Positions 1 to 64,000 of a DNA stretch of 64,000 nucleotides are shown piece after piece. This DNA is from Nitrospira defluvii (GTDB taxonomy: Bacteria; Nitrospirota; Nitrospiria; Nitrospirales; Nitrospiraceae), in NCBI GenBank assembly GCA_000196815.1, contig FP929003.1, positions 3,123,501-3,187,500 of the forward strand, in the 5' to 3' direction. The notes under the pieces were generated by a model that worked only from the letters and a program-made list of their open reading frames with translations, had not been told where the DNA came from and did not search any database. Every line of letters starts with the position of its first letter. Position 1 is the stretch's first letter. Both the position numbers and the translations under genes were made by a program.

Positions 1-1
1 C

Positions 2-1096
2 GTGGCTGCGATGAAAGACGGCGCGTGGGATTTCCTCATCAAGGACACCCCCTTCGACGGCGCGGCCGTGAAGGCCGCTTTCGCAAGACTTCGCACGGTG
101 CGGGAGCTTCGCCGCGAGAATCTGGCGGCGCGGCACGGCGGGTATCGACAGGACGCGATCGTCGAGGGGAGCAGCCAGGCCTGGCGAACGGTGAAGACAC
201 AGATCGCGCACGTGGCCCCGTCGCAGGCCCCGGTGCTGATTCAGGGAGAAACCGGTTCCGGGAAAGACGTGGTCGCACGGCTGCTGCACGCGCACAGCCG
301 TCGGGCCGACGGGCCCTTCATCGCCGTCAATTGCGGAGCCGTGAGTCGAGAGTTGCTGGAGAGCGAGTTATTCGGCTATGAGAAAGGCGCGTTTACCGGC
401 GCCGCCCAGGCGAAACCCGGACTGATCGCCGCTGCCGATGGCGGCTCGTTGTTTCTGGACGAGATCGGGGAAATGCCGGGGCCGATGCAGGTCAGCCTGC
501 TGCGCTTTCTCGACCGGAAGGAATACCGCCCGGTCGGCAGTACGCGCACACTCCAGGCCGATGTCCGGATCATCTGCGCCACGAATCGTGACATCCAGGA
601 ACTCGTGCTGCAAGGCCGGTTTCGAGACGATCTCCTCTATCGTATCAACACGGTGACGCTGCATGTGCCGCCGTTGCGCGAACGCCCGGAGGATCTTGCC
701 GTGCTGGCCGACCATATTCTGCACCACCTTCGCATCCCGGGTACCGCAACGAGAACGCTCAGCCCGGAAGCCCTCGCACACCTGGCGACCTACCGCTGGC
801 CGGGAAACGTGCGCGAACTTCGCAATGTGATCGAACGCATGGTCCTGATGAGTCCGAACTCCGGACCGATCACCCGCGAGGAAGTCCTGCAGGTGCTCCC
901 TCGGGCGGCGTCGGCATCATCACCCGACGACCGGTCGCAGTTGCCCCTCGACGAGATCGAACGCCGGCATATTCAACTGGTGCTGGAATCCAGCGGCGGC
1001 AACAAAACAAAAGCCGCCCAAACCCTCCGGATCGACTACAAAACGTTGCTGGCGAAACTGAAGAAGTACGAAAGCGGGGGCGAACAGGAGCGTTAG
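2..1096 (+). CDS. Sigma-54-dependent response regulator (NtrC family), 5' truncated
   Basis: This is the C-terminal part of a bacterial enhancer-binding protein that drives RNA polymerase-sigma54 open-complex formation. The visible 364 residues begin inside a receiver domain: the first 30 residues match its last strand and helix, with the conserved Lys in DFLIKD. The AAA+ domain follows, with Walker A GETGSGKD near residue 82, the sigma54-contacting GAFTGA loop near 129 and Walker B SLFLDEIG near 149. A Fis-type helix-turn-helix sits around 330-355. The GTG at base 2 is probably not the true start; the frame very likely runs upstream of the window. The target genes cannot be read from here. 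Confidence 0.93.
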   Translation: MAAMKDGAWDFLIKDTPFDGAAVKAAFARLRTVRELRRENLAARHGGYRQDAIVEGSSQAWRTVKTQIAHVAPSQAPVLIQGETGSGKDVVARLLHAHSRRADGPFIAVNCGAVSRELLESELFGYEKGAFTGAAQAKPGLIAAADGGSLFLDEIGEMPGPMQVSLLRFLDRKEYRPVGSTRTLQADVRIICATNRDIQELVLQGRFRDDLLYRINTVTLHVPPLRERPEDLAVLADHILHHLRIPGTATRTLSPEALAHLATYRWPGNVRELRNVIERMVLMSPNSGPITREEVLQVLPRAASASSPDDRSQLPLDEIERRHIQLVLESSGGNKTKAAQTLRIDYKTLLAKLKKYESGGEQER

Positions 1097-1098
1097 AT

Positions 1099-1731
1099 AT
1101 GAACAGGCCGGGATCATCAGGCGAACAACGTGCACAAGAGCGATTCGGCACCTCGGCTCGCGCAACAGCATTTTATGCCCATCAAACCCTGCCCTACCTC
1201 AATCAGCAGATGCAGCAGTTCATCGCACGGATGGAGATGGTCTTCATTGCCACCGCCGACGGGAAGGGAGCGTGCGATTGTTCGTTTCGAGCCGGCGAGC
1301 CTGGATTCGTGCAGGTGCTTGATGAGAAAACGCTGGTCTACCCGGAGTATCGCGGGAACGGTGTGCTGGCGAGTCTGGGAAACATCATGGAGAATCCACA
1401 CATCGGCATGATCTTTCCGGACTTTTATCAGTCGACGGTCGGACTACATGTAAACGGAAGCGCTCGTGTGCTCAATCCGACCGACACAGAGAACCTGCCT
1501 CACCTTTCGGCGCGCATCGCCGAAGCCGCTCACGTCAAGGGCGGGCGCCACCCCAAAGCCTGGGTGCTCATCGGCGTGGAGGAAGCCTACATCCACTGTT
1601 CCAAACATGTGCCGCTCCTCAAGCGACTGGACAAACACATTGCCTGGGGCAGCGACGACGAGCAGGCCAAGGGCGGGAATTTCTTCAAGATCACCCCTGA
1701 TCCACCTCCGGGCGCGCCGGCTGGCGAGTAG
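1099..1731 (+). CDS. Pyridoxamine 5'-phosphate oxidase-like FMN-binding protein
   Basis: The 210-residue protein looks like the PNPOx-like split-barrel family, which binds FMN or related cofactors. Recognisable parts are the core around FIATADGKGACDCSFR (about residue 50), the strand VLDEKTLVYPEYRGN, and the IGMIFPDF segment. An AGGAG motif precedes the ATG by about 9 nt, and the gene follows the regulator stop by 2 nt, so the two are probably co-transcribed. Members of this family range from true PNP oxidases to F420- or heme-binding proteins, and the substrate here is unknown. It is not the canonical PdxH. Confidence 0.8.
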   Translation: MNRPGSSGEQRAQERFGTSARATAFYAHQTLPYLNQQMQQFIARMEMVFIATADGKGACDCSFRAGEPGFVQVLDEKTLVYPEYRGNGVLASLGNIMENPHIGMIFPDFYQSTVGLHVNGSARVLNPTDTENLPHLSARIAEAAHVKGGRHPKAWVLIGVEEAYIHCSKHVPLLKRLDKHIAWGSDDEQAKGGNFFKITPDPPPGAPAGE

Positions 1732-1739
1732 GCCGCTCG

Positions 1740-4139
1740 CTACTTTTTCTCTTTGGCACGAGCCAAGGCCAGCGCAAATGCCCCGATAGGCTGAGGCTCA
1801 CGGGACCCACCCCGCTGCTGATCGGCGGGGCGCCGGTCGCGCGTGTCACGCGGCCCTCCGGCACGGGGATCAGGCTGTGAGGCCGGCGTCGCGGCATCCT
1901 CCATACGCATGGTCAGCGAAATCCGCTGCCGCGGCACATCGACGGCCAGTACCTTCACCTTCACGATCTGACCCGGTTTCACGACTTCATGCGGATCTTT
2001 GACGAACTTGTTCGCCAGCGCAGACACATGCACGAGGCCGTCCTGGTGCACGCCGATGTCGACGAACGCGCCGAAGGCCGCGACATTGGTCACCACTCCT
2101 TCGAGGACCATCCCCGGCTGTAAGTCGGCAAGCGACTCGACGCCGTCCCGGAAGGTGGCCGTCTTGAACTCCGGACGCGGATCGCGGCCGGGCTTTTCCA
2201 GCTCCGTGAGGATATCGCGCACCGTCGGCAGACCGAAGGTTTCGTCGGTGAATTCCGCCGGGGAGAGTTCCTTCAGCACAGCCGGCTTGCCCATGACTTC
2301 GGCAATGCCTTTCTTCAAGCGCGCCAGCATACGCTCGACCACCGGGTAGGCTTCCGGGTGGACGGCGGAACGATCCAGCGGATTGTCGCCGTCGTTGATT
2401 CGCAGAAACCCCGCCGCCTGCTCGAACGTCTTCTCGCCGAGACGCGGTACATTGAGGATCATATGCCGGTTCTGGAACCGACCGTGGGTGTCACGATACT
2501 CCACGATGTTTTGCGCCAGCACCCGATTCAAACCGGATACCCTCGCCAGCAACGGGGCCGACGCGGTGTTCACGTCCACCCCCACGGCATTCACGCAGTC
2601 TTCAACCGTTGCGTCGAGCGATCGCGCCAGGGCCCGCTGATTCACATCGTGTTGGTACTGGCCGACGCCGATTGATTTGGGATCGATCTTGACCAGTTCG
2701 GCCAACGGATCCTGCAACCGTCTGGCAATCGACACCGCACCGCGCAGACTCACATCCAGCGCTGGAAACTCCGCCGCAGCAAACGCCGAGGCCGAATAGA
2801 CGGAGGCGCCGGCTTCGCTCACGACGATCTTCGCCAGTTTCTGTTCCGGCTTCTGTTCCCCCACCAGCTTGACGACTTCGGCGGCGAACTTGTCGGTCTC
2901 CCGGCTTGCGGTACCGTTGCCGATGGAAATCAATTCGACACCATGCCGCAGCACCAACTGGACGATCGTCGCCAGGGCCCCCTGCCAGTCGTTGCGCGGT
3001 TGATGCGGGTAGATCGTCGCCGTATCCAGCAATTTTCCGGTCGCATCCACGACCGCCACTTTGCAGCCGGTGCGGAGACCGGGATCGAGACCGAGCACGG
3101 CCTTCGGCCCGGCGGGCGCCGCTAATAAGAGCTCATGAAGATTGCGTCCGAAAATCTTGATTGCCTCGGCTTCGGCAGCTTCACGCACCTGCAGCAACAG
3201 CTCGGTGCTCAAATGCAGATGCACCTTCACACGCCACGCCCAATAACAGACATCGGTCAACCATTTGTCGGCACGGCGTCCGCGATGCTCAATACCGAAG
3301 TGGGCGGCTATCATCGCCGCGCAGGGATGCGGCACGACGGCTTCGAGACTTTCGCCTAACCCGAGATCGAGCTTCAACACACCCAGCGTGCGGCCGCGAA
3401 ACATGGCCAGGGCCCGATGCGAGGGAATAGTGCGGATAGTTTCCGAATAGGCGTAGTAATCGCGAAACTTTTCTTCTTCCGCCGTTTCTTGGCCCGGCAT
3501 GACCGTGGAGGTCACGATGCCTTCATTCCACAATTTAGCACGCAAGGTCGCAAGCAGCTCGGCGGTTTCAGCGAATCGTTCGACCAGAATATCGCGGGCG
3601 CCCTCGAGCGCGGTCTTCGCGTCGGGCACATTGATGGCGTCCACACCTTCCGCCGCGGGCACCACCTTCACATACTTGGCGGCTTCCTGGTCCGGATCGA
3701 GCGTCGGATCGGCGAGGAGCGCATTGGCCAAGGGCTCCAGTCCGGCTTCGCGCGCAATCTGCGCCTTGGTGCGACGCTTGGGCTTGTAGGGCAGGTAAAT
3801 ATCTTCCACCGCTTGTTTCGTCGCGGCCTGCTCGACCGCCCGTCGCAGTTCGTCGGTCAATTTCCCCTGCTCTTCGATCGACGCGAGAATCGTCTGCCGC
3901 CGCTCCTCCAGTTCACGGAGATACAGGAGGCGCTCTTCCAGGGAACGCAAATGCGTGTCGTCCAGATTGCTGGTGGCCTCCTTGCGATAACGGGCGATGA
4001 AAGGCACCGTCGCGCCCCCGTCCAGCAGCGTCACCGCGGCCGCAATCTGCGGGGCGGTCACGCCAAGTTCCTTGGCGATGAGATCGACGATGCGTTGTTG
4101 GGCTGCGGGTGAAATGGTCGGGATCGTTGAAGAGCTCAT
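1740..4139 (-). CDS. tex: Tex-like RNA-binding transcription accessory protein (S1 domain)
   Basis: This is a 799-residue Tex/YhgF family protein, a widespread nucleic-acid-binding factor. In order it has the N-terminal helical Tex region with the [12 protein letters not shown] motif, a YqgF/RNase H-like domain ([19 protein letters not shown]), a helix-hairpin-helix block (VGVDVNTAS ... [19 protein letters not shown]) and a C-terminal S1 RNA-binding domain ([31 protein letters not shown]). The tail is basic and rich in Arg, Asp and Pro. The frame stays open 40 codons upstream, but the ATG at 4139, which begins [10 protein letters not shown], gives the usual family N-terminus. It is convergent with the PNPOx-like gene, 8 nt apart. 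Confidence 0.95.
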
Positions 4140-4457
4140 AGGTGCGTATCGGGCTTTCCGAAAGCGAGACCTGACCGGAAGCCATTCTCCCGGTCTCAGC
4201 GGCTTTCTTGTGAGATGAATTCGAAGAGTCGGCCGCGCGACACCTATGATCGTTCGCACGAACCGACGGCGAATCTAGCAGAAGCTTCGCGCAACTTCCA
4301 GGCCGGATGTACGGTCACTCGCCTCTCTCCACGCGGGAGCAGATGCGGCGGCTTACGACACTCTGCGGAACCGACCGGCATCCCCTCATCGAACATGGTA
4401 TAGTTCGCCCGTCGCAACACACCATCGTGAATCGGGTCCGGTCCCTGTCACGTATCC
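4140..4457. other. Divergent intergenic region tex / kup
   Basis: About 320 bases separate two divergently transcribed genes and must hold both promoters. A TATAGT box at about 4394 lies some 60 bases before kup and could be its -10, but I see no convincing -35. No hairpin, RNA gene or short coding frame stands out. Confidence 0.5.
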
Positions 4458-6341
4458 ATGCCGAAGCATCTCAACAACCAATCGTCTTCCCTCTCCCTTA
4501 CCGTGGCCGCCATGGGAGTAGTCTACGGCGACATCGGAACCAGCCCGCTGTATGCCCTGCGCGAATGTTTTCACGAATCGCATGGCCTGCCGGTCACTGC
4601 CGACAACGTGCTGGGGATCCTGTCCATGATCGTATGGTCGCTCGTGCTCGTCGTCACCGTGAAATATCTGCTGTTCGTGATGAAAGCCGACAACGAGGGG
4701 GAAGGCGGCATGCTGGCGCTCATGGCGCTCAGCCAGCAGTCCCGCCCGGTCGATCTCCGCAAAGGGCTCAATGTGGTCGTCACGCTCGGGTTGATCGGCG
4801 TGGCGTTTCTTTATAGCGACGGCATCATTACACCGGCCATTTCGGTCCTGAGCGCGGTCGAAGGGCTCACGCTGACCACCGATGTGTTCACCCCCTACAT
4901 TCTGCCTCTGACCGTCACACTGGTCGCCTTGTTGTTCATGATCCAACGCCGTGGCTCCGGAACGATCGGGAGTATCTTCGGTCCCATCATGCTGCTCTGG
5001 TTCGTGACGATGGCCCTGCTCGGGCTCCACAGTTTGATCCAAACCCCTGAAATACTGCGTGCAGCCAATCCGCTCTATGCGATCCAGTTTTTAATCCGGC
5101 ATGCAGCAGTCGGCATCCTGGTGCTGGGCAGTGTCTTTCTGGTCCTCACGGGAGCCGAAGCGCTGTATGCCGACATGGGCCACTTCGGACGCCGGCCGAT
5201 CCAACTCGGCTGGTTTGCGGTGGCCCTGCCTGCCCTCCTGCTCCAGTACTTCGGCCAGGGTGCGCTGCTCATGCGGACCCCGGCAGCTCTGGCCAATCCC
5301 TTTTACTTCCTGGCCCCCGACTGGATGCTGTACCCCTTGATCGCGCTGGCGACCATGGCCACCGTCATCGCATCCCAAGCCATGCTGTCCGGGGCCTTCT
5401 CGTTGACCTTGCAAGCCGTTCAATTGGGCTATCTGCCGCCGTTGCGAATCACCCACACGTCCGCCGAGCAACATGGCCAAATCTACTTTGGCCTGCTGAA
5501 TTGGCTCATGTTCATCGGCACCGTCGGCCTGATCCTTTCCTTCGGATCGTCCAGCAACCTGGCCGCAGCCTATGGCATCGCCGTCTCGGGCTCCATGATC
5601 ATCACGACCCTCCTGGTGTATCGCGTGGTCCAGGCCCAGTGGCAATGGAGCCCGCTACCGGCAGCCATGGTCATCGGAGTCTTCCTGCTCATCGACCTCG
5701 CCTTCTTTCTCGCGAATGCTCAAAAAATTCCCCATGGCGGATGGTTTCCGCTGCTCCTCGGCGCGGCCGTGTTCACCGTCATGAGTACCTGGGCGCGAGG
5801 ACGCGCGATCGTGGCGGATCACTTACGCGAGCAGTTCCCTCCCCTCGTTCAGTTCGTCCAGGAGGTGCTGTCGCAGGTGCAATGCAGAACCGCCGGACGC
5901 GCCGTATTTTTATCCCAGCATCCCGACATTACCCCGCCCGCCTTGTTGCAAAATGTCCGGCACAACAAATCTCTGCACGAGCAGGTCTATCTCCTCACCG
6001 TCCGCACAGAGCCTGTGCCCTACGTTCCATCCGGAGGCCCGCTGGAAATCACCACCATCCAGGAGAACCTGTTTCAAGTCGTCGCCAGATGCGGATTCAT
6101 GGAAACGCCGGACATTCCGCGGGTACTCACCTACCTCGCAGCCCACGGCCATCCCCTCCCTGTCGAGGAGACCACATTTTTCCTGAGCAGACTGACCTTT
6201 TTGGCGACGCCGAAACCGGGGATGGCAATCTGGCGGGAAAAAATATTTGTCTTCCTGTCACGAAATACCCAGAGAGCCAGTTCCTATTTCCACCTACCGG
6301 CGGAACAGGTGGTGGAAATCGGACTGGTGCTGGAGATTTGA
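4458..6341 (+). CDS. kup: Kup-family potassium uptake transporter
   Basis: This is a 627-residue inner-membrane K+ uptake protein of the Kup/HAK/KT family, normally a proton-coupled symporter. The family signature GVVYGDIGTSPLYALRE lies at residues 21-37. About twelve hydrophobic segments follow through residue 460, and a soluble C-terminal domain (about 460-627) contains the family motif FMETPDIPRVL. The length is normal for bacterial Kup. The start is the ATG at 4458; no strong Shine-Dalgarno is visible. It stands alone on the plus strand between tex and trmL. Confidence 0.96.
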   Translation: MPKHLNNQSSSLSLTVAAMGVVYGDIGTSPLYALRECFHESHGLPVTADNVLGILSMIVWSLVLVVTVKYLLFVMKADNEGEGGMLALMALSQQSRPVDLRKGLNVVVTLGLIGVAFLYSDGIITPAISVLSAVEGLTLTTDVFTPYILPLTVTLVALLFMIQRRGSGTIGSIFGPIMLLWFVTMALLGLHSLIQTPEILRAANPLYAIQFLIRHAAVGILVLGSVFLVLTGAEALYADMGHFGRRPIQLGWFAVALPALLLQYFGQGALLMRTPAALANPFYFLAPDWMLYPLIALATMATVIASQAMLSGAFSLTLQAVQLGYLPPLRITHTSAEQHGQIYFGLLNWLMFIGTVGLILSFGSSSNLAAAYGIAVSGSMIITTLLVYRVVQAQWQWSPLPAAMVIGVFLLIDLAFFLANAQKIPHGGWFPLLLGAAVFTVMSTWARGRAIVADHLREQFPPLVQFVQEVLSQVQCRTAGRAVFLSQHPDITPPALLQNVRHNKSLHEQVYLLTVRTEPVPYVPSGGPLEITTIQENLFQVVARCGFMETPDIPRVLTYLAAHGHPLPVEETTFFLSRLTFLATPKPGMAIWREKIFVFLSRNTQRASSYFHLPAEQVVEIGLVLEI

Positions 6342-6415
6342 TCGCGTCGATAAGCGGTCGGGCACAAGCCCTCCTCGGTGGGAGCTGACGGTACCAGCGA
6401 AAGAAGAGCCGACGA

Positions 6416-6880
6416 TCAGATCCCCTTCCCGAACTCGACCTGCCGCCAGGCTTCGTAGAGCACCACCGCGACCGAGTTGGAGAGATTGAGGCTGCGGCTT
6501 CCCGGCACCATCGGTACGCGTAGGCACTGCTGCTCAGAGACGCTGCCAAGAATCTCCGCCGGCAATCCACGGCTTTCCGGACCAAAGACGAATGCGTCGC
6601 CTTCGGTATATCGGACCAGATCGTACCGCTGCCGGCCTTTGGTGGAGACGGCGAACAGACGGGCACCCGTGAACCTCGCCACACACTCGTCCCAACTTTC
6701 ATAGACCGTGATCGAGGCGAATTCGTGATAGTCCAGTCCGGCTCGCAGCAACTGTTTGTCTTCCAGCGTAAAGCCTAACGGCTTGACCAGGTGCAACGAG
6801 GCACCGGTGTTGGCGCAGAGACGGATAATGTTTCCCGTGTTCGGTGGAATTTCCGGCTGGTACAGAATCACGTTAAACAT
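6416..6880 (-). CDS. trmL: tRNA (cytidine(34)-2'-O)-methyltransferase TrmL
   Basis: This 154-residue SPOUT-class methyltransferase is predicted to 2'-O-methylate the wobble base of tRNA-Leu isoacceptors using S-adenosylmethionine. The knot-forming motifs are visible: NTGNIIRLCANTG (about 15-27), FGPESRGLP (about 98-106), and VPMVPGSRSLNLSNSVAVVLYE (about 120-141). The N-terminus MFNVILYQPEIPPNTGN is typical. It is convergent with kup and lies 128 nt downstream of the ferritin-like gene, separated from it by a hairpin terminator. Confidence 0.95.
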   Translation of the reverse strand: MFNVILYQPEIPPNTGNIIRLCANTGASLHLVKPLGFTLEDKQLLRAGLDYHEFASITVYESWDECVARFTGARLFAVSTKGRQRYDLVRYTEGDAFVFGPESRGLPAEILGSVSEQQCLRVPMVPGSRSLNLSNSVAVVLYEAWRQVEFGKGI

Positions 6881-6957
6881 GAAGGCAGGGTCATGGGTGA
6901 CGGTGAGTGGCCGGCTTCAATGCGCCGCAGCAGTCGGCCTAGTGGATCATGACGAAA

Positions 6958-6983
6958 GCCTGGTCCGGAACTCCGGACCAGGC
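6958..6983 (-). terminator. Hairpin terminator of the ferritin-like gene
   Basis: Two perfect 11-bp arms (GCCTGGTCCGG at 6958 and its complement ending at 6983) enclose a 4-base loop. The hairpin lies about 25 nt past the stop of the minus-strand ferritin-like gene. Read on the minus strand, the stem is followed by a short TTTCGT, so the U-tract is weak. Confidence 0.75.
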
Positions 6984-7008
6984 CTGCGCCTTCAGGCAGC
7001 GTGAAGAG

Positions 7009-7464
7009 TCAGGATTTGAAGGCCTGCACATCGCCCGACTTGCGGAGCATCTTATTCACTTCGTCCAAATGCAGTTCTTCCCCGACGATCATCTCGCGGG
7101 CATACTCTTCCAACAGCACGGATGTGCCCTCCGTCAGGTTCAGCAATTCGTAATACGACGCGACGGCGGCTTTCTCGTGCTCCAAACTCTCGCGGAGAAT
7201 ATCCCCCACATCGTGCTTCTCGGTTTCGAGCAGGGTCCCGATCTTCAGCGAAGGATGGCCGCCCAACAGAGTCACCAGTTCACCGGCTTTGTGGGCATGG
7301 GCCAGACTTTCATCCGCATTGCCCTTCAGCCAGGACACGATCGGGATACGGTTGTACCCGTAGATCATCAGCGCGTAATGCGTATACCGCACCACGCCGG
7401 CCAACTCATGTTCCATAATTCTGTTGAGAATCGCGACGGCCCGCTGTGTGTCTTGTTCGTTCAC
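7009..7464 (-). CDS. Ferritin-like / bacterioferritin-type diiron protein
   Basis: The protein is 151 residues, the size of a bacterioferritin-like four-helix bundle. Carboxylate and His ligands of a diiron site are visible as EHELAG (about 18-23), ESLAHAHKAGE (about 47-57), EHEKAA (about 92) and GEELHLDEV (about 128-136). It likely stores or detoxifies iron, or belongs to a Dps/Bfr-like branch. I chose the GTG at 7464, which has GGAGA 6 nt upstream and gives MNEQDTQRA; the longer frame starting at 7506 adds 14 atypical residues. It lies 58 nt downstream of ychF in the same orientation. Confidence 0.82.
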   Translation of the reverse strand: MNEQDTQRAVAILNRIMEHELAGVVRYTHYALMIYGYNRIPIVSWLKGNADESLAHAHKAGELVTLLGGHPSLKIGTLLETEKHDVGDILRESLEHEKAAVASYYELLNLTEGTSVLLEEYAREMIVGEELHLDEVNKMLRKSGDVQAFKS

Positions 7465-7522
7465 GTTGGATCTCCGATCAGGCAACAAACCGTCGCCCCG
7501 TAACATGATACATAAGCGGCCG

Positions 7523-8614
7523 CTAGACGTTGAACCGGAAGTGCATCACGTCGCCGTCCTGCACCACATACTCCTTCCCTTCCAGCCGCATCTTCCCCTT
7601 TTCCTTCGCCCCCGCTTCGCCTTTGCAGGCGATGAAGTCGTTGTAGCCGATCACCTCGGCGCGAATGAACCCCTTCTCGAAATCGCCGTGAATGACGCCG
7701 GCGGCCTGCGGCGCCGTATCGCCGATATGAATCGTCCATGCGCGGACTTCTTTTACGCCGGCGGTAAAATACGTCTGCAGGCCCAGGAGCTGGTAGGCGG
7801 CGCGAATCAGACGATTCAGCCCCGGTTCGTTCATGCCGATGTCGGCCAGGAATTCTCGCTTTTCCTCATCAGAGAGCACCGCGATCTCGGACTCCAGTGC
7901 GGCGCAGATGGCGACGACCGGCGCCCCTTCATGCGCAGCATATTCTTCCACCCGCGTCAGCAGCGGATTATTGGTAAACCCTTTTTCAGCCACATTGGCC
8001 ACATACATCACAGGCTTCATCGTCAGCAGGCACAAGGGCTTCAGCAAGGCCCGCTGTGCCGGATCGAGTTTCAAGGTGCGAGCCGGCTTCCCCTCGTTCA
8101 AACAGGCGGCCACCTGCACCAGCAGTTCCCCCAGCTTCGCGGCATCTTTATCCCCTGAGCGAACGAGCTTCACGTTCCGCTCCTGAGCCTTTTCCACCGT
8201 GGTGAGGTCGGCCAGCGCGAGTTCCGTCACAATCGTCGCGATGTCGGAAATCGGATCGACCTTCCCTGCCACGTGGACAACGTTGTCATCTTCAAAGCAG
8301 CGCACGACATTCACAATCCCGTCAGTCTCGCGAATATTGGCCAGAAACTGGTTGCCGAGGCCTTCGCCCTTCGACGCACCGGCTACGAGTCCCGCGATAT
8401 CCACGAATTCGGTCGTCGCATACTGCATCCGCTGCGGCTTCACGATGTCCGCCAGCGCCTGCATCCGCGCATCCGGCACCTCCACGATGCCGATATTCGG
8501 CTCGATCGTGCAGAACGGATAGTTCTCGGCTGCGATACCGGACTTGGTCAGCGCATTGAACAGCGTCGACTTGCCCACATTCGGCAGTCCGACGATTCCA
8601 CATTTCACACTCAT
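7523..8614 (-). CDS. ychF: Redox-regulated ATPase YchF (Obg-like)
   Basis: This 363-residue P-loop protein of the TRAFAC/Obg family hydrolyses ATP rather than GTP and interacts with ribosomes. The G1 motif GLPNVGKST is at residues 8-16, followed by [22 protein letters not shown] (G3 region) and a C-terminal TGS domain ([14 protein letters not shown] ... EVIGYNDFI). The altered G4 motif typical of YchF fits. The ATG at 8614 gives the normal N-terminus [12 protein letters not shown]; an upstream 20-codon extension is rejected. Confidence 0.97.
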
Positions 8615-9043
8615 GACGATCCCTTCCTGGTCAGCCCACTGTTGTTTCAGCCCTGTCGTTTCCCACGCCCTCACGGGTGGAGGGGGTGAGCACCGCGGAG
8701 GCGCATTCTACGTGTTCCAGGCCGGTCCGGTCCACTCCCGAGTGCCGGGATAAAGGGACTCGACGCGTGCCTCAAGTTTAAGGCGTCATCCGCCGACATG
8801 GAGACGAGGGAAACCTGGGCGGCAAGAGCCGCGCACCAGCGCGACGAATACCGGATCAACAGCGTGATCGCATCGTCAAAAAAATACGACCGTAACGCGA
8901 CGCCGGGCCTGCAAGCCGAGTGGCGACAAGCGTTGCACGCTGGGGTTTACTCCGTCGTGATACAGCACACAACGGCAGGCACATCCATACAGGCGTGAGC
9001 ACCCGTACAGGCGTGAGCACCCGTGTCTCCCGGAGAATGCTTG
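8615..9043. other. Divergent intergenic region ychF / carbonic anhydrase
   Basis: About 430 bases lie between two divergent genes. The right end carries a perfect 18-bp tandem duplication just ahead of the carbonic anhydrase gene, annotated separately. No coding frame with a plausible ribosome-binding site and no RNA gene is visible; promoters for both genes are expected here. Confidence 0.5.
8989..9024. repeat. Perfect 18-bp tandem duplication
   Basis: The unit ACAGGCGTGAGCACCCGT occurs twice head to tail (8989-9006 and 9007-9024) with no mismatch. It ends only 4 bases before the Shine-Dalgarno of the carbonic anhydrase gene, so it lies within the probable 5' untranslated region or promoter. 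Confidence 0.95.
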
Positions 9044-9736
9044 ATGCCTCGATCGTTGGCCCTCTCACTCAGCCTGATCCTGAACCTCCTCCTGCTCGGC
9101 ATCGCGCTGGTCGGCTGGGTAGCCCCCAACGTTCCTACCACGTTTAATCCTCACGTCGCTGTGCCGACGATTGCCGCATCGGCGCGCATTCATCCCCTGG
9201 CGGCGGTTATTGGCTCCGTGACTATCGGCGAGTTGATCTTCATCGCACCGGGCGCCTCGGTCCGCGGCGATGAAGGACAGAACATTTATGTCGGGGATCA
9301 CAGTAACGTGCAGGACGGGGTCGTCATCCATGGACTGGAGACGTTCGAAGGGGACCATGAATTGCCGGAGAACGAAGTGCAGGTCTCGGGCAAGACCTAT
9401 TCCGTCTATATCGGCAAGCGCGTCTCCCTGGCCCACCAATCGCAGGTGCATGGCCCCGCCAGAATCGGTGACGATACCTTTGTCGGCATGCAGGCCCTTG
9501 TGTTTCGCACCGAACTCGGCGACCACGTGGTGGTCGAACCGGGCGCGAAGCTGATCGGGGTCAAAGTCGCTTCAGGCCGGTATGTGCCGGCGCTCACCCT
9601 CGTGACCACACAGGAACAAGCCGATACCCTCCCTCTTATCACCTCTGCCTACCCCTATCGCAATCTCAATGAGGGAGTTGTGACCGTGAATGTGCAGCTA
9701 GCCAAAGCGGGGCAACCCAAGCAGATCAGCCGGTAG
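9044..9736 (+). CDS. Gamma-class carbonic anhydrase (Cam type), exported
   Basis: This 230-residue left-handed beta-helix protein interconverts CO2 and bicarbonate. It follows archaeal Cam closely: SNVQDGVVIH, SLAHQSQVHGPARIGDDTF and GMQALVF carry the three zinc/iron-ligand His, and RGDEG carries the conserved Arg. An acidic loop (ETFEGDHELPENE) typical of Cam rather than CamH is kept. Residues 1-25 form a hydrophobic signal or anchor, so the enzyme acts in the periplasm. The ATG at 9044 has CGGAGA 7 nt upstream; an upstream GTG at 9023 is possible. In a CO2-fixing nitrifier it could supply inorganic carbon (inference). Confidence 0.93.
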   Translation: MPRSLALSLSLILNLLLLGIALVGWVAPNVPTTFNPHVAVPTIAASARIHPLAAVIGSVTIGELIFIAPGASVRGDEGQNIYVGDHSNVQDGVVIHGLETFEGDHELPENEVQVSGKTYSVYIGKRVSLAHQSQVHGPARIGDDTFVGMQALVFRTELGDHVVVEPGAKLIGVKVASGRYVPALTLVTTQEQADTLPLITSAYPYRNLNEGVVTVNVQLAKAGQPKQISR

Positions 9737-9824
9737 CCCGGCTCACCATGACACAGCGGAACCGGCAGGCGTTCCCCTTTCGCCGGGCCCTGACGATCCC
9801 GATCGAGAGCAAACGTTCCCGCCG

Positions 9825-10898
9825 TTATGGGGCCGTCCGGCCATGTCCCTCCGGAGAGGCAGCCGAAGCAGGTCTCGGCGGCACCGCCGCATCGGGATTT
9901 CGAAACAACCTACCGGACGAGTGAATAATCCAGTCGACCAGGTCCCGGTCGTTCCGCTGCACATGGAACCAGGTCGTCGCCATCAGGCCATAGGCCTTCC
10001 GGGACAAGGCATAGCGGCTGAAATTGCGCATGGTCTCCTCCCGTTTCCAGGTGGCGCCGATCACGCGAAACCCTTCGCTCTGCATCACGGCCATCGAGGG
10101 AAAACTCCCCTGCTCGTCGCCGTAGTGCCAGTCACACATCACGATATCCCGTGGCAGCCGATTGCGAACCGCTTTCCCATACCCCGCCGCCATCCCATGC
10201 AGATGCTTGGACGAGGCGCCGGGGAACTCCGCCGGATCGAGCAGCATGTCAGCCCACATCCACGTCTCCACCCCCTTTTGGCTCAGGTAGCCGTGAATGC
10301 GTTCGACATCCCGGGCAAAGAGGTCCGCCGGGGCCATGACCTCACCGAACTTCAGCCATTTCGCCACCTGGCCCACCGTCCAACCAAATGCTTCGTCGTG
10401 GCCGATATGGATCGCCCGGGGATGCAGTGCGTCGATAAGTTCATCGAGCAGCCCGAACACCACCTGATACACCCCTTCCTTCCGCGGATCATAAGACACG
10501 GCATTGAACATCAAACCGGGTTGGTGTTTCTGAAAGAACTGCTCCTGGTGCGTCAACAGTTTGACCTCGGGAATCACATCCAATCCATGCGCGCGCGCGT
10601 AGGCAACCCAGGAAATGAGCTGGGCTTTGGTCCACGCGGTTTTCACGGGTTTCCATGGCGCATGATCGAGCCGCACACCATCGGTGAGCAGCACTTGAAC
10701 CGCCGTGAAACCGGCCGCCTGGGCCTGATTGACATATTCACGCGCACGTTCGAGGGGGACGGTTCCGCTCAGAACGAAATGCATGATCCGGAGCGGGGCT
10801 CGATTCGAATCCGACGACGGTTGCGCCACCGCACTCCCGGACAGAACGGTCAAAAGTACAGCCACTGCCCCGCATAACACAGACACATAACGGCACAT
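9825..10898 (-). CDS. Exported glycoside hydrolase family 20-like protein
   Basis: The protein is 357 residues with a Sec signal (about 1-25, ending near GSAVAQ). The rest resembles the TIM barrel of GH20 beta-N-acetylhexosaminidases; the motif HIGHDEAFGW near residue 200 matches the family's H-x-G-x-D-E catalytic Asp-Glu pair. Substrate-side features such as VIPEVKLLTHQEQF also fit. It lacks the usual N-terminal GH20b domain, so it is shorter than classical hexosaminidases and its true substrate is uncertain. GAGGAGG lies 5 nt before the ATG at 10898, fixing the start; the longer open frame upstream lacks a site. Confidence 0.72.
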   Translation of the reverse strand: MCRYVSVLCGAVAVLLTVLSGSAVAQPSSDSNRAPLRIMHFVLSGTVPLERAREYVNQAQAAGFTAVQVLLTDGVRLDHAPWKPVKTAWTKAQLISWVAYARAHGLDVIPEVKLLTHQEQFFQKHQPGLMFNAVSYDPRKEGVYQVVFGLLDELIDALHPRAIHIGHDEAFGWTVGQVAKWLKFGEVMAPADLFARDVERIHGYLSQKGVETWMWADMLLDPAEFPGASSKHLHGMAAGYGKAVRNRLPRDIVMCDWHYGDEQGSFPSMAVMQSEGFRVIGATWKREETMRNFSRYALSRKAYGLMATTWFHVQRNDRDLVDWIIHSSGRLFRNPDAAVPPRPASAASPEGHGRTAP

Positions 10899-11500
10899 GT
10901 TCCCCTCCTCAATCAAACTGCCCGGCCGGAGATGCCGTACGTCGCAAGACGGGACGAGCTCCGGCGGATCGCATCCTAACCAGTCTATGGCGAGGCCGTA
11001 CCGATGCATGCTGCGAATGACCGGCGCCATGCACCGCTCGATCACGAAAAACACATCGGCCAACGGTGCTCGAAATCGTCCAGGTGATGCGTGAAGCCGG
11101 GAAAGGGCGACCGGGGTTCGGCCATGCCTTGCAGAGCCATTAGACTGAGAGATAGATCCACACCCACAGACCATTACGCGTTTATCCTACAACGCAGCGT
11201 CAAAAAATCAGGGGAAAACCTACACGCAGACTTTGCCGAGGTCAAGAAAAGTGGTGCGGAATCACGTAAAAAAGACCCTATATCGACAAGGCGTAGAGCA
11301 AATCACTACGCACAAGCCATTTTGCACTACGTAGAATGGAAGATATATTCTACTTAGTGCCGGACTCAGTTCGTCCAGACCACCAACATCGCATGGACGG
11401 GAAGGCCTGCTGCGGCAGAACGGGTCGCCACCGGGGTACGAAGCTGACCTCCGGTAACAGGCGGGAGCGATGGTGCAAACGGAAGCAGCAACACACGCGG
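10899..11500. other. 600-bp intergenic region with an A+T-rich island
   Basis: No gene is supported. The left 250 bases resemble the surrounding G+C-rich sequence. From about 11190 to 11360 the base composition turns markedly A+T-rich and contains a long inverted repeat, annotated separately, plus the short direct repeat CACTACG at 11304 and 11326. This may be a trace of an inserted element. Confidence 0.5.
11324..11360. repeat. 14-bp inverted repeat with 9-base loop
   Basis: The arms GCACTACGTAGAAT (11324-11337) and ATTCTACTTAGTGC (11347-11360) are complementary except for one position. The sequence sits in an A+T-rich island with no gene. It could be an operator, a terminator without a clear U-tract, or the end of an eroded mobile element. 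Confidence 0.85.
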
Positions 11501-12130
11501 CTAGTCGGTCACGATGCGATATTCGACCACTCGATCGTCCTGATCAAACCGTACCACCAGCATTTCCGAGTCGATTCGAAACATCCCCCGCTCAGGACCC
11601 AGGAAGTAGACGGCACCCCAACGAGCCCAAGCCCTGGTGTGATCCCCCGGCCCGAGCAACTCGATAAGACGACTCTTCGACAGTCCGAGCAACGGCACGG
11701 TGACCATGAGATCGTCGACCATACACAAACGATCCGGCCATGAGTGGTCTACAGCCTGGTTAGCCTTCCATAGTCGAGAGTCGAACGTGCGCCGATGCCA
11801 ACGGTCTTCGAGAGGCGGCCTCAGAAACAGCCATGCGATGGCCACCACATAGGGGAGCAACAGCCCAAGCGCAAGGACGACTGGTTTGTAGGCGACACCC
11901 CGTCGCCAGCGTAAGATGAGCACCGTGGCGAACAGCAGCCAGGGGAGGATAGCGGCGACCGACATCAACCCGACGAGCCAGACCGGCCTGGTTGCGTAGG
12001 TGATCCCCAGACCCAGCCACCCGTTCGCGATCGCCATCCATTGAGTCAGAAACCAGACGCAAGCCGTGGAAATCGCGGCGCCGGCAAGGAAGAAGGCCAG
12101 ACGAGGGAACCGTGGGAACAGTGGTGGCAT
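11501..12130 (-). CDS. Membrane protein of unknown function
   Basis: The 209-residue product has about three hydrophobic segments in its first 110 residues (LAFFLAGAAISTACVWFL, VWLVGLMSVAAILPWLLFATVLIL, VVLALGLLLPYVVAIAWLFL). A soluble C-terminal domain follows, with the run LLGPGD ... YFLGPERGMFRIDSEMLVVRFD. That tail loosely recalls small BamE-like beta domains, but I would not name a function. The ATG at 12130 gives a clean membrane N-terminus; the frame extends to a GTG at 12184. Neither start has a strong ribosome-binding site. Confidence 0.65.
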   Translation of the reverse strand: MPPLFPRFPRLAFFLAGAAISTACVWFLTQWMAIANGWLGLGITYATRPVWLVGLMSVAAILPWLLFATVLILRWRRGVAYKPVVLALGLLLPYVVAIAWLFLRPPLEDRWHRRTFDSRLWKANQAVDHSWPDRLCMVDDLMVTVPLLGLSKSRLIELLGPGDHTRAWARWGAVYFLGPERGMFRIDSEMLVVRFDQDDRVVEYRIVTD

Positions 12131-12304
12131 GATGTGGAACGTCGAGTCCTGGCCGACAGCAGCACGATTGCGTGATGCACCCACACGTGACGATCAGTCT
12201 AGTGAACACTCACGCGTTACGAACGCCGTTTCCGCTTCTTCTTTACCGGGGAAACAGGGACTGAAAGCAACACGGGGAAAGCAGTCTCCCGTGTCGCTCC
12301 GCCC

Positions 12305-13576
12305 TTATTTGGGGGCCGTCAGCTCATCCTGCGCCACGTGGCCCGTCATCGACTTCTCTTGGATATTGTGCTGAATCTCCAGAGCAATCACGCGCGCCAG
12401 CTGGTCCGCCGAGAGTGCGCCCATAGGCAACCCCCGCGTATCCGGGTAAAAGGGGTCATCGGGCGCGGCCGTCCGGTAGGTATTCACCAAAATTGCAGCG
12501 GGTTGAACGCGTTGATCGCGCGCCCCGACCATAATGGCTTTCTCTTCCGGCAACACCCTGGTACGGGTCGCCCAATCCCGCTGATCAATTTTTACGAACG
12601 CAACATTCCACACCTTCCCGTTCAACAGGCTTCGGACCGCCTTCGGCGTACGTTCCCAGAAAAACGGTTCCCGGACGATGTGCTGCAGGGCTTCACGAAT
12701 GCGAATCTCGTAGAGCTTGGTCGTTGAATCCGGATGAGTCGGCGCGACCAGTGCAGTATTGCCGACTTCATAGTAAGACTGGCCGTCGAGGCTCTTCTGA
12801 TCATCCACCGTTCGCAAGTAGGTATCGAACAGTTGCTGGAGGATACGTACCCGCTCCTCCCCCGGCAAGGCGGCAATGTCCTGGTCCGTGTGGATCGGCG
12901 CCGCCTTCAACATTCGTTCACCTGATACCGTTTTGGGCTTCGGCGCGGTGTCCGCCTTGCTGGCCACCCATTGAAATTCTCTTGCGAGCACCGGAGCCAG
13001 CGTATCCGGGTGATGCAGATACCCTTTCTCCTTCAACGAGGAGGCGCTGATCAGCAGGATGACTCGCCCTGGTTCTTTGGTTCGAGTGACCAGAAACGGA
13101 AAGGCTTTGCCTTCGTCGTTCACCACAGTCGGCGCAATCACGACCCTGGCCAGCGCCGCTTTCTTCAGGCTTTCATCGACACGCGGATAATCGGCCCGAT
13201 GCTGCAGGAGGACGGCCAAGGCCTCTCTCACCGTTTCCACCGCGGCGTCTCTGTCTCCCTGAGTCACCCCGCCCCCTTCTGCGGAATCGCTTCCTTGCGC
13301 CAAGAAAATCTGAAATGAGGCGCCGGGAATCGAGTACCCCGCTCCCGCCGTGACAGGACCATCGCCATCGGTGTGACTGCTATGTCCTTGATGATTCGCC
13401 TGCGTGACCGGCACGAAGAAAAGAGCGCCGGCGAGAGTCCCGGCACCGATTGCCCATGACGCAACCCGGGACAGGATGATGAGGTGTCCCGCCCCGAGGG
13501 AACGGGCAGTCCGACGCGGGATTTTGACGCCCCGAACATTGGGCGATGTTTCGCGATGCGGGTCGATCGCTTTCAT
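12305..13576 (-). CDS. Exported or membrane-anchored protein of unknown function
   Basis: I do not recognise this 423-residue protein. It has a basic N-terminus, one hydrophobic segment at about residues 33-58 (IILSRVASWAIGAGTLAGALFFVPVTQA), then a His/Gly-rich linker with HQGHSSHTDGD, which could bind metal. The remainder is a mixed alpha/beta periplasmic region. It starts 41 nt after the galE stop and is probably in the same transcript. The ATG at 13576 is used because the longer frame would run into galE. A G+C-rich inverted repeat at about 12263-12299 may end transcription. Confidence 0.7.
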   Translation of the reverse strand: MKAIDPHRETSPNVRGVKIPRRTARSLGAGHLIILSRVASWAIGAGTLAGALFFVPVTQANHQGHSSHTDGDGPVTAGAGYSIPGASFQIFLAQGSDSAEGGGVTQGDRDAAVETVREALAVLLQHRADYPRVDESLKKAALARVVIAPTVVNDEGKAFPFLVTRTKEPGRVILLISASSLKEKGYLHHPDTLAPVLAREFQWVASKADTAPKPKTVSGERMLKAAPIHTDQDIAALPGEERVRILQQLFDTYLRTVDDQKSLDGQSYYEVGNTALVAPTHPDSTTKLYEIRIREALQHIVREPFFWERTPKAVRSLLNGKVWNVAFVKIDQRDWATRTRVLPEEKAIMVGARDQRVQPAAILVNTYRTAAPDDPFYPDTRGLPMGALSADQLARVIALEIQHNIQEKSMTGHVAQDELTAPK

Positions 13577-13617
13577 CCGAGGATCATCCCATACACCGAG
13601 CGCAGACCGTTGGGCAC

Positions 13618-14637
13618 TCAGCCCGCATACCCTTTTGGATTCGTACTTTGCCAACGCCAGGCATCGGCACACATCTCCTTCAATCCGCGCGCGGCCCGCC
13701 ACCCTAAGGATTGCAAGGCGTGCTTCGGATCGGCATAACAGGACGCCACGTCACCGGGCCTACGGGGAGCGACTTTGTACGGAACTGGCTTTCCACTTGC
13801 TGCTTCAAACGCCCGCACGATCTCCAACACGCTGTATCCATTCCCCGTCCCGAGATTCACCGTCAAACATGCGCCCGGACGTTCGAGCCGATCGAGCGTT
13901 TCCAGCGCCTTGAGGTGGCCCAGGGCCAGATCCACCACATGAATATAATCCCGCACCCCGGTGCCGTCCGGCGTCGAATAATCGTTGCCCCACACGTTCA
14001 AACATTCCCGCCGGCCCACCGCCACCTGCGCCACGAACGGCAGGAGATTGTTTGGCGTCCCCTGAGGATCCTCTCCGATCAGTCCGCTGGTATGAGCCCC
14101 GACCGGATTAAAATAGCGAAGAATGCAAATTTTCCAGGACGCATCGCTCTGCTGGAGGTCGCGCAGGATCTCCTCAACCATGAGCTTCGTTCTGCCGTAG
14201 GGATTCGTAGCCGACAACGGATGATCCTCCGTGAGCGGGAGCCGTTGCGGATCGCCGTAGACTGTGGCAGAGGAGCTGAACACCAGCCGCTGCACACCGC
14301 ACTCCCGCATAGCTTCCAGGAGGCGCAGTGACCCGACGACATTGTTGTCATAGTAGGCCATGGGCTGCTGCACCGACTCCCCGACCGCCTTAAGACCGGC
14401 AAAATGAATGACTGCCGTCGCCCCGCTTTCACGCAAGGCCGCCACCAGGGCTGCGCGATCACGGCAATCGCCGCGTATCACGTGAAGGGATTGTCCGGTA
14501 ATCCGCTCCACGCGAGACAACGATTCGGGATGGCTATTGGAGAAATTGTCGAAGACCGTGACCGCACAACCGGCATTCAGCAGTTCCACACAGGTATGCG
14601 AACCGATATAGCCGGCACCGCCGGTGACCAAAATCAT
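13618..14637 (-). CDS. galE: UDP-glucose 4-epimerase
   Basis: This 339-residue short-chain dehydrogenase-type epimerase interconverts UDP-glucose and UDP-galactose, feeding surface polysaccharide synthesis. The NAD-binding GGAGYIGSH is at residues 5-13, followed by VFDNFSNSHPESL, the Ser of SSSATVYGDP and the catalytic YGRTK near 149-153. The C-terminal NLGTGNGYSVLEIVRAFE and RRPGDVASCYAD motifs are GalE-typical. GGAGG sits 8 nt before the ATG at 14637; an ATG two codons upstream is too close to it. The galM-like and PFK genes nearby at 20-22 kb also handle hexoses. Confidence 0.95.
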   Translation of the reverse strand: MILVTGGAGYIGSHTCVELLNAGCAVTVFDNFSNSHPESLSRVERITGQSLHVIRGDCRDRAALVAALRESGATAVIHFAGLKAVGESVQQPMAYYDNNVVGSLRLLEAMRECGVQRLVFSSSATVYGDPQRLPLTEDHPLSATNPYGRTKLMVEEILRDLQQSDASWKICILRYFNPVGAHTSGLIGEDPQGTPNNLLPFVAQVAVGRRECLNVWGNDYSTPDGTGVRDYIHVVDLALGHLKALETLDRLERPGACLTVNLGTGNGYSVLEIVRAFEAASGKPVPYKVAPRRPGDVASCYADPKHALQSLGWRAARGLKEMCADAWRWQSTNPKGYAG

Positions 14638-14836
14638 GAGCATCGCCTCCGATGGAAGGCACAGCATGAATGCCGTGGCCCCGACCTACGATACACCGCG
14701 AAGAATTTTCTCACAATGGCGAACTCGTATTGCGCGCGCTGAATCCATTCCCCGACTCAGGTCGCCCCCGACCATTCGGGCTAGCACTCCCTTGTCGCAC
14801 TCCGCTACACTTCATGGAACTCGAACGGGACATCGC

Positions 14837-15697
14837 ATGCCAAACGAACGGACCACGAACTACTACGCCATCCTGGAACTCACTCCCGGCGCGTCAGACG
14901 CGGAAATCAAGCGGGCCTGGCATGAACACATGCAAGTCTGGCATCCCGATCGGTTTGTGCATTCGCCGACTCTGCACCGGAAAGCCGAGGCCCGCACGCA
15001 GCTGATCAACCAGGCCTATCAGACCCTCAGCGACCCTGCAGCCCGCGCCCGGTACGACGCCGGCAGACAACATCCCTCATCACCGACGCCACCGCCACGC
15101 CCCTCGCCGACGCCCCGTCCGCAACCAGCCCCGCGATCCCGCCAGGAACTGCGCGGGCCCCAAACGATGCTGAACGTCACCCGGTTCAGTCACCCCAAAA
15201 TCATGGTGCCGGCGATCCATATACTGGTCGATAGCCGCGAACCGCAGCCGTACGAATTCAATGGGCTCGTGCGCATCGCCGGAACGATCACACAGACACT
15301 GCCGGCCGGTGACTATGCGATTGCGGAAGCCCCGGCTATTTTTTGCGTCGAACGCCGGCGCGTCGAGGAGTTCGATACCATCTTCTCCAACCCGTCCGAC
15401 AATCGCCCGCGCTTTCTCCGTGAGCTCGAACCTCTCCGCGCTGTTCCCCATCGCTTTCTGGTGATCGAAGGGACCATCCAGTACAACCGCGGCGGAGGGC
15501 GGCTCGGCCAGTATCACCGAAACGGCATCGTGGACTTTCTGGATTCCCTGACGGCCAGATTCGGACTGCAAATCATCTATTCAGAGAGTCGCGAAGAAGC
15601 GGAAGAACGGGTTGCGAACCTGGCGGCCCTGCACTATGCCTATCACCTCGCCGAACAGCAGGGACTCGGTCGCTGTCTCACGGAGAACGACGTCTAG
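14837..15697 (+). CDS. J-domain / ERCC4-nuclease fusion protein
   Basis: The protein is 286 residues and joins two domains that I rarely see together. Residues 1-75 are a DnaJ-type J domain with an intact HPD at 36-38 and a YDAGR end. Residues 76-105 are a Pro-rich linker. Residues about 125-275 resemble the ERCC4/XPF-type nuclease: VDSRE at 131-135, LPAGDY at 155-160, and FCVERRR at 169-175, where the last recalls the catalytic ERK motif with Arg for Lys. DNA-structure-specific cleavage with recruitment of DnaK is a reasonable inference, not shown. The start is the ATG at 14837. Its stop codon is contributed by the end of a palindromic element. Confidence 0.82.
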   Translation: MPNERTTNYYAILELTPGASDAEIKRAWHEHMQVWHPDRFVHSPTLHRKAEARTQLINQAYQTLSDPAARARYDAGRQHPSSPTPPPRPSPTPRPQPAPRSRQELRGPQTMLNVTRFSHPKIMVPAIHILVDSREPQPYEFNGLVRIAGTITQTLPAGDYAIAEAPAIFCVERRRVEEFDTIFSNPSDNRPRFLRELEPLRAVPHRFLVIEGTIQYNRGGGRLGQYHRNGIVDFLDSLTARFGLQIIYSESREEAEERVANLAALHYAYHLAEQQGLGRCLTENDV

Positions 15698-15899
15698 CAG
15701 GATGCGGAAAAAGTCCGCCAGCAGCGTTCTCGCATCGCTCAGTGGCTCACCGTACCGCAAGAGTACGATTCGCCCCTGTGCTCGCTGCGGCCTTGCTGGA
15801 CGGCCTTTTTGCGCATCCTGCGAGGCTGTTCAACGTCGTCCCACACTGCGTATCTGTGGTGGCTTTGGGACTCAAAACGAGTTTTTCCGCAACCTGCTA
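15695..15899. mobile_element. MITE-like palindromic repeat element
   Basis: The ends TAGCAGGATGCGGAAAAA (15695) and the complement of TAGCAGGTTGCGGAAAAA (15882-15899) form 18-bp terminal inverted repeats with one mismatch. Inside, 15697-15821 is a large imperfect palindrome: its right arm, read in reverse, repeats the left end (GCAGGATGCGCAAAAA). The centre contains GTAC-CGCAAGA-GTAC. There is no transposase. I recall repeats of this type as abundant in Nitrospira genomes, but I cannot check that here. It fills the gap between the J/ERCC4 gene and the AAA+ gene. Confidence 0.82.
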
Positions 15900-15979
15900 G
15901 ACGGAGAAAGAGCCGATGGCTCGCCACAATCTCCCCTTTGCTTGGTAGGGTGAAACCCTCGTGCTAGCATTGCACTCCT

Positions 15980-17500
15980 ATGGCGTTATCGACAAGCGTG
16001 CATGATCTCCGCACCCTGATTCGCTCCTGCCACCCCCTGATCGTCATCGAGACGGTGGAAGAAGAGCGTGTGCTGGCGTTGCTCCAATCCGTGGCAGCAC
16101 AGGAACGCATGCCGCTGTTCGAATGGTCGATGACCAGGGGCCTCACCAGACAGGACGAAGGGCAGAGCATCAGTAAGATGACGGCCGCTCCTCTAGCGGT
16201 CCTTCAACACCTCAACGGACTGACCGTCGAGGCCCTGTTCTGGCTCAAAGATCTTGCGCCGCACCTGCAGGACGCCGCGGTGGCCCGCCAGCTGCGGGAA
16301 GTGAGTCATCACTTCGGCCGATCTCGCACAACCTGTGTGCTCACCGGCCATCCCATCGTCCTTCCGTCCGACATTGAACAGATTGCGGTCCGGCTCGACC
16401 TGCAGCTGCCGAATCGCAATGAACTGCACTCCATGCTCCAAAGTGTGCTGCAGTCACTGGGCACGAGAACGTCGCCGCGCCGCCCCGGCTCCACCCCGAC
16501 GCAGGCAAGCCCCTCGACACAAGAATCCGACGGCATTCTCCGCGCCTTGCAGGGATTGACCTTGCATCAAGCCCGGCAGGTCATCACGCAATGCATCGTC
16601 GAGGACGGCAGATTGTCCGCTGATGATGTGCAGACGATCCTGAAACGCAAGGTCCAGGCGATCAAGGACGGCGGGTTGCTGGAATATTATCCCCTTGAAG
16701 ACAACCGGTTCGAATTGGGCGGATTCGTGAATCTGAAGGCCTGGCTGGAACGAGCGAAGGTAGGATTCACAGCAGAAGCCAAGGCGCTCAACCTGACGCC
16801 GCCTCGCGGGATCATGCTGGTGGGGGTGCCGGGCTGCGGCAAGTCGCTCGCGGCAAAAGCCATTGCGCGCGAGTGGCAACTCCCGCTGCTCAAACTCGAT
16901 GCCGGGCGGCTCTTCGACAAATTCGTCGGTGAATCGGAGAAGAATTTCCGGAAGGCGATCGAGATGGCCGAATCCCTCTCACCGATCGTGCTCTGGATCG
17001 ATGAAATAGAGAAGGCCATGGTGGCCGGCGGCGGCAGCGGAGATGCCGATGCCGGATTGAGCCGCCGGCTCTTTGGTGCCTTTCTCACCTGGCTGCAGGA
17101 AAAGAAGCAGGAGGTGTTTGTCGTCGCCACGGCAAACAACCTCGCCTCCCTCCCGCCGGAACTACTGCGCAAAGGACGGTTCGACGAAATCTTCTTCGTG
17201 GACTTGCCGGACGACCACGAACGGACCGCCATCTGGAAGATCCACCTTGCGCTCCGCAAACAGGATAGCGCGGGATTCGACCTTGAGAAAATCGTCAGCG
17301 CCAGTGATGGGTTCAGCGGCTCGGAAATCGAGCAGGCGGTGGTCGCCGCACTCTACCGGGCCTTACATTACAAAACCCCGCTGACGACCGATCTCTTGAT
17401 TCAAGAATTATCCGGTACCGTGCCGCTCTCGGTCACTCGCCACGAAGACATCGATCAGCTTCGCACCATGGCTCAGGGCCGCTTCGTCAACGTGCGATAA
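15980..17500 (+). CDS. Ycf46-type AAA+ ATPase
   Basis: This 506-residue AAA+ protein resembles the Ycf46/Spastin-like branch found in cyanobacteria, plastids and other bacteria. The N-terminal 250 residues are the Ycf46-specific region (RSCHPLIVIETVEEERVL). The C-terminal ATPase has Walker A GVPGCGKS at 282-289, Walker B IVLWIDEIEK at 336-345, sensor VVATANN, and the arginine finger region LRKGRFDEIFFVDLPD. Its role is unknown in most hosts; links to CO2 uptake in cyanobacteria have been proposed. It follows the J/ERCC4 nuclease in the same orientation with only the palindromic element between them. Confidence 0.85.
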   Translation: MALSTSVHDLRTLIRSCHPLIVIETVEEERVLALLQSVAAQERMPLFEWSMTRGLTRQDEGQSISKMTAAPLAVLQHLNGLTVEALFWLKDLAPHLQDAAVARQLREVSHHFGRSRTTCVLTGHPIVLPSDIEQIAVRLDLQLPNRNELHSMLQSVLQSLGTRTSPRRPGSTPTQASPSTQESDGILRALQGLTLHQARQVITQCIVEDGRLSADDVQTILKRKVQAIKDGGLLEYYPLEDNRFELGGFVNLKAWLERAKVGFTAEAKALNLTPPRGIMLVGVPGCGKSLAAKAIAREWQLPLLKLDAGRLFDKFVGESEKNFRKAIEMAESLSPIVLWIDEIEKAMVAGGGSGDADAGLSRRLFGAFLTWLQEKKQEVFVVATANNLASLPPELLRKGRFDEIFFVDLPDDHERTAIWKIHLALRKQDSAGFDLEKIVSASDGFSGSEIEQAVVAALYRALHYKTPLTTDLLIQELSGTVPLSVTRHEDIDQLRTMAQGRFVNVR

Positions 17501-17806
17501 GCGGATTTGATTCGGCTCCATCGCGACAACGGCTTTGGGGACCACATTCACCGGCTGACCGGGACTCTCCGGACCGGATGGGCCCCGCTCTCCGCCCTCA
17601 GCCTGATCGGTCAGGGCACCTCGCAGAGCCGGACCATCGTACAGTAAGATAATTTGTGATGCCTGAAACCGCTGAGGGCGACGAATCCTTCTCCCTCAGG
17701 CTGCCTCTAATCAACTACAGCCGGTTTGCTGGGGGTGTACCCTTCTGTATCCCGTGTCGCAGCTGACCATGGAAGCGACTTGTTTACCTCAACCAGAGAC
17801 TCACTC
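17501..17806. other. Intergenic region before the TPR gene
   Basis: These 306 bases have no supported gene. The open frame of the downstream TPR protein extends back to a TTG at 17726, but no ribosome-binding site supports it. No clear hairpin or RNA gene is seen. Confidence 0.45.
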
Positions 17807-19561
17807 ATGATGATCCATATATGTTCGCCCGCTCGCGCACCGCAGCCGTTCATCCCGCTGACCTATTACCTCATTGGATTTCTTCTCCTGCTCCCGCCCG
17901 TCACGCTGACCAACGCCTCCAGGGCCATGGCGAACGACCAGGGCCCCCACTCGGAAAGCCAGGTCGCCCAACGCGCGAAGGCCGCGTGGGAGCAGGGTAC
18001 GACAGACCTGGCCCTCGGCATTCTGGACCAAGGCATTCATGAGAACCCGCAGGCCTTCGCGCTGCACCAACTCCGTGGCGACATGCTGGCCACCTCACGC
18101 CACACCGAAGCGGCCCTTGAGTCCTATGAAACCGTCCTGGCGAGGATTCCCAGGGCTCTGGACGTGCGATGGGCCAAGTGGAGCGTGCTGGTGCGGTCCG
18201 GGCAGGTGGAAGAAGCGGTCACTGAATTGCAGCGCATTGCCGCCATCGACCCTCAGAACCCGTTGATCCATTTGCGACTGGCCCGTGAGCTCCGGAAACT
18301 CGACCGGCTGGAGGAATCCCTGAAGTCGTATCAGCAGGCGGTGGAGCTGGGACCCGACATGCTCAACTGGCGGTTGGCGTTGGCGCGCGCGCGCTTCGAT
18401 ATTTTGGATTACGAAGGCGCAGACCGCGAGGTGCAGTCTGTGTTGCAACAGGTCTCACCCGGTTCCCCGCTCGAGCTGTCCGCCAAGAATCTGCTGACCG
18501 TATTTTACGGATCGACGGAGCGAGGCCGCCGCTTTGCACCTATGATGAGCCCGGACGCGAACCCGAAACAACTCAAAGACTGGTCGATGATTCGTCACGA
18601 CGCTTACGCGCTCTTCGAGGCCGGGCGCTATCAGGAAGCCGAACCCATGTATCGGCAACTCCTGCTCCTCAACCCGATGGACCCCCTCGCCAAACAGCAC
18701 CTCGGACTGATCCTCATGAATCTGGGCCGGTGCAAAGAGGCGATCGGTATCATCCCGAAAATGGAGGGCCTCGATCCCCTTGATGAAGACTATGCCGCTA
18801 CCGTCTATCGCCTGGGACAATGTCTGGTGGATTTGGGAAAATGGGAAGACGCCTACATTCAATTCAAGATCCTCTACGACACGACCGTGGCGTTTGAACA
18901 GTCGACGAGGGAGGTTGAACTTCCGATCGGAACCAGAGTGCTGGATAAGAATAAACTGCTGCGATGGTTGGACAAGATTCGTCCGCATGTCCCCGAACTG
19001 GCCAAGGAAATCGAGATGGAGGACGCCGCCCCGGGCACACCGGTGGCACCGGTCGTGCCCTCGGAAGCAGAGCTGGCCGCAAAGGCCATGGAGAACCTGA
19101 AGCCGCAGAACACTCTGGATACGGCGGCCTCCCTGGTCGGACGGGATGCCGATTTTGCCTGGTTTCGATTCGTCATCCCCGCCAAGAAAGTCATGCGGGA
19201 CGATTCGCCCACCGGCGCCCATGACTTCATTCCCCTGGACCCCGGGATCAGCTTTCCCGCTACTCAGCCGGACATTTACCTGGTGTTCGGATTGGTGACG
19301 GCGTCGTACGATGAAATTCCGCTCTCGGCGCGCTGTTTCAAAGAGCGCGCCGAACTGACCGGCGCGCAGCCGGCGGTGGCACAGGATCAGCTCATCATGT
19401 CCACCAACGACCAATCCGGCTACTTCGTCCTGTCACGTCCAGCCACCGGCTGGGCGACGGGACTCTACCGATGCGGGTTGTTCGCAGGGGAGCAAACCTC
19501 GGCCTACACTCAGGTGGATGAAGTGCGGTTCCGCATCGTTGAATCGACGAAGCCGTCGTAA
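17807..19561 (+). CDS. Exported tetratricopeptide-repeat protein
   Basis: The product is about 584 residues. After a hydrophobic export signal (about residues 16-40, LTYYLIGFLLLLPPVTLTNA) come several TPR units between about 45 and 330, such as QALHQLRGDMLATSRHTEAALESYETVLA and LIHLRLARELRKLDRLEESLKSYQQAVEL. The C-terminal 150 residues have a different, beta-rich character (DAAFAWFRF-like core, YLVFGLVTASYDEIPLSARCF). TPR stacks usually scaffold protein complexes; the partner is unknown. The start could be either of two adjacent ATGs at 17807 and 17810. Confidence 0.8.
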   Translation: MMIHICSPARAPQPFIPLTYYLIGFLLLLPPVTLTNASRAMANDQGPHSESQVAQRAKAAWEQGTTDLALGILDQGIHENPQAFALHQLRGDMLATSRHTEAALESYETVLARIPRALDVRWAKWSVLVRSGQVEEAVTELQRIAAIDPQNPLIHLRLARELRKLDRLEESLKSYQQAVELGPDMLNWRLALARARFDILDYEGADREVQSVLQQVSPGSPLELSAKNLLTVFYGSTERGRRFAPMMSPDANPKQLKDWSMIRHDAYALFEAGRYQEAEPMYRQLLLLNPMDPLAKQHLGLILMNLGRCKEAIGIIPKMEGLDPLDEDYAATVYRLGQCLVDLGKWEDAYIQFKILYDTTVAFEQSTREVELPIGTRVLDKNKLLRWLDKIRPHVPELAKEIEMEDAAPGTPVAPVVPSEAELAAKAMENLKPQNTLDTAASLVGRDADFAWFRFVIPAKKVMRDDSPTGAHDFIPLDPGISFPATQPDIYLVFGLVTASYDEIPLSARCFKERAELTGAQPAVAQDQLIMSTNDQSGYFVLSRPATGWATGLYRCGLFAGEQTSAYTQVDEVRFRIVESTKPS

Positions 19562-19643
19562 CGGAGTCCTCGCGGGGTAGAGCACAGGGTCGATCGCGTA
19601 TGGCGGGTAATAGAAAAGCACGACCCACACCGAACAAGAAGCC

Positions 19644-20597
19644 TTACAGCAGACGATGTGTGACGAGATACCGTCCAGTGAAGGTCTCATCGGGCTGCAG
19701 CCGCTTCAACCCCCACTCGGGATGATTGAAGGCATCGGTCGCGCAGGTCATCGGCTCAATGGCCAACGCGCGGCGCGGCGCATCGACGATCGCATCGCCG
19801 GTATAGACTACGATGGCGGAAAACGAACGATCCATCTCCACCTCGATCCTGCGGCCGCTCGCCTGGTGCTGCAGGGTGGCCCTCGCCATCCCATCCGCAT
19901 CGCGCGCCAACCCGACATAGCAGTGATTGAAGCGGCGCTGGCCGACCCGGCGACGTTCGCGAAAGTCCCACTCGGTACCCTTCACATCCAGAACCTTGCC
20001 GGTCGGTGCGAGCCGGTCATTGAACTCAAGATACCCTGAAGCGGGAATCCGGGCTTCCGCTTCATTCACCAGCGCAGTCCCAACCGTAAAATAGGGATGA
20101 AATCCGACTCCGACCGGCGCAGCCTCACGCCCTGCATTGTGAACGGCGAACGAGCAGATCAATCCCTGTCTGTCCAACCGATACGCGACACGAACCGCGA
20201 GCGAGAACGGATAGCCTCTGGAGGCATAGTCGGCAGCTTCCCACTGAACCTCGAACGCGACGCTCTCCGAATCGGCCTGCTGCGTGGTCCACGGCAGGTT
20301 CCGGACAAATCCATGGATCGCGTTCGGACCTTCTTTGTCGTTCCGTTCCAGCTGAAACGGCTGCCCATCGAAGCAGTAGCGCCCATCCGCCACGCGCCCG
20401 GGAAAGGGAATGAGCACATCGCCCTGTCCACCTTTTTTGTGCGCGCCGCCTGCATAGCCCCAGACAATGTCGGTTTCGCTCCCGTTCTCTTCAAGCAGGT
20501 AGTACCGCCGTAGCGCCGCACCCCAAGGTGAGACCAGCGCGCGCTGCTGTCCGCATGCGAGGGCAATTTCTGTATCCGGTGTCGTTTCATTCGTCAT
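19644..20597 (-). CDS. Aldose 1-epimerase family protein
   Basis: This 317-residue protein belongs to the galactose mutarotase fold family (GalM/YeaD-like). Visible hallmarks are the ALRRYYLLEENG core strand, DVLIPFPGRVADGRY (the substrate loop with Arg), NAIHGFVRNLPW with the conserved His, and VGFHPYF with the second catalytic His. A Glu within IEPMTCATDAFN completes the site. It lies 53 nt after the phosphofructokinase gene and is probably co-transcribed, which fits a sugar-handling unit with galE nearby. Confidence 0.9.
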   Translation of the reverse strand: MTNETTPDTEIALACGQQRALVSPWGAALRRYYLLEENGSETDIVWGYAGGAHKKGGQGDVLIPFPGRVADGRYCFDGQPFQLERNDKEGPNAIHGFVRNLPWTTQQADSESVAFEVQWEAADYASRGYPFSLAVRVAYRLDRQGLICSFAVHNAGREAAPVGVGFHPYFTVGTALVNEAEARIPASGYLEFNDRLAPTGKVLDVKGTEWDFRERRRVGQRRFNHCYVGLARDADGMARATLQHQASGRRIEVEMDRSFSAIVVYTGDAIVDAPRRALAIEPMTCATDAFNHPEWGLKRLQPDETFTGRYLVTHRLL

Positions 20598-20650
20598 GAC
20601 GCCCTACGTGAAATCGCAGATGGGGAGAGGTCCAATCCCTCGCCCCTCTC

Positions 20651-21916
20651 TCACAGATCCTTGCCCATCAGATATTCGAACCGTTTCCGGAAATCATCCA
20701 CGGCCAGACCGGCCGTGGTGGCCAAACGGACCAGCCCCTGAGGCTGATTGAAATCATCCGGAGCCAAGCGAATCATGTACCGCCTTGCAATGACGTACGA
20801 CTCCGATTCCACATCCACCATGCGCACCCTGGTACGGCCGGTCGCCGGGTCCAGAATGTCGCCGAACGGAATGGGAATGAAGCGGCCGTTTTGAATCGAC
20901 ACCATCGCGGCATTCCCGCCATCCAGGAGAAACTGCGCCGCGCAATAACCGAGATCGCGGGTATATTCCATATCGAACGAAATGGGATCGGCGCAGCGAA
21001 GCTCGTACCCGATGTTCTTCTCGACAATGGTGGTCTTGATGCCGAAAGACCGCAGTTCCTTCTCGACCGCCCGCTTGAGCACGAAACCGAAGTTGATCTC
21101 CGCCAGCCGCACATGTCCGTGCTGGTCCCGCTCCACATCCTGCAGACCCTCGAGATCCTCCTGCGCGAGGCTTTCCACGAGGCCTTCAGCCAGGACCGCC
21201 ACGCCGTCCGATCGTCCGGCATTGAGCCGCTTGATGAACGCACCGATCAGGACATCGACCAGCGTTTTCAGACGGAGAGGTTTCTGACGAAACTCCTCGG
21301 GAATCACCGTCAACGTAGCGCCGGCCGCCTTCCCGATCCCGAGTGCCAGATGCCCGGCCTTGCGCCCCATCGTCACCACGAAATACCAGCGTGAAGTCGT
21401 CTCCGCATCTACCATCAAACTCTTCACGAGCTCAACGCCGATGTGGCGCGCCGTCTGGAATCCGAACGTCGGAATGCCGTGGGGCAGGTCCAGATCGTTA
21501 TCGATGGTCTTCGGCACATGCACGACCTGGAGGCGACCGGCGGCCCGCTGTTCCAACCTCAGCGCGGAGAACGCGGTATCGTCACCTCCGATCGTGATCA
21601 ATCGAGTCACGCCGAGTGTGTTCAGACTCGTCAGGCAGGCATCCAGATGCTCGAGTTTCTGGGTGGGGTTCGCGCGCGCCGTGCCAAGGCAGGAGCCGCC
21701 GCTGAAGTGAATCCGGCTGATGTCTTCGATCGACAGGCGCTTCACCTTGCTGGTCTGGCCATCCATGATCCATTTGAAACCGTCTTGAATGCCGATCACG
21801 TCGCACCCACCAAGAATGCTTCGAATCGTCGCGGCCCCGATGACACTGTTAATGCCGGGCGCCGGCCCTCCTCCGACAAGAATCGCCACCACCGGTCGTT
21901 GCTTGATGGTTCCCAT
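20651..21916 (-). CDS. 6-phosphofructokinase, pyrophosphate-dependent type
   Basis: The 421-residue enzyme phosphorylates fructose 6-phosphate or works in reverse. GGGPAPGINSVIGA begins the fold, GGDDTAFSA (about 110) carries the Asp that marks pyrophosphate-dependent enzymes, PKTIDNDLDLPHG is the catalytic TIDND loop with the PPi-type Lys, and TMGRKAGHLALG follows. These favour PPi over ATP as phosphoryl donor (family knowledge). A reversible PFK suits an autotroph needing both glycolysis and gluconeogenesis. GGAG lies about 11 nt before the ATG at 21916. Confidence 0.92.
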   Translation of the reverse strand: MGTIKQRPVVAILVGGGPAPGINSVIGAATIRSILGGCDVIGIQDGFKWIMDGQTSKVKRLSIEDISRIHFSGGSCLGTARANPTQKLEHLDACLTSLNTLGVTRLITIGGDDTAFSALRLEQRAAGRLQVVHVPKTIDNDLDLPHGIPTFGFQTARHIGVELVKSLMVDAETTSRWYFVVTMGRKAGHLALGIGKAAGATLTVIPEEFRQKPLRLKTLVDVLIGAFIKRLNAGRSDGVAVLAEGLVESLAQEDLEGLQDVERDQHGHVRLAEINFGFVLKRAVEKELRSFGIKTTIVEKNIGYELRCADPISFDMEYTRDLGYCAAQFLLDGGNAAMVSIQNGRFIPIPFGDILDPATGRTRVRMVDVESESYVIARRYMIRLAPDDFNQPQGLVRLATTAGLAVDDFRKRFEYLMGKDL

Positions 21917-22112
21917 CTGCGCTGGATCTCCTCTAAGCCGTGGAAGGGCTTCCTTACCCCTACTCAATCGCTCGTCCGCTCAGACCATTCTGAGACGTCT
22001 CGTGCCAGGACCCTACACGGAGATGGAGAACGCGTCAAGAACCGGGACAGGCCCCGACTGAGCGACAGAACGATCGATGTGGTTTGAGAACTGGCGACGA
22101 GGATTCAAGCAC

Positions 22113-22160
22113 AGAGCGGCGGGAGCACAGCCGGCTTCAAGCCGGCTGCCCCGCCGCTCT
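22113..22160 (-). terminator. Long G+C-rich hairpin after the FKBP gene
   Basis: An outer perfect 11-bp stem (AGAGCGGCGGG at 22113 with its complement ending at 22160) encloses an inner 7-bp stem AGCCGGC with a TTCAA loop. The hairpin starts 17 nt beyond the stop of the minus-strand FKBP gene. There is no U-run, so it may be an intrinsic terminator of G+C-rich type or a 3' stabiliser. Confidence 0.7.
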
Positions 22161-22176
22161 GGTGAAGAAAGAGCCT

Positions 22177-22710
22177 TTAGGGGGTCTTGCTTGCAGGGGC
22201 GTCCGCGGCATCGCCCTTTTCGACCTTGAGGATATTCACATCGAAGGTGAGCGTCTTCCCGGCGAGCGGGTGGTTGAGGTCGATCAACACCTTCTTGTCA
22301 TTCACTTCGAGGACCTTCACCAGCCGGTTGTCCGACGCCTGCAAAATGTCCCCGACCTTGACGTCCTTGGGAAGCTTCTCTTTGTCCACGCTCTGGCGTA
22401 GCTTGTTGTTGTAGGGACCGTAGGCGTCCTGCGCCGCCACCTCGATGCGCCGTTTCTGTCCGGCCTTCATGCCGTCGAGAGCCTTTTCGAGGCCGGGGAC
22501 GATTTCATGCGCCCCCTGCACGAAGATGATCGGCTCCTGCCCGACATTCGAATCGGCGACGGACTTGTCGGGAAGCGTCAGAATGTACTCCAACGAGACT
22601 TTCACCCCGTCGGCAATGGCGAGATCGCCTTGCGCGTAGGCGCCCGCCCCCATCAACAGACCACCGACGGCCAGCAGCATGCCCAGCAACAGACTCCGTC
22701 CAGCTTTCAT
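22177..22710 (-). CDS. SlyD-like FKBP-type peptidyl-prolyl isomerase, exported
   Basis: This 177-residue foldase has a Sec signal at residues 1-26 (LLLGMLLAVGGLLMGAGAYA) and then an FKBP domain split by an insert-in-flap domain, as in SlyD: VSLEYILTLPD, QEPIIFVQGAHEIVPGLEKALDGM, then the flap KLPKDVKVGDILQASDNR, and LIDLNHPLAGKTLTFDVNI. It should catalyse prolyl isomerisation and chaperone proteins in the periplasm. It lacks the His-rich metal tail of E. coli SlyD and ends in a short Ala/Asp/Lys tail. AGGAGG precedes the ATG. Confidence 0.93.
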   Translation of the reverse strand: MKAGRSLLLGMLLAVGGLLMGAGAYAQGDLAIADGVKVSLEYILTLPDKSVADSNVGQEPIIFVQGAHEIVPGLEKALDGMKAGQKRRIEVAAQDAYGPYNNKLRQSVDKEKLPKDVKVGDILQASDNRLVKVLEVNDKKVLIDLNHPLAGKTLTFDVNILKVEKGDAADAPASKTP

Positions 22711-22766
22711 CGACGCGTCCTCCTAATCATGCCGGTCCAGCAATCCCTGCCGAACCATGCGGTTCT

Positions 22767-24095
22767 TCAACTGTTGCCACGACGCGGGGCGGCGGGACGA
22801 TCCGCACGCCAACCTCGACGGCCCTGCCCGCCTCTCACATCCTGAGGCATGGAGTTTTGGCGCTCTCCGGCACGACGCGGTCGGGCATCACGCCCCCGCC
22901 CATCATGCCTGGATTGGCCGTTCGACTCAGGTTCATGCGCAGGAGGCGGCAGTACCGCCAGTGCAGGCAACGTCAGGCGCTTCGTTTGGATTCGTAAACG
23001 GCGCACCATCGCCAGGTATTCATGCTCTTCCTTCGGAGAGAGAATCAAGAGCGTCGCGCCCGACCGTTCCGCCCGACCCGTTCGACCGGTGCGATGCACG
23101 TACGACGTCGGGTTCCCGGGCAGCTCGTAGTGAATGACCTGCGACACGGACGGCACATCCAAGCCGCGAGCGGCGACATCTGTCGCAACCAGCGTGCGCA
23201 ACCGACCCGACCGGAACGCCGTGAGGGTTCGTTCCCGCTGAGCCTGCGAATGGTTTCCGGTGATGGCCCCGACCGAAGCCGGCTCGCCGCCCAGACGGGC
23301 AGCTAATCGCTTCACCTTGTATTTCTGATCGCAAAAGACCATCGACTGATCGCCGGACTCCGGAGATTGGAGCAGCGTGTGAATCAACTGCACTCGCGAA
23401 GATTCGCTCGGCACCACGTAGTACGCGTGCGTAATCGTGGTGGGCGTATTCACCCCGGGATCCACCGCCGTTCGAGCCGGATTCTTCAACATCGATTCCG
23501 CCAGAGTCAAAATCTCCGGCGAAAAGGTCGCAGAAAACAGCATGGTCTGCCGTTGGCTGGGAAGCAATTGCAGGATACGCTGAATGTCGCGCAGGAATCC
23601 GCGATCCAGCATTTGATCCGCTTCATCCATGACCACATATTCGATCCCGCGCAGGTCCAGATGGCGGGTCCCCGCCACGTCCAGCAAACGTCCCGGCGTT
23701 CCAATCACGATCATCGGCGGTTGGCGCAAGGCTCGGTAGTGCCGTTCGATGGGGACACCACCGTACACAGCCAGGGACGTGACTGACGGCGGCGCGTACT
23801 TGCGCAATTCCATTTCAATTTGGAGGGCCAGCTCACGAGTCGGCGCGAGCACGAGCGCCCGCGGCGATCTGGCGGATCCGGCAGGCTTCCAGCCTTCCTT
23901 GACGGCCCGTTCGATCAAGGGAATGAGAAAGGCCAGCGTTTTCCCGCTGCCGGTTTTGGCCTGGGCCAGCAGATCGCGCCCCTCTAGCGCCAGCGGAATC
24001 GCCGCGCTCTGAATGGGAGTCGGCGCGGTAAACCCGGCCTGTTGTAAACGGTCAGCGAGAAACGATGTAAGAGACAATTCGGCAAACGACACCAT
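22767..24095 (-). CDS. DEAD-box ATP-dependent RNA helicase (RhlE-like)
   Basis: This 442-residue helicase has all core motifs: Q motif FTAPTPIQSAAIP, motif I AKTGSGKT near 46-53, PTRELALQ, GTPGRLLD, motif II VMDEADQM near 158, SAT in LFSATF, and VATDVAARGLDVPSVSQVIHYELP ... HRTGRTGRA in the second RecA domain. The C-terminal 60 residues are basic, rich in Arg and Gly, as in RhlE types that bind RNA loosely. AGGAG lies 8 nt before the ATG. An RRM gene lies immediately upstream on the same strand, which points to RNA remodelling, perhaps at low temperature. Confidence 0.95.
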   Translation of the reverse strand: MVSFAELSLTSFLADRLQQAGFTAPTPIQSAAIPLALEGRDLLAQAKTGSGKTLAFLIPLIERAVKEGWKPAGSARSPRALVLAPTRELALQIEMELRKYAPPSVTSLAVYGGVPIERHYRALRQPPMIVIGTPGRLLDVAGTRHLDLRGIEYVVMDEADQMLDRGFLRDIQRILQLLPSQRQTMLFSATFSPEILTLAESMLKNPARTAVDPGVNTPTTITHAYYVVPSESSRVQLIHTLLQSPESGDQSMVFCDQKYKVKRLAARLGGEPASVGAITGNHSQAQRERTLTAFRSGRLRTLVATDVAARGLDVPSVSQVIHYELPGNPTSYVHRTGRTGRAERSGATLLILSPKEEHEYLAMVRRLRIQTKRLTLPALAVLPPPAHEPESNGQSRHDGRGRDARPRRAGERQNSMPQDVRGGQGRRGWRADRPAAPRRGNS

Positions 24096-24183
24096 GCAAC
24101 GACACTCCTAAATCTCTATCTTGGGAAAACAGGGGCAGATAATCTAATGGCCCTGCAGACCAGAGAGAGGACAACACGGTAAG

Positions 24184-24217
24184 AAAAACGCAGGGGCTAC
24201 CCTGTCGGCAGCCCCTG
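24184..24217 (-). terminator. Intrinsic terminator after the RRM gene
   Basis: An 8-bp stem (CAGGGGCT at 24191-24198 with AGCCCCTG at 24210-24217) is followed, reading the minus strand, by GCGTTTTTCTT. The stem plus U-tract is a textbook intrinsic terminator about 27 nt past the RRM stop codon. Confidence 0.85.
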
Positions 24218-24243
24218 AATAGGTATCACGAAACGAGCGCAGC

Positions 24244-24543
24244 TTAGTGCCGGCCCCCGCCCATTCCACGTCCTCCGCCACCACCGGAGCGGGGCTCCTG
24301 CGGGCGAGCTTCATTCACAGTCAACGTGCGGCCACCGAACTGTGTCCCGTTCAACGCGTTGATCGCCGCCTGCGCCTCGGAATCTCCCTACATTTCGACG
24401 AAGCCAAAACCCCGTGACTGGCCGGTGAACTTGTCCGTAATGATGCGCGCCGACGTCACCGCCCCGTGCACCGCAAACAGGTCACTCAGCTGTTGCTCGG
24501 TGGTTGAATATGGCAAGCCGCCAACGTAGATCTTCGAACCCAT
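24244..24543 (-). pseudogene. RRM-type RNA-binding protein gene with in-frame amber codon
   Basis: Ninety-nine codons encode a classic bacterial glycine-rich RNA-binding protein: RNP2 KIYVGGLPY at residues 4-12, RNP1 SRGFGFVEM at 43-51, then [25 protein letters not shown] and a Gly-rich tail ending GGGRH. Codon 52 (24388-24390) is TAG, right after RNP1, splitting the domain. Everything after the stop stays in frame and is fully conserved in style, and the Shine-Dalgarno and terminator are intact. So this is either a very fresh nonsense mutation, a sequencing error, or a read-through case. Without the stop it would be a normal cold-shock-type RRM protein. Confidence 0.85.
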
Positions 24544-24818
24544 TGGGTTCCTCCTTTGAGAATAAAATGGTGTTGTCTGGGACTCGAGAAAGAAACGAGG
24601 AAGGAGTGGGGCGAAGATGCAAACACAGCGGCAATCTTAGCTCTGGCTTCCGAAATTCCCGGGAAGAACCCAAAACAACATCGAATTCGAGCCCTGTAAT
24701 TCTACTTCTACTTCACCGCCAAGGCCCTTCGCAATGAAGCACCTTCACTGTATCCTACCGAAATAGGAAAGGCAAGCGCGAAATCTTCTCCGCTCGAACC
24801 GGCCCACCGGCACCGCGC

Positions 24819-25649
24819 CTAGTAGGCAGCCGGAGCCGACAAGGGACGGCTGGAATACAGTGGCGAGGCGTTGAAATTATCGAATCGCGCAGTCGCCTGC
24901 CCTCTCACCAGAATCCCCACCTGTCCGACGCCAAGTGTTTGATCCTCAACAGAAAGCGTCAGGCTCCCGTCGAAGAAGGTTTCCACGAAATCCTTACTGA
25001 TGATGGTGTTCCGTTGAACCCGGAGCGTATGCCACTCGACCGGCTTCGACTTAATCGCCGCCCGGCCCAAAATCGACTCTTTGCCTTCGATCACCCGCAC
25101 CACCTCTATAGACTTCTGGGACATGTCCACGACCGTCGCATAATAATTCTTCGGATCTTTCAGGCCGAATACCACCCCAATCTGCCCGGACGTGGCTTCG
25201 GCTCCCTGACGAATCCGGACAACCACTTCAGGATACTCATACTGAAATCCTTGTGCGACCAACAACTCGACACAGGCGGAACAGGAAGACGCCCCCAGCA
25301 CGACATTGGGCGACGAAGGTGCCGCCGATTGCGCCTCCACTTTCCACTCCCCGCCTGGTTGATCGCCCGAAGACACGGCAAGAAATCCCTTTGGAACGCC
25401 TCCCGCCTGATCTTTATCGAACGTCCAGTTATTGAAAAGCTGGGGATTCGCCTGTTGCCGCAAATGCTCCGCCTTTTCCGTAGACGTTTCCTTGGGCACT
25501 GCCAACACCGATTCAACCCCGCTCACCGACATCATGGTCAACACCATGACACCGACGTATCTCCTGACAGTCCTGAGATGCGCCACGGAAAGCGACTCAC
25601 TATCACGTAGGGTCTGTATCTGCCTTACCAGCTCGTTTCCATATTGCAC
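24819..25649 (-). CDS. Exported protein with a jelly-roll/LamG-like domain
   Basis: The 276-residue product has a hydrophobic export segment at about residues 32-50 (VGVMVLTMMSVSGVESVLA). The rest resembles a concanavalin/LamG-type beta sandwich: WTFDKDQAGGVPKGF, YEYPEVVVRIRQGAEATSGQIGVVFGLKDPKNYYATVVDM, and LRVQRNTIISKDFVETFFDG. Such domains bind sugars or act as scaffolds; no catalytic residue is evident. The start is a GTG at 25649 with GGAGGAG 7 nt upstream. The short downstream gene at 25676 is actually upstream in transcription order. Confidence 0.75.
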   Translation of the reverse strand: MQYGNELVRQIQTLRDSESLSVAHLRTVRRYVGVMVLTMMSVSGVESVLAVPKETSTEKAEHLRQQANPQLFNNWTFDKDQAGGVPKGFLAVSSGDQPGGEWKVEAQSAAPSSPNVVLGASSCSACVELLVAQGFQYEYPEVVVRIRQGAEATSGQIGVVFGLKDPKNYYATVVDMSQKSIEVVRVIEGKESILGRAAIKSKPVEWHTLRVQRNTIISKDFVETFFDGSLTLSVEDQTLGVGQVGILVRGQATARFDNFNASPLYSSRPLSAPAAY

Positions 25650-25675
25650 GGGAGCACTCCTCCTTCGAGCGGATC

Positions 25676-25921
25676 TTATGACTTCGGCTGGCTCTGCTTG
25701 ATCCGGATGATATCCTGCTGAAATCGATCGCGTTCAGCCAGGATCTTTTTTCGTCGCCAGCCGCGCAACGTCCACCACTTTATCTTGTCCATGAACGTCA
25801 CCACGGGGGGAGGCACGCTCCCGACAGGCCCGTGCTGAAATTCATAGCCTTGATGTGAGCCTTGATTCTCGCGAAACCGTCCGTACTGATGGTCGTAAAG
25901 ACCCTTTCCCTGCTCTGCCAT
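25676..25921 (-). CDS. Small basic protein of unknown function
   Basis: I do not recognise this 81-residue protein. It is soluble and basic, with a Tyr/Gln/Gly-rich N-terminal half (YDHQYGRFRENQGSHQGYEF) and a Lys/Arg-rich helical C-terminal half (KIKWWTLRGWRRKKILAERDRFQQDI). It starts with ATG at 25921 after a weak GGTAGGA. It ends 26 nt before the start of the LamG-like gene and is probably co-transcribed with it. Confidence 0.6.
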   Translation of the reverse strand: MAEQGKGLYDHQYGRFRENQGSHQGYEFQHGPVGSVPPPVVTFMDKIKWWTLRGWRRKKILAERDRFQQDIIRIKQSQPKS

Positions 25922-26063
25922 AGGTCCTACCCTTCGCCTCTCCCGTCAATCGGTGCCCGGCGCCCCGCAGCGTATCGGCTCCTGAAAGAAAGAGATCCGA
26001 CGCTCACCTGATGGCCGATAGTACATTGAGCCCTCGGCTCTCTGCAATGGGATCGACCGGGTA

Positions 26064-26072
26064 TGCTATAGT
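26064..26072 (+). promoter_or_regulatory. Extended -10 promoter ahead of the DUF5069 gene
   Basis: TGCTATAGT forms an extended -10 (TG, one base, TATAGT) about 50 bases before the start codon. No good -35 is seen at the right distance, as is usual with extended -10 promoters. Confidence 0.45.
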
Positions 26073-26122
26073 GCTCCCCGCTCGCAAGAAACCGCTCGTA
26101 CCCTGAGGTTATGAGGCACCGG

Positions 26123-26560
26123 ATGGACCTATCCCAGCAGCCGCCGCGACGATGGAGCGATACCCTGGCAGGGATGATGTGGCTGCCCCGGCTGATCGAC
26201 AAGGTACGCGCGTTTCAGGCCGACACGCTTGGAACCTATGCCTATCCTTCCGCACTGGACCAATCCTTCATGCGCCGGTTTCAGCTGACGCCCGCCTACA
26301 TCGAACGGCTGGTGCGTGACGCAGCCTCCGATGAAACCATCGGAACCGCGATTCGAGCGCGCATCCAGCTGAGCGATGAAGAGGTGCACCGGCGTTGCGC
26401 GATCTTCCGGGACAAGTACCGGCTGGCATTTGCCGTGCTGGACCGAGATGACGGTTATGTCCGTGGGCTGGGCTATCCACTCCCCCAATTCCTCCAACGA
26501 CCGCTCTGGCGATGGTATCAACGCTGGTCGGCACAGAAGGCCTCTGCCACGTCTGTCTGA
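26123..26560 (+). CDS. DUF5069 family protein
   Basis: This soluble protein of about 145 residues has the typical DUF5069 start DLSQQPPRRWSDTLAGMMWLPRLIDKVRAF. The function of the family is unknown. The frame also has an ATG at 26111, four codons upstream; the ATG at 26123 has GAGG 6 nt before it and gives the usual N-terminus. Its stop overlaps the start of the M28 peptidase gene by one base, so the two are translated together. Confidence 0.75.
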   Translation: MDLSQQPPRRWSDTLAGMMWLPRLIDKVRAFQADTLGTYAYPSALDQSFMRRFQLTPAYIERLVRDAASDETIGTAIRARIQLSDEEVHRRCAIFRDKYRLAFAVLDRDDGYVRGLGYPLPQFLQRPLWRWYQRWSAQKASATSV

Positions 26561-28152
26561 TGCCCTGCCATCATTCCATAACATTGGCCCCTCGCCGGCG
26601 AATCCACAGGCTCGCCGAATCGGCATGCATCGATTACCTCCCCTTCCCCCTGCTGTTGATCCTGTGCATGACCCTATGGGCCGGCCAGAGCATCGCCGCA
26701 GAGATAGACGGGCAGTCCAAGGCGCTCACGCAGGCATTGGGTCTGATTTCCAGCGAGCGCATGCTGACGGATATTCGCACGTTGAGCGGACCGGCATTCA
26801 ACGGACGGCAGACCGGGACGCCTGACGACCTTGCCTCCGCGGAGTTCGTGCGACAGCGATTCCTGGCTCTCCAACAGCCTCGCGCACCTGGGTCCGAATC
26901 TCCCGGCGCGACTGCTCAACCTCCTGCGCCTGTCCATCTTCAGTCCGCCCCCGTCCACACAACGAAGATCGACGATGATTCACTGCTCCAGATTGGAGGG
27001 ATTGCTGAGCGTCAACCAGCCGTGGTCGGCAGCGACTATCTACCGATCCTCGATTCTCCCTCAGCAGAGCTGGCGGCTTCGATTGTTTTTGTCGGATACG
27101 GAATCTCCGATCCGGCCGGGGGGTTCGATGACTATGCCGGGATCGATGTCCGGAACAAAGTGGTGCTCTTTCTTCGTGGAAAACCCGAACGGTATGCCAC
27201 ACAGGTTTCTCACGCAGATAAAGCACACATGGCCCACGCACACGGCGCCATCGGCTACCTGACCGCGACCGGGCCGATCCTTAACGCGTACGAAACCCGT
27301 CGTGGCGTCACGGGTCGGCCGAGCGCCTTCTACGGGCTTACGGACCCTCACCGGACGATTCCCGGCGCCTGGATCAGTACCGCGCTCGCCTCAGCCATCC
27401 TCAGCGTACAGCAGCCCGGCGAAGACAACCGGTTGCGACACTTGCAGCAGCAACTCAACGACACCATGACCCCGCAATCCATGACCATCGACATCTCGAT
27501 TCGAATGCGGTGGCACAGTACGCGGCAACACGGCACGCTTCAGAACGCCGTCGCGCTCCTTCCCGGACAGGATGCCGCGCATCATCACGACGCCATCCTG
27601 ATCGGAGCACACCGCGATCATTTTGGGAAACAAGGCGGGCTACTCTTTGCCGGAGCCGACGACAACGCGTCGGGTACCGCCGTGATCCTGGAGGTCGCGC
27701 GAGTGCTGGCCTCAATGCCCGTCGGTCCGAGGCGCTCGGTTCTATTCGTATCGTTCAGCGGAGAAGAGCAGGGCTTACTCGGATCGAAACTGTACGTGAG
27801 TCAACCCATGATGCCGCTGACCGCTACCGCGGCCATGATCAACGTAGATCATGCGGGAGTCGGAAACGGACGGCTCACGATCGGGGTGACCGGTTTAGAA
27901 AAACCCGCTGCGCAACAGGCGGGGGAACGGGCTGGACTTGCGGACCGACTCGATCTGTTTGGGTTTTTCCCGGGGGGAGACCATGTGCCGTTCAAGGAAG
28001 CGGGAGTTCCCACCGTAACCGTGGTGAGCGGCGGAATTCATCCGCACTTCCATCAGCCGACCGACACGGCGGATACCGTCAATGCGGATATTCTCTCAGC
28101 TGCCGCGCGCTACGTACTCGCCATAGCCTGGCAACTCGCCGACGCGCCGTAA
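26560..28152 (+). CDS. M28-family zinc aminopeptidase, exported
   Basis: The protein is about 530 residues with an N-terminal hydrophobic signal at about 31-47 (LPFPLLLILCMTLWAGQSIAA). A protease-associated (PA) insert lies around 190-250 (VFVGYGISDPAGGFDDYAGIDVRNKVVLFLRG). The co-catalytic zinc motifs of M28 are all present: IGAHRDHFG, GADDNASGTAVILE, SGEEQGLLGS with the general base Glu, NVDHAG, and the last His in HPHFHQPTDTADTV. It should trim N-terminal residues from peptides in the periplasm. The ATG at 26560 overlaps the preceding stop (TGATG). Confidence 0.9.
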   Translation: MPCHHSITLAPRRRIHRLAESACIDYLPFPLLLILCMTLWAGQSIAAEIDGQSKALTQALGLISSERMLTDIRTLSGPAFNGRQTGTPDDLASAEFVRQRFLALQQPRAPGSESPGATAQPPAPVHLQSAPVHTTKIDDDSLLQIGGIAERQPAVVGSDYLPILDSPSAELAASIVFVGYGISDPAGGFDDYAGIDVRNKVVLFLRGKPERYATQVSHADKAHMAHAHGAIGYLTATGPILNAYETRRGVTGRPSAFYGLTDPHRTIPGAWISTALASAILSVQQPGEDNRLRHLQQQLNDTMTPQSMTIDISIRMRWHSTRQHGTLQNAVALLPGQDAAHHHDAILIGAHRDHFGKQGGLLFAGADDNASGTAVILEVARVLASMPVGPRRSVLFVSFSGEEQGLLGSKLYVSQPMMPLTATAAMINVDHAGVGNGRLTIGVTGLEKPAAQQAGERAGLADRLDLFGFFPGGDHVPFKEAGVPTVTVVSGGIHPHFHQPTDTADTVNADILSAAARYVLAIAWQLADAP

Positions 28153-28237
28153 CACTATGTCGGCCGGTTGTGCGGCACCCAACCGGATGTTGTCGAGCCG
28201 GCGCTCACACCGCGGCCGACCGTTTACGCAGGCGCCG

Positions 28238-30436
28238 CTACTTCACCGAGACCACTTCGACCTTGCCGGCACGACGGATCACCGTAATGCCCACATCCAG
28301 GTCATGGCGACGCAATAGAAGGTCTACCGAGGCGGTTCCCACTTTCAGATTCTTGATCTGCATCTCGTCGATGAACTCAGGGAGAATCGGATAATTGAAC
28401 ACTACCTTCTGTTCCGACGCAATGATCGATAAGCCGAGACAGGCTTGGAGCGCCATGAAGGCCGAGCCGGCGGCCCAGGCTTGAGGGTTGCACGCCACCG
28501 GATACCGCGTCAGGCCCTGACCCGGTCTGCGAACGAATCCGCAGAAGAGTTCCGGCAAGCGGTGAAAGTCGAGCACAAGGCTGACCTCGAACATGCCGCT
28601 CATGATTTTTTCCACGCCGGACTTGAGGCCGTATCGGGCCAGACCGATCGCAATCATGGCGTTGTCGTGCGGCCAGATCGATCCATTGTGGTAGGACATT
28701 GGATTATACCGGCGCTCCGAATCGGCAAGCGTCCGTATACCCCACCCGCTGAACAGTTCATCGGACATGAGCGTTTCCGCCACACGCCTGGCATGCTCAT
28801 CGCTTGCAATCCCCGTATAGAGACAATGGCCGGCGTTGGATGTCTTCACCTGACAAGGCCGTTTCTGGCCATCCAGGGCAAGCGCATAGGTTGACGTTTC
28901 CTCGCACCAGAATGCCTCTTCGAAACGTTCCTTGAGCGACCGCGCCTGCCGCCGAAGCTGACTGGCACGATCGATATAGCCCAGCGCATCTGCCAGCTTC
29001 GACGCCTGCACTTTGGCGTCGTACACATACCCTTGAACTTCACACAAGGCGATCGGTCCTTCAGCCAGCGAACCGTCCTCATGCGAAATCGAGTCATGGG
29101 AATCTTTCCAGCCCTGATTGTCCAGACCGGTGGGTGATTTCCGTACATACTCCACAAACCCGTCGCGGTCTGGATCACCGAAGGTATCCATCCAGGTCAA
29201 CGCCGCTTCGAGGTTGGCCCATATCGACTGGATAAACGCCAGATCGGCCGTCCGTTCGTAATAGGCGCCGGCCAGCATCACAAACAACGGCGTGGAATCG
29301 ACACTGCCGTAGTAGAGGCCGAAGGGAATCTCGTTCAACGCCGCCATCTCCCCCTTGCGGGTCTCGTGGAGAATTTTCCCCGGTTCGGCGTCCTGAGCAG
29401 GGTTCACCTCTTTGGCCTGCGTCGATGCCAGATAGGCCAGGACGCCGCGCGCCAATTCCGGTCTGATCCACAGACACTCGAGCGCCGTGATAACCCCGTC
29501 CCGTCCGAATGGCGTGCTGAACCAGGGCACCCCGGCATAGGGGTAGGGGCCCTCATTCGTGTCGGTGACCATCATGCGAACATCCAGCACCGAGCGATTC
29601 CACCATTCATTAAATTGGGCGTTGGAGGTCTGAATGGTGCAATCCTCGGTCTGCTCCGCACCGAAGGCCAGCCCCGCTTCGGCCATTGCGGCATCGTACG
29701 CCAACAGAGGCCGATGGCTGTCCCCCACATCGCAGGCCACCATCACCGCCACTGCCGTTTCCCCCTTCGGGTCGAGCTCGATATCGAAGGTGGCTTGTGA
29801 GGCCGTGATCTCCAGCGGCTCCGGAGCAAACTGAATCCGCGCCTCTCGGGTTACCTCATCGAGGCCTTCGTACCTCAACACCAGCAGATCCTTCCGCAAC
29901 ACGTTCGGCAGCATTCGCCCCTTCCGCTCACGCTTTTTTCCGCGTACCTCGAAGATATCCGCAAAGTCGGCCTCAAACCGGATCGACAACGTCATCTTCA
30001 CGGGCGACAAACTGTAGTTGGACAGTCGGAAGCGCTCGTAACTCACCCCGTTCCAGAGGAAGCGCGACCGAAAGACGTGCACACTCCCGCGCGGAATTGC
30101 GATGCGGCCGTCCCGATACAAGTCCGGATTCGTCAGGTCTACGGCCAGCAAGGCATTGTCCTCTTTGACCGTTGAGCTGAGCAGCATCGGCCGGTCATTA
30201 TTGAGAAACACTTCCTGGCGCGACAAAAACCGAGTCCCCTGGTGAAAGACGCCCTGGGTTCCCCGGCCCACCGGCTGGATGTCCCCGTACCGATCGTAGA
30301 CGCCGAACGTTTCTCCATGCTTGAGCACGCGCGTGCGATCGTCCGCCATCGATGAACTGGCCAGGATATAGAACTGATCATTCACACTGATAATTTCTTC
30401 CACGTCTTCCTCCCCTGCTCCCGGAATCTCCGACAC
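28238..30436 (-). CDS. Glycogen debranching-like amylo-alpha-1,6-glucosidase
   Basis: The protein is 732 residues. The N-terminal 240 residues match the beta-sandwich of bacterial glycogen-debranching-type enzymes (FGVYDRYGDIQPVGRGTQGVFHQGTRFLSR). The C-terminal (alpha/alpha)6 barrel has GVPWFSTPFGRDGVITALE, GLDNQGWKDSHDSI, GPIALCEVQGYVYDAK and NPMSYHNGSIWPHDNAMIA, the last two regions holding the acidic catalytic residues. It probably removes alpha-1,6-linked glucosyl branches. The start is a GTG at 30436; an ATG 29 codons on is too late for the fold. It is the last gene of the minus-strand block that begins with the GT4 glycosyltransferase. Confidence 0.88.
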   Translation of the reverse strand: MSEIPGAGEEDVEEIISVNDQFYILASSSMADDRTRVLKHGETFGVYDRYGDIQPVGRGTQGVFHQGTRFLSRQEVFLNNDRPMLLSSTVKEDNALLAVDLTNPDLYRDGRIAIPRGSVHVFRSRFLWNGVSYERFRLSNYSLSPVKMTLSIRFEADFADIFEVRGKKRERKGRMLPNVLRKDLLVLRYEGLDEVTREARIQFAPEPLEITASQATFDIELDPKGETAVAVMVACDVGDSHRPLLAYDAAMAEAGLAFGAEQTEDCTIQTSNAQFNEWWNRSVLDVRMMVTDTNEGPYPYAGVPWFSTPFGRDGVITALECLWIRPELARGVLAYLASTQAKEVNPAQDAEPGKILHETRKGEMAALNEIPFGLYYGSVDSTPLFVMLAGAYYERTADLAFIQSIWANLEAALTWMDTFGDPDRDGFVEYVRKSPTGLDNQGWKDSHDSISHEDGSLAEGPIALCEVQGYVYDAKVQASKLADALGYIDRASQLRRQARSLKERFEEAFWCEETSTYALALDGQKRPCQVKTSNAGHCLYTGIASDEHARRVAETLMSDELFSGWGIRTLADSERRYNPMSYHNGSIWPHDNAMIAIGLARYGLKSGVEKIMSGMFEVSLVLDFHRLPELFCGFVRRPGQGLTRYPVACNPQAWAAGSAFMALQACLGLSIIASEQKVVFNYPILPEFIDEMQIKNLKVGTASVDLLLRRHDLDVGITVIRRAGKVEVVSVK

Positions 30437-30554
30437 GACGAGTCCTGCCCGACCTCACGACGCGCTCGTCCCGTTTCTTCGCCTACTCACGCTGGGCCTC
30501 GTCCGGCTCTCCTTCCGGAGAGGGCCGGTCCGTTCGACCACCCGCTGAATGCTC

Positions 30555-31895
30555 TTAATGACTCGTAGGCTGGGTGACCATAACCACAGACTGCGGCTCC
30601 TCCGCAGATGGAACGGTCGTCTCCGCCCAGTGGGTCTGCACCCAGCGCGCCACCCGCATCGAGACCAGCGCCGACAGGAATAGCCCCATGCCGATCCCGA
30701 ACACGCTGGGACGCTCGCCGAAGTCCTGCGTCACCCAGCCGAAAATCGTCATGCCGGCAATCGCGGAGGTCATCGCGCCAAGATTATAAATCGCCAGCAC
30801 CCGCCCCAGAAGCGAGGCCGGGGCGATTTCCTGCAATACGCCCCACGCCACCGGTGTGAGCGTCCCGGCCCCCATTCCGATGATGACCATGAGTGCCGCC
30901 GCGATCAAGCGATTCGACGTCACAATTAAACCGAGCAGCGCCAAGCCGCTGATGAAGCTGGAGAGCGCCATCAACTGAATCCGTTTGGGCAGGGACCAGG
31001 CCGACAACGACACGAGCCCCAGTGACACCACCAACAACCCGATGCCGAATGCCGACCAGAGGTACCCGACCTCGATAGGGCCGAGGTCCAGCAACTTCTT
31101 GCCGAATACCGGAAAGAGCGTGCTGAAGGCGCTCGTGGCGAAGGTATACATGGATGCCGCTCCGATGAGCATCAAAATGACCCGTTGACGATGGAGCACA
31201 TAGTGGAAGCCATCGAGCACATCGCTGAAGGTTCCCGCCAGGGAGCCACCGCCGGCCGGCTGGGATTCGGCCCGGGGAAAACGAATGAACGCAAAACAGG
31301 CGGCGGAAATGACATAACTGACCGCATTCACACAGAGTACTTCCTGAGAACTCATGGTCGCGATGCCGACGCCGCTCAGCGCCGGCCCGACGATGATCCC
31401 GATGCTGGTCGTCGTCTGCAACAGGGCATTGGCGGCAGTGAATTCGTGGCGGGAGACCAGCGACGGAATAGCGGCAGTCAATGCCGGCCCAAACACCGCG
31501 GAGGCGACCGCATGGACGAACACCATGAGATACAGCCGCTCGATACTGAACGAGTCTACCGGCAACAAACAAGGCAGTACGCCTAGCACCAGCGCGCGAA
31601 TCAGGTCGCTGCTGATCAGCAAGAGTTTCTTGGGAACGCGATCGACAATGACACCGATGAAAGGACCGAACAGAATGGGCGGCAGGGTCTGCAACAGCCC
31701 GATCATGGTGGTCTTGAGAGGAGAGCCTGTAATGGAGTAGACGAACCAGAGCAACGCGAGCTTCGACACACCATCGCCGACTTGCGAGACCATCTGGCCC
31801 CACCAAACGAGCGTGAAGTCGCGCGTCAGCAGATGCGGCGACCACTTCACGTTGGGGCGTCCCGTTCCTCCTCCGTTCACGTGCCGTGGTTCCAT
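30555..31895 (-). CDS. MFS transporter (EntS-like exporter), copy 1
   Basis: The 446-residue protein has about twelve membrane helices and the major facilitator signature GVIVDRVPKKLLLI at the loop between helices 2 and 3. The N-terminus DFTLVWWGQMVSQVGDGVSKLALLWFVY is typical of the EntS/MFS_3 branch that exports siderophores, macrolides or other small molecules. It is a clear paralogue of the gene at 33188, with the same N-terminal pattern and loop motifs, and the two flank a BON-domain gene. The substrate is unknown. Confidence 0.88.
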   Translation of the reverse strand: MEPRHVNGGGTGRPNVKWSPHLLTRDFTLVWWGQMVSQVGDGVSKLALLWFVYSITGSPLKTTMIGLLQTLPPILFGPFIGVIVDRVPKKLLLISSDLIRALVLGVLPCLLPVDSFSIERLYLMVFVHAVASAVFGPALTAAIPSLVSRHEFTAANALLQTTTSIGIIVGPALSGVGIATMSSQEVLCVNAVSYVISAACFAFIRFPRAESQPAGGGSLAGTFSDVLDGFHYVLHRQRVILMLIGAASMYTFATSAFSTLFPVFGKKLLDLGPIEVGYLWSAFGIGLLVVSLGLVSLSAWSLPKRIQLMALSSFISGLALLGLIVTSNRLIAAALMVIIGMGAGTLTPVAWGVLQEIAPASLLGRVLAIYNLGAMTSAIAGMTIFGWVTQDFGERPSVFGIGMGLFLSALVSMRVARWVQTHWAETTVPSAEEPQSVVMVTQPTSH

Positions 31896-31950
31896 AGTGT
31901 CAGTAGACTGCGTGTCGGACCTCCTGTACCCCTGTCGTCACGAACCGTTC

Positions 31951-32955
31951 TTATTCTCCGGCCACCAAACGGACGGCGTCGGTATTCACGGCGCGGACGC
32001 CCGGAACCTGTCGGGCGGCTTGCGCCGCTTCGAGGACGATGATCTGAAACCGCGTCGCCCCGTTCAGGGTGACGATACCGTCCTCAGTTTTCACATCGAA
32101 CTTGACCGATTGCAAGGTTTTGCTCTTCTCGAACCGTTCTTTCACCAACTGCGTGATAATTTTGTCGCGTTCCGAGAAGAGCCCATGGGCCGCATCCTGC
32201 TCAACTTTGAGTCGATTCTCGACGGCGTGCACTCCTTCGAGACACCGCACAATGTCCGTCGCCACGCGCTTATCCGATTCCTGCGCTACCTTTCCGAGCA
32301 GGACGAGGTCCTTGTCCTTGGCATCGACCTCGATGTCGTAGGGAAACAGGTGCGGATCCGCCATGAGCGCCAGCTTGGCGGTCACCATGGACGAACGTAT
32401 CGGCTTCTTACCTTCCGGCTCCGCCGCTTTGGGGCGTTCTCCCGCACCAGGTTCCCCCGGGGGTGCCTGTGGCTCTGCCGCCGGTTTCACCTCTGCCGCA
32501 TGAGGCACCGTTGGACAGGGATGTTCAGCCGCCGCGTCAGGCTCTTTTGCTTTAGACTCCGGCTCCTTGAACTTCGGCTCTGCTTCTTTGGCCTTGTGTT
32601 CGGATTCCTTAGCCTTTGACGCCGGCTCCTTGGCTTTCGGCTCCGGATCCTTGGGCTTGGCCTCTGTTTCCTTTGCCTTCGACTCCGGCTCCCTGGGTTT
32701 GGCCTCCGCCTCTTTGGGCTTTTCAGGAGGCTTGGCATCTGTTTCCTTGGGTTTCGAGTCGGGCTCTTTCGCCTTCGGCTCCGGCTCCTTCGGCTTCGCA
32801 TCGGGATCCTTCGGTCGTTGCACCGGCGGGGCTTCAGACTTTCCCTCAGGCGTCGATTCCGCCAAAGCAGTCCCATTCACATACCCGACTCCCGACGCCG
32901 CTAACAGCGCCAGGATACCTGTCACGTAGACGGTTCGAATCACCCGCATAGGCAT
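31951..32955 (-). CDS. Exported double-BON protein with a Lys-Pro-Glu repeat tract
   Basis: The product is 334 residues. Residues 1-32 are an export signal. Residues about 47-141 are a charged low-complexity tract built on K-x-KEPxxK units (KPKEPEPKAKEP, ESKAKETEAK and so on). Residues about 190-334 carry two BON domains (AKLALMADPHLFPYDIEVDAKDKDLVLLGKV; VKFDVKTEDGIVTLNGA), which usually bind phospholipid at the outer membrane or periplasm. The tract may span the peptidoglycan, as TonB's Pro-Lys/Glu rod does (inference). The ATG at 32955 has GAGGGG just upstream; a second ATG two codons on is also possible. Confidence 0.85.
   Translation of the reverse strand: MPMRVIRTVYVTGILALLAASGVGYVNGTALAESTPEGKSEAPPVQRPKDPDAKPKEPEPKAKEPDSKPKETDAKPPEKPKEAEAKPREPESKAKETEAKPKDPEPKAKEPASKAKESEHKAKEAEPKFKEPESKAKEPDAAAEHPCPTVPHAAEVKPAAEPQAPPGEPGAGERPKAAEPEGKKPIRSSMVTAKLALMADPHLFPYDIEVDAKDKDLVLLGKVAQESDKRVATDIVRCLEGVHAVENRLKVEQDAAHGLFSERDKIITQLVKERFEKSKTLQSVKFDVKTEDGIVTLNGATRFQIIVLEAAQAARQVPGVRAVNTDAVRLVAGE
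32533..32817. repeat. DNA encoding the K/E/P low-complexity tract
   Basis: Some 285 bases are made of degenerate short units around GGCTCCGGCTCCTTGGCTTT (plus strand), which encode K/E/P-rich residues in the BON protein. Such DNA is prone to slippage and length change. Confidence 0.8.
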
Positions 32956-33187
32956 GTGCCCCTCATGTATTGAATAAAACCGAGACTGCGAAGCCGATCG
33001 CCGAGAGCTCGTCATCAGCATCGTCTCGGAAAACGAAACATTCCCGGAAGCAAAGACATACGCGACGGAAGAGCAGAAAGCAACACCGACAATGCCCCGC
33101 TAGACAGTCAACACAAGGGCGAGAGAAAACCCGCAATCACCGATTGGATGACCTGCAGGCCGACAAAAAACGGATGTGAAGGGAGTA

Positions 33188-34468
33188 TTACGCAACAGCC
33201 GGACTCACCACGTGGCCACGGCGGCTTACCTGCACCGTGACCATCGCAGTGAGCAAGAGGAGCAATCCGATCCCGATGAGGCTTACGGCGGGACCTAGCG
33301 TATCAGCGGCCCATCCGAACCCGGCCATCCCGACCATGGCGGAGGCCATCCCGCCGACGCTGAACGTGGTGAACACACGTCCCAGCAGATGTTCCGGGGT
33401 GACTTCCTGGAGCATCGCCCATACGACCGGATAGAAAAGAGACGTACTTCCGCCGATGATGACGATCAGCAGGAACGTGCTGAACAGCACTGGAGTTTGA
33501 ATCAATCCCAGCGCACAGACCGCAATACCGCCGATCGCCAGAGAACGACCGATCTTGCCGATGCGATCCTGGAAGGTACCCTGGGGCGTCCGCGCCAGCC
33601 AGATGGAGGCGGCCAGCATGCCGATACCCAAAGCCGACCACAACCAGCCCAGTTCCATGGGACCGACTTGCAACAGCTCCTTCGCTACTACCGGGAGGAG
33701 GAATACGAAGGCGCTGATCGCGAGGTTGTAGAGCACCGCGGTAATCATCAACGCGAATACCACCCGATGCTGGAGAAACACGAAGCGGAATCCGACCATC
33801 ATGTCCTGCATGACGGGGGTCGCCAACACATCGAGCCCCTTCACCGTCCGGCTATCCCGCACACGAATCGGCAGGAGGAAGAGCGCGGACACCAGAAAGG
33901 TCGCAGCATCCACATAGAGCACATTCTGAGCGCCGATCAACGCGATGCCCAATCCACTCATGGCCGGCCCCAGCAACACACCGATGTTGGTGGTGCTCTG
34001 AAGAAACGCATTCGCGGTCGTCAATTGCGACCGCTGAACGATCAGCGGGACCGCAGACGCCAGCGCGGGTCCGAACACAGTTGAGACGATGGAGATGAGG
34101 AAGACCAACACATACAACCGCTCAAGCGTCAGCATGTCGAACGTATAGAAGAGCGGTATCAGGAGTACCATCAATGTGCGTAAGAGATCGACGACGATCA
34201 TCACAGTCTTCTTGGGAAGGTAATCGAGGTAGACGCCGATCAGAGGACCGAAGACCAAGGGGGGAATCGTCTGCAACAACCCGATGGCGGTCATTTTGAG
34301 CGCCGAACCGGTCATTTCATAGACGAACCAGAGGAGCGCCACCTTGTTCAGACCGTCGCCGATCTGAGAGACGACCTGGCCGGCCCAGAGACAGCCGAAA
34401 TCACGGGTCCCTAATAACCGCCACCCGTTCACATTCGACTCAGGGGTAGATTGCGACTCAGCTGCCAT
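33188..34468 (-). CDS. MFS transporter (EntS-like exporter), copy 2
   Basis: This 426-residue, twelve-helix transporter is paralogous to the one at 30555: RDFGCLWAGQVVSQIGDGLNKVALLWFVYEMTGSALKMTAIGLLQTIPPLVFGPLIGVYLDYLPKK aligns almost without gaps in the N-terminal third. GGAAGGA precedes the ATG. It lies 33 nt after the GT4 glycosyltransferase gene, and the BON gene follows some 230 nt later. The repeated arrangement MFS-BON-MFS suggests a duplication within one transcription unit. The substrate is unknown. Confidence 0.88.
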   Translation of the reverse strand: MAAESQSTPESNVNGWRLLGTRDFGCLWAGQVVSQIGDGLNKVALLWFVYEMTGSALKMTAIGLLQTIPPLVFGPLIGVYLDYLPKKTVMIVVDLLRTLMVLLIPLFYTFDMLTLERLYVLVFLISIVSTVFGPALASAVPLIVQRSQLTTANAFLQSTTNIGVLLGPAMSGLGIALIGAQNVLYVDAATFLVSALFLLPIRVRDSRTVKGLDVLATPVMQDMMVGFRFVFLQHRVVFALMITAVLYNLAISAFVFLLPVVAKELLQVGPMELGWLWSALGIGMLAASIWLARTPQGTFQDRIGKIGRSLAIGGIAVCALGLIQTPVLFSTFLLIVIIGGSTSLFYPVVWAMLQEVTPEHLLGRVFTTFSVGGMASAMVGMAGFGWAADTLGPAVSLIGIGLLLLLTAMVTVQVSRRGHVVSPAVA

Positions 34469-34501
34469 GCTTGTCCTTCCGCGAGGTTGATGTCGCGCTG
34501 A

Positions 34502-35575
34502 CTAGAGGTTCGAAGCGTGCTGCTGCCCGGACTTACCAGGGAGCGCAGCGGCATCAGTGATTAACTGCTGGTAGATCTTCACGTAGTCGTTCGTCATCCG
34601 CTGGGCGGTGAACCGCTCATCGAACACCTGCCGGCATCGGTGACGATCGATCGTGCCGAGCTTGTCGACCTGGCTCACCATTTCATCGAGATTTTCGCTG
34701 ATGAAGCCGGTGACACCGTGGCCGATAATTTCCGGGATGGATCCCCGTCGGTAGGCGAGAACCGGCGTGCCGCAGGCAAGACTTTCAATCAACACGAGGC
34801 CGAAGGGCTCCGGCCAGTCGTAGGGGCAGATCAGGCCGATGGCATTCCCGATAAAATCACTCTTCTCCGCATCGGTGATCTCTCCCACAAACTCGATCAA
34901 GGGATGATCCAGAAGGGGCTCGACGACCCGCTCGAAATAAGCCCGGTCGGCCGGGTCGACCTTGGCTGCCATCTTCATGGGTATGCCGACGCGTTTGGCC
35001 AGTTCGATCGCTTGATCCGGACACTTTTCCGGCGAGACCCGTCCCAGGAACGCCAAGTACTTGCCCGGTTCAGGATGGAATTTATAGAGGTCGTGCGGCA
35101 GGCCGTGGTAGACGGTGTTTTGCCAATTGCACCAAGGCAACGGCCGCCGCTGCGAATCAGAAATGGAAACCAGCGGCAGCTCCGCAAAGTCACGGAAGAC
35201 CGGCACGAGTTCGGGCAAATCCAGCCGGCCATGGAGCGTCGTGACGACGGGCACACGACATCGGCGAGAGAGAGAAAATGCCAGAAAGTCGAGATGGGAG
35301 TGGATCAGGTCGAATTGATCGGCGGAAGCGAAGACCTGCTCCATCATCTGAATGAGCGGCGCCTCGCGGTTGAAGATTCCGGTGTTCAGCCGCAGCGCCT
35401 GCTGGCAGGGCGCCTCCAATTTTGCCTTCGTCACTGAATCACCGCTGGCGAACAATGTCACCTGATGCCCCTGACGAACAAGTTCTTCCGTCAGGTAGGA
35501 GACGATGCGTTCCGTGCCTCCGTACAACTTCGGAGGGACGCTCTCCCACAGCGGCGATACCTGGGCAATCCTCAT
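34502..35575 (-). CDS. Glycosyltransferase family 4 protein
   Basis: This 357-residue GT-B fold enzyme has the N-terminal motif PPKLYGGTERIVSYLTEELVRQGHQVTLFASGDS and the C-terminal donor-binding motif WPEPFGLVLIESLACGTPVLAYRRGSIPEII with the EX7E pattern. It should use an NDP-sugar, retaining the anomeric configuration. AAAGGAG lies 9 nt before the ATG. It heads a five-gene minus-strand block that ends with the debranching-type glucosidase, so a role in an alpha-glucan or other glycoside is likely (inference). Confidence 0.92.
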   Translation of the reverse strand: MRIAQVSPLWESVPPKLYGGTERIVSYLTEELVRQGHQVTLFASGDSVTKAKLEAPCQQALRLNTGIFNREAPLIQMMEQVFASADQFDLIHSHLDFLAFSLSRRCRVPVVTTLHGRLDLPELVPVFRDFAELPLVSISDSQRRPLPWCNWQNTVYHGLPHDLYKFHPEPGKYLAFLGRVSPEKCPDQAIELAKRVGIPMKMAAKVDPADRAYFERVVEPLLDHPLIEFVGEITDAEKSDFIGNAIGLICPYDWPEPFGLVLIESLACGTPVLAYRRGSIPEIIGHGVTGFISENLDEMVSQVDKLGTIDRHRCRQVFDERFTAQRMTNDYVKIYQQLITDAAALPGKSGQQHASNL

Positions 35576-36359
35576 AAGAACATTCTCCTTTAGTCTTGAA
35601 CGGTCAGCGGCGGGTGCTCAACACCGGATCGAGCCCTACACGACGCCCCTCAACCTTCTGCCGCATTCTTTCCGTTCCGCCTATTCGATTCAATTGACAT
35701 CTTTGACGTGGGCCGATTGTTTTTGTCGTCTTGCTAACGAATGGATGAACGCTCGCAACGACGAGAGGGCAAAGCAAACGCTGTACCGCCACCTGGTTCA
35801 AACCTGAGGCTCACCAGCTAACGAGCGTAAAACAATTGTGAATCAATAACTTAGCACAATCGATTCTATATTTCATCTCCATCTGAGTGAATCTAAGGCC
35901 TGTGGATTCTGTTGATAATTCAGCCCCCGCTCCGAATAGGCTGTGACAGGCTTGCATCGACAAACCAAACCGCCACAGAGATTTCCTGCTTCGCCCTCAA
36001 AAAATGTCCTCCGCCCGATTCCCGCTCCTTCGACGAAGTCTCGCGCACGCATCCATTACGACAGCCGCGTGGGCCCACAAAGAAGACAACCTTCGTTCAG
36101 GGAAATATTGAGTATCGAAAGGCGAGACCATTCGTCGCAGGGGTGATCCGCCGACGCGGCCCGGGGTGGTCCAACATGCTGCTTGACCTGGACTATTCCT
36201 GAGTGCCGTGGCCAGGCATCCGAGACGGAAACCCGCCGAGGCTGCTCACAGGTAAGGCCGATGCAGGCGTACTAGCAGCCTGTCGAGGAGGTCGAACGAG
36301 ACCAGCCATGGCAGACAACAGGATCAGACGCCTGAGCAGGTATTCATGAAGAGTCCGGG
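35576..36359. other. 780-bp intergenic region upstream of the GT4 gene
   Basis: No gene is supported. Short open frames lack ribosome-binding sites and homology I can see. The stretch 35820-35930 is A+T-rich (AACAATTGTGAATCAATAACTTAG and onward) and is the best place for the promoter of the GT4-MFS-BON-MFS-glucosidase block. The right part, 36180-36350, is G+C-rich and could form several short hairpins, but I do not recognise a riboswitch. Confidence 0.5.
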
Positions 36360-36782
36360 CTAGGGAATGATGTCGTCGAGCAGGCCCGACTGAACGGGAG
36401 AAAGCGGCCCCGCCTCACGCGGGACGGGAGGAAAGACCACGGGAGATCCAGCTTGATTCGCACCCTGAATCAGCCCCACCGAGAGTTGCGGACCGAGTGT
36501 CATCAGGGCGCCGCTCCACGCCTGCCCGGTCGCCGGATTGCGGAAGTTATACGATTCGAAGTTATTTCCAAAATTATAGATGTACCCTTGCGTCCCCTGA
36601 TTATCGATATAGAGGTTTCCCGGCCCCACCAGACCAAACAGCGGCGCGACCCCTCCGCCCAGACCTCGCACACTCGAGACGGATTGCGCCGCGGCCGGGG
36701 AGACCAGCAGCAGCATCGTCAGACCTGCCATCGACAAGATCCCGTTCGCACGATTCGCAGCCACCGGCAGGCTCCTCAGCAT
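36360..36782 (-). CDS. Small exported protein of unknown function
   Basis: This 140-residue protein has a Sec signal (about residues 1-33, cut after SPAAA). The mature part is rich in Gly, Asn and Gln (GLVGPGNLYIDNQGTQGYIYNFGNNFESYNF), like many secreted or outer-surface proteins. I do not recognise a family. The frame is open far upstream through the divergent TolC gene, which is a shadow; the ATG at 36782 (or at 36818) keeps the gene clear of tolC. It is divergently placed to tolC, 87 nt apart. Confidence 0.65.
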   Translation of the reverse strand: MLRSLPVAANRANGILSMAGLTMLLLVSPAAAQSVSSVRGLGGGVAPLFGLVGPGNLYIDNQGTQGYIYNFGNNFESYNFRNPATGQAWSGALMTLGPQLSVGLIQGANQAGSPVVFPPVPREAGPLSPVQSGLLDDIIP

Positions 36783-36869
36783 GGACACCGACTTCTGTTT
36801 ATGGTACCACGCCAGCATCATTTCGAATTCAGTATGGCCCAACGCAGACCTCGCAGCAAGGAGTTTGTT

Positions 36870-38420
36870 ATGACGAATGCAATCCTCCGGGGGTGCCTTT
36901 TCATCGGGGGCGCAGGGGCGCTCCTCCTCTGGACGGCGCCCGATTCCTTCGGACTGGAAGTGAACAAGCCGGTCCCGACGGAACGCCGGGAGGCCATGTC
37001 GCTCGCCGACGCCGTCCTGAAAGCCTTGCAGAACAATCTCGATATCAGTATCGGTCGCCAAACGAGAGAGAGTCGCCTGGCCGACATCGTGATCGAGCAG
37101 GCGAAGTTCGATCCGACCGTCAGCTTGAACGGGCAATACAACCGTCAGGTCTCTCCGCTCAACCGGCCGATCCTGGGATTCACCGGGGCAAACCTGCAGG
37201 AGATCACCAAATTCGACCAGAACTCCCACTCGCTCACCGCCGACATCACGCAAAATCTCCCGACCGGCGCCAACTACGATTTGAACTACAGCCCCCAACG
37301 CAGCTACGTGAGCGGTCCCAACACCTTCCTCTTCAACCCGGCCTGGACCGGCGGACTCGCCTTGACGGTGACCCAGCCGTTGTTGAAGAACTTCGGAACC
37401 GACATCAACAAGACGTTCATCTCGATCGCACAGAACAATGCCACGGTCGAACAACATGTCTTTCTCGACCGTGTGCTCACCGTCATCGCCAGCGTCGAAC
37501 AGACGTTTTGGGAGATGGTGTTCGCGAATGAGAATCTCAAAGTCGCGCAGGCCGCGCTGAAGGCGGCGGAAGAACTGCTGGCCAGCAACCGCGCCAAGGC
37601 CAAGGCCGGAGTCATGTCGATCGTCGATGTGCTGCAAGCCGAAGCCGCCGTCGCCTCGCGGGTCGAGCAGATCCTCGTCGCGGAAAAATCGATTCGCGAT
37701 CAGGAGGACCAGTTGCGCCGCCTCCTGAACCCCGCCGAAGAGGAACTCCGGCAGGACTTGCGGCTGATCCCGACGGATCCACCCGTCACCTCACTGGAGG
37801 CCATCAGCTTGCAAGAAGCCATCGATATCGCCATGGAACGCCGGCCGGAGGTGTTACAAGCAGGAAAGAATGTGGAGAGCAGCGACCTGAATGTGAAGTT
37901 CGCCAAGAACCAACTCCTCCCGACCCTGTCCGTTCAAGGCACGATGGGGCTGTCGGGGCTCGGCGCAGACTACGGCGACGCCACGCGGCGGAACTTGGGT
38001 GGTGACTTTTACAACTATGGTGCCGGCCTTGTCCTCAGTTACCCCATCGGAAACCGGTCGGCGTACAGCACCTATAACAAACGGCAATTGGAATCCCGTA
38101 ACGCCCAGTCGTCGCTCCAGAGCGTCCGTCAGCAAGTGATCGTCGGCGTTCGGGAAGCGGTCCGTCGCGTCCACACCGATTTCAAGCGCATCGAAACCAC
38201 CCGGTCGGCCCGTATCATGGCCGAGAAACAATTACAGGCCGAACAGGAGCGGTTGAAGGTGGGCCTCAGCACGACACGCTTCGTGCTCGACTTTCAGCGC
38301 GACCTGGCCACCGCCCAAGGCAACGAGCTTCGAGCGGTGCTGGATTACAACAAGTCGCTGTCGAATCTGGCCCGCAACAAAGCCACCACCCTTGAGCGAT
38401 ACAGTCTGCGGCTCGACTAA
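36870..38420 (+). CDS. TolC-family outer membrane efflux protein
   Basis: The 516-residue protein has a signal peptide (about 1-28, ending DSFG) and the two-repeat TolC/OEP architecture: MSLADAVLKALQNNLDISIGRQ at about 40, long helical stretches, ISLQEAIDIAMERRPEVLQA at about 312, then a second helical barrel ending LDYNKSLSNLARNKATTLERYSL. It forms the outer channel of an efflux or secretion pump. AAGGAG lies 6 nt before the ATG. No inner-membrane pump or adaptor is adjacent; the CPBP-like gene follows 7 nt later. Confidence 0.92.
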   Translation: MTNAILRGCLFIGGAGALLLWTAPDSFGLEVNKPVPTERREAMSLADAVLKALQNNLDISIGRQTRESRLADIVIEQAKFDPTVSLNGQYNRQVSPLNRPILGFTGANLQEITKFDQNSHSLTADITQNLPTGANYDLNYSPQRSYVSGPNTFLFNPAWTGGLALTVTQPLLKNFGTDINKTFISIAQNNATVEQHVFLDRVLTVIASVEQTFWEMVFANENLKVAQAALKAAEELLASNRAKAKAGVMSIVDVLQAEAAVASRVEQILVAEKSIRDQEDQLRRLLNPAEEELRQDLRLIPTDPPVTSLEAISLQEAIDIAMERRPEVLQAGKNVESSDLNVKFAKNQLLPTLSVQGTMGLSGLGADYGDATRRNLGGDFYNYGAGLVLSYPIGNRSAYSTYNKRQLESRNAQSSLQSVRQQVIVGVREAVRRVHTDFKRIETTRSARIMAEKQLQAEQERLKVGLSTTRFVLDFQRDLATAQGNELRAVLDYNKSLSNLARNKATTLERYSLRLD

Positions 38421-38427
38421 CCGGTCC

Positions 38428-39111
38428 ATGATCAAGCCTGACGACGCGCCCTCCCCCCATGCGACTCAGGCCGGCGAACGGGGAGCAGCCCTTGTGCTGC
38501 TCCCCCTGACCGCCACCCTCCTGTTTTACAGCTCACCGACCACACTCCAACAACACAGCCTCATTCAGTTTTTTCCCCAGGCCTGCGCCTATGCCGCCTT
38601 CATCGCCTGGAGCACGATCAATGGATCGGTGGTCCATCGAATCGGACTCGCTCGCCGACTCCTCCCGCAGGGTCTCCATTGGGGCCTGCTCACCGGGCTG
38701 ACACTCGGACTGATCAACCTGCTGATCATTCTCTACCTCGCTCCACTTCTCGGGGGAGACTACCGATTTCTCGCCGGTACCCCGCACGCCCGAATTCCCC
38801 TGCTGATCATGGTGCCCTGGTTCATCCTGTTCATCGCCACCATGGTCGAGCTGAACTTTCGTGGTTTTCTTCTGGGGCGGCTCCTTGCCCTGGGGCTCCC
38901 GGCTCCGATCGCCGTACCGGTGAGCGCCCTGCTGTTTGCGTTCGATCCCTTTCTGGTGGCAACCTTTCAACACCTGCATTGGATTGCCGTCTGGGACGGG
39001 CTGGTGTGGGGTGTCCTATGGGTCATGCTCAGAAACCTCTACGCGCCGATCGTGGCGCACGCCGTCGAAGTCATCGTCTTGTACAGTGTCGTGAGAGCGA
39101 TCCTGACATGA
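38428..39111 (+). CDS. CPBP-like intramembrane protease family protein
   Basis: This 227-residue protein has six to seven membrane helices. The C-terminal half has the layout of CAAX-protease-and-bacteriocin-processing (CPBP/Abi) proteins: a helix with VELNFRGFLLGRL, then TFQHLHWIAVWDGLVWGVLWVMLRNLY, and the motif APIVAHAVEVIV. The first motif is normally EExxxR with two Glu; here the second is Leu, so catalysis is doubtful. It starts 7 nt after the tolC stop and is likely in the same operon. Confidence 0.7.
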   Translation: MIKPDDAPSPHATQAGERGAALVLLPLTATLLFYSSPTTLQQHSLIQFFPQACAYAAFIAWSTINGSVVHRIGLARRLLPQGLHWGLLTGLTLGLINLLIILYLAPLLGGDYRFLAGTPHARIPLLIMVPWFILFIATMVELNFRGFLLGRLLALGLPAPIAVPVSALLFAFDPFLVATFQHLHWIAVWDGLVWGVLWVMLRNLYAPIVAHAVEVIVLYSVVRAILT

Positions 39112-39201
39112 CATCGCCCTGTTCCAGCAACCGGAAGAACCTAAAGTAACGGTTGCACTCATGATGGATTCACCGCTCCTGACAAGGCAATACGGCATTC
39201 C

Positions 39202-40221
39202 ATGAACCCTTCCTTCTCAGGTCACCTCGTCAATGATGTCTTCGGCGACCCCGGGCTGTTCGTAGAAGTGCGCTGGTCCAAGCGCGCCCTCCTCTTCGAT
39301 CTGGGCCACAACGATGCGCTCGGGCCAACCCGCCTGCTGCGCGCCGGCGACATCTTCATTTCGCACACGCACATGGACCACTTTATCGGCTTCGATACGT
39401 TGCTCCGGGTGGCCCTGGGGCGCGGTAAGACTCTGCGGCTCTACGGACCACCGGGACTGATCGCCAATGTTCAAGGTAAGCTTCATGGCTATACCTGGAA
39501 CCTCGTGGATGGGTATCCGCTCACTATCACCGTGCAGGAATTCCATGAGCAGACAAACCAAGGCGCAACCTTCCTGGCAACCGATGGATTTCAGCGTCAC
39601 GATGTTCCGGCCCCAAGCCCCCTCAACCGGAAATCCGGTCACCGCTTTTCCGTGCTCGAAGATCCCATGTTCACCGTGGAGGCTGTGACACTCAATCACC
39701 GCATTCCCTCTCTGGCCTACTCGCTGCAGGAACAGTTTCATGTGAACGTCAACAAGGAGCGGCTGCACGAAGCCGGGCTACCGGTCGGCTATTGGCTGAA
39801 GGAAGTGAAGCAGTACCTCTGGCAAGGCAAGCCGGACGACTTTCGATTTCACGCCACGCTCTACCATGAACACCACAGGGAGGAGAGGGAATTTGCCCTG
39901 GGTGAGGTGCGCGAGCGATTCATTACCATCAGCCGTGGCCAGAAGCTCGCCTATGTCGTGGATGCCCGATACGACGAAGAGAACGAAGCCAAGATCGTCG
40001 AGCTTGCGCAAGGCGCCGACATCTTTTACTGTGAGGCCCCCTACCTGGATCAGGATGCGGACAAGGCGAGGGATCGCCACCACCTCACCGCGCGCCAGGC
40101 CGGAGTCATGGCGAAGAAAGCCGGCGTGCGCGAGCTGGCGGTCTTCCACTTCTCTCCGCGCTATACGGGACTCGGACATCGGATCGAGGCGGAAGCACAA
40201 CAGGCATTTCGAGGCAGCTGA
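39202..40221 (+). CDS. RNase Z-like metallo-beta-lactamase fold hydrolase
   Basis: The 339-residue protein has the zinc-binding HTHMDH at residues 55-60, an early aspartate in LLFDLGHNDA, and late motifs YVVDARYDEE, YCEAPYLDQD and a distal His in LAVFHFSPRY. The order and spacing fit the RNase Z/ElaC side of the superfamily, with HHLTARQAGVMAKKAGV near the end as in tRNase Z. It is longer than bacterial RNase Z (about 305), owing to an insert around residues 110-230. It may process tRNA 3' ends or act as a phosphodiesterase. The AAGG-type site is weak. Confidence 0.82.
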   Translation: MNPSFSGHLVNDVFGDPGLFVEVRWSKRALLFDLGHNDALGPTRLLRAGDIFISHTHMDHFIGFDTLLRVALGRGKTLRLYGPPGLIANVQGKLHGYTWNLVDGYPLTITVQEFHEQTNQGATFLATDGFQRHDVPAPSPLNRKSGHRFSVLEDPMFTVEAVTLNHRIPSLAYSLQEQFHVNVNKERLHEAGLPVGYWLKEVKQYLWQGKPDDFRFHATLYHEHHREEREFALGEVRERFITISRGQKLAYVVDARYDEENEAKIVELAQGADIFYCEAPYLDQDADKARDRHHLTARQAGVMAKKAGVRELAVFHFSPRYTGLGHRIEAEAQQAFRGS

Positions 40222-40233
40222 AGGAGGTCGCGA

Positions 40234-40572
40234 ATGGGCGAGTGGGCGAAGTACGGATTGTACTTCTTGTTGGGCGGGACCATCGTGAGTATCTCGACGT
40301 ATCTCGGATCGCAAGGCCGGTCGTTTCTTGCCGCTTTCGCCAGCACCTTTCCCGCGATGACCGGCGCGACGTTTATCCTGATCTATCTCAACGGCGGCAG
40401 CGAACACCTCGTCACCTATGCCAAGAATCTCTTGTGGTTTGTGCCGCCCTGGCTCGTCTATGTCGGCTGCATGATCTACGGCGTGGAGCGGATCGGCTTC
40501 TGGCTCTCCATGGCCGGCTCAATGGTCCTCTACATGTGCTGCGTGGGGCTGGTGAAGTTGCTGGCGCGGTAG
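40234..40572 (+). CDS. GlpM/DUF3147-like membrane protein
   Basis: This 112-residue protein has four hydrophobic helices (YGLYFLLGGTIVSISTYLG; FLAAFASTFPAMTGATFILIYL; LLWFVPPWLVYVGCMIYG; FWLSMAGSMVLYMCCVGLV). This matches the DUF3147/GlpM family of small inner-membrane proteins of unclear function. GAAGGAGG lies 6 nt before the ATG, and the gene follows the RNase Z-like gene by 12 nt. Confidence 0.75.
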   Translation: MGEWAKYGLYFLLGGTIVSISTYLGSQGRSFLAAFASTFPAMTGATFILIYLNGGSEHLVTYAKNLLWFVPPWLVYVGCMIYGVERIGFWLSMAGSMVLYMCCVGLVKLLAR

Positions 40573-40795
40573 GGTGGCAACTCCAACCCTCTATCAGGGA
40601 GAGGCTGGAGGACAAAAACCGATGACGCGGCTTGCAGACCGTTTCAACATTGCTCCCAGGCCCCATATACGTCGGTTAACCATCGATTGGCGACAAGTAC
40701 GCGACAAATCCGCAGACGGCCGAATCAGCCTGTCCGACAATCAAACCAAACAGCGAGGCAATCAGAACCGACAACGACCAGTTGGGAAATGAAGG

Positions 40796-41122
40796 TCAGA
40801 CGATCCCGAGAAATACGGCCAGAGAGCGGTCGACGCGGGCCATCGCCTCGCGATCGAGCGAGCCGATGCGGGCACCAATCGCGTCATGAGGAACGGTCAC
40901 GATCTTATCGATCATAATCTGCGAGGACTGCTTGAGGCCATTCTTAGGCGAGGGCTCAACGGAAAGGCGAAAAAGAGGCGCATCAAGAAACTCGGTCGTC
41001 AGAAGGCAAATCGTCACGCTCCCAAGCACAGAGAAGAGATCGGATTGCAGGACAAGGGCGGGCCGCGGCTTTCCGCTATAGTGGCCCTTGGCAGCGACCG
41101 CGACAAGATCGCCGCGTTTCAT
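40796..41122 (-). CDS. MazF/PemK-like toxin (endoribonuclease)
   Basis: The 108-residue protein begins MKRGDLVAVAAKGHYSGKPRPALVLQSD, the standard MazF/PemK start, and contains CLLTTEFLDAPLFRLSVEP and SSQIMIDKIVTVPHDAIGARIGSL, corresponding to the SH3-like barrel with the catalytic Arg/Thr region. It should cleave mRNA in a sequence-specific manner when released. Its start overlaps the end of the antitoxin gene by 4 nt (ATGA-type), the usual coupling in type II pairs. Confidence 0.88.
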   Translation of the reverse strand: MKRGDLVAVAAKGHYSGKPRPALVLQSDLFSVLGSVTICLLTTEFLDAPLFRLSVEPSPKNGLKQSSQIMIDKIVTVPHDAIGARIGSLDREAMARVDRSLAVFLGIV

Positions 41123-41340
41123 CCGTTATCCCAATCAGCGATCTGTGACACGAAGTCAAGAACAGGCTTTTCCTGCGCAGACCGTGCCGCAAGGCGCGCC
41201 TGCCGACGGCATTCAGCCGCAAATCCGGCAGCCCGGGTGTCGGGAACCCATATCTGCACCGGCCGTAAACCCTTTCGGCGCAACCGGCTTCGGTAACGGC
41301 TTTGCTTTTCTTTCGGGGTCAGGTGCGTCTCGGAGGACAT
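41119..41340 (-). CDS. MazE-like antitoxin (DUF3018 type)
   Basis: This basic 73-residue protein begins MSSETHLTPKEKQSRYRSRLRRKGLRPVQIWVPDTRAAGF, typical of the DUF3018 antitoxins that partner MazF-like toxins. The N-terminal part is the probable DNA-binding ribbon-helix-helix-like region; the acidic C-terminus (DFVSQIADWDNG) would wrap the toxin. The ATG at 41340 is preceded by AAAGAGAAAA; a GTG six codons upstream is possible. An inverted repeat just upstream is a likely self-regulatory operator. Confidence 0.82.
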   Translation of the reverse strand: MSSETHLTPKEKQSRYRSRLRRKGLRPVQIWVPDTRAAGFAAECRRQARLAARSAQEKPVLDFVSQIADWDNG

Positions 41341-41374
41341 AGGATTTTCTCTTTCCACTGCCTACCTATCTCAA

Positions 41375-41404
41375 GTTACCACATGTTCCCGTAACATGTT
41401 ACCA
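41375..41404 (-). promoter_or_regulatory. Probable operator of the MazEF-like pair
   Basis: A perfect 7-bp inverted repeat ACATGTT-N5-AACATGT (41381-41399) is bracketed by two GTTACC copies (41375 and 41399). It lies 35-65 bases before the antitoxin start, the expected place for autoregulation by a MazE-type antitoxin or its complex. Confidence 0.65.
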
Positions 41405-41411
41405 AATTCTT

Positions 41412-41525
41412 CAGCAGGGGGCGTGGTTGGAAATGTACACCTACGCCGACTATGCGAGACTCAACGAGGAGCGGCGAGATTTGCTAAAGGACATCAAAGC
41501 ACGCGGACTCGTCTATGGCCGATGA
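41412..41525 (+). pseudogene. Remnant of an MNT-type nucleotidyltransferase antitoxin
   Basis: The 37 in-frame codons ending at the TGA 41523-41525 encode GAWLEMYTYADYARLNEERRDLLKDI... and end in LVYGR. That is the style of the C-terminal tail of MntA-like minimal nucleotidyltransferases (RLNEERRDLLKDI). The body of the gene with its GSxxxGxxxxxSDxD motif is missing upstream. It overlaps the start of a HepT-like fragment by 11 nt, the arrangement expected in HEPN/MNT pairs. Confidence 0.55.
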
Positions 41526-41667
41526 TGTGATCCTTAACAAGGCCGTGAGCATCGAGCGGTGCCTGCGCCGCATCACCGAGGGATATGCGGGAGACCGGCA
41601 AAACCTGGCCGCAAACCAAACCAAACAAGACGCCATCGTCCTCAACCTGCAGCGAGCCTACGCATAG
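41515..41667 (+). pseudogene. Truncated HepT-like (HEPN, DUF86) toxin gene
   Basis: Fifty codons from the ATG at 41515 encode MADDVILNKAVSIERCLRRI, then a helical stretch ending in QDAIVLNLQRA, which matches the first helices of HepT/DUF86 proteins. A TAG follows where the family continues to its catalytic RX4-6H motif, so the gene is cut off. Together with the preceding fragment it records a former HEPN/MNT toxin-antitoxin module next to the intact MazEF-like pair. Confidence 0.68.
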
Positions 41668-42317
41668 GGGCGCTTTACCGAACAAGCGGCACAGCCAACC
41701 CCGCCGATGTAACTCCCCAAATCTCAGTTCACGATTCCTTTGTCAGCGGATTCCACCTACTCAGATGTGGAATTTCGGAAATCAAGATATCCGGCGATCC
41801 AGAATGGAGATTCAGCTTCCCGCTCTCTCCCTTGAGATCGAATCTGGCATGAGCCGGAATTCACTCGCCTAACGCTGTAGAACCGTCCAGCCCCTTTTGC
41901 CAAGAAGTTGAACTGCAGACAGCAGTCCGCCTTCATCACTCGAGATCAGCACGATAATTTCTGGATGGACCAGATCCATACACTTCAGCTGCCAAGACTA
42001 GGAGAGAGACAACAGCGCGGCTCATCCTTTACTGAGGTCGCTAGAAGCATGAGAGTCCGAAAAAATTTGATTGGGCGAAAACATTCCACCGCAGCTGTAT
42101 CTATTCGGGCGGCACCGTATCCCATTGGATACGAACACCTACGGGATTGACAGGGAACCCTTCGACGCCAGGCTGAGAATCCGCGCATCTCTCGCAACGG
42201 GGGCCGTCTCCGCTCATGGCATGGATATTGATGACTCGTTGCCCCATCCAACCATGGCGTCGCGCTCGGGACGGCGCGGAGCTTTCCCTGCCGACGCCAC
42301 ACACAAGGAGGTAGGTC
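41668..42317. other. 650-bp gene-poor stretch before the polyphenol oxidase gene
   Basis: No gene is supported; the open frames present lack family resemblance or ribosome-binding sites. Two short hairpins are visible: ATTCCAC-N10-GTGGAAT at 41750-41773 and CGTATCC-CATT-GGATACG at 42117-42134. The sequence is more A+T-rich than its neighbours up to about 42110, in line with decayed accessory DNA. Confidence 0.5.
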
Positions 42318-43754
42318 ATGTCGAATCTGGACGACCGCATGTGGGCGACCATGCCGTCGCGGAGGTCATTTCTTCAGCGGATGGGATTGGGTGTCGGGGT
42401 GCTAGGCGCAGGCCTGTTCGGCGGCCTGGCGTTGCCGGAATCAGTGCTGGCCGTGTGCGAACCTCCAGGCAATCCCGGGACACCGAAACCATGGCGCAAA
42501 GACTGTCGCATGATCCTCCCGCGCCGCCCCGCCAGCACCCTGAGTGCGGCGGAGATCACACAACTCAAGGATGCCTATAAGGCCATGCGCGCGCTCGACA
42601 GCAGCGCCCCCAACGACCCGCGCGGTTTCTTGCGGCAGGCCAACGTCCATTGCTGGTACTGCGGCGAGGGCACCCAGGTTCATTTCAGCTGGCAATTCTT
42701 CGCCTGGCACCGCGCCTATCTCTACTTCCACGAGCGCATTCTCGGGAAACTGATCGGAGACATGAATTTCCGTCTCCCCTACTGGGACTGGGACACCCCG
42801 AGTCACCGCAAGCTCCCCGGCGCCTACACCGATCCGAACGACAACAGCAATCCGCTGTGGAACGGCACCAGGAACATGGACCCGACGGACGAAATCCCGG
42901 AAGAAGATGTCGGAGAAGACGTGATGGAGGCCGCTCTCACAGCGGACACCTTCACGGAGTTCGGCGGTACGGCGAGCGGCAGCGGCATTCCGGAGGGGAC
43001 ACCCCACGGCGCAGTCCACGTCGATGTCGGCGGCGATATGGGCTTCTTCGATTCAGCCGGGAAAGATCCTGTCTTCTACGCGCATCATGCCAACGTGGAC
43101 AAGATGTGGTCGGACTGGAACAAGGCCTCGTCCATCCACACGAACCCGACGGTAACGACCTTCTTGAACCTGACATGGAATTTCTACGATGAAAACAAAG
43201 TGTGGCGGTCGATCAAGGCCTCACAGGTCCTGAACCACGACACCCAATTGCGTTATACCTATGGGCCGTCGAAGTTCTTGGAGCAGCTCCCCTGCCTCCT
43301 CGATTGGTTCCCCATCAAGACCGACTGGAGAGTCAGCCAGACCCTGAAGTTTGCCGGACAGACGCGTGCTAAGATGATGAAAGTCGTCGAACAGGGAGGC
43401 CGCGCGAGACTGCACCTGAACGAGCTCGCCGTTCCCACGGATAAGAGCGCTGTGTATCGACTCTATGCAACTCCCGAAGCGGCGAAAGCCGATGAAGGAC
43501 CTGGCAGCAAGGGCTACCTCGGTACCGTGCCGGTGGTGTTGAACGATCGGGAGCGTCGGCATCTGTCGAAGAACGCGCGAAACATCGCCCTCAGACTCTC
43601 CACCGCCAAACTCGACGCCCTGAGCGGTACCGTCGGTCCGGTGCGTCTGGCACTGGTCGAACGCGGAGTGAAACCTGAGGCCAGAAAAGTCATCCCGGTG
43701 CGGGCGAAGGACGTCTTGCTGTCCGTCGCAGAGGTGGAACGCGAGGAACGGTAA
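42318..43754 (+). CDS. Plant-type polyphenol oxidase (tyrosinase family), Tat-exported
   Basis: The 478-residue protein is a type-3 dicopper enzyme. A Tat signal SRRSFLQ at residues 14-20 precedes a Gly-rich hydrophobic stretch. CuA ligands are His111 in NVHCWYC, His122 in VHFSW and His131 in FFAWHRAYLYF; Cys115 is placed to form the Cys-His thioether of plant enzymes. CuB ligands lie in PHGAVHVDVGG and FYAHHANVDKMW. The C-terminal half resembles the DWL and KFDV regions of plant catechol oxidases. Substrate (mono- or diphenol) is unknown. AAGGAGG precedes the ATG. The small exported protein follows after 2 nt. Confidence 0.9.
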   Translation: MSNLDDRMWATMPSRRSFLQRMGLGVGVLGAGLFGGLALPESVLAVCEPPGNPGTPKPWRKDCRMILPRRPASTLSAAEITQLKDAYKAMRALDSSAPNDPRGFLRQANVHCWYCGEGTQVHFSWQFFAWHRAYLYFHERILGKLIGDMNFRLPYWDWDTPSHRKLPGAYTDPNDNSNPLWNGTRNMDPTDEIPEEDVGEDVMEAALTADTFTEFGGTASGSGIPEGTPHGAVHVDVGGDMGFFDSAGKDPVFYAHHANVDKMWSDWNKASSIHTNPTVTTFLNLTWNFYDENKVWRSIKASQVLNHDTQLRYTYGPSKFLEQLPCLLDWFPIKTDWRVSQTLKFAGQTRAKMMKVVEQGGRARLHLNELAVPTDKSAVYRLYATPEAAKADEGPGSKGYLGTVPVVLNDRERRHLSKNARNIALRLSTAKLDALSGTVGPVRLALVERGVKPEARKVIPVRAKDVLLSVAEVEREER

Positions 43755-43756
43755 TT

Positions 43757-44197
43757 ATGGGACTCATCTCCTGGCTCGCGAGCGTCATGATTCTGGCCGC
43801 CCTGACGGTTCAGGCGGAGGAAGGACCGCACCGGTTTTCCGTCGACTTACCGACCGGGTGGCAAGAGACTTCCCACCTCCGATTGGTGCTGGAGGGCATG
43901 ACGGTCGCCGGGGGACAACCGTTCAAGCTGCGAGCGGCGGCGATCCTCGAAGGAGCGGAGCCGGTCATGTTGGGCTCGGCGGGCATCGTGGGGGACCGGT
44001 CGGTGGGATCGGCTCCGCGACGCCTGCCGACCCTGCTGATCGATGTAACGCGCCCCCTTGGCAAGTTGGCCGATCGCCTGAGTGCGCAACCGGCCATCAC
44101 GATCCGCATCGAAGCTGTCGATGGTCGCAATGTGCCGGTGGGAGGGCTCGACTGGTCGGTGCAATCAGTCCGGCTGGAAAAGGGCGGGCGCAACTAG
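43757..44197 (+). CDS. Small exported protein paired with the polyphenol oxidase
   Basis: This 146-residue protein has a short Sec signal (about 1-20, ending TVQA) and a beta-rich mature part (HRFSVDLPTGWQETSHLRLVLEGM; LLIDVTRPLGKLADRLSAQPAITIRIEAVDG). It contains no Cys and only two His. I recognise no family. It begins 2 nt after the oxidase stop with GAGGAACGG upstream, so the two are surely co-expressed. It could be a maturation or copper-loading partner like tyrosinase caddies, or cover the active site; this is inference from position only. Confidence 0.75.
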   Translation: MGLISWLASVMILAALTVQAEEGPHRFSVDLPTGWQETSHLRLVLEGMTVAGGQPFKLRAAAILEGAEPVMLGSAGIVGDRSVGSAPRRLPTLLIDVTRPLGKLADRLSAQPAITIRIEAVDGRNVPVGGLDWSVQSVRLEKGGRN

Positions 44198-44409
44198 CAG
44201 AACTGCCGCCACGAAAGGCTCAAGATAGAATGATCGGGGCAAGCGGCACGACATACACGACGAAGCGGCAACGAGAGTCCGATGCTGAATCGATTGCCTG
44301 CGCATTGGCCTGATTCCTGTTTGTCTCGCTGCTTGTAGTTCACAGCATGGCCTGACCGCGCGGATGCCCCAACCCCGACGCCGTTCTACGAGCCGAGCAA
44401 TCGATTCTT

Positions 44410-44892
44410 CTAAGGTCGCAGCAGCAATCCACCTCCCCCGTTCGCGGACCAAGACGCGGCCGGGGCTCCTTCACCGTAGCATCCAACCGTCCTGAACACT
44501 TTCACGGGCGCGGACTGGGCCTGGGCAATCGGGCGCGCCGGACCCACGGCAGACTCTGCGCTTCGTCCGCCCCCCGCCAGGTCAAATGCGACGATATGAT
44601 TCCTGACACCATTTTTGTGCCCCTCGGCAAGGCTCCGGACACCGCGCTTTGAGGAGTCGTTGCGCTCTTCACAGACGAGGTAGAAGCGCGTCCAAGCTAC
44701 CCGATTGCGGAAACGCAACTCGCCCGATGCAAGCAGTTCGTTTTGCACCTCGTCAGAAATCGCGAAATCGATCGTGATGCGCTCGACACCCTCATCTGGT
44801 GTGCCAGAGCCGCCGAGCTTGCAGAGAGCATCCAGCAACGGACCAACGTAGCGGACGAATTGCGTGCCTTCCTCTGACTTGCGCTTGCTCAT
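44410..44892 (-). pseudogene. Mrr N-terminal-domain fragment
   Basis: From the ATG at 44892 (MSKRKSEEGTQFV) the first 85 residues match the winged-helix N-terminal domain of Mrr-type restriction proteins: FVRYVGPLLDALCKLGGSGTPDE, ISDEVQNELLASGELRFRNRVAWTRFYLV, DSSKRGVRSLAEG. After that the similarity stops and the frame runs on for about 75 codons of unrelated sequence to 44410. The catalytic PD-(D/E)XK domain is absent, so this is probably a truncated gene. It lies directly downstream of an attC-like site and may have been carried as a cassette. Confidence 0.65.
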
Positions 44893-44907
44893 GCGGTTCT
44901 TATCGAG

Positions 44908-44966
44908 GGCTAGCATTCCGGTTCAGTGGCGGCGCGAATCGCCGTCCGCTATAACCAGTTGTGAGG
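44908..44966 (-). other. attC-like recombination site (degenerate)
   Basis: Read on the minus strand, arms CTGGTTATAGCGGACGGCG and CGCCGCCACTGAACCGG fold onto each other around ATTCG with unpaired bases, which is the arm pattern of integron attC sites. The outer simple sites are eroded: TCACAAC for RYYYAAC and GCTAGCC for GTTRRRY. It sits between the stop of the ABM-like gene (45003) and the Mrr fragment (44892), exactly where a cassette junction should be. Confidence 0.65.
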
Positions 44967-45002
44967 CCTACCGCCTAGTGTAATTGAGATTGCCACGAGC
45001 GA

Positions 45003-45335
45003 CTACGCGTCGGACAGCCTGACTCGAACGGTATCCTTTGCTGGATCGAAGGGACGCTTCAAGAGCTGATTGTATATCGGCAAAGCCGGCACAACCTTTT
45101 CGTTTAGGAGGGCATTCAAATCCTGCCACTGGCGCCAGTGCTCGATAATATAAACGGTGTTACTTGTTCCCTCCTTGAGCCCGAACTCGTAGGAGACGCA
45201 GTTGAACGCAAGGGCGTCAGGCCTACCATAACTGGCGAGCGCCTCGATACACCGTGACGCGTGCTCCTCGTCCTTGCATTCAAGAGTGACCAAATGTACG
45301 CACCGCCCTTCCGTTCTTGAATCACTGACGTTCAT
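45003..45335 (-). CDS. Antibiotic-biosynthesis-monooxygenase (ABM) fold protein
   Basis: The 110-residue protein looks like a ferredoxin-like ABM domain: VHLVTLECKDEEHASRCIEALASYG, CVSYEFGLKEGTSNTVYIIEHWRQWQDLNALLNEKVV. Such small dimeric proteins include quinol monooxygenases and heme-degrading enzymes; many have unknown substrates. AAAGGAG lies 7 nt before the ATG. attC-like sites flank the gene on both sides, so it looks like an integron cassette. Confidence 0.72.
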   Translation of the reverse strand: MNVSDSRTEGRCVHLVTLECKDEEHASRCIEALASYGRPDALAFNCVSYEFGLKEGTSNTVYIIEHWRQWQDLNALLNEKVVPALPIYNQLLKRPFDPAKDTVRVRLSDA

Positions 45336-45356
45336 GAGACTCTCCTTTGCAGGTGT

Positions 45357-45398
45357 GCCTAACGTTTGAGCTGAGGCGACCGCCGCGAAGGGTTAGGC
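45357..45398 (-). other. attC-like recombination site
   Basis: The site is bounded by GCCTAAC (45357-45363) and GTTAGGC (45392-45398), perfect matches to the RYYYAAC and GTTRRRY simple sites of integron attC and complementary to each other. The interior, CAGCTCAAAC on the minus strand next to GTTAGGC, matches attC style, but the total of 42 bp is short and one internal arm seems deleted. It lies between the broken HEPN-like gene and the ABM gene. Confidence 0.7.
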
Positions 45399-45417
45399 GT
45401 CGCCTTCGGCGAGGGTG

Positions 45418-45859
45418 CTACCAGTGCCATAGCTCCGGCGTTGTGTTCGACAGGACTCCGAGACCAACAAGCTCTGGCTCATACGGCTGCGATGTAGTTC
45501 TTGCAATCGGCGTGCGGGAGCTACGCCCGATCGTGCACGCTCTGATTTCGCTTGTTGCGCCCCTCTTCAATCCGTGGCCAGTCATGCCAGGGAAGACCAG
45601 ACGTGCTGGCGGCGAGTAACGCGACCAGCTTGGAACTCTTGCAAGGAAAGACGGCTTCGTCTCGGAGCGCCTGAAGAACCTCCTCCAACACAGAGTATGC
45701 TGAAACAAGAATCACGTTGAAGCACAGATCTCTCACGCCTGATTGGTTGAACCCGCCGACAAAGGTCGCGACGTTGCAGTTCCCGACCGCAACGTTCCGT
45801 GAGTGGCGCACCTCCCACGATGCACGGACTGAAGACCGTGTGGAGGGGTCGCGGATCAT
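45418..45859 (-). pseudogene. Broken HEPN-like gene
   Basis: The frame from about 45859 encodes a helical protein with NVILVSAYSVLEEVLQALRDEAVF and a RNKRNQSVH motif that fits the RX4-6H signature of HEPN RNases. It is interrupted by TAG at 45521-45523; reading on gives LPHADCKNYIAAV, then TGA at 45479-45481, then after a 1-base shift ELVGLGVLSNTTPELWHW and a final stop at 45418. Both stops are one change from TGG (Trp). The pattern shows a decayed gene about 145 codons long, followed by an attC-like site. Confidence 0.65.
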
Positions 45860-46021
45860 CGCGGGCTTGTTCGTTGCGACGCGTAACTATTAAGTATACT
45901 GACCGGCATGGTACGCAGATGCCGTGTGCCAACTCCCGCACAATTCTTCCATTGGTTCATAGGCTTCTCAGCTCTGTCCACCACGCAGGGGTCGCGTGCC
46001 ATACAGACCGGCATAATACCG

Positions 46022-46200
46022 TTAGAACTGCGAAAGACTCAATCCTTGGACCAGCGCATCGGCTGGGCTCCGGACACCTTTGCCGCCTCGATTGAAGCCG
46101 TGCGTACAAGTCATGATCGTTGCACATCGGTGTGGCCCAACAATTCCTGCACCGTGCGAATGTCGTAACCGTCTTCAAGCAGGTGCGTCGCAACGAAGCA
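46022..46200 (-). pseudogene. C-terminal remnant of an integron-type tyrosine recombinase
   Basis: Reading from 46200, the codons give [23 protein letters not shown]; after a 1-base frameshift they give TCTHGFNRGGKGVRSPADAL and end LSLSQF at the TAA 46022-46024. This is the last third of an IntI-like recombinase ([12 protein letters not shown] ... YTHVLNRG ... VRSPAD). The catalytic Tyr that should precede THGFNRGG is Cys, and the upstream His-x-Leu-Arg motif is lost. It lies upstream of the attC-flanked genes on the same strand. Confidence 0.7.
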
Positions 46201-46378
46201 CCAAAATCATTCCTGGCTCCATTTCTTCTTCGACTCGATGCTTCACGCCGCCGCGGCGTCATGACCTTCAGCTTCGGACCTTGGCCCCGATCCGCCCGAC
46301 ATTTTCCTGCGCCGCAGAAATCGCTGAAGACCGGACGCACATCGGCGCCTCGTGGAAGGGGCAATGGCCGTCTCCATA

Positions 46379-47218
46379 TTAATTCCAGTTACGCTGGATA
46401 CTTCTAAGCTCTTCTTTGCTAACGCGATCCTTCCGAAGATCCAATGGGTAGAGCGGGAACAACCACCTGTTTGCGATCTCGTTGATCACATTCGAGTCCT
46501 CGGTTTCCAACAAACCTCCCGCATGTAGACTCTCCAAGCTTTTGTTGTTCAGATCGAATAGCGCGTGCATCGTTAGATTCTCATCAATAGCTTGAGCCCG
46601 CCAAATCTTGGCAAGGATATCCAAGGCACTAGGCTTTAGACAGCCCGCATTGGAAAGGGCGGACACCAGCCGAAGCGTCGGACGCCTCGAGCTTACAGGC
46701 ATACGCCCCAACTCGTCCGTGCGTCGAGGGTCATGCCAATAATGGGCACCATCGTTTTCGATGTAGTCTACATAGATGGCTTCTTCTCGTTGGCGGAGAA
46801 TCTCGTTGTAGAAGATCCAGTCAACATTATTCGGCCCATCGAGATAGTACTCCTTTCGTTCTCGATTGACCCATTCCCGAACCGCTGAGAATGAATCCGG
46901 GTAGCGCCAGCAATATTGTGCGTATATGCCCTTCGCTAAGTGATCATTAAAATACTGCAACTGTCGGTTAAAGTCGGATTGTCGTTCAATGCGTGGGCAG
47001 CGCACAGCGTCGACCAGAATAAGAACCTTGGCCGCCTCTTCTTCGGCTGCGAGGCGCAGGATCTCACTCCCCGCAGGTCGCCTGAGCTCATTCAGCAAGA
47101 GTGAGTCGCTATCGATTTGGTGGGCGTTTGAAACGCAGAGCGCGGCACCGGCTGCAATTTCAGTGAAAAGGGTGTCATCGGTTAACTGTGAGAGATCTTG
47201 AATGGCTTTGACACGCAT
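46379..47218 (-). CDS. AbiV-like (HEPN) protein, possible abortive-infection gene
   Basis: The N-terminal 110 residues of this 279-residue protein recall the AbiV family: a helix with GAALCVSNAHQIDSDSLLLNEL, then RRPAGSEILRLAAEEEAAKVLILVDAVRCPR, where the EEEAAK run stands in the place of the family's EELGK. The middle is Tyr/Trp-rich (WRYPDSFSAVREWVNRERKEYYLD). No clear catalytic RX4-6H is visible, though R-x-VNRERKE is near. The gene is intact, with moderate codon bias toward A/T third positions unlike the core genes. Function in phage defence is inferred only from this resemblance and the accessory neighbourhood. Confidence 0.55.
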   Translation of the reverse strand: MRVKAIQDLSQLTDDTLFTEIAAGAALCVSNAHQIDSDSLLLNELRRPAGSEILRLAAEEEAAKVLILVDAVRCPRIERQSDFNRQLQYFNDHLAKGIYAQYCWRYPDSFSAVREWVNRERKEYYLDGPNNVDWIFYNEILRQREEAIYVDYIENDGAHYWHDPRRTDELGRMPVSSRRPTLRLVSALSNAGCLKPSALDILAKIWRAQAIDENLTMHALFDLNNKSLESLHAGGLLETEDSNVINEIANRWLFPLYPLDLRKDRVSKEELRSIQRNWN

Positions 47219-47391
47219 CGGTGGCTAGCTACCTGGCACGCCGCTTTGTGGCGCGTCCCCGTTGATCCCCCTATCACGCTGCCCTGATGCTTCTAGCATA
47301 GCCTGCACCCGCTAGACCTAGCCTCCCCGAATTTCTGAGCCAAGCAGGCACAAACTTGCCTCGATGCCGTGGATTCTTGAATAATCGATGA

Positions 47392-47643
47392 ATGAAATCA
47401 AGACAGAACGGACCGGTGAATACACACAGACGCACGGGGATGATCCGTGCCGTCATGCTGATCGTGCTGGTCGGATCGGTGACTGGATGCTCCCTCTTGT
47501 TTACACCGATGAGGACGCCGATCGGACATTCGTCGGATGAGAACGGCCGTCGGTGCTCAACCTATCAAACGAGGTCGGAGGGTGTGTACGAGACGAGATG
47601 CGACTACGGCGGCCCGCATCAAGGCCCCGTATATGGCCGATAG
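47392..47643 (+). CDS. Small lipoprotein
   Basis: The 83-residue product has a hydrophobic stretch AVMLIVLVGSV and the lipobox VTGC, so Cys33 would be lipidated. The mature 50 residues are polar with two further Cys (RRCSTYQTRSEGVYETRC), perhaps forming a disulfide. No family is recognised. The start may be the ATG at 47392 or the one at 47440; the latter gives the more standard signal length. It is convergent with the acetyltransferase gene. Confidence 0.6.
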   Translation: MKSRQNGPVNTHRRTGMIRAVMLIVLVGSVTGCSLLFTPMRTPIGHSSDENGRRCSTYQTRSEGVYETRCDYGGPHQGPVYGR

Positions 47644-47655
47644 AGGGGCAATGGC

Positions 47656-48429
47656 TCAAAACCTCAAGCGATCGTTAATGATCAATCCGAAGTGCTCCTG
47701 GAGCAGCTGTTCTCGCTCCACTTCACTTGTTACATGAAGTTCCTGCAGGCCATCAATTCCTCGAACTTTGAGCAGGTTACCGATGAATGTTTTCCGCCCA
47801 TCCAGGGTGGGCATCGTGCATATCAGTCGCTGAACGAACAGCGACTCCGGCGCATGCGAGTGGTAGTAGTTGGCAAACTGGTAGTCCACCGGCAGCCAGG
47901 GCTCGAGAGTAAAGGAATAGAGATTCGTCCAGGCCTCATCGAGACGACATTGCAACACATGCTCTCCCCGTTCGTCCGTCGTGAGCCTAAATTGATCCGG
48001 CCCTTGCCGATGTTCCAGACCAGCCACACAGGGCAACGGCTCGCGCAATCCCTGCCCTCCGAATCCGACATCCACAATCCAGCGCTTCCCGTCCAGATGA
48101 ACAAGTAGCACCTGGTGACTCCGCGGCCTTACGCCTTCCGCCCCATACAACACCCGGGCCGCCAACCTGGTGATGGCGAATCCAAGGTCTTCTAGCAACA
48201 GTGCAAACAACCCGTTCAACTCGAAGCAGTACCCGCCTCGACGACTCGTCACGATCTTCTCAAAAAGGGCAGCGGGCTCCAAGGCAATGGGGCGTCCAAG
48301 CTGGATGTCCAGATTTTCAAATGGCACGGTCAGGACATGGGAGAGATGTAAGCCACGCAATGTCTCCATCGACGGAACCAAGGAGCCTTGATAGCCGATG
48401 CGCGCGAGATAGGCCGATCGATCAACCAT
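47656..48429 (-). CDS. nat: Arylamine N-acetyltransferase
   Basis: This 257-residue enzyme transfers acetyl from acetyl-CoA to arylamines and hydrazines. The catalytic triad is clear: Cys68 in RRGGYCFELN, His105 in RSHQVLLV and Asp120 in VDVGFGG. The N-terminal VPFENLDI motif is also typical. GGGAGGA lies 5 nt before the ATG. Aromatic-amine handling may relate loosely to the phenol oxidase nearby, but no shared transcript exists. Confidence 0.95.
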   Translation of the reverse strand: MVDRSAYLARIGYQGSLVPSMETLRGLHLSHVLTVPFENLDIQLGRPIALEPAALFEKIVTSRRGGYCFELNGLFALLLEDLGFAITRLAARVLYGAEGVRPRSHQVLLVHLDGKRWIVDVGFGGQGLREPLPCVAGLEHRQGPDQFRLTTDERGEHVLQCRLDEAWTNLYSFTLEPWLPVDYQFANYYHSHAPESLFVQRLICTMPTLDGRKTFIGNLLKVRGIDGLQELHVTSEVEREQLLQEHFGLIINDRLRF

Positions 48430-48572
48430 AGAGTCCTCCCGATGAGTGGGTCATTATACGAATCTGCCTGAACGGATCACACAGGTCTCAGCACCGACGC
48501 CGGCCGGTGACATTGCAGACGCCTGCGGCGCTTGCTACGATGGTCGGTCTTTTTCCGACAGAGGACTCCAGG

Positions 48573-51398
48573 GTGGCCAACCGTATTCCCCCAGATCGCA
48601 CCACGAACGACTTGATCGTCGAAGGCGCGCGCCAGAATAATCTGAAGAACATCTCCCTGCGGATCCCTCACAACCGGGTCACCGCCGTCACCGGCCTGTC
48701 CGGATCCGGCAAATCGTCCCTGGCCTTCGACACACTGTTTGCCGAAGGCCAATGGCGCTATGTGGAATCGCTCTCGACCTACGCGCGGATGTTTCTCGAT
48801 AAGGTGAACCGGCCAGACGTCGATCGGATTACCAACATCCGCCCCGCGATCGCGATCGAACAGAAAAATCCGATCCGCACCGCCCGTTCGACCGTCGGCA
48901 CCGCCACCGAGCTCGCCGACCTGCTGCGGCTGCTCTTCGCCAAAATCGGCAAGCCCGTCTGCCCGGATTGCAAACAGGAGGCGCGCGGTTACCATCCTGG
49001 GTCGGTCGCCGAGGAACTGCTGGCACGATTCCCTGACGCGCGGGCGATGGTTCTCTTTCCCCTCAAGGATCTCGGCCCGGGCCACGACCGCTCCCTGCTC
49101 GACTCACTCCTGAAACGGGGATTCACCCGGCTGCGATGCGGCGAGGAACTCCTGGATCTCCATGAGCAGGCCGTGCTCCCGGAGACCCGCGAATCGGGCA
49201 TCCAGGTCGTGCTGGATCGACTCGTCCTCCGACCGGATAACCGACACCGGTTGATCGAGGCCATCGAAGTCGCGTTTCAGGAAGCCGAAGGCACCTGCCA
49301 GATCCTGGTGATCGGACAAGGGCTCCGGACCTACAGCACCCACTTTCGCTGTCAGGGGTGCGGGCGGACGTTCGAACCGTTACGCCCGCTGCTGTTCTCC
49401 TTCAACCACCCGCTCGGAGCCTGCCCGGAGTGCAAAGGGTTCGGCAATATCCTGCAATACGACAAAGATCTGGTCATCCCCGACCGGAGCAAATCGCTTG
49501 CCGGCGGCGTCATCGAGCCTTGGAGCAAGCCGGGATCCGACTGGTGGCAGAAGCAAATATTGCTGGCGATGAAGAAACAGGGCGTAGATCTGACGGCCCC
49601 GTTTCAAGAGCTTCCCGAAGAGGTGCAACAGCTGATCTGGGAAGGAAGCGATCAAGTCGAAGGAGTCCGGCAGTACTTCGACTATCTGGAAACCAAACGC
49701 TACAAGCTCCATGTGCGCGTGCTGCTCAGCCGCTACCGCAGTCCGGCCACCTGCCCGACCTGCCACGGCAGCCGTCTGAAACCGTCCGCCCGGTTCGTCA
49801 AATTGGCGGGGCAGGATATCGTGGAGATCGGTGAACTCACCATTGAAGCGGCCGCCGCCTGGTTCGAGCGCCTGGCCCTGCCCGCCTTCGACGCGGAGGT
49901 CGCCAAGGATATTCTGCGCCAACTGCATGCGAAGCTGAACTTTCTACTCCGTGTAGGATTGAGCTACCTCACGCTGTCGCGGCAGACGAAAACCTTGTCC
50001 GGTGGAGAAGCACAACGAATTGCACTGGCCAACCAGCTGGGCTCCCGTTTGGTGGGCACACTCTACGTATTGGATGAACCGACGATCGGCCTGCATGCCC
50101 GCGACACGGACACCCTGGCCACGATCCTTCGCGATCTCGCCAATCATGGCAACACCGTCGTCGTGGTGGAGCACGATCCGTCGATGATTCAGGCCGCAGA
50201 CCACATCGTCGAAATGGGACCCGGTTCGGGCGAGCAGGGCGGGCACATCGTCTGCGCGGCGCCACGCGAACAATTCCTCGCCGACCCAGCCTCGCTCACC
50301 GCCCGGTACCTGCGCGGAGAGACCCGCATTCCCCTGCCGAAGATGCGGCGCTCGGGCAACGGAAAAGTCCTGAGCATCGCCGGCGCGGCCGAGCACAATC
50401 TCAAGAATCTCGTCGTCCGCATTCCACTCCACATGCTGGTCTGCGTCACCGGCGTCTCGGGATCGGGCAAAAGCACCCTCATCGAAAAGACGCTGTACCG
50501 GGCCGCCGCCCGCGCCTTTCGTATCGAGTCGCTCCCGATGGGAACGTTCCAGGCCATCAAGGGACTCGAACATGTGAAGGGCGTACGGCTCATCGACCAA
50601 CAGCCGATCGGCCGGACGCCGCGCTCCAACCCCATCACCTACCTGAAGGCCTTCGACGAGATCCGCACCCTGTTTGCCTCCGAGCGGGAGGCCCTGCGCC
50701 GCGGCTTGACGCCAGGGCACTTCTCCTTCAATTCCGCCGACGGACGCTGCGAGCGCTGCGAAGGGAACGGGTATGAAAAGCTGGAGATGTATTTCTTCGA
50801 AGACATCTATGCCACCTGCGAGCAATGCGACGGCAAGCGCTTCAAGCCGGAGGTGCTGAGCATCCGATACCGGGGCAAGACGATCCACGATGTGCTGAAC
50901 CTCACCGTGACGGAAGCGCAGGCATTTTTCTCTGGCTCACCGAAGCTGACCGAAAAACTCTACCTACTGTCCTCAATCGGATTGGGCTATCTGCGGCTGG
51001 GCCAGGCAGCCACGACGCTGTCGGGCGGAGAAGCACAACGGCTGAAGATCGCCGCCGAACTGAAGGATCCTTCGGCGCACAATCTGCTCTATATCCTCGA
51101 TGAACCGACCACCGGCCTGCACTTGGACGACATCAAGAAACTGCTGACGGTGCTGCACAAGCTCGTGGATGCCGGGAATACCCTGATCATCGTGGAGCAC
51201 AATCTGGATGTCATCAAGACGGCCGATTGGGTCATCGACCTGGGCCCGGAAGGAGGCGAGGCAGGCGGACAGATCGTGGCCGAGGGACGCCCCGAGCAGG
51301 TCGCGAAAGTCACGCAGTCTCACACAGGACGGTTTCTGGCGAAGATGCTGGAAGCCGCCGTATCTCGTGAAGCGTATCTCGCAAAAAATAGGAACTGA
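48573..51398 (+). CDS. uvrA: UvrA-family excinuclease subunit (divergent)
   Basis: This is a 941-residue tandem ABC ATPase of nucleotide excision repair. NBD1 has Walker A TGLSGSGKSSLAFDT and signature SGGEAQRIALANQLGS; NBD2 has TGVSGSGKSTL and SGGEAQRLKIAAELKD. Zinc motifs CPDCK ... CQGC and CERC ... CEQC are kept. Two junction motifs differ from canonical UvrA: IRTARSTVGTATELADLLRLLFA in place of the NPRSTVGTVTE form, and RTPRSNPITYLKAFDEIRTLFA in place of NPRSTPATYTGVFD. It may be a second, specialised UvrA. The start is uncertain: GTG 48573 has AGAGGA 8 nt upstream; ATG 48540 and GTG 48507 lie in frame. Confidence 0.92.
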   Translation: MANRIPPDRTTNDLIVEGARQNNLKNISLRIPHNRVTAVTGLSGSGKSSLAFDTLFAEGQWRYVESLSTYARMFLDKVNRPDVDRITNIRPAIAIEQKNPIRTARSTVGTATELADLLRLLFAKIGKPVCPDCKQEARGYHPGSVAEELLARFPDARAMVLFPLKDLGPGHDRSLLDSLLKRGFTRLRCGEELLDLHEQAVLPETRESGIQVVLDRLVLRPDNRHRLIEAIEVAFQEAEGTCQILVIGQGLRTYSTHFRCQGCGRTFEPLRPLLFSFNHPLGACPECKGFGNILQYDKDLVIPDRSKSLAGGVIEPWSKPGSDWWQKQILLAMKKQGVDLTAPFQELPEEVQQLIWEGSDQVEGVRQYFDYLETKRYKLHVRVLLSRYRSPATCPTCHGSRLKPSARFVKLAGQDIVEIGELTIEAAAAWFERLALPAFDAEVAKDILRQLHAKLNFLLRVGLSYLTLSRQTKTLSGGEAQRIALANQLGSRLVGTLYVLDEPTIGLHARDTDTLATILRDLANHGNTVVVVEHDPSMIQAADHIVEMGPGSGEQGGHIVCAAPREQFLADPASLTARYLRGETRIPLPKMRRSGNGKVLSIAGAAEHNLKNLVVRIPLHMLVCVTGVSGSGKSTLIEKTLYRAAARAFRIESLPMGTFQAIKGLEHVKGVRLIDQQPIGRTPRSNPITYLKAFDEIRTLFASEREALRRGLTPGHFSFNSADGRCERCEGNGYEKLEMYFFEDIYATCEQCDGKRFKPEVLSIRYRGKTIHDVLNLTVTEAQAFFSGSPKLTEKLYLLSSIGLGYLRLGQAATTLSGGEAQRLKIAAELKDPSAHNLLYILDEPTTGLHLDDIKKLLTVLHKLVDAGNTLIIVEHNLDVIKTADWVIDLGPEGGEAGGQIVAEGRPEQVAKVTQSHTGRFLAKMLEAAVSREAYLAKNRN

Positions 51399-51514
51399 TG
51401 GCCTATCGTGAGGCATGCAGACCGGGGGATTCTAGGCCAGAACCATACGCTACTAACTCTCAGCGCTAGACTCGTGCCTCTCGCGAGATACGAACGACGA
51501 GCGACGAAATACGA

Positions 51515-52075
51515 TCAGTTCGAGGAGGGATCGAACGGCATGTCCGCATAGTGGCGGGAAGTGTCGTCCAGCGAGAGAAAGATATCCGACCAGATGCGGG
51601 TCGGCTCTTTTTCAAACACAATCGAGGGATCGGCGGGCAGCGTAATCCATGAGCCGGTTTGCATTTCCGACTCCAGCTGTCCGGGCCCCCAGCCCGAGTA
51701 CCCCAAGTACGCCCGAAACGATTCCTTCCCGGGCTGCTCCATCAGAATCCGCTCCATAATCTCCAGATCGCCGCCGAGGCAGACCCCATCGAATACCTGG
51801 TGCGAATTCTCAGGAGTCTGATTGATGCGGTAGAGCATCATTACCTGATTGGTTTGCACGGGGCCGCCGGAATACAACACATGCGGTTGACCTTCCAGAA
51901 TCGGCACCTGCGGCAGCGCCTCAGAGATGGACATGGCGGTCGGACGGTTCACGATCACACCCAGCGCCCCTTCCGGCCCGTGCTCACACAGGAGCACCAC
52001 CGTCTGTCGGAAGTTGGGATCGTTCAATGCCGGCGCGGCCACGAGAAGAATGCCTTTACCGAGTGGAATTGACAT
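51515..52075 (-). CDS. YqgE/AlgH family protein (UPF0301)
   Basis: This 186-residue protein shows the family pattern: PLGKGILLVAAPALNDPNFRQTVVLLCEHGPEGALGVIVNRPT at the start, then VLYSGGPVQTNQVMMLYR and YLGYSGWGPGQLESEMQTGSWI. AlgH members have been linked to transcriptional or post-transcriptional control, but the biochemical role is unclear. AGGATG precedes the ATG. It follows the nitrilase-like gene by 64 nt. Confidence 0.93.
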   Translation of the reverse strand: MSIPLGKGILLVAAPALNDPNFRQTVVLLCEHGPEGALGVIVNRPTAMSISEALPQVPILEGQPHVLYSGGPVQTNQVMMLYRINQTPENSHQVFDGVCLGGDLEIMERILMEQPGKESFRAYLGYSGWGPGQLESEMQTGSWITLPADPSIVFEKEPTRIWSDIFLSLDDTSRHYADMPFDPSSN

Positions 52076-52139
52076 GGTTCATCCTACCGTGCGTTCGTAA
52101 GTGACGCAAGTTGAGTCATGAAAAGGATACGACGCGGAA

Positions 52140-52931
52140 TTAGTCGGCATAGAAGGCTGGGCGCCGGTCGCGCAGAAGATCGTTGTAATCGTTGAGCGCC
52201 TTGAGCCTGGCCTCGGCGGGGTCGATGTCAACGAGAGTCAGGTCCTCGATGTCGCGCGGCGCGCGATGCAGAATCCGGCCGCGCGGACTGACGACTTCGC
52301 TCAATCCGATAAACGTCAGGCGGTCTTTCCCCCCGCGGGCTTCGCTGCCGATCCGATTCGCCGTCACGCTGAAGACTCGATTCTCCAAGCAGCGGGTCAC
52401 CATGGAGTCGGGACAGTTCGGCAGCACCAGGTTAGACGGATGCGCGATGATATCCGCGCCCTGCAATGCCAGCGTGCGGGCGGATTCCGGATAATACCAG
52501 TCGAAGCAGATCATGACGCCGACTTTGGCAGGGCCGATGTCCCACACATGAAACCCGCTGTCACCCGGAGTAAACCAGAGCGTTTCCTCGAAAAAAAGAT
52601 GCGTTTTCCGATAGCAACCGATGAATCCCTTGGGGCCGACCACGATCGCCGAATTGAAACAGCGCCCGCCGTCCCGCTCCGGCAGGCCGGCTACGATGGT
52701 CATCCCCCGACGTGCGGCAATGTCCGCGAGCCGTTTCGTCGTCGCCCCGTCCGGCACCGGCTCTGCAAGTTGGAACACTTCTTCCTGCGAAACGAACTGG
52801 TAGCCGGTCGCGAATAGTTCAGGCAGCACGATCAGGTCGGTCTCCACCTGTTCAAGTCGAGCCGTGATGAGGTCGAGATTGTGCGCGACCTCCCCAAAAA
52901 CCGGATCAAATTGGAGATACCCGACCCGCAT
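52140..52931 (-). CDS. Carbon-nitrogen hydrolase (nitrilase superfamily)
   Basis: This 263-residue amidase-type hydrolase has the full Glu-Lys-Cys triad: Glu38 in LIVLPELF, Lys109 in GCYRKTHLF and Cys142 in GVMICFDWYYPES. Substrates in the family range from omega-amides to N-carbamoyl compounds; the fold and size are close to YafV and N-carbamoylputrescine amidase-like members, but I cannot assign one. AAAGGCG lies about 6 nt before the ATG. Confidence 0.92.
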   Translation of the reverse strand: MRVGYLQFDPVFGEVAHNLDLITARLEQVETDLIVLPELFATGYQFVSQEEVFQLAEPVPDGATTKRLADIAARRGMTIVAGLPERDGGRCFNSAIVVGPKGFIGCYRKTHLFFEETLWFTPGDSGFHVWDIGPAKVGVMICFDWYYPESARTLALQGADIIAHPSNLVLPNCPDSMVTRCLENRVFSVTANRIGSEARGGKDRLTFIGLSEVVSPRGRILHRAPRDIEDLTLVDIDPAEARLKALNDYNDLLRDRRPAFYAD

Positions 52932-52953
52932 GATGTCGCCTTTCTACTCAAAG

Positions 52954-52984
52954 AAAAACGGGCAGGGACGGCCCTGCCCGTTTC
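52954..52984. terminator. Hairpin terminator between the SmbP-like and nitrilase genes
   Basis: A 9-bp stem, CGGGCAGGG (52959-52967) with CCCTGCCCG (52972-52980), is flanked by AAAAA on the left and TTT on the right. On the minus strand the stem is followed by TTTTT, about 35 nt past the SmbP-like stop codon, a good intrinsic terminator. Confidence 0.85.
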
Positions 52985-53015
52985 ATCTTACACGCCGTCG
53001 ACGCGCAAGAACCGA

Positions 53016-53372
53016 CTACATACCTTCCGACAGATGGGGAAGGGCGTTCTCAACGGCTTTGGTCGCCACATCGGCGTGGCCGGCCTTGCCGTGCTCGATC
53101 CCGTCCTTGAGCCCCTTGATGGCTTCAGTGACATGCGGATTCTTGGTTTCGGCCACCGCACCCTCGGCATGCTTCAGCGCCGCTTCGGCATGCTTCACCA
53201 AGGCGTCCGCATGGCCCTGCTTCCCATGCGCCACGGCTTCTTTGGCATGCTCCACCGCTTCGGCCTGATGCTTATTTCCTGCCGCGAAAGCCACACCGGC
53301 AACGATCGGCGCCCCGACGAGCGCCATCATCACACCGGCTACCACGACTCCCCGCCATTTCGCAGTCTGCAT
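53016..53372 (-). CDS. SmbP-like small metal-binding protein, exported
   Basis: The 118-residue protein has a Sec signal (about residues 1-30, ending GVAFA) and a helical His-rich mature part of imperfect heptad units, such as AEAVEHAKEAVAHGKQGHAD, ALVKHAEAALKHAEG and GIEHGKAGHADVATKAVENALPH. About a dozen His are regularly spaced. This matches SmbP of Nitrosomonas europaea, a periplasmic four-helix copper-binding protein. It probably buffers copper or other divalent metals in the periplasm. GAGGAGG precedes the ATG at 53372 by 6 nt, ruling out the longer frame. Confidence 0.88.
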   Translation of the reverse strand: MQTAKWRGVVVAGVMMALVGAPIVAGVAFAAGNKHQAEAVEHAKEAVAHGKQGHADALVKHAEAALKHAEGAVAETKNPHVTEAIKGLKDGIEHGKAGHADVATKAVENALPHLSEGM

Positions 53373-53452
53373 GAACAGCCTCCTCTGTAAGTATGTGCAC
53401 CGCATGATTCCAACGATACTATATTTCAGCATAAAGAGGGGCCTGCATCCTG

Positions 53453-54346
53453 TCAAGACGGACGCATGCCGGTCGGCACCTGCGACTCCGAGAGGCCGAG
53501 AAGTTTCTGCAACGCGAGCAAATCCTTTTCCACCGGACAGGCGAAATCGCGGCTCCACTCCCACCAGGAACCCGGATAGTTACGCAGCCGCTGATAACCG
53601 GCCAGTCGCAAAATGAAATAGAGCCACGCCGAGCGCACGCCTCCGGTGCAGTAGCAGATCGTTTCGTGCGCCGGATTCAACCCCTTGAGATCCAACTGCG
53701 CGTTGATGGCGGCCAGATCCTTGACCGTCGCATCGGCATTCAAAAATCCGCTCCACGCCACATGGACGGCACCGGGAATATGGCCGGGCCGCGGTATGCC
53801 GGAGATTTCTTTTCCGAGATACTCTTCCAGGCTCCGCGCATCCACGATCGTGGTCGTCGGGTTCGGCTTCCGGGCAATCCCCTTCAACTCATTCTTCATG
53901 ATGATCGCCGACTCGACCGGCGCCACGACGAAGTTGCCCGGCGCGCAGCGGACCGCGCCATGCTCGAACGGCCGGCGTTCATGGATCCATTTCACCCACC
54001 CGCCGTCCAACACTTTGAGATTCTTGTGGCCTAAGTATTCCAGCATCCAGAACATGCGTCCTTCGTCGCCCCAGTTGTCGAAGGGGTTCGAATAGATCAC
54101 CACTTCGCTGTCCTGATTGATGCCGAGTGCCTGCACGCGTTTCTCGATGCGCTTCAGGTCGGGATCCAGCAGACCTTTAGCCACGGCATCGGGGTCGCTG
54201 TATTCATGCCAGGTGGAATGGACGGCACCGGGGATATGACCTCCGAACTCATAGGCGGCCCTGCCTCGCACGTCGAGAATGACCAGGCCCGGTTGCCCTA
54301 AGCGTTTCTGAAGCGTTTCACAATCGATGAGTAATGGATGTTGCAT
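53453..54346 (-). CDS. Thiosulfate/3-mercaptopyruvate sulfurtransferase (tandem rhodanese)
   Basis: The 297-residue protein has two rhodanese domains. The first (LVILDVRGRAAYEFGGHIPGAVHSTWHE) lacks a catalytic Cys; the second ends with the active-site loop CYCTGGVRSAW, with the nucleophile at about Cys233. It should transfer sulfane sulfur from thiosulfate or 3-mercaptopyruvate to a thiol or cyanide. The ATG at 54346 gives the standard N-terminus MQHPLLIDCETLQ. It lies 28 nt after the pentaheme cytochrome and in the same orientation. Confidence 0.93.
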   Translation of the reverse strand: MQHPLLIDCETLQKRLGQPGLVILDVRGRAAYEFGGHIPGAVHSTWHEYSDPDAVAKGLLDPDLKRIEKRVQALGINQDSEVVIYSNPFDNWGDEGRMFWMLEYLGHKNLKVLDGGWVKWIHERRPFEHGAVRCAPGNFVVAPVESAIIMKNELKGIARKPNPTTTIVDARSLEEYLGKEISGIPRPGHIPGAVHVAWSGFLNADATVKDLAAINAQLDLKGLNPAHETICYCTGGVRSAWLYFILRLAGYQRLRNYPGSWWEWSRDFACPVEKDLLALQKLLGLSESQVPTGMRPS

Positions 54347-54374
54347 GGGTTCCTCGATCTCGGTGGGTGATGAC

Positions 54375-55649
54375 TTACCCTTTGGATACGGTCGGACTCG
54401 CACAGGCCATCGGCGGCGGCTCCGGCAAGGGATCGACCAACGCGGCCGCCAGCATTTCATTCAGCGGCACTTCCCGCTCATAGACCGTGAAGGCGTAGGG
54501 ATCGTCCGCCATCAAGCCGTACTTGGTCTTCAACATCTCATGCTGCCCGTCGGTCAGGATGTGGTACCGAACCCGGGTCTTCAACGTCAACCCCTTGGAC
54601 GCCTCCGGCATCCGGTAGGCAAATTGATAGTCCCGGCTGGCCAAGGGGAGCAAGCGGTTATCGTACAACTCTACGATGGCCGGTTGCCACATAATCCAGC
54701 GTCCCATCGTGTGCGATTTCTCGGCCAGCACCTGCCGGTTTGAGTCTTGAACCGTGAATTCCACCGTGAAATGCCGGTCGGGATCGCCGGTCGGAATTTT
54801 GTGCCCCGCCCCGGCGTTCATGAGGGAGAGGGTCACGGTGACCTGCTCGCCCGGCTTGGGAGCCGGAGGATCGGCTTTGACCTGAATGGCCACGGCCCGC
54901 TTCACCATGTCGGGATCGTGCCCCCCGCGCCAGAGATGTCGACGCCCGCGCCTGATCGGCCCGTTTTCGGCCACCGGCCGGTCGACCTCCGGCATATGGC
55001 AACTTTGGCAGATGAAGCCCCGCTCCTGCATGAAATACTTGCCTTCATATTCAGCGTAGGTCCCGCAGGGGCCGACGTTGTAAAACTGGGCCGGACCGGA
55101 GACCACGTTGTGACAACGCGAACAGAACTGCGCGTTGCGGAAACTAGGGTCGAACTTCGTGGGATGCGGCGCGGCGGAATCGTCGAATGGTCCGAGGATC
55201 ACTCCATCCCGCACATGGCAGGCGGCACAGGTGATCGATTCGTTCCGCAGGTCGGCGTCAAAATGGGGATTCGGTTCCTGCGTCGCTTTCTCCACCCGCC
55301 CCCGGGGAATGTCTTTCACCAGCGTCGGCTGTTGATTCTCCAACGGTGTGTGGCAATTCAAGCAGACCCAGATGTTCTTGTCTTTTTTCCAGTAGGCTTG
55401 AAAGAACGGGTCTTCGTAGGCCTGGGCGTGGATACTGGTTTTCCACTCGTCATAAATTTCCCGGTGGCATTGACCGCAGGACTCGGCCTTCAGACTGGTC
55501 AGGCCCTCCGGTACCTTCTGAAAAGGAATGGCGTGGGCATACTCCGGCCGAAGTCCGAAAATGACGACCGGTTTCACCTCGGTGTAATAGAGGTAGATGG
55601 CTCCGGCGAGACCGGCGACGCCCAGCAGGATCTTCACCCATAGATTCAT
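54375..55649 (-). CDS. Membrane-anchored pentaheme c-type cytochrome
   Basis: The 424-residue protein has an uncleaved-looking N-terminal helix (LWVKILLGVAGLAGAIYLYY) and five CXXCH heme sites: CGQCH at 58-62, CLNCH at 96-100, CAACH at 141-145, CSRCH at 176-180 and CQSCH at 214-218. The C-terminal 190 residues have no heme and look like a beta-rich domain (EQVTVTLSLMNAGAGHKIPTGDPDRHFTVEF). The pattern resembles cytochrome c554-type and other multiheme proteins, so electron transfer in the periplasm is expected. Its ATG overlaps the deacetylase stop by 4 nt (ATGA), so translation is coupled. Confidence 0.92.
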   Translation of the reverse strand: MNLWVKILLGVAGLAGAIYLYYTEVKPVVIFGLRPEYAHAIPFQKVPEGLTSLKAESCGQCHREIYDEWKTSIHAQAYEDPFFQAYWKKDKNIWVCLNCHTPLENQQPTLVKDIPRGRVEKATQEPNPHFDADLRNESITCAACHVRDGVILGPFDDSAAPHPTKFDPSFRNAQFCSRCHNVVSGPAQFYNVGPCGTYAEYEGKYFMQERGFICQSCHMPEVDRPVAENGPIRRGRRHLWRGGHDPDMVKRAVAIQVKADPPAPKPGEQVTVTLSLMNAGAGHKIPTGDPDRHFTVEFTVQDSNRQVLAEKSHTMGRWIMWQPAIVELYDNRLLPLASRDYQFAYRMPEASKGLTLKTRVRYHILTDGQHEMLKTKYGLMADDPYAFTVYEREVPLNEMLAAALVDPLPEPPPMACASPTVSKG

Positions 55650-56590
55650 GCCGCCACCAGCGCCTGAAGATGCCGCTCGACCGATGCGGCCAACGCCGTG
55701 AGGTTGTACCCGCCTTCGAGCGACGACAGCAGGCGTCCTTGGCAATGTTGCCTGGCAATTCCGGCTACGATATTCGTCAGATCGGCATACCCGTCTTCAG
55801 TCAACCCCATGCTCGCGAGGGGATCGTCCCGGTGGGCGTCAAAACCGGCGGAGATGATCACAAACTCCGGCTTGAAGGCGTCGGCGGCCGGCAGCAGAAC
55901 TTTCTGAAACACCGCCCGGTATTCGTCGTCGCCTTCCCCCGCCTCCATCGGCACATTGATCGTGAGCCCTTCTCCGGCTCCACGGCCGCACTCGCCGGCG
56001 CGCCCGGTCCCGGGGTAGTGCGGATATTGGTGGGTACTGAAAAACAGCACCGACGGATCTGACTCGAAGCTGTGCTGCGTCCCGTTCCCGTGGTGCACGT
56101 CCCAATCGACGATCAGGACCCGTTGCACGCCATACCGTTTCTGCGCATACCGCGCTGCGATCGCCACATTGTTGAATAGACAGAAGCCCATCGCGCGATC
56201 GGCTTCCGCATGATGCCCCGGCGGACGGACCGCACAGAAGGCATGCTGAACCCGGCCGGTCATAATCGCATCCACCCCCGCCAAGGCTCCACCGGCCGCG
56301 AGATAGGCGGCGCGCAGCGATCCGGGTGACATGGAAGTATCGGCGTCGAGCGAGATCCGGCCATGCGTCGGCGCCTGCCGGTTGAGCATCGCGACATACT
56401 CCGGCTGGTGCACCAGCGTGATCCACTCGTCTTCGGCTGTTCGAGGGTCGATCCTAGTGAGGCTGGCGAGTGTACCGCTCTGTTCGAGCCGCTGCATGAT
56501 CGCACGCAGCCGGTTGGGCGACTCCGGATGTCCGGCGCCCATGTCGTGCTCGAGGTAACGTGGATCGTAAATGAACCCGGTTGTTCCCAT
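55646..56590 (-). CDS. Histone-deacetylase family protein (acetoin utilisation/deacetylase)
   Basis: This 314-residue zinc hydrolase removes acetyl groups from Lys or polyamines. Motifs are HPESPNRLRAIMQRLE, PPGHHAEADRAMGFCLFNN (the two catalytic His), DWDVHHGNGTQHSF (metal ligands) and SAGFDAHRDDPLASMGL (Asp ligand). The ATG at 56590 gives MGTTGFIYDPRYLEHD, the normal family start. It shares 4 bases with the downstream pentaheme cytochrome gene, an unusual pairing. Confidence 0.93.
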   Translation of the reverse strand: MGTTGFIYDPRYLEHDMGAGHPESPNRLRAIMQRLEQSGTLASLTRIDPRTAEDEWITLVHQPEYVAMLNRQAPTHGRISLDADTSMSPGSLRAAYLAAGGALAGVDAIMTGRVQHAFCAVRPPGHHAEADRAMGFCLFNNVAIAARYAQKRYGVQRVLIVDWDVHHGNGTQHSFESDPSVLFFSTHQYPHYPGTGRAGECGRGAGEGLTINVPMEAGEGDDEYRAVFQKVLLPAADAFKPEFVIISAGFDAHRDDPLASMGLTEDGYADLTNIVAGIARQHCQGRLLSSLEGGYNLTALAASVERHLQALVAA

Positions 56591-56780
56591 GACAAAAACC
56601 CGTGAAACGTGAAGCGTATCTCGTAGGCGGCTATCAGCCCAATGTCTTGCTTGTCGCGAGATACGAACGACGAGAGACGAGGCACGAACCCAGAGTATCA
56701 TGCAGGAAAGAGCGTAGACAATGAGCGGAAACGCGTGCTACGGTCTCGCTTCACCGTGCCGATTGACCCTGGAGAAGCCG

Positions 56781-57098
56781 ATGCCGAATCCGAGAATCGA
56801 ACCGCTGAAACGAGTGCTGGCTATCGAACCCGACGATGACGTCGCCTGGTTCGGACTCGGAAAAGCCTATATGGAAGACGCCAATTTTGAAGAGGCCGCC
56901 AAGGCCTTGAGACAGTGCATCACGGTCAAGCCCACCTACTCCGCCGCCTATTATGCGCTGGCGCAATCGCTCCAGAAGCTGAATCGGGTCGAAGAATGCC
57001 GGCAGGTGTCGGATCAGGGCATCGACGTGTCTACCAAGAACGGTGATGCGATGGTGACGAAAAATCTGGAAGCGCTGAAGAGCACACTCCCCGCCTGA
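56781..57098 (+). CDS. Small TPR-repeat protein
   Basis: This 105-residue protein is made of two to three tetratricopeptide units: EPDDDVAWFGLGKAYMEDANFEEAAKALRQCI and KPTYSAAYYALAQSLQKLNRVEECRQVSDQGI. It is soluble and probably an adaptor. GGAG lies 6 nt before the ATG at 56781; the open frame reaches back to 56721. Similar small TPR proteins occur in many Nitrospira genomes (recalled, not checked). Confidence 0.82.
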   Translation: MPNPRIEPLKRVLAIEPDDDVAWFGLGKAYMEDANFEEAAKALRQCITVKPTYSAAYYALAQSLQKLNRVEECRQVSDQGIDVSTKNGDAMVTKNLEALKSTLPA

Positions 57099-57174
57099 CC
57101 GCCCGCTCCCCGGTTCCGCTCAATTGATTGGAGCGCGCGGGGTCCGTGAAGCATCGCTCGTGAAACGTGGGCCC

Positions 57175-57504
57175 TTACGCCGTTGCTGCGCCGGGCTCGT
57201 CGTCATCCCCGGCATTCTCCTGCGCCTCGCGCCGCCGGGCCACCGTCGTCGCCACTTCATCCAGCCAGCGGCCCGCGCCATCAAGCACTTCACGCACCAG
57301 CGGCTCCGGATGCCCGGTGCGTTTCATCGTCCAGAGACAAAGATAGCCCATGAGGTCTTCACGCTCAAAACGGCAGGTTGACTGCGTGGACAACTGCGCT
57401 AGTTCCGACAAGCCGGTCCGGAGAATCTCCGCCACCGTGTCCCGTCCATACGACGTAGCGGCTGTCACATACTGAATCGCGCGGTTGATTTCCTGTTCGG
57501 TCAT
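57175..57504 (-). CDS. Conserved small protein of unknown function
   Basis: I recognise no family in this soluble helical protein of 109 residues (MTEQEINRAIQYVTAATSYGRDTVAEIL). The middle holds one Cys-rich patch (TCRFEREDLMGYLCLW), and the acidic tail NAGDDDEPGAATA looks disordered. AAGGTGA is a weak ribosome-binding site 4-5 nt before the ATG. It is convergent with the TPR gene. Confidence 0.7.
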   Translation of the reverse strand: MTEQEINRAIQYVTAATSYGRDTVAEILRTGLSELAQLSTQSTCRFEREDLMGYLCLWTMKRTGHPEPLVREVLDGAGRWLDEVATTVARRREAQENAGDDDEPGAATA

Positions 57505-57656
57505 CGCTTCACCTTGGGGCGGATTGTAACATTCGAGCCGGAGCTGTCAACGGGGCGTCCGTCTCCGGAGACGCGTACCTTCGAAGAATCTCCACGCCGT
57601 TGGCTTCCGACGATGGTATGATTCCTTCTATCATTTACTTTCTAGGAGCCTCGACC

Positions 57657-59474
57657 ATGGCCGTTTCGCGCAAGACTGCCCCTACTACGTCATCACGCCG
57701 TTCGTCCGCCTCCCGTGAGTTTGCCGATCATTGGGAACTCTCCGACCTCGTGACCGATCCGGTGAAACAGTTCGACCGTTATCTGAAAGACCTGAGCGCA
57801 AAAGTCTCCCGTTTCGAATCGGCGCGCGCAGAGCTGTCCGCCACCATGCCTGAGCAGGGCTTCCTGAATCTCCTCACCCTCTCGGAACAGATCGCGAGGG
57901 AGTCGGGTCGGCTCGGAGCCTACGCGTACTTGTGGTTCTCCGAAGACACGAAACAGCTCCAGGCCCGGTCGTTCAAAACCAAAGTGGAAGAGCAGCTCAC
58001 CGCCCTCCAAAACCATCTGCTGTTCTTCGATTTGTGGTGGCAGAGTGTGGATCAGCGGAATGCGGAGCGCCTCATGGCGAACAGCGGCGACTTCCGCTAC
58101 CACTTGGAGACCATCCGCCGCTTCAAGCCGCATACGCTCTCGGAACCGGAAGAGAAGATCATCAACATCAAGAACATCACCGGACAAAGCGCCGTCCACC
58201 AGCTCTACGATGTCGTCACGAACGGCTTCACCTTCACGATGCGCATCGACGGGAAAAAGAAAACGATGAATCGCGAAGCGCTGACGGCCTACCTCCGTAG
58301 CCCGAAAGCCGCCGTCCGGGAAACCGCCTATCGGGAGATGTATCGCGTCTATGAGTCGCAGCAGGATCTCCTGGGGGAAATCTATAAAACCCTGGTGAAC
58401 GACTGGAAGGCGGAAAATCTTCAGCTGCGGCACTTCAAGACGCCGCTGGAGTCGCGAAATCTCAGCAACGACATTCCGGATCGCGCCGTGGATGCGCTCC
58501 TCTCCGTCTGCACGAACAATGCGCCGATCTTCCAACGGTACTTCAAATTGAAGGCGCGACTCTGCAAGATCAAAACCATGAACCGCTACCACATCTATGC
58601 GCCGCACCGGGCCGAACAAAAGACCTACCGCTACGCGGATGCGGTCCGGATGGTGCTGGACGCCTATTACGGCTTTTCGCCGCGCCTCGCCGAATTGGCG
58701 CAACGCGTGTTCGCCGATCGCCATATCGATGCCCGCACGAAGCCGGGGAAAATGGGCGGCGCCTATTGTTACAGTGTGACTCCCAACCTGACGCCCTATG
58801 TGATGCTGAATTTCACCGGTGAAGCGCGGGATATCGCCACCATGGCGCATGAGTTAGGTCATGCCGTCCATGCCATGATGGCCGAGCAACACAATGTCTT
58901 CACCTTCCACTCCACGTTGCCGCTGGCAGAAACGGCCTCGGTCTTCGGCGAGCGGATTCTTTCCGATGCCTTGATGGCCACCGAAACCAATCGGTCCGTC
59001 AAGCAGAGCCTGCTCGTCAACCAACTGGACGACATCTATGCGACGGTCATGCGACAAGCCTATTTTGTCGCGTTCGAACGAACCGCCCACGACATGGTGG
59101 CCCAGGGGGCGACAACAACCGATCTGGCACAGACATACATGACGTTGTTGCGGCAACAATTCGGTAAGTCCCTGCGGGTGCCGCAGGAATTCCAATGGGA
59201 ATGGCTGACGATTCCGCACCTCTACGCCAGCCCGTTTTATTGTTATGCGTATAGCTTCGGGAACCTGCTCGTACTGGCGCTCTATCGCATGTATCAGGAA
59301 CAAGGCAGCGCGTTCGTGCCGAAATACCTGGAGCTGCTCGCAGCAGGCGGGTCGAAGGCGCCGCAAGCGATCCTTGCGGAGGTGGGAGTCGACATGAACT
59401 CCCCCGCCTTCTGGCAATCCGGATTCGATGCCATTTCAGGAATGGTCGATCAGTTGGAACAGACGATGAACTAA
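57657..59474 (+). CDS. pepF: Oligoendopeptidase F (M3 metallopeptidase)
   Basis: The 605-residue cytoplasmic peptidase has HEXGH in MAHELGHAVHAM, with the first zinc His near residue 398, and the downstream ligand Glu in PLAETASVFGERIL. The N-terminal helical region (ELSDLVTDPVKQFDRYLKDL) and the C-terminal GNLLVLALYRMYQEQG are PepF/M3B typical. It degrades 6-20-residue peptides. AGGAG sits 9 nt before the ATG at 57657; the longer frame from 57600 is rejected. Confidence 0.95.
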   Translation: MAVSRKTAPTTSSRRSSASREFADHWELSDLVTDPVKQFDRYLKDLSAKVSRFESARAELSATMPEQGFLNLLTLSEQIARESGRLGAYAYLWFSEDTKQLQARSFKTKVEEQLTALQNHLLFFDLWWQSVDQRNAERLMANSGDFRYHLETIRRFKPHTLSEPEEKIINIKNITGQSAVHQLYDVVTNGFTFTMRIDGKKKTMNREALTAYLRSPKAAVRETAYREMYRVYESQQDLLGEIYKTLVNDWKAENLQLRHFKTPLESRNLSNDIPDRAVDALLSVCTNNAPIFQRYFKLKARLCKIKTMNRYHIYAPHRAEQKTYRYADAVRMVLDAYYGFSPRLAELAQRVFADRHIDARTKPGKMGGAYCYSVTPNLTPYVMLNFTGEARDIATMAHELGHAVHAMMAEQHNVFTFHSTLPLAETASVFGERILSDALMATETNRSVKQSLLVNQLDDIYATVMRQAYFVAFERTAHDMVAQGATTTDLAQTYMTLLRQQFGKSLRVPQEFQWEWLTIPHLYASPFYCYAYSFGNLLVLALYRMYQEQGSAFVPKYLELLAAGGSKAPQAILAEVGVDMNSPAFWQSGFDAISGMVDQLEQTMN

Positions 59475-59481
59475 CCGGACG

Positions 59482-59509
59482 GCGCCGCCTTTGATTTCAG
59501 GGGCGGCGC
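59482..59509 (+). terminator. G+C-rich hairpin after pepF
   Basis: An 8-bp stem (GCGCCGCC at 59482 with GGCGGCGC ending at 59509) encloses a 12-base loop, 7 nt past the pepF stop. There is no U-tract, so intrinsic termination is likely but not certain. Confidence 0.55.
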
Positions 59510-59550
59510 ACACTATCCACACTTTGCCGGCTGATTATTCGCGCACCCGT

Positions 59551-59796
59551 TCAGATACGCTCTGAGGACTTATCCATCACCACCGGGTGTCCCAGGATTT
59601 CCCGCTCTGCTTCCAGCCAGTCATGCAGGTGGTACCCATCCAAACACCCCCGTTGCTCATACAGTTCATGCGCCCGTGCCGCGATGCGCACTTGAATATC
59701 TTGCACCGGCCCCGGAGCACTCTCTTCTTTAGCCACTGATGTCATCCGTTTCGCCGGACGCGAAGCGGCCTTCTTAGGCGCCGTCTTTTTCTTCAT
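59551..59796 (-). CDS. DUF2934 family small protein
   Basis: This 81-residue protein has a Lys/Ala-rich N-terminus (KKKTAPKKAASRPAKR) followed by the DUF2934 core IAARAHELYEQRGCLDGYHLHDWLEAEREIL. The family is common in soil and sediment bacteria and has no known function. The basic N-terminus suggests nucleic-acid contact. GGAG lies 5 nt before the ATG. Confidence 0.82.
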   Translation of the reverse strand: MKKKTAPKKAASRPAKRMTSVAKEESAPGPVQDIQVRIAARAHELYEQRGCLDGYHLHDWLEAEREILGHPVVMDKSSERI

Positions 59797-59969
59797 GCAT
59801 TCTCCATAGGAACTCGTATCCAGCCATCACACCCGCCGCTTACACAACTTCTCGCGAGAGCCGTTCGCACGATACCATATTCAGGCGGTTCTGAGCAGGC
59901 GGCAGAATGTCACCCTCAACCCGGTCATCCTCCATCCAGCACAGACGCCTTCCTCGAGGTGACCAGCCG

Positions 59970-60410
59970 CTAGGAGGGGGATACTGAGAGGGTGTTATTC
60001 GTCCCCTCACGCGGTATCGAACTCGGGGAGCAACAACTACAGGCCGCCTCTACGGCAGCCTGCAGCGTCTGTAACAGCCCCTGCGAATCGAAGGGTTTCG
60101 GCACGAGGGCACAGGCGCCTTGCATTTTCAGGATCACGGGCAAATCCGTATGCTCGGCGGACAGGAGGACGGTCGGAGTCTGGGGCCACATCAGGCGACT
60201 CAGCAGCAGAAACTGCTCCCCATCCAGACGGGGCATGCGGTAATCCGCGACCACCGCATCGAACCGCCGCTTCTTCATTTCGGCCAGGGCTTCCATGCCA
60301 TCTTTCACCGCATGCACGGTATACCCGGCTTCCTCAAGCACCACGGCCAGCAGGCGCCTCACACTCTCCTCGTCCTCCGCAATCAGCACACGTTTTCCAT
60401 ACCCTTCCAT
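59970..60410 (-). CDS. Single-domain response regulator (CheY-like)
   Basis: The 146-residue protein is a receiver domain: acidic pocket EDE at 12-14, phospho-acceptor Asp56 in VVADYRMP, Ser84 in VLLSAEH and Lys105 in VPKPFD. After the receiver comes a short Cys-rich tail (CSCCSPSS), an odd feature for a stand-alone receiver. There is no DNA-binding domain, so it acts by protein contact. AGGAGG lies 4 nt before the ATG at 60410. Confidence 0.92.
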   Translation of the reverse strand: MEGYGKRVLIAEDEESVRRLLAVVLEEAGYTVHAVKDGMEALAEMKKRRFDAVVADYRMPRLDGEQFLLLSRLMWPQTPTVLLSAEHTDLPVILKMQGACALVPKPFDSQGLLQTLQAAVEAACSCCSPSSIPREGTNNTLSVSPS

Positions 60411-60499
60411 GGCACCTCCTCCCTCCGGCTGCATTCCACCGGCGGAACATCCTCATTCCTTTCGTCACGACCATACTTCCGGCCGTCCAAACGGCATAG

Positions 60500-60733
60500 C
60501 TACTCCGGCTCCGGTTTCCATAACCGACGAATCCATACGCCTCTGCGTTGTGGACCAGGGCGAACCCTTCGATGAAGTTGTTCCGGAAGGCGTCGTGCCA
60601 GGCGGATTAACGGATCTTCCACATTGCCGCAATTGAGGCAACGCGTGACCGACACCCACGTATGCGACACTCCCTCGCTGGGGCTAAACAGGTTTTCGGC
60701 CACCATCAGGCCCTGACATCGACTGCAGGACAT
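60500..60733 (-). CDS. Small zinc-ribbon protein
   Basis: The 77-residue protein has MSCSRCQGLMVAENL at the start and RCLNCGNVEDPLI in the middle, giving two CXXC pairs 25-30 residues apart as in a zinc ribbon. The C-terminal half is strongly basic (RRLPEQLHRRVRPGPQRRGVWIRR), suggesting nucleic-acid binding. GGAGG lies 8 nt before the ATG at 60733. It is the middle one of three small minus-strand genes between pepF and the CBS-domain gene. Confidence 0.75.
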   Translation of the reverse strand: MSCSRCQGLMVAENLFSPSEGVSHTWVSVTRCLNCGNVEDPLIRLARRLPEQLHRRVRPGPQRRGVWIRRLWKPEPE

Positions 60734-60793
60734 CCTGTGCCTCCTTCGATCACTCATACCCGCCGCGCGGTCGTGTCCACCGCAACATCACCA

Positions 60794-61057
60794 TCACATC
60801 CTGAGGCACCCTTGGGACATCAGGGGCGCGCGTTCGCTTCCCTGCTGCCAGACCACTTCGTAATCTGCCGTCAGCGGTAGCAGGTCCACATGGTGTTGAC
60901 CGCGGAGCCGGTTCAACGCCGCAAACAATGCATGCCAGGTGTACAATGGAAAGGACTCGGCCAGGGTGAGGAAGGTCAACCGCCGGTGGTGTTGCAGCAA
61001 ACCGAGAATTTGCTCGTCGATGGCGCCATCGCCCGGAGAAACAACCTGAGGATCCAT
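60794..61057 (-). CDS. Small protein, probable winged-helix fold
   Basis: This 87-residue protein has a helical core DEQILGLLQHHRRLTFLTLAESFPLYTWHALFAALNRLRGQHHVDLLPL followed by a beta hairpin DYEVVW. The helix-helix-strand order resembles a small winged-helix domain, but I see no family match I would name. TGGAGG lies 6-7 nt before the ATG at 61057. A competing frame at 60750-61070 is the shadow of this one. Confidence 0.65.
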   Translation of the reverse strand: MDPQVVSPGDGAIDEQILGLLQHHRRLTFLTLAESFPLYTWHALFAALNRLRGQHHVDLLPLTADYEVVWQQGSERAPLMSQGCLRM

Positions 61058-61457
61058 CACGCACCTCCATTGTGGACAGAGCCGACTACTCGCTTCACGT
61101 GTGGCCAACCCATCCCCGGAGACCTTGCAATATGCGATCCTGCTGACGGCACACATCCAACGAACGGAATCCGCCATTCAGCAATGGTTACGGCATGCTG
61201 ACTCCCCAACCAGAGGTCCTTCACCGGGACATTCCGCACTGTCTGCCCCGTGCGGAATCGCTCGCATCTACAGAATCATCGTCTGTAACGGCGCAGGAAT
61301 TCAGGGAATCGCAACCCATCCGGGCGGGCACTTCGCTTGCTGAGTTGATGCACAAGGGAAGATCAGTAGTTCGCAGGAACAGCGCAGACCACAGGTCATC
61401 GGCCTGCAGACACGTCTCACACCCTCGATGGCTGTTGCCGCATCGAAAGGAGACATC
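61058..61457. other. 400-bp divergent intergenic region
   Basis: This stretch separates the leftward small winged-helix gene and the rightward CBS-domain gene. The open frames in it lack ribosome-binding sites and family resemblance. No hairpin or RNA gene is evident; it must contain at least two promoters. Confidence 0.45.
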
Positions 61458-61883
61458 ATGAGTCGCGTAGGAATTCCAGCTGACGGTTTCAAAACCGTCG
61501 GACAAATCGTCGGAACGAATACGATCCAATTCCATACCGCACAGGATGGCATGACGATCACCATCGAGTTGCTTTCCGCGCATGTGTCCGGTGGACCGGT
61601 GTTGGATGCAGAGGGCCGCTATGTGGGGTTCATCAGTGAGTTTGATATCCTCAAGGCCCTTGAGGCAGGACAGGACTTGAACAGTCTGACGGCGACAGAA
61701 CTGATGGCCGGGCATCCCATTGCCGTCGGTAAATCGACGCCGATACCGGAGGCGATCAAACTCATGGTCGACAACCACTTGCTGAACCTGCCTGTCGAGG
61801 AGAACGGAGAGGTGACCTATTCGGTGACCAGGCACGATCTGCTCCGTGCATCAATCGGTCTTGCCGTGGGCATCGAGGAGTAG
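61458..61883 (+). CDS. Tandem CBS-domain protein
   Basis: The 141-residue protein consists of two CBS domains: VGQIVGTNTIQFHTAQDGMTITIELLSAHVSGGPVLDAEGRYVGFISEFDILKAL and TATELMAGHPIAVGKSTPIPEAIKLMVDNHLLNLPVEENGEVTYSVTRHDLL. Such pairs bind adenosine nucleotides and report energy charge. AAAGGAG lies 6 nt before the ATG. The DUF488 gene follows 27 nt later on the same strand. Confidence 0.92.
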   Translation: MSRVGIPADGFKTVGQIVGTNTIQFHTAQDGMTITIELLSAHVSGGPVLDAEGRYVGFISEFDILKALEAGQDLNSLTATELMAGHPIAVGKSTPIPEAIKLMVDNHLLNLPVEENGEVTYSVTRHDLLRASIGLAVGIEE

Positions 61884-61910
61884 CCGCGCGCGGATTGGGG
61901 CTGTGCCATC

Positions 61911-62273
61911 ATGATTCGAATCAAACGGGTCTACGAAACACCGAGCGCGCACGATGGGATGAGGATTCTGGTCGACCGGATATGGCCGAGGGGATGTACG
62001 AAAAAACAGGCGCGTCTCGATGCCTGGCGAAAGGAACTGGCTCCCAGCACGGCACTCCGCACATGGTTCGGCCATGACCCGGCCAAGTGGATGGAATTTC
62101 GGACACGTTATCGCAAGGAACTGAACCGACCGGAACAGAACCGCGCGATCGAAGATCTCGCCCGGCTCGCACAAGCACAGACCGTCACTCTACTCTATGG
62201 GGCCTCCGACAACGAACATAATCAGGCCGTGGTCCTGAAGGAATGCATCGACAGGGCGAAGGATCGTATTTAG
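61911..62273 (+). CDS. DUF488 family protein
   Basis: The 120-residue protein opens IRIKRVYETPSAHDGMRILVDRIWPRG and contains RLDAWRKELAPSTALRTWFGHDPAKW and VTLLYGASDNEHNQAVVL, the markers of the short DUF488 (YeaO-type) branch. Function is unknown. No strong Shine-Dalgarno is seen. Its stop overlaps the stop of a tiny minus-strand gene. Confidence 0.9.
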   Translation: MIRIKRVYETPSAHDGMRILVDRIWPRGCTKKQARLDAWRKELAPSTALRTWFGHDPAKWMEFRTRYRKELNRPEQNRAIEDLARLAQAQTVTLLYGASDNEHNQAVVLKECIDRAKDRI

Positions 62274-62371
62274 CTCGCTAAGCCCCAGGTGCTCCAGAGA
62301 GCGACCGCGGCAATCGCCAACATCACCCAGGCCAACTCCCGATCTCCGACTTTCTTGATCATCCGTACCAT
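62270..62371 (-). CDS. 33-residue membrane peptide
   Basis: The short frame MVRMIKKVGDRELAWVMLAI ... ALWSTWGLAS encodes a charged N-terminus and one membrane helix. AAGGAG lies 7 nt before the ATG, better than for many long genes here. It is convergent with the DUF488 gene. Small single-span peptides of this kind are often subunits or regulators of membrane complexes; nothing shows which one. Confidence 0.6.
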   Translation of the reverse strand: MVRMIKKVGDRELAWVMLAIAAVALWSTWGLAS

Positions 62372-62601
62372 GGGCTGACTCCTTGTTTCGTACGCGCTCA
62401 CCGTGATGAACGTCTTCAAAGCAAGGCACATGCCATTACTCATGAACGGAATTCCAATGATTTTCAGAGTTCCTCGGCCTCAAATCGAGCGAATTCGCAC
62501 GCTACGCACTGTGCGAATCGACACATGGAGAGGGACATGGGGCACAGATTGCGACAGGTACCTGACTCGACGGAATGGACTGATCACCGGCCCGGATAGA
62601 C

Positions 62602-63261
62602 TCACAGAAGAGGGCGAGCGTTCGGCGCCAGCTCGGTTCTATTTGGAAGAAGCGCCGCTCGCGTCAGAAGGACACACACCATGACACCCAGACTTTCCAC
62701 GAACAACAGCTGCCAGCGCGCTCGCTGCAGCCACGAGTCGTAGGTGATGGGTTCGCTCGGCAGTTCGCGCTCGATACGGACCTCAAAATCTCCGATGGCT
62801 TTTTCGATGGTCAGGAACAACGCCCGACCACTCCCTCCCCGCACATATGAACGCACGAGGTCCTGCTGCTCCGCTCCGATGACTGCGAGCAATCGCTGTT
62901 TGCTCTCAACGAATTCATCGAGACGCGCCGACAGCACGCCCACTCCGGCCTGCAAACCAGGAGTGCCGGCGGTCAAATCGGTCAATTGAGCCAGTCCTGT
63001 CTTCAGCCGATTCTCCGCCAGACGAATCGGTTCGAGAAACGACTGCTGCTCCGTGAGCAGATAGCCGCGAAAGTTCGTTTCCACCTCCAAGACCAACCGT
63101 TGCAAATGCGCCACGTTCCCGAGAATTTTGGAACGGTGGAGCTGTCGCTCCTGCTGAACCCGCCATTGCTCGAAGAGAAACAGATGGCCGAAGAACACCG
63201 CGGCCAGCGCCGCTACGGCAACGACAAGAACGCCTATGAGTCGTCCTCTGAAATTCATCAC
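62602..63261 (-). CDS. CHASE3-like sensory membrane protein without an output domain
   Basis: The 219-residue protein has a membrane helix at about 8-30 (LIGVLVVAVAALAAVFFGHLFLF), a periplasmic helical region with the CHASE3 pattern (VLEVETNFRGYLLTEQQSFLEPIRLAENRL) and a second membrane helix at about 183-205 (LLFVESLGVMVCVLLTRAALL). It then ends after some 15 residues, where sensor kinases or chemoreceptors would continue with HAMP and output modules. It may act with a partner or be a degraded receptor. It lies 246 nt downstream of nxrB. Confidence 0.78.
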   Translation of the reverse strand: MMNFRGRLIGVLVVAVAALAAVFFGHLFLFEQWRVQQERQLHRSKILGNVAHLQRLVLEVETNFRGYLLTEQQSFLEPIRLAENRLKTGLAQLTDLTAGTPGLQAGVGVLSARLDEFVESKQRLLAVIGAEQQDLVRSYVRGGSGRALFLTIEKAIGDFEVRIERELPSEPITYDSWLQRARWQLLFVESLGVMVCVLLTRAALLPNRTELAPNARPLL

Positions 63262-63507
63262 GCTCTGTCCCGCATTCCTAGCCTCCTACAATCAGCGGGC
63301 CGAGACATGATGACGCCCCTCGGCCTTCGCCAGGACTTCGCCCACTGTGCCTGGCATCATCGGCAAGTCACCAGCGTGGGCAGTCTCCGTGAAGAATCGC
63401 TCCCTCACGAAGACTACCCGCCGGCTTTCCTCTCGCGGGATCGACGGCACAGCCCCAAGCACAAGGCCATCGCTGCATCCCTGCACGACCTTACACACCC
63501 CTCGGTC

Positions 63508-64000
63508 CTACAGCCAGTTCACGCGTTCGGCCGGCCGGATGTAGATCGGCTCTTCGACCTGAATACGCGCCACTTCCTTGCCCGACTTGTTGAAGCCCAA
63601 CACGGTATCGTTGTACATGTCGAACCGCTTCCCGTGAATCTGGGTTTCAAACACTTTCGGACCCGGAATGACATCGTACCGGAAGACGATCTGCTGGCTG
63701 GCTCTCCAGAGCTGGAGCACCGCCAACAGTTCGCGGCTGGGCACGAGGTACTTCTCGATGGCGTTATCCACGCCCGGGCCGAACATCTGCCGGTTGTACC
63801 CCCGAGGGGCATGCCGCGGCGGGATGTAGTAGCCGTTGGGCTCGGTGCCCCACTGTGGATACAGCGGGAGCGCCACCTGCTCCACACGAATCGTGTAGTA
63901 CAGGGGATGCCAGCGGTCTTCCGCCCACAGGCCGTCTTCCCCGATGCGCATCAACGACTGCATGCGGATTTTCCCCACGCAGGCCGCCATACAACGCGTT
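63508..64000 (-). CDS. nxrB: Nitrite oxidoreductase beta subunit, C-terminal part (window edge)
   Basis: The last 164 codons of a gene that runs past the right edge. The frame begins TRC-MAACVGKIRMQSL, where the two Cys are ligands of an Fe-S cluster (CTRC-x3-C), and continues with PLYYTIRVEQVALPLYPQWGTEPNGYYIPP, NRQMFGPGVDNAIEKYLVPSRELLAVLQLWRASQ, and ends IYIRPAERVNWL. This closely matches Nitrospira NxrB, which passes electrons from the molybdopterin subunit to downstream cytochromes. NarH-type beta subunits of other DMSO-reductase-family enzymes are the alternative. The N-terminal clusters and the alpha subunit would lie beyond base 64000. Confidence 0.85.
   Translation of the reverse strand, partial: TRCMAACVGKIRMQSLMRIGEDGLWAEDRWHPLYYTIRVEQVALPLYPQWGTEPNGYYIPPRHAPRGYNRQMFGPGVDNAIEKYLVPSRELLAVLQLWRASQQIVFRYDVIPGPKVFETQIHGKRFDMYNDTVLGFNKSGKEVARIQVEEPIYIRPAERVNWL

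Follow-up and report, generated by a model that had tools for sequence, protein, structure and literature searches.

What does a bacterial protein do when it joins a J domain to a domain of the ERCC4 nuclease fold? A gene of this kind, which we call J-ERCC4, lies within the window, that is, the whole 64,000-nucleotide stretch of Nitrospira defluvii DNA that was analyzed. The first-pass annotation had read its product as a chaperone-recruiting nuclease, and had suggested that it might form a repair, plasmid-control or defence module with the AAA+ ATPase encoded downstream. Our analysis bears out a true fusion with an ERCC4 fold, whereas it speaks against the nuclease, the module, and the plasmid or defence role. 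We propose instead that J-ERCC4 is a J-domain protein in which a decayed nuclease domain probably serves to aim DnaK.

J-ERCC4 has the makeup of a class C J-domain protein

The J-ERCC4 gene spans 14837–15697 on the + strand and encodes 286 amino acids, and the Pfam DnaJ and ERCC4 profiles both match its product above their cut-offs. The ATG at 14837 is also the start in the orthologues, which mostly have no in-frame ATG upstream. The J domain (residues 8–74; 14858–15058, + strand; PF00226, 60.6 bits, cut-off 27.8) has an intact HPD at residues 36–38 (14942–14950), as had been noted earlier, and this motif is unbroken in 89 of the 90 distinct J-ERCC4 relatives. It is followed by a basic Pro/Arg-rich linker (residues 75–124; 15059–15208, + strand; net charge of about +6), the least conserved region of the protein, inside which a conserved RGP motif is invariant in alignment A1.

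In a Pfam scan, DnaJ and ERCC4 were the sole domains found, with no G/F region, zinc finger or DnaJ/CbpA C-terminal beta-sandwich. J-ERCC4 is like the class C (type III) J-domain proteins in both defining respects: an HPD-bearing J domain is attached to an unrelated domain, and the body of class A and B proteins is missing. Class C proteins differ in whether DnaK is truly their partner, and a caution here is that helix II of the J domain, as read from the sequence, has a reduced number of basic residues. The window genome has two full-length Hsp70 genes.

The C-terminal half has the ERCC4 fold

Residues 125–286 (15209–15694, + strand) form an ERCC4-fold domain, probably a pseudo-nuclease. The Pfam ERCC4 family (PF02732) matches residues 149–261 with 43.1 bits (cut-off 24), and VDSRE, LPAGDY and VERRR occur in the order that had drawn attention to this gene. 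An AlphaFold model of the domain, for which 58 aligned sequences were used as the input (the window protein, its family, and stand-alone and viral ERCC4 proteins), had a mean pLDDT of 85.9 and a pTM of 0.80. This model supersedes an earlier full-length prediction based on close relatives only, where the start of the ERCC4 domain had a mean pLDDT of 61. Upon comparison with known structures (Foldseek, VIA-align), the model matched archaeal XPF with a Z of 14.6, Hef with 14.4 and FANCM with 13.2. As the predicted structure and the fold comparison both give an ERCC4 fold, the motif match is not a chance one.

No (HhH)2 domain was detected in J-ERCC4 by Pfam, and the protein stops at residue 286, about 25 residues past the ERCC4 match. 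The ERCC4 part retains the fold together with a conserved C-terminal helix and tail. It is acidic, with a median net charge of −6, which argues against direct DNA binding by this domain alone. A search for a second ERCC4-domain protein in the window genome found none. J-ERCC4 is therefore without a catalytic partner among the proteins found, and any dimerization through the fold would be with itself rather than as a heterodimer with another ERCC4 protein.

The catalytic site has eroded while the domain is maintained

XPF-type nucleases carry the motifs D-x-R-E, GD and ERKxxxD, with the GD Asp and the ERK Glu as the metal ligands. The window protein has the DSRE of the VDSRE site (D132, S133, R134 and E135; 15230–15241, + strand), the GD site (G158 and D159, the latter being the first metal ligand; 15308–15313, + strand) and the metal ligand E172, but it has ERR in place of ERK and Glu in place of the last Asp. 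The resulting ERRxxxE (E172, R173, R174 and E178; 15350–15370, + strand) turns the intact motif, GDXnERKX3D, into GDXnERRX3E. This pair of K-to-R and D-to-E changes is identical to that of human FANCM, whose CDXnERRX3E motif is catalytically inactive (PMC3905867). SHOC1, which has ERKX3E, shows no endonuclease activity in vitro (PMC5962103).

We observed the complete XPF-type catalytic set in 0 of the 90 distinct J-ERCC4 relatives, a set from which the row L028 had been taken out before counting. D159 is present in 60 of them, R134 in 56, E172 in 48, K174 in 22 and D178 in 9. Both metal ligands, D159 and E172, occur together in 48 relatives, and one or the other is gone in 42. Six relatives are complete except for D178, which is replaced by Glu, and inside the window genus position 134 is occupied by Arg, His, Cys or Gln.

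The history of these residues was followed on a tree made by a quick method from columns outside the motifs and rooted on stand-alone ERCC4 proteins, in which 20 of the 90 inner branches are weakly supported. On this tree D159 and E172 changed at least three times each, K174 five times and R134 at least 13 times, and HPD changed about once. The lost metal ligands are concentrated in a few clades. For the ERCC4 domain, pairwise dN/dS had a median of 0.089 in the window genus versus 0.090 in the clade that has lost both metal ligands, these being simple pairwise counts with dS near 1 in the two larger clades. Purifying selection is thus equal with or without the ligands, which indicates that, in at least those lineages, the domain is kept for a role other than cutting. 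An ERCC4 fold with a degenerate motif under selection is what marks a non-catalytic ERCC4 domain, and J-ERCC4 has all of these.

These results weigh against the proposed chaperone-recruiting nuclease. Of the two structural observations that had been named as decisive for that proposal, a missing ERCC4 fold was not found, while a dismantled active site is largely what the family displays. The repeated erosion of the cutting site with the remaining fold kept suggests that J-ERCC4 probably works as an adaptor for a chaperone and does not cut DNA. However, since the window protein keeps D159, E172 and DxRE, and the six relatives above keep everything apart from D178, some members could still cut.

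The AAA+ gene is a neighbour in one genus only

The AAA+ ATPase gene (15980–17500, + strand; 506 amino acids; PF00004, 109 bits) lies downstream of J-ERCC4 on the same strand, as first described. Its product has a full-length match to phrog_8638 and is 36–38% identical, along its full length, to AAA+ ATPases encoded by two cyanobacterial plasmids, and the label "Ycf46-type" given to it is plausible from its sequence.

In an order-wide set of 235 genomes, J-ERCC4 is present in 87, the AAA+ gene in 107 and both in 54. Within the window genus, the two genes lie on the same strand within 3 kb of each other in 20 of the 22 genomes having both, and in the other two they are split across contigs. Outside the genus, the AAA+ gene is within 3 kb of J-ERCC4 in 0 of the 32 genomes having both: three of these carry the genes on a single contig at a distance of over 1.3 Mb, and the rest have them on different contigs, which is the weaker evidence because some genomes are fragmented. 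A further 31 genomes outside the genus have only J-ERCC4 and 52 only the AAA+ gene. Inside the genus, two genomes (G012 and G017) have J-ERCC4 without the AAA+ gene, and three complete genomes are without both. Beyond the genus the AAA+ gene recurs in a separate neighbourhood, and the TPR-repeat gene located at 17726–19561 (+ strand) of the window is the more deeply conserved neighbour of J-ERCC4. Outside the genus, this gene occurs within four genes of J-ERCC4 at 9 of 26 loci, in several genera, and the AAA+ gene at 0 of 26.

The lack of such a pairing within 3 kb outside the genus, an outcome that the first-pass annotation had itself named as contrary to its module, led us to reject the AAA+ ATPase as the functional partner of J-ERCC4 on grounds of synteny. 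The AAA+ gene is a local coincidence, not a required partner. A defence system was likewise rejected, as the J-ERCC4 protein has no PADLOC match. The AAA+ protein does not make up an IetAS system either: the PADLOC IetA matches to it begin at residue 268 and are below the NCBIfam cut-off, and no protease, IetS or other, was found among the scanned neighbours.

Some other features of the interval were recorded. A copy of a dispersed repeat of about 205 bp (15696–15900), not part of the system, lies between the two genes; some 40 other sites in the genome match it, and at 10 of these the match is almost full length, with 96–98% identity. Four of the genus's genomes have a block of about 2 kb between J-ERCC4 and the AAA+ gene, and at the two loci that were read (L080, 4164–5683; L096, 6952–8490) it encodes one PIN-domain (PF13470) protein and one of the RDD family. 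Outside the genus, a gene of the FGE-sulfatase type (PF03781) is a recurrent neighbour of the AAA+ gene, as seen in L094 (5348–8460), with the same cluster in L086 and L088.

Proposed function and the alternatives to it

The explanation that we favour, and hold to be somewhat probable, is that J-ERCC4 belongs to the class C J-domain proteins and that its ERCC4 domain has turned into a non-catalytic targeting or dimerization module for DnaK. The sequences themselves show the fusion, the conserved HPD, the fold, its decayed site and the lasting constraint, whereas recruitment of DnaK, dimerization, the loss of cutting and the kind of client are inferred from them. The ERCC4 module would most likely homodimerize and place the J domain, and hence DnaK, at a particular client. 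This client may be DNA-bound, and the basic linker could provide the DNA contact. The J domain would then call one of the two full-length Hsp70s and trigger ATP hydrolysis by DnaK and capture of the client.

A different view is that J-ERCC4 has remained an active structure-specific nuclease wherever D159 and E172 are kept, the window species included, with DnaK loading or recycling it and with other lineages being inactive. The 48 relatives with both ligands, the six that differ from the full set at D178 alone and the clustering of ligand losses in a few clades would all agree with this. Nevertheless, we consider it unlikely, given that the Lys and the last Asp of the window protein are both replaced as in inactive FANCM, that position 134 is variable inside the window genus itself, and that the domain is equally constrained whether the ligands are there or not. 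It is still harder to maintain that J-ERCC4 and the AAA+ ATPase constitute one repair, plasmid-control or defence module. Their same-strand proximity in 20 of the 22 in-genus genomes that have both and their joint loss from three complete genomes are what such a module would predict; the 0 of 32 outside the genus, the many genomes with one gene only (G012 and G017 among them), the repeat copy or the PIN/RDD block that can stand between the genes, and the lack of a PADLOC match to J-ERCC4 make it highly improbable.

Another reading is a bacterial counterpart of FANCM–FAAP24, in which the ERCC4 domain, no longer cutting, would still recognize branched or damaged DNA and recruit DnaK to repair complexes or stalled forks. 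The FANCM fold match (Z of 13.2), the same motif substitutions and the basic linker are in its favour. However, (HhH)2 is the chief DNA-binding part in the FANCM–FAAP24 family and was not detected in J-ERCC4, the ERCC4 domain is acidic, and the FANCM–FAAP24 nuclease domains alone did not bind DNA (PMC3905867), and so this counterpart appears quite unlikely. In its most far-reaching form, with the same slim chance, this reading makes J-ERCC4 a pseudo-nuclease adaptor that delivers DnaK to branched DNA or a repair complex, a chaperone-linked analogue of FANCM–FAAP24 with an independent origin in nitrite-oxidizing bacteria.

The non-catalytic adaptor that we favour can be set against known ERCC4 proteins. 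J-ERCC4 shares with the XPF/MUS81/Hef nucleases the ERCC4 fold and the motif order, with Z of about 14 to XPF and Hef, and differs from them in its broken GDXnERKX3D, in the (HhH)2 that was not detected, and in its extra J domain. Eukaryotes have several well-known ERCC4 domains that are non-catalytic (ERCC1, EME1, FANCM, FAAP24). These proteins and SHOC1 have a degenerate ERCC4 motif like J-ERCC4, the ERRX3E being identical in FANCM; in contrast to it they come from eukaryotes, possess (HhH)2 and in most cases form a pair with a second ERCC4 protein, whereas J-ERCC4 has a J domain and is the single ERCC4 protein found in its genome. In the literature searched, we found no report of a bacterial non-catalytic ERCC4 domain, or of one joined to a J domain. 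The J-ERCC4 fusion too was absent from this literature, which did not cover the main survey of bacterial J-domain proteins (Barriot et al. 2020, cited in PMC8215388).

The J-ERCC4 family offers a staged decay of the ERCC4 active site within one bacterial order, under continued constraint on both the fold and the J domain. This staging opens the non-catalytic job of the pseudo-nuclease to testing and hints at a new means by which DnaK is aimed.

Distribution and origin of the fusion

In a single scan of a genome collection with peptides of close relatives, the full J-ERCC4 fusion turned up in no order but Nitrospirales, where it occurs in the family of the window species and in a single sister family. 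The gene lies on the chromosome, mostly as one copy per genome. A plasmid search with the ERCC4 part of J-ERCC4 gave no match, and the phages and viral contigs searched for the fusion gave J-domain matches only, so that the suggested role in plasmid control or defence gained no backing from mobile relatives of the fusion.

Elsewhere in the phylum, the ERCC4 proteins that were read are either stand-alone proteins of about 200 amino acids (L130–L132) or have another J-less architecture. L130–L132 are the closest stand-alone relatives found. They and a protein on a Rhodoferax ferrireducens plasmid (NC_007901) align with J-ERCC4 along the entire domain and into the C-terminal GR.L tail; unlike it, they are about 200 amino acids long and have no J domain, and the DxRE, GD and ERKxxxD motifs are all intact in L130–L132. 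The fusion probably arose through the attachment of a J domain to a relative of such stand-alone bacterial ERCC4 nucleases. The ERCC4 part then probably turned into a pseudo-nuclease, its catalytic residues decaying separately from one lineage to another.

The R. ferrireducens plasmid protein (H21, NC_007901.1, 143563–144117) has 63% identity to the stand-alone Nitrospirota ERCC4, which suggests that the stand-alone form has spread horizontally. A separate bacterial ERCC4 family (L128, L129, L133, L134 and L135) consists of proteins of about 350–370 amino acids having a conserved N-terminal region and no J domain. Two irregular copies of J-ERCC4 itself were also seen. In one genome (G055), a C-terminal fragment (L142) lies about 5 kb from the intact copy, and in another (G215:C11:8895-9918) the gene is in two overlapping pieces, probably due to a frameshift.
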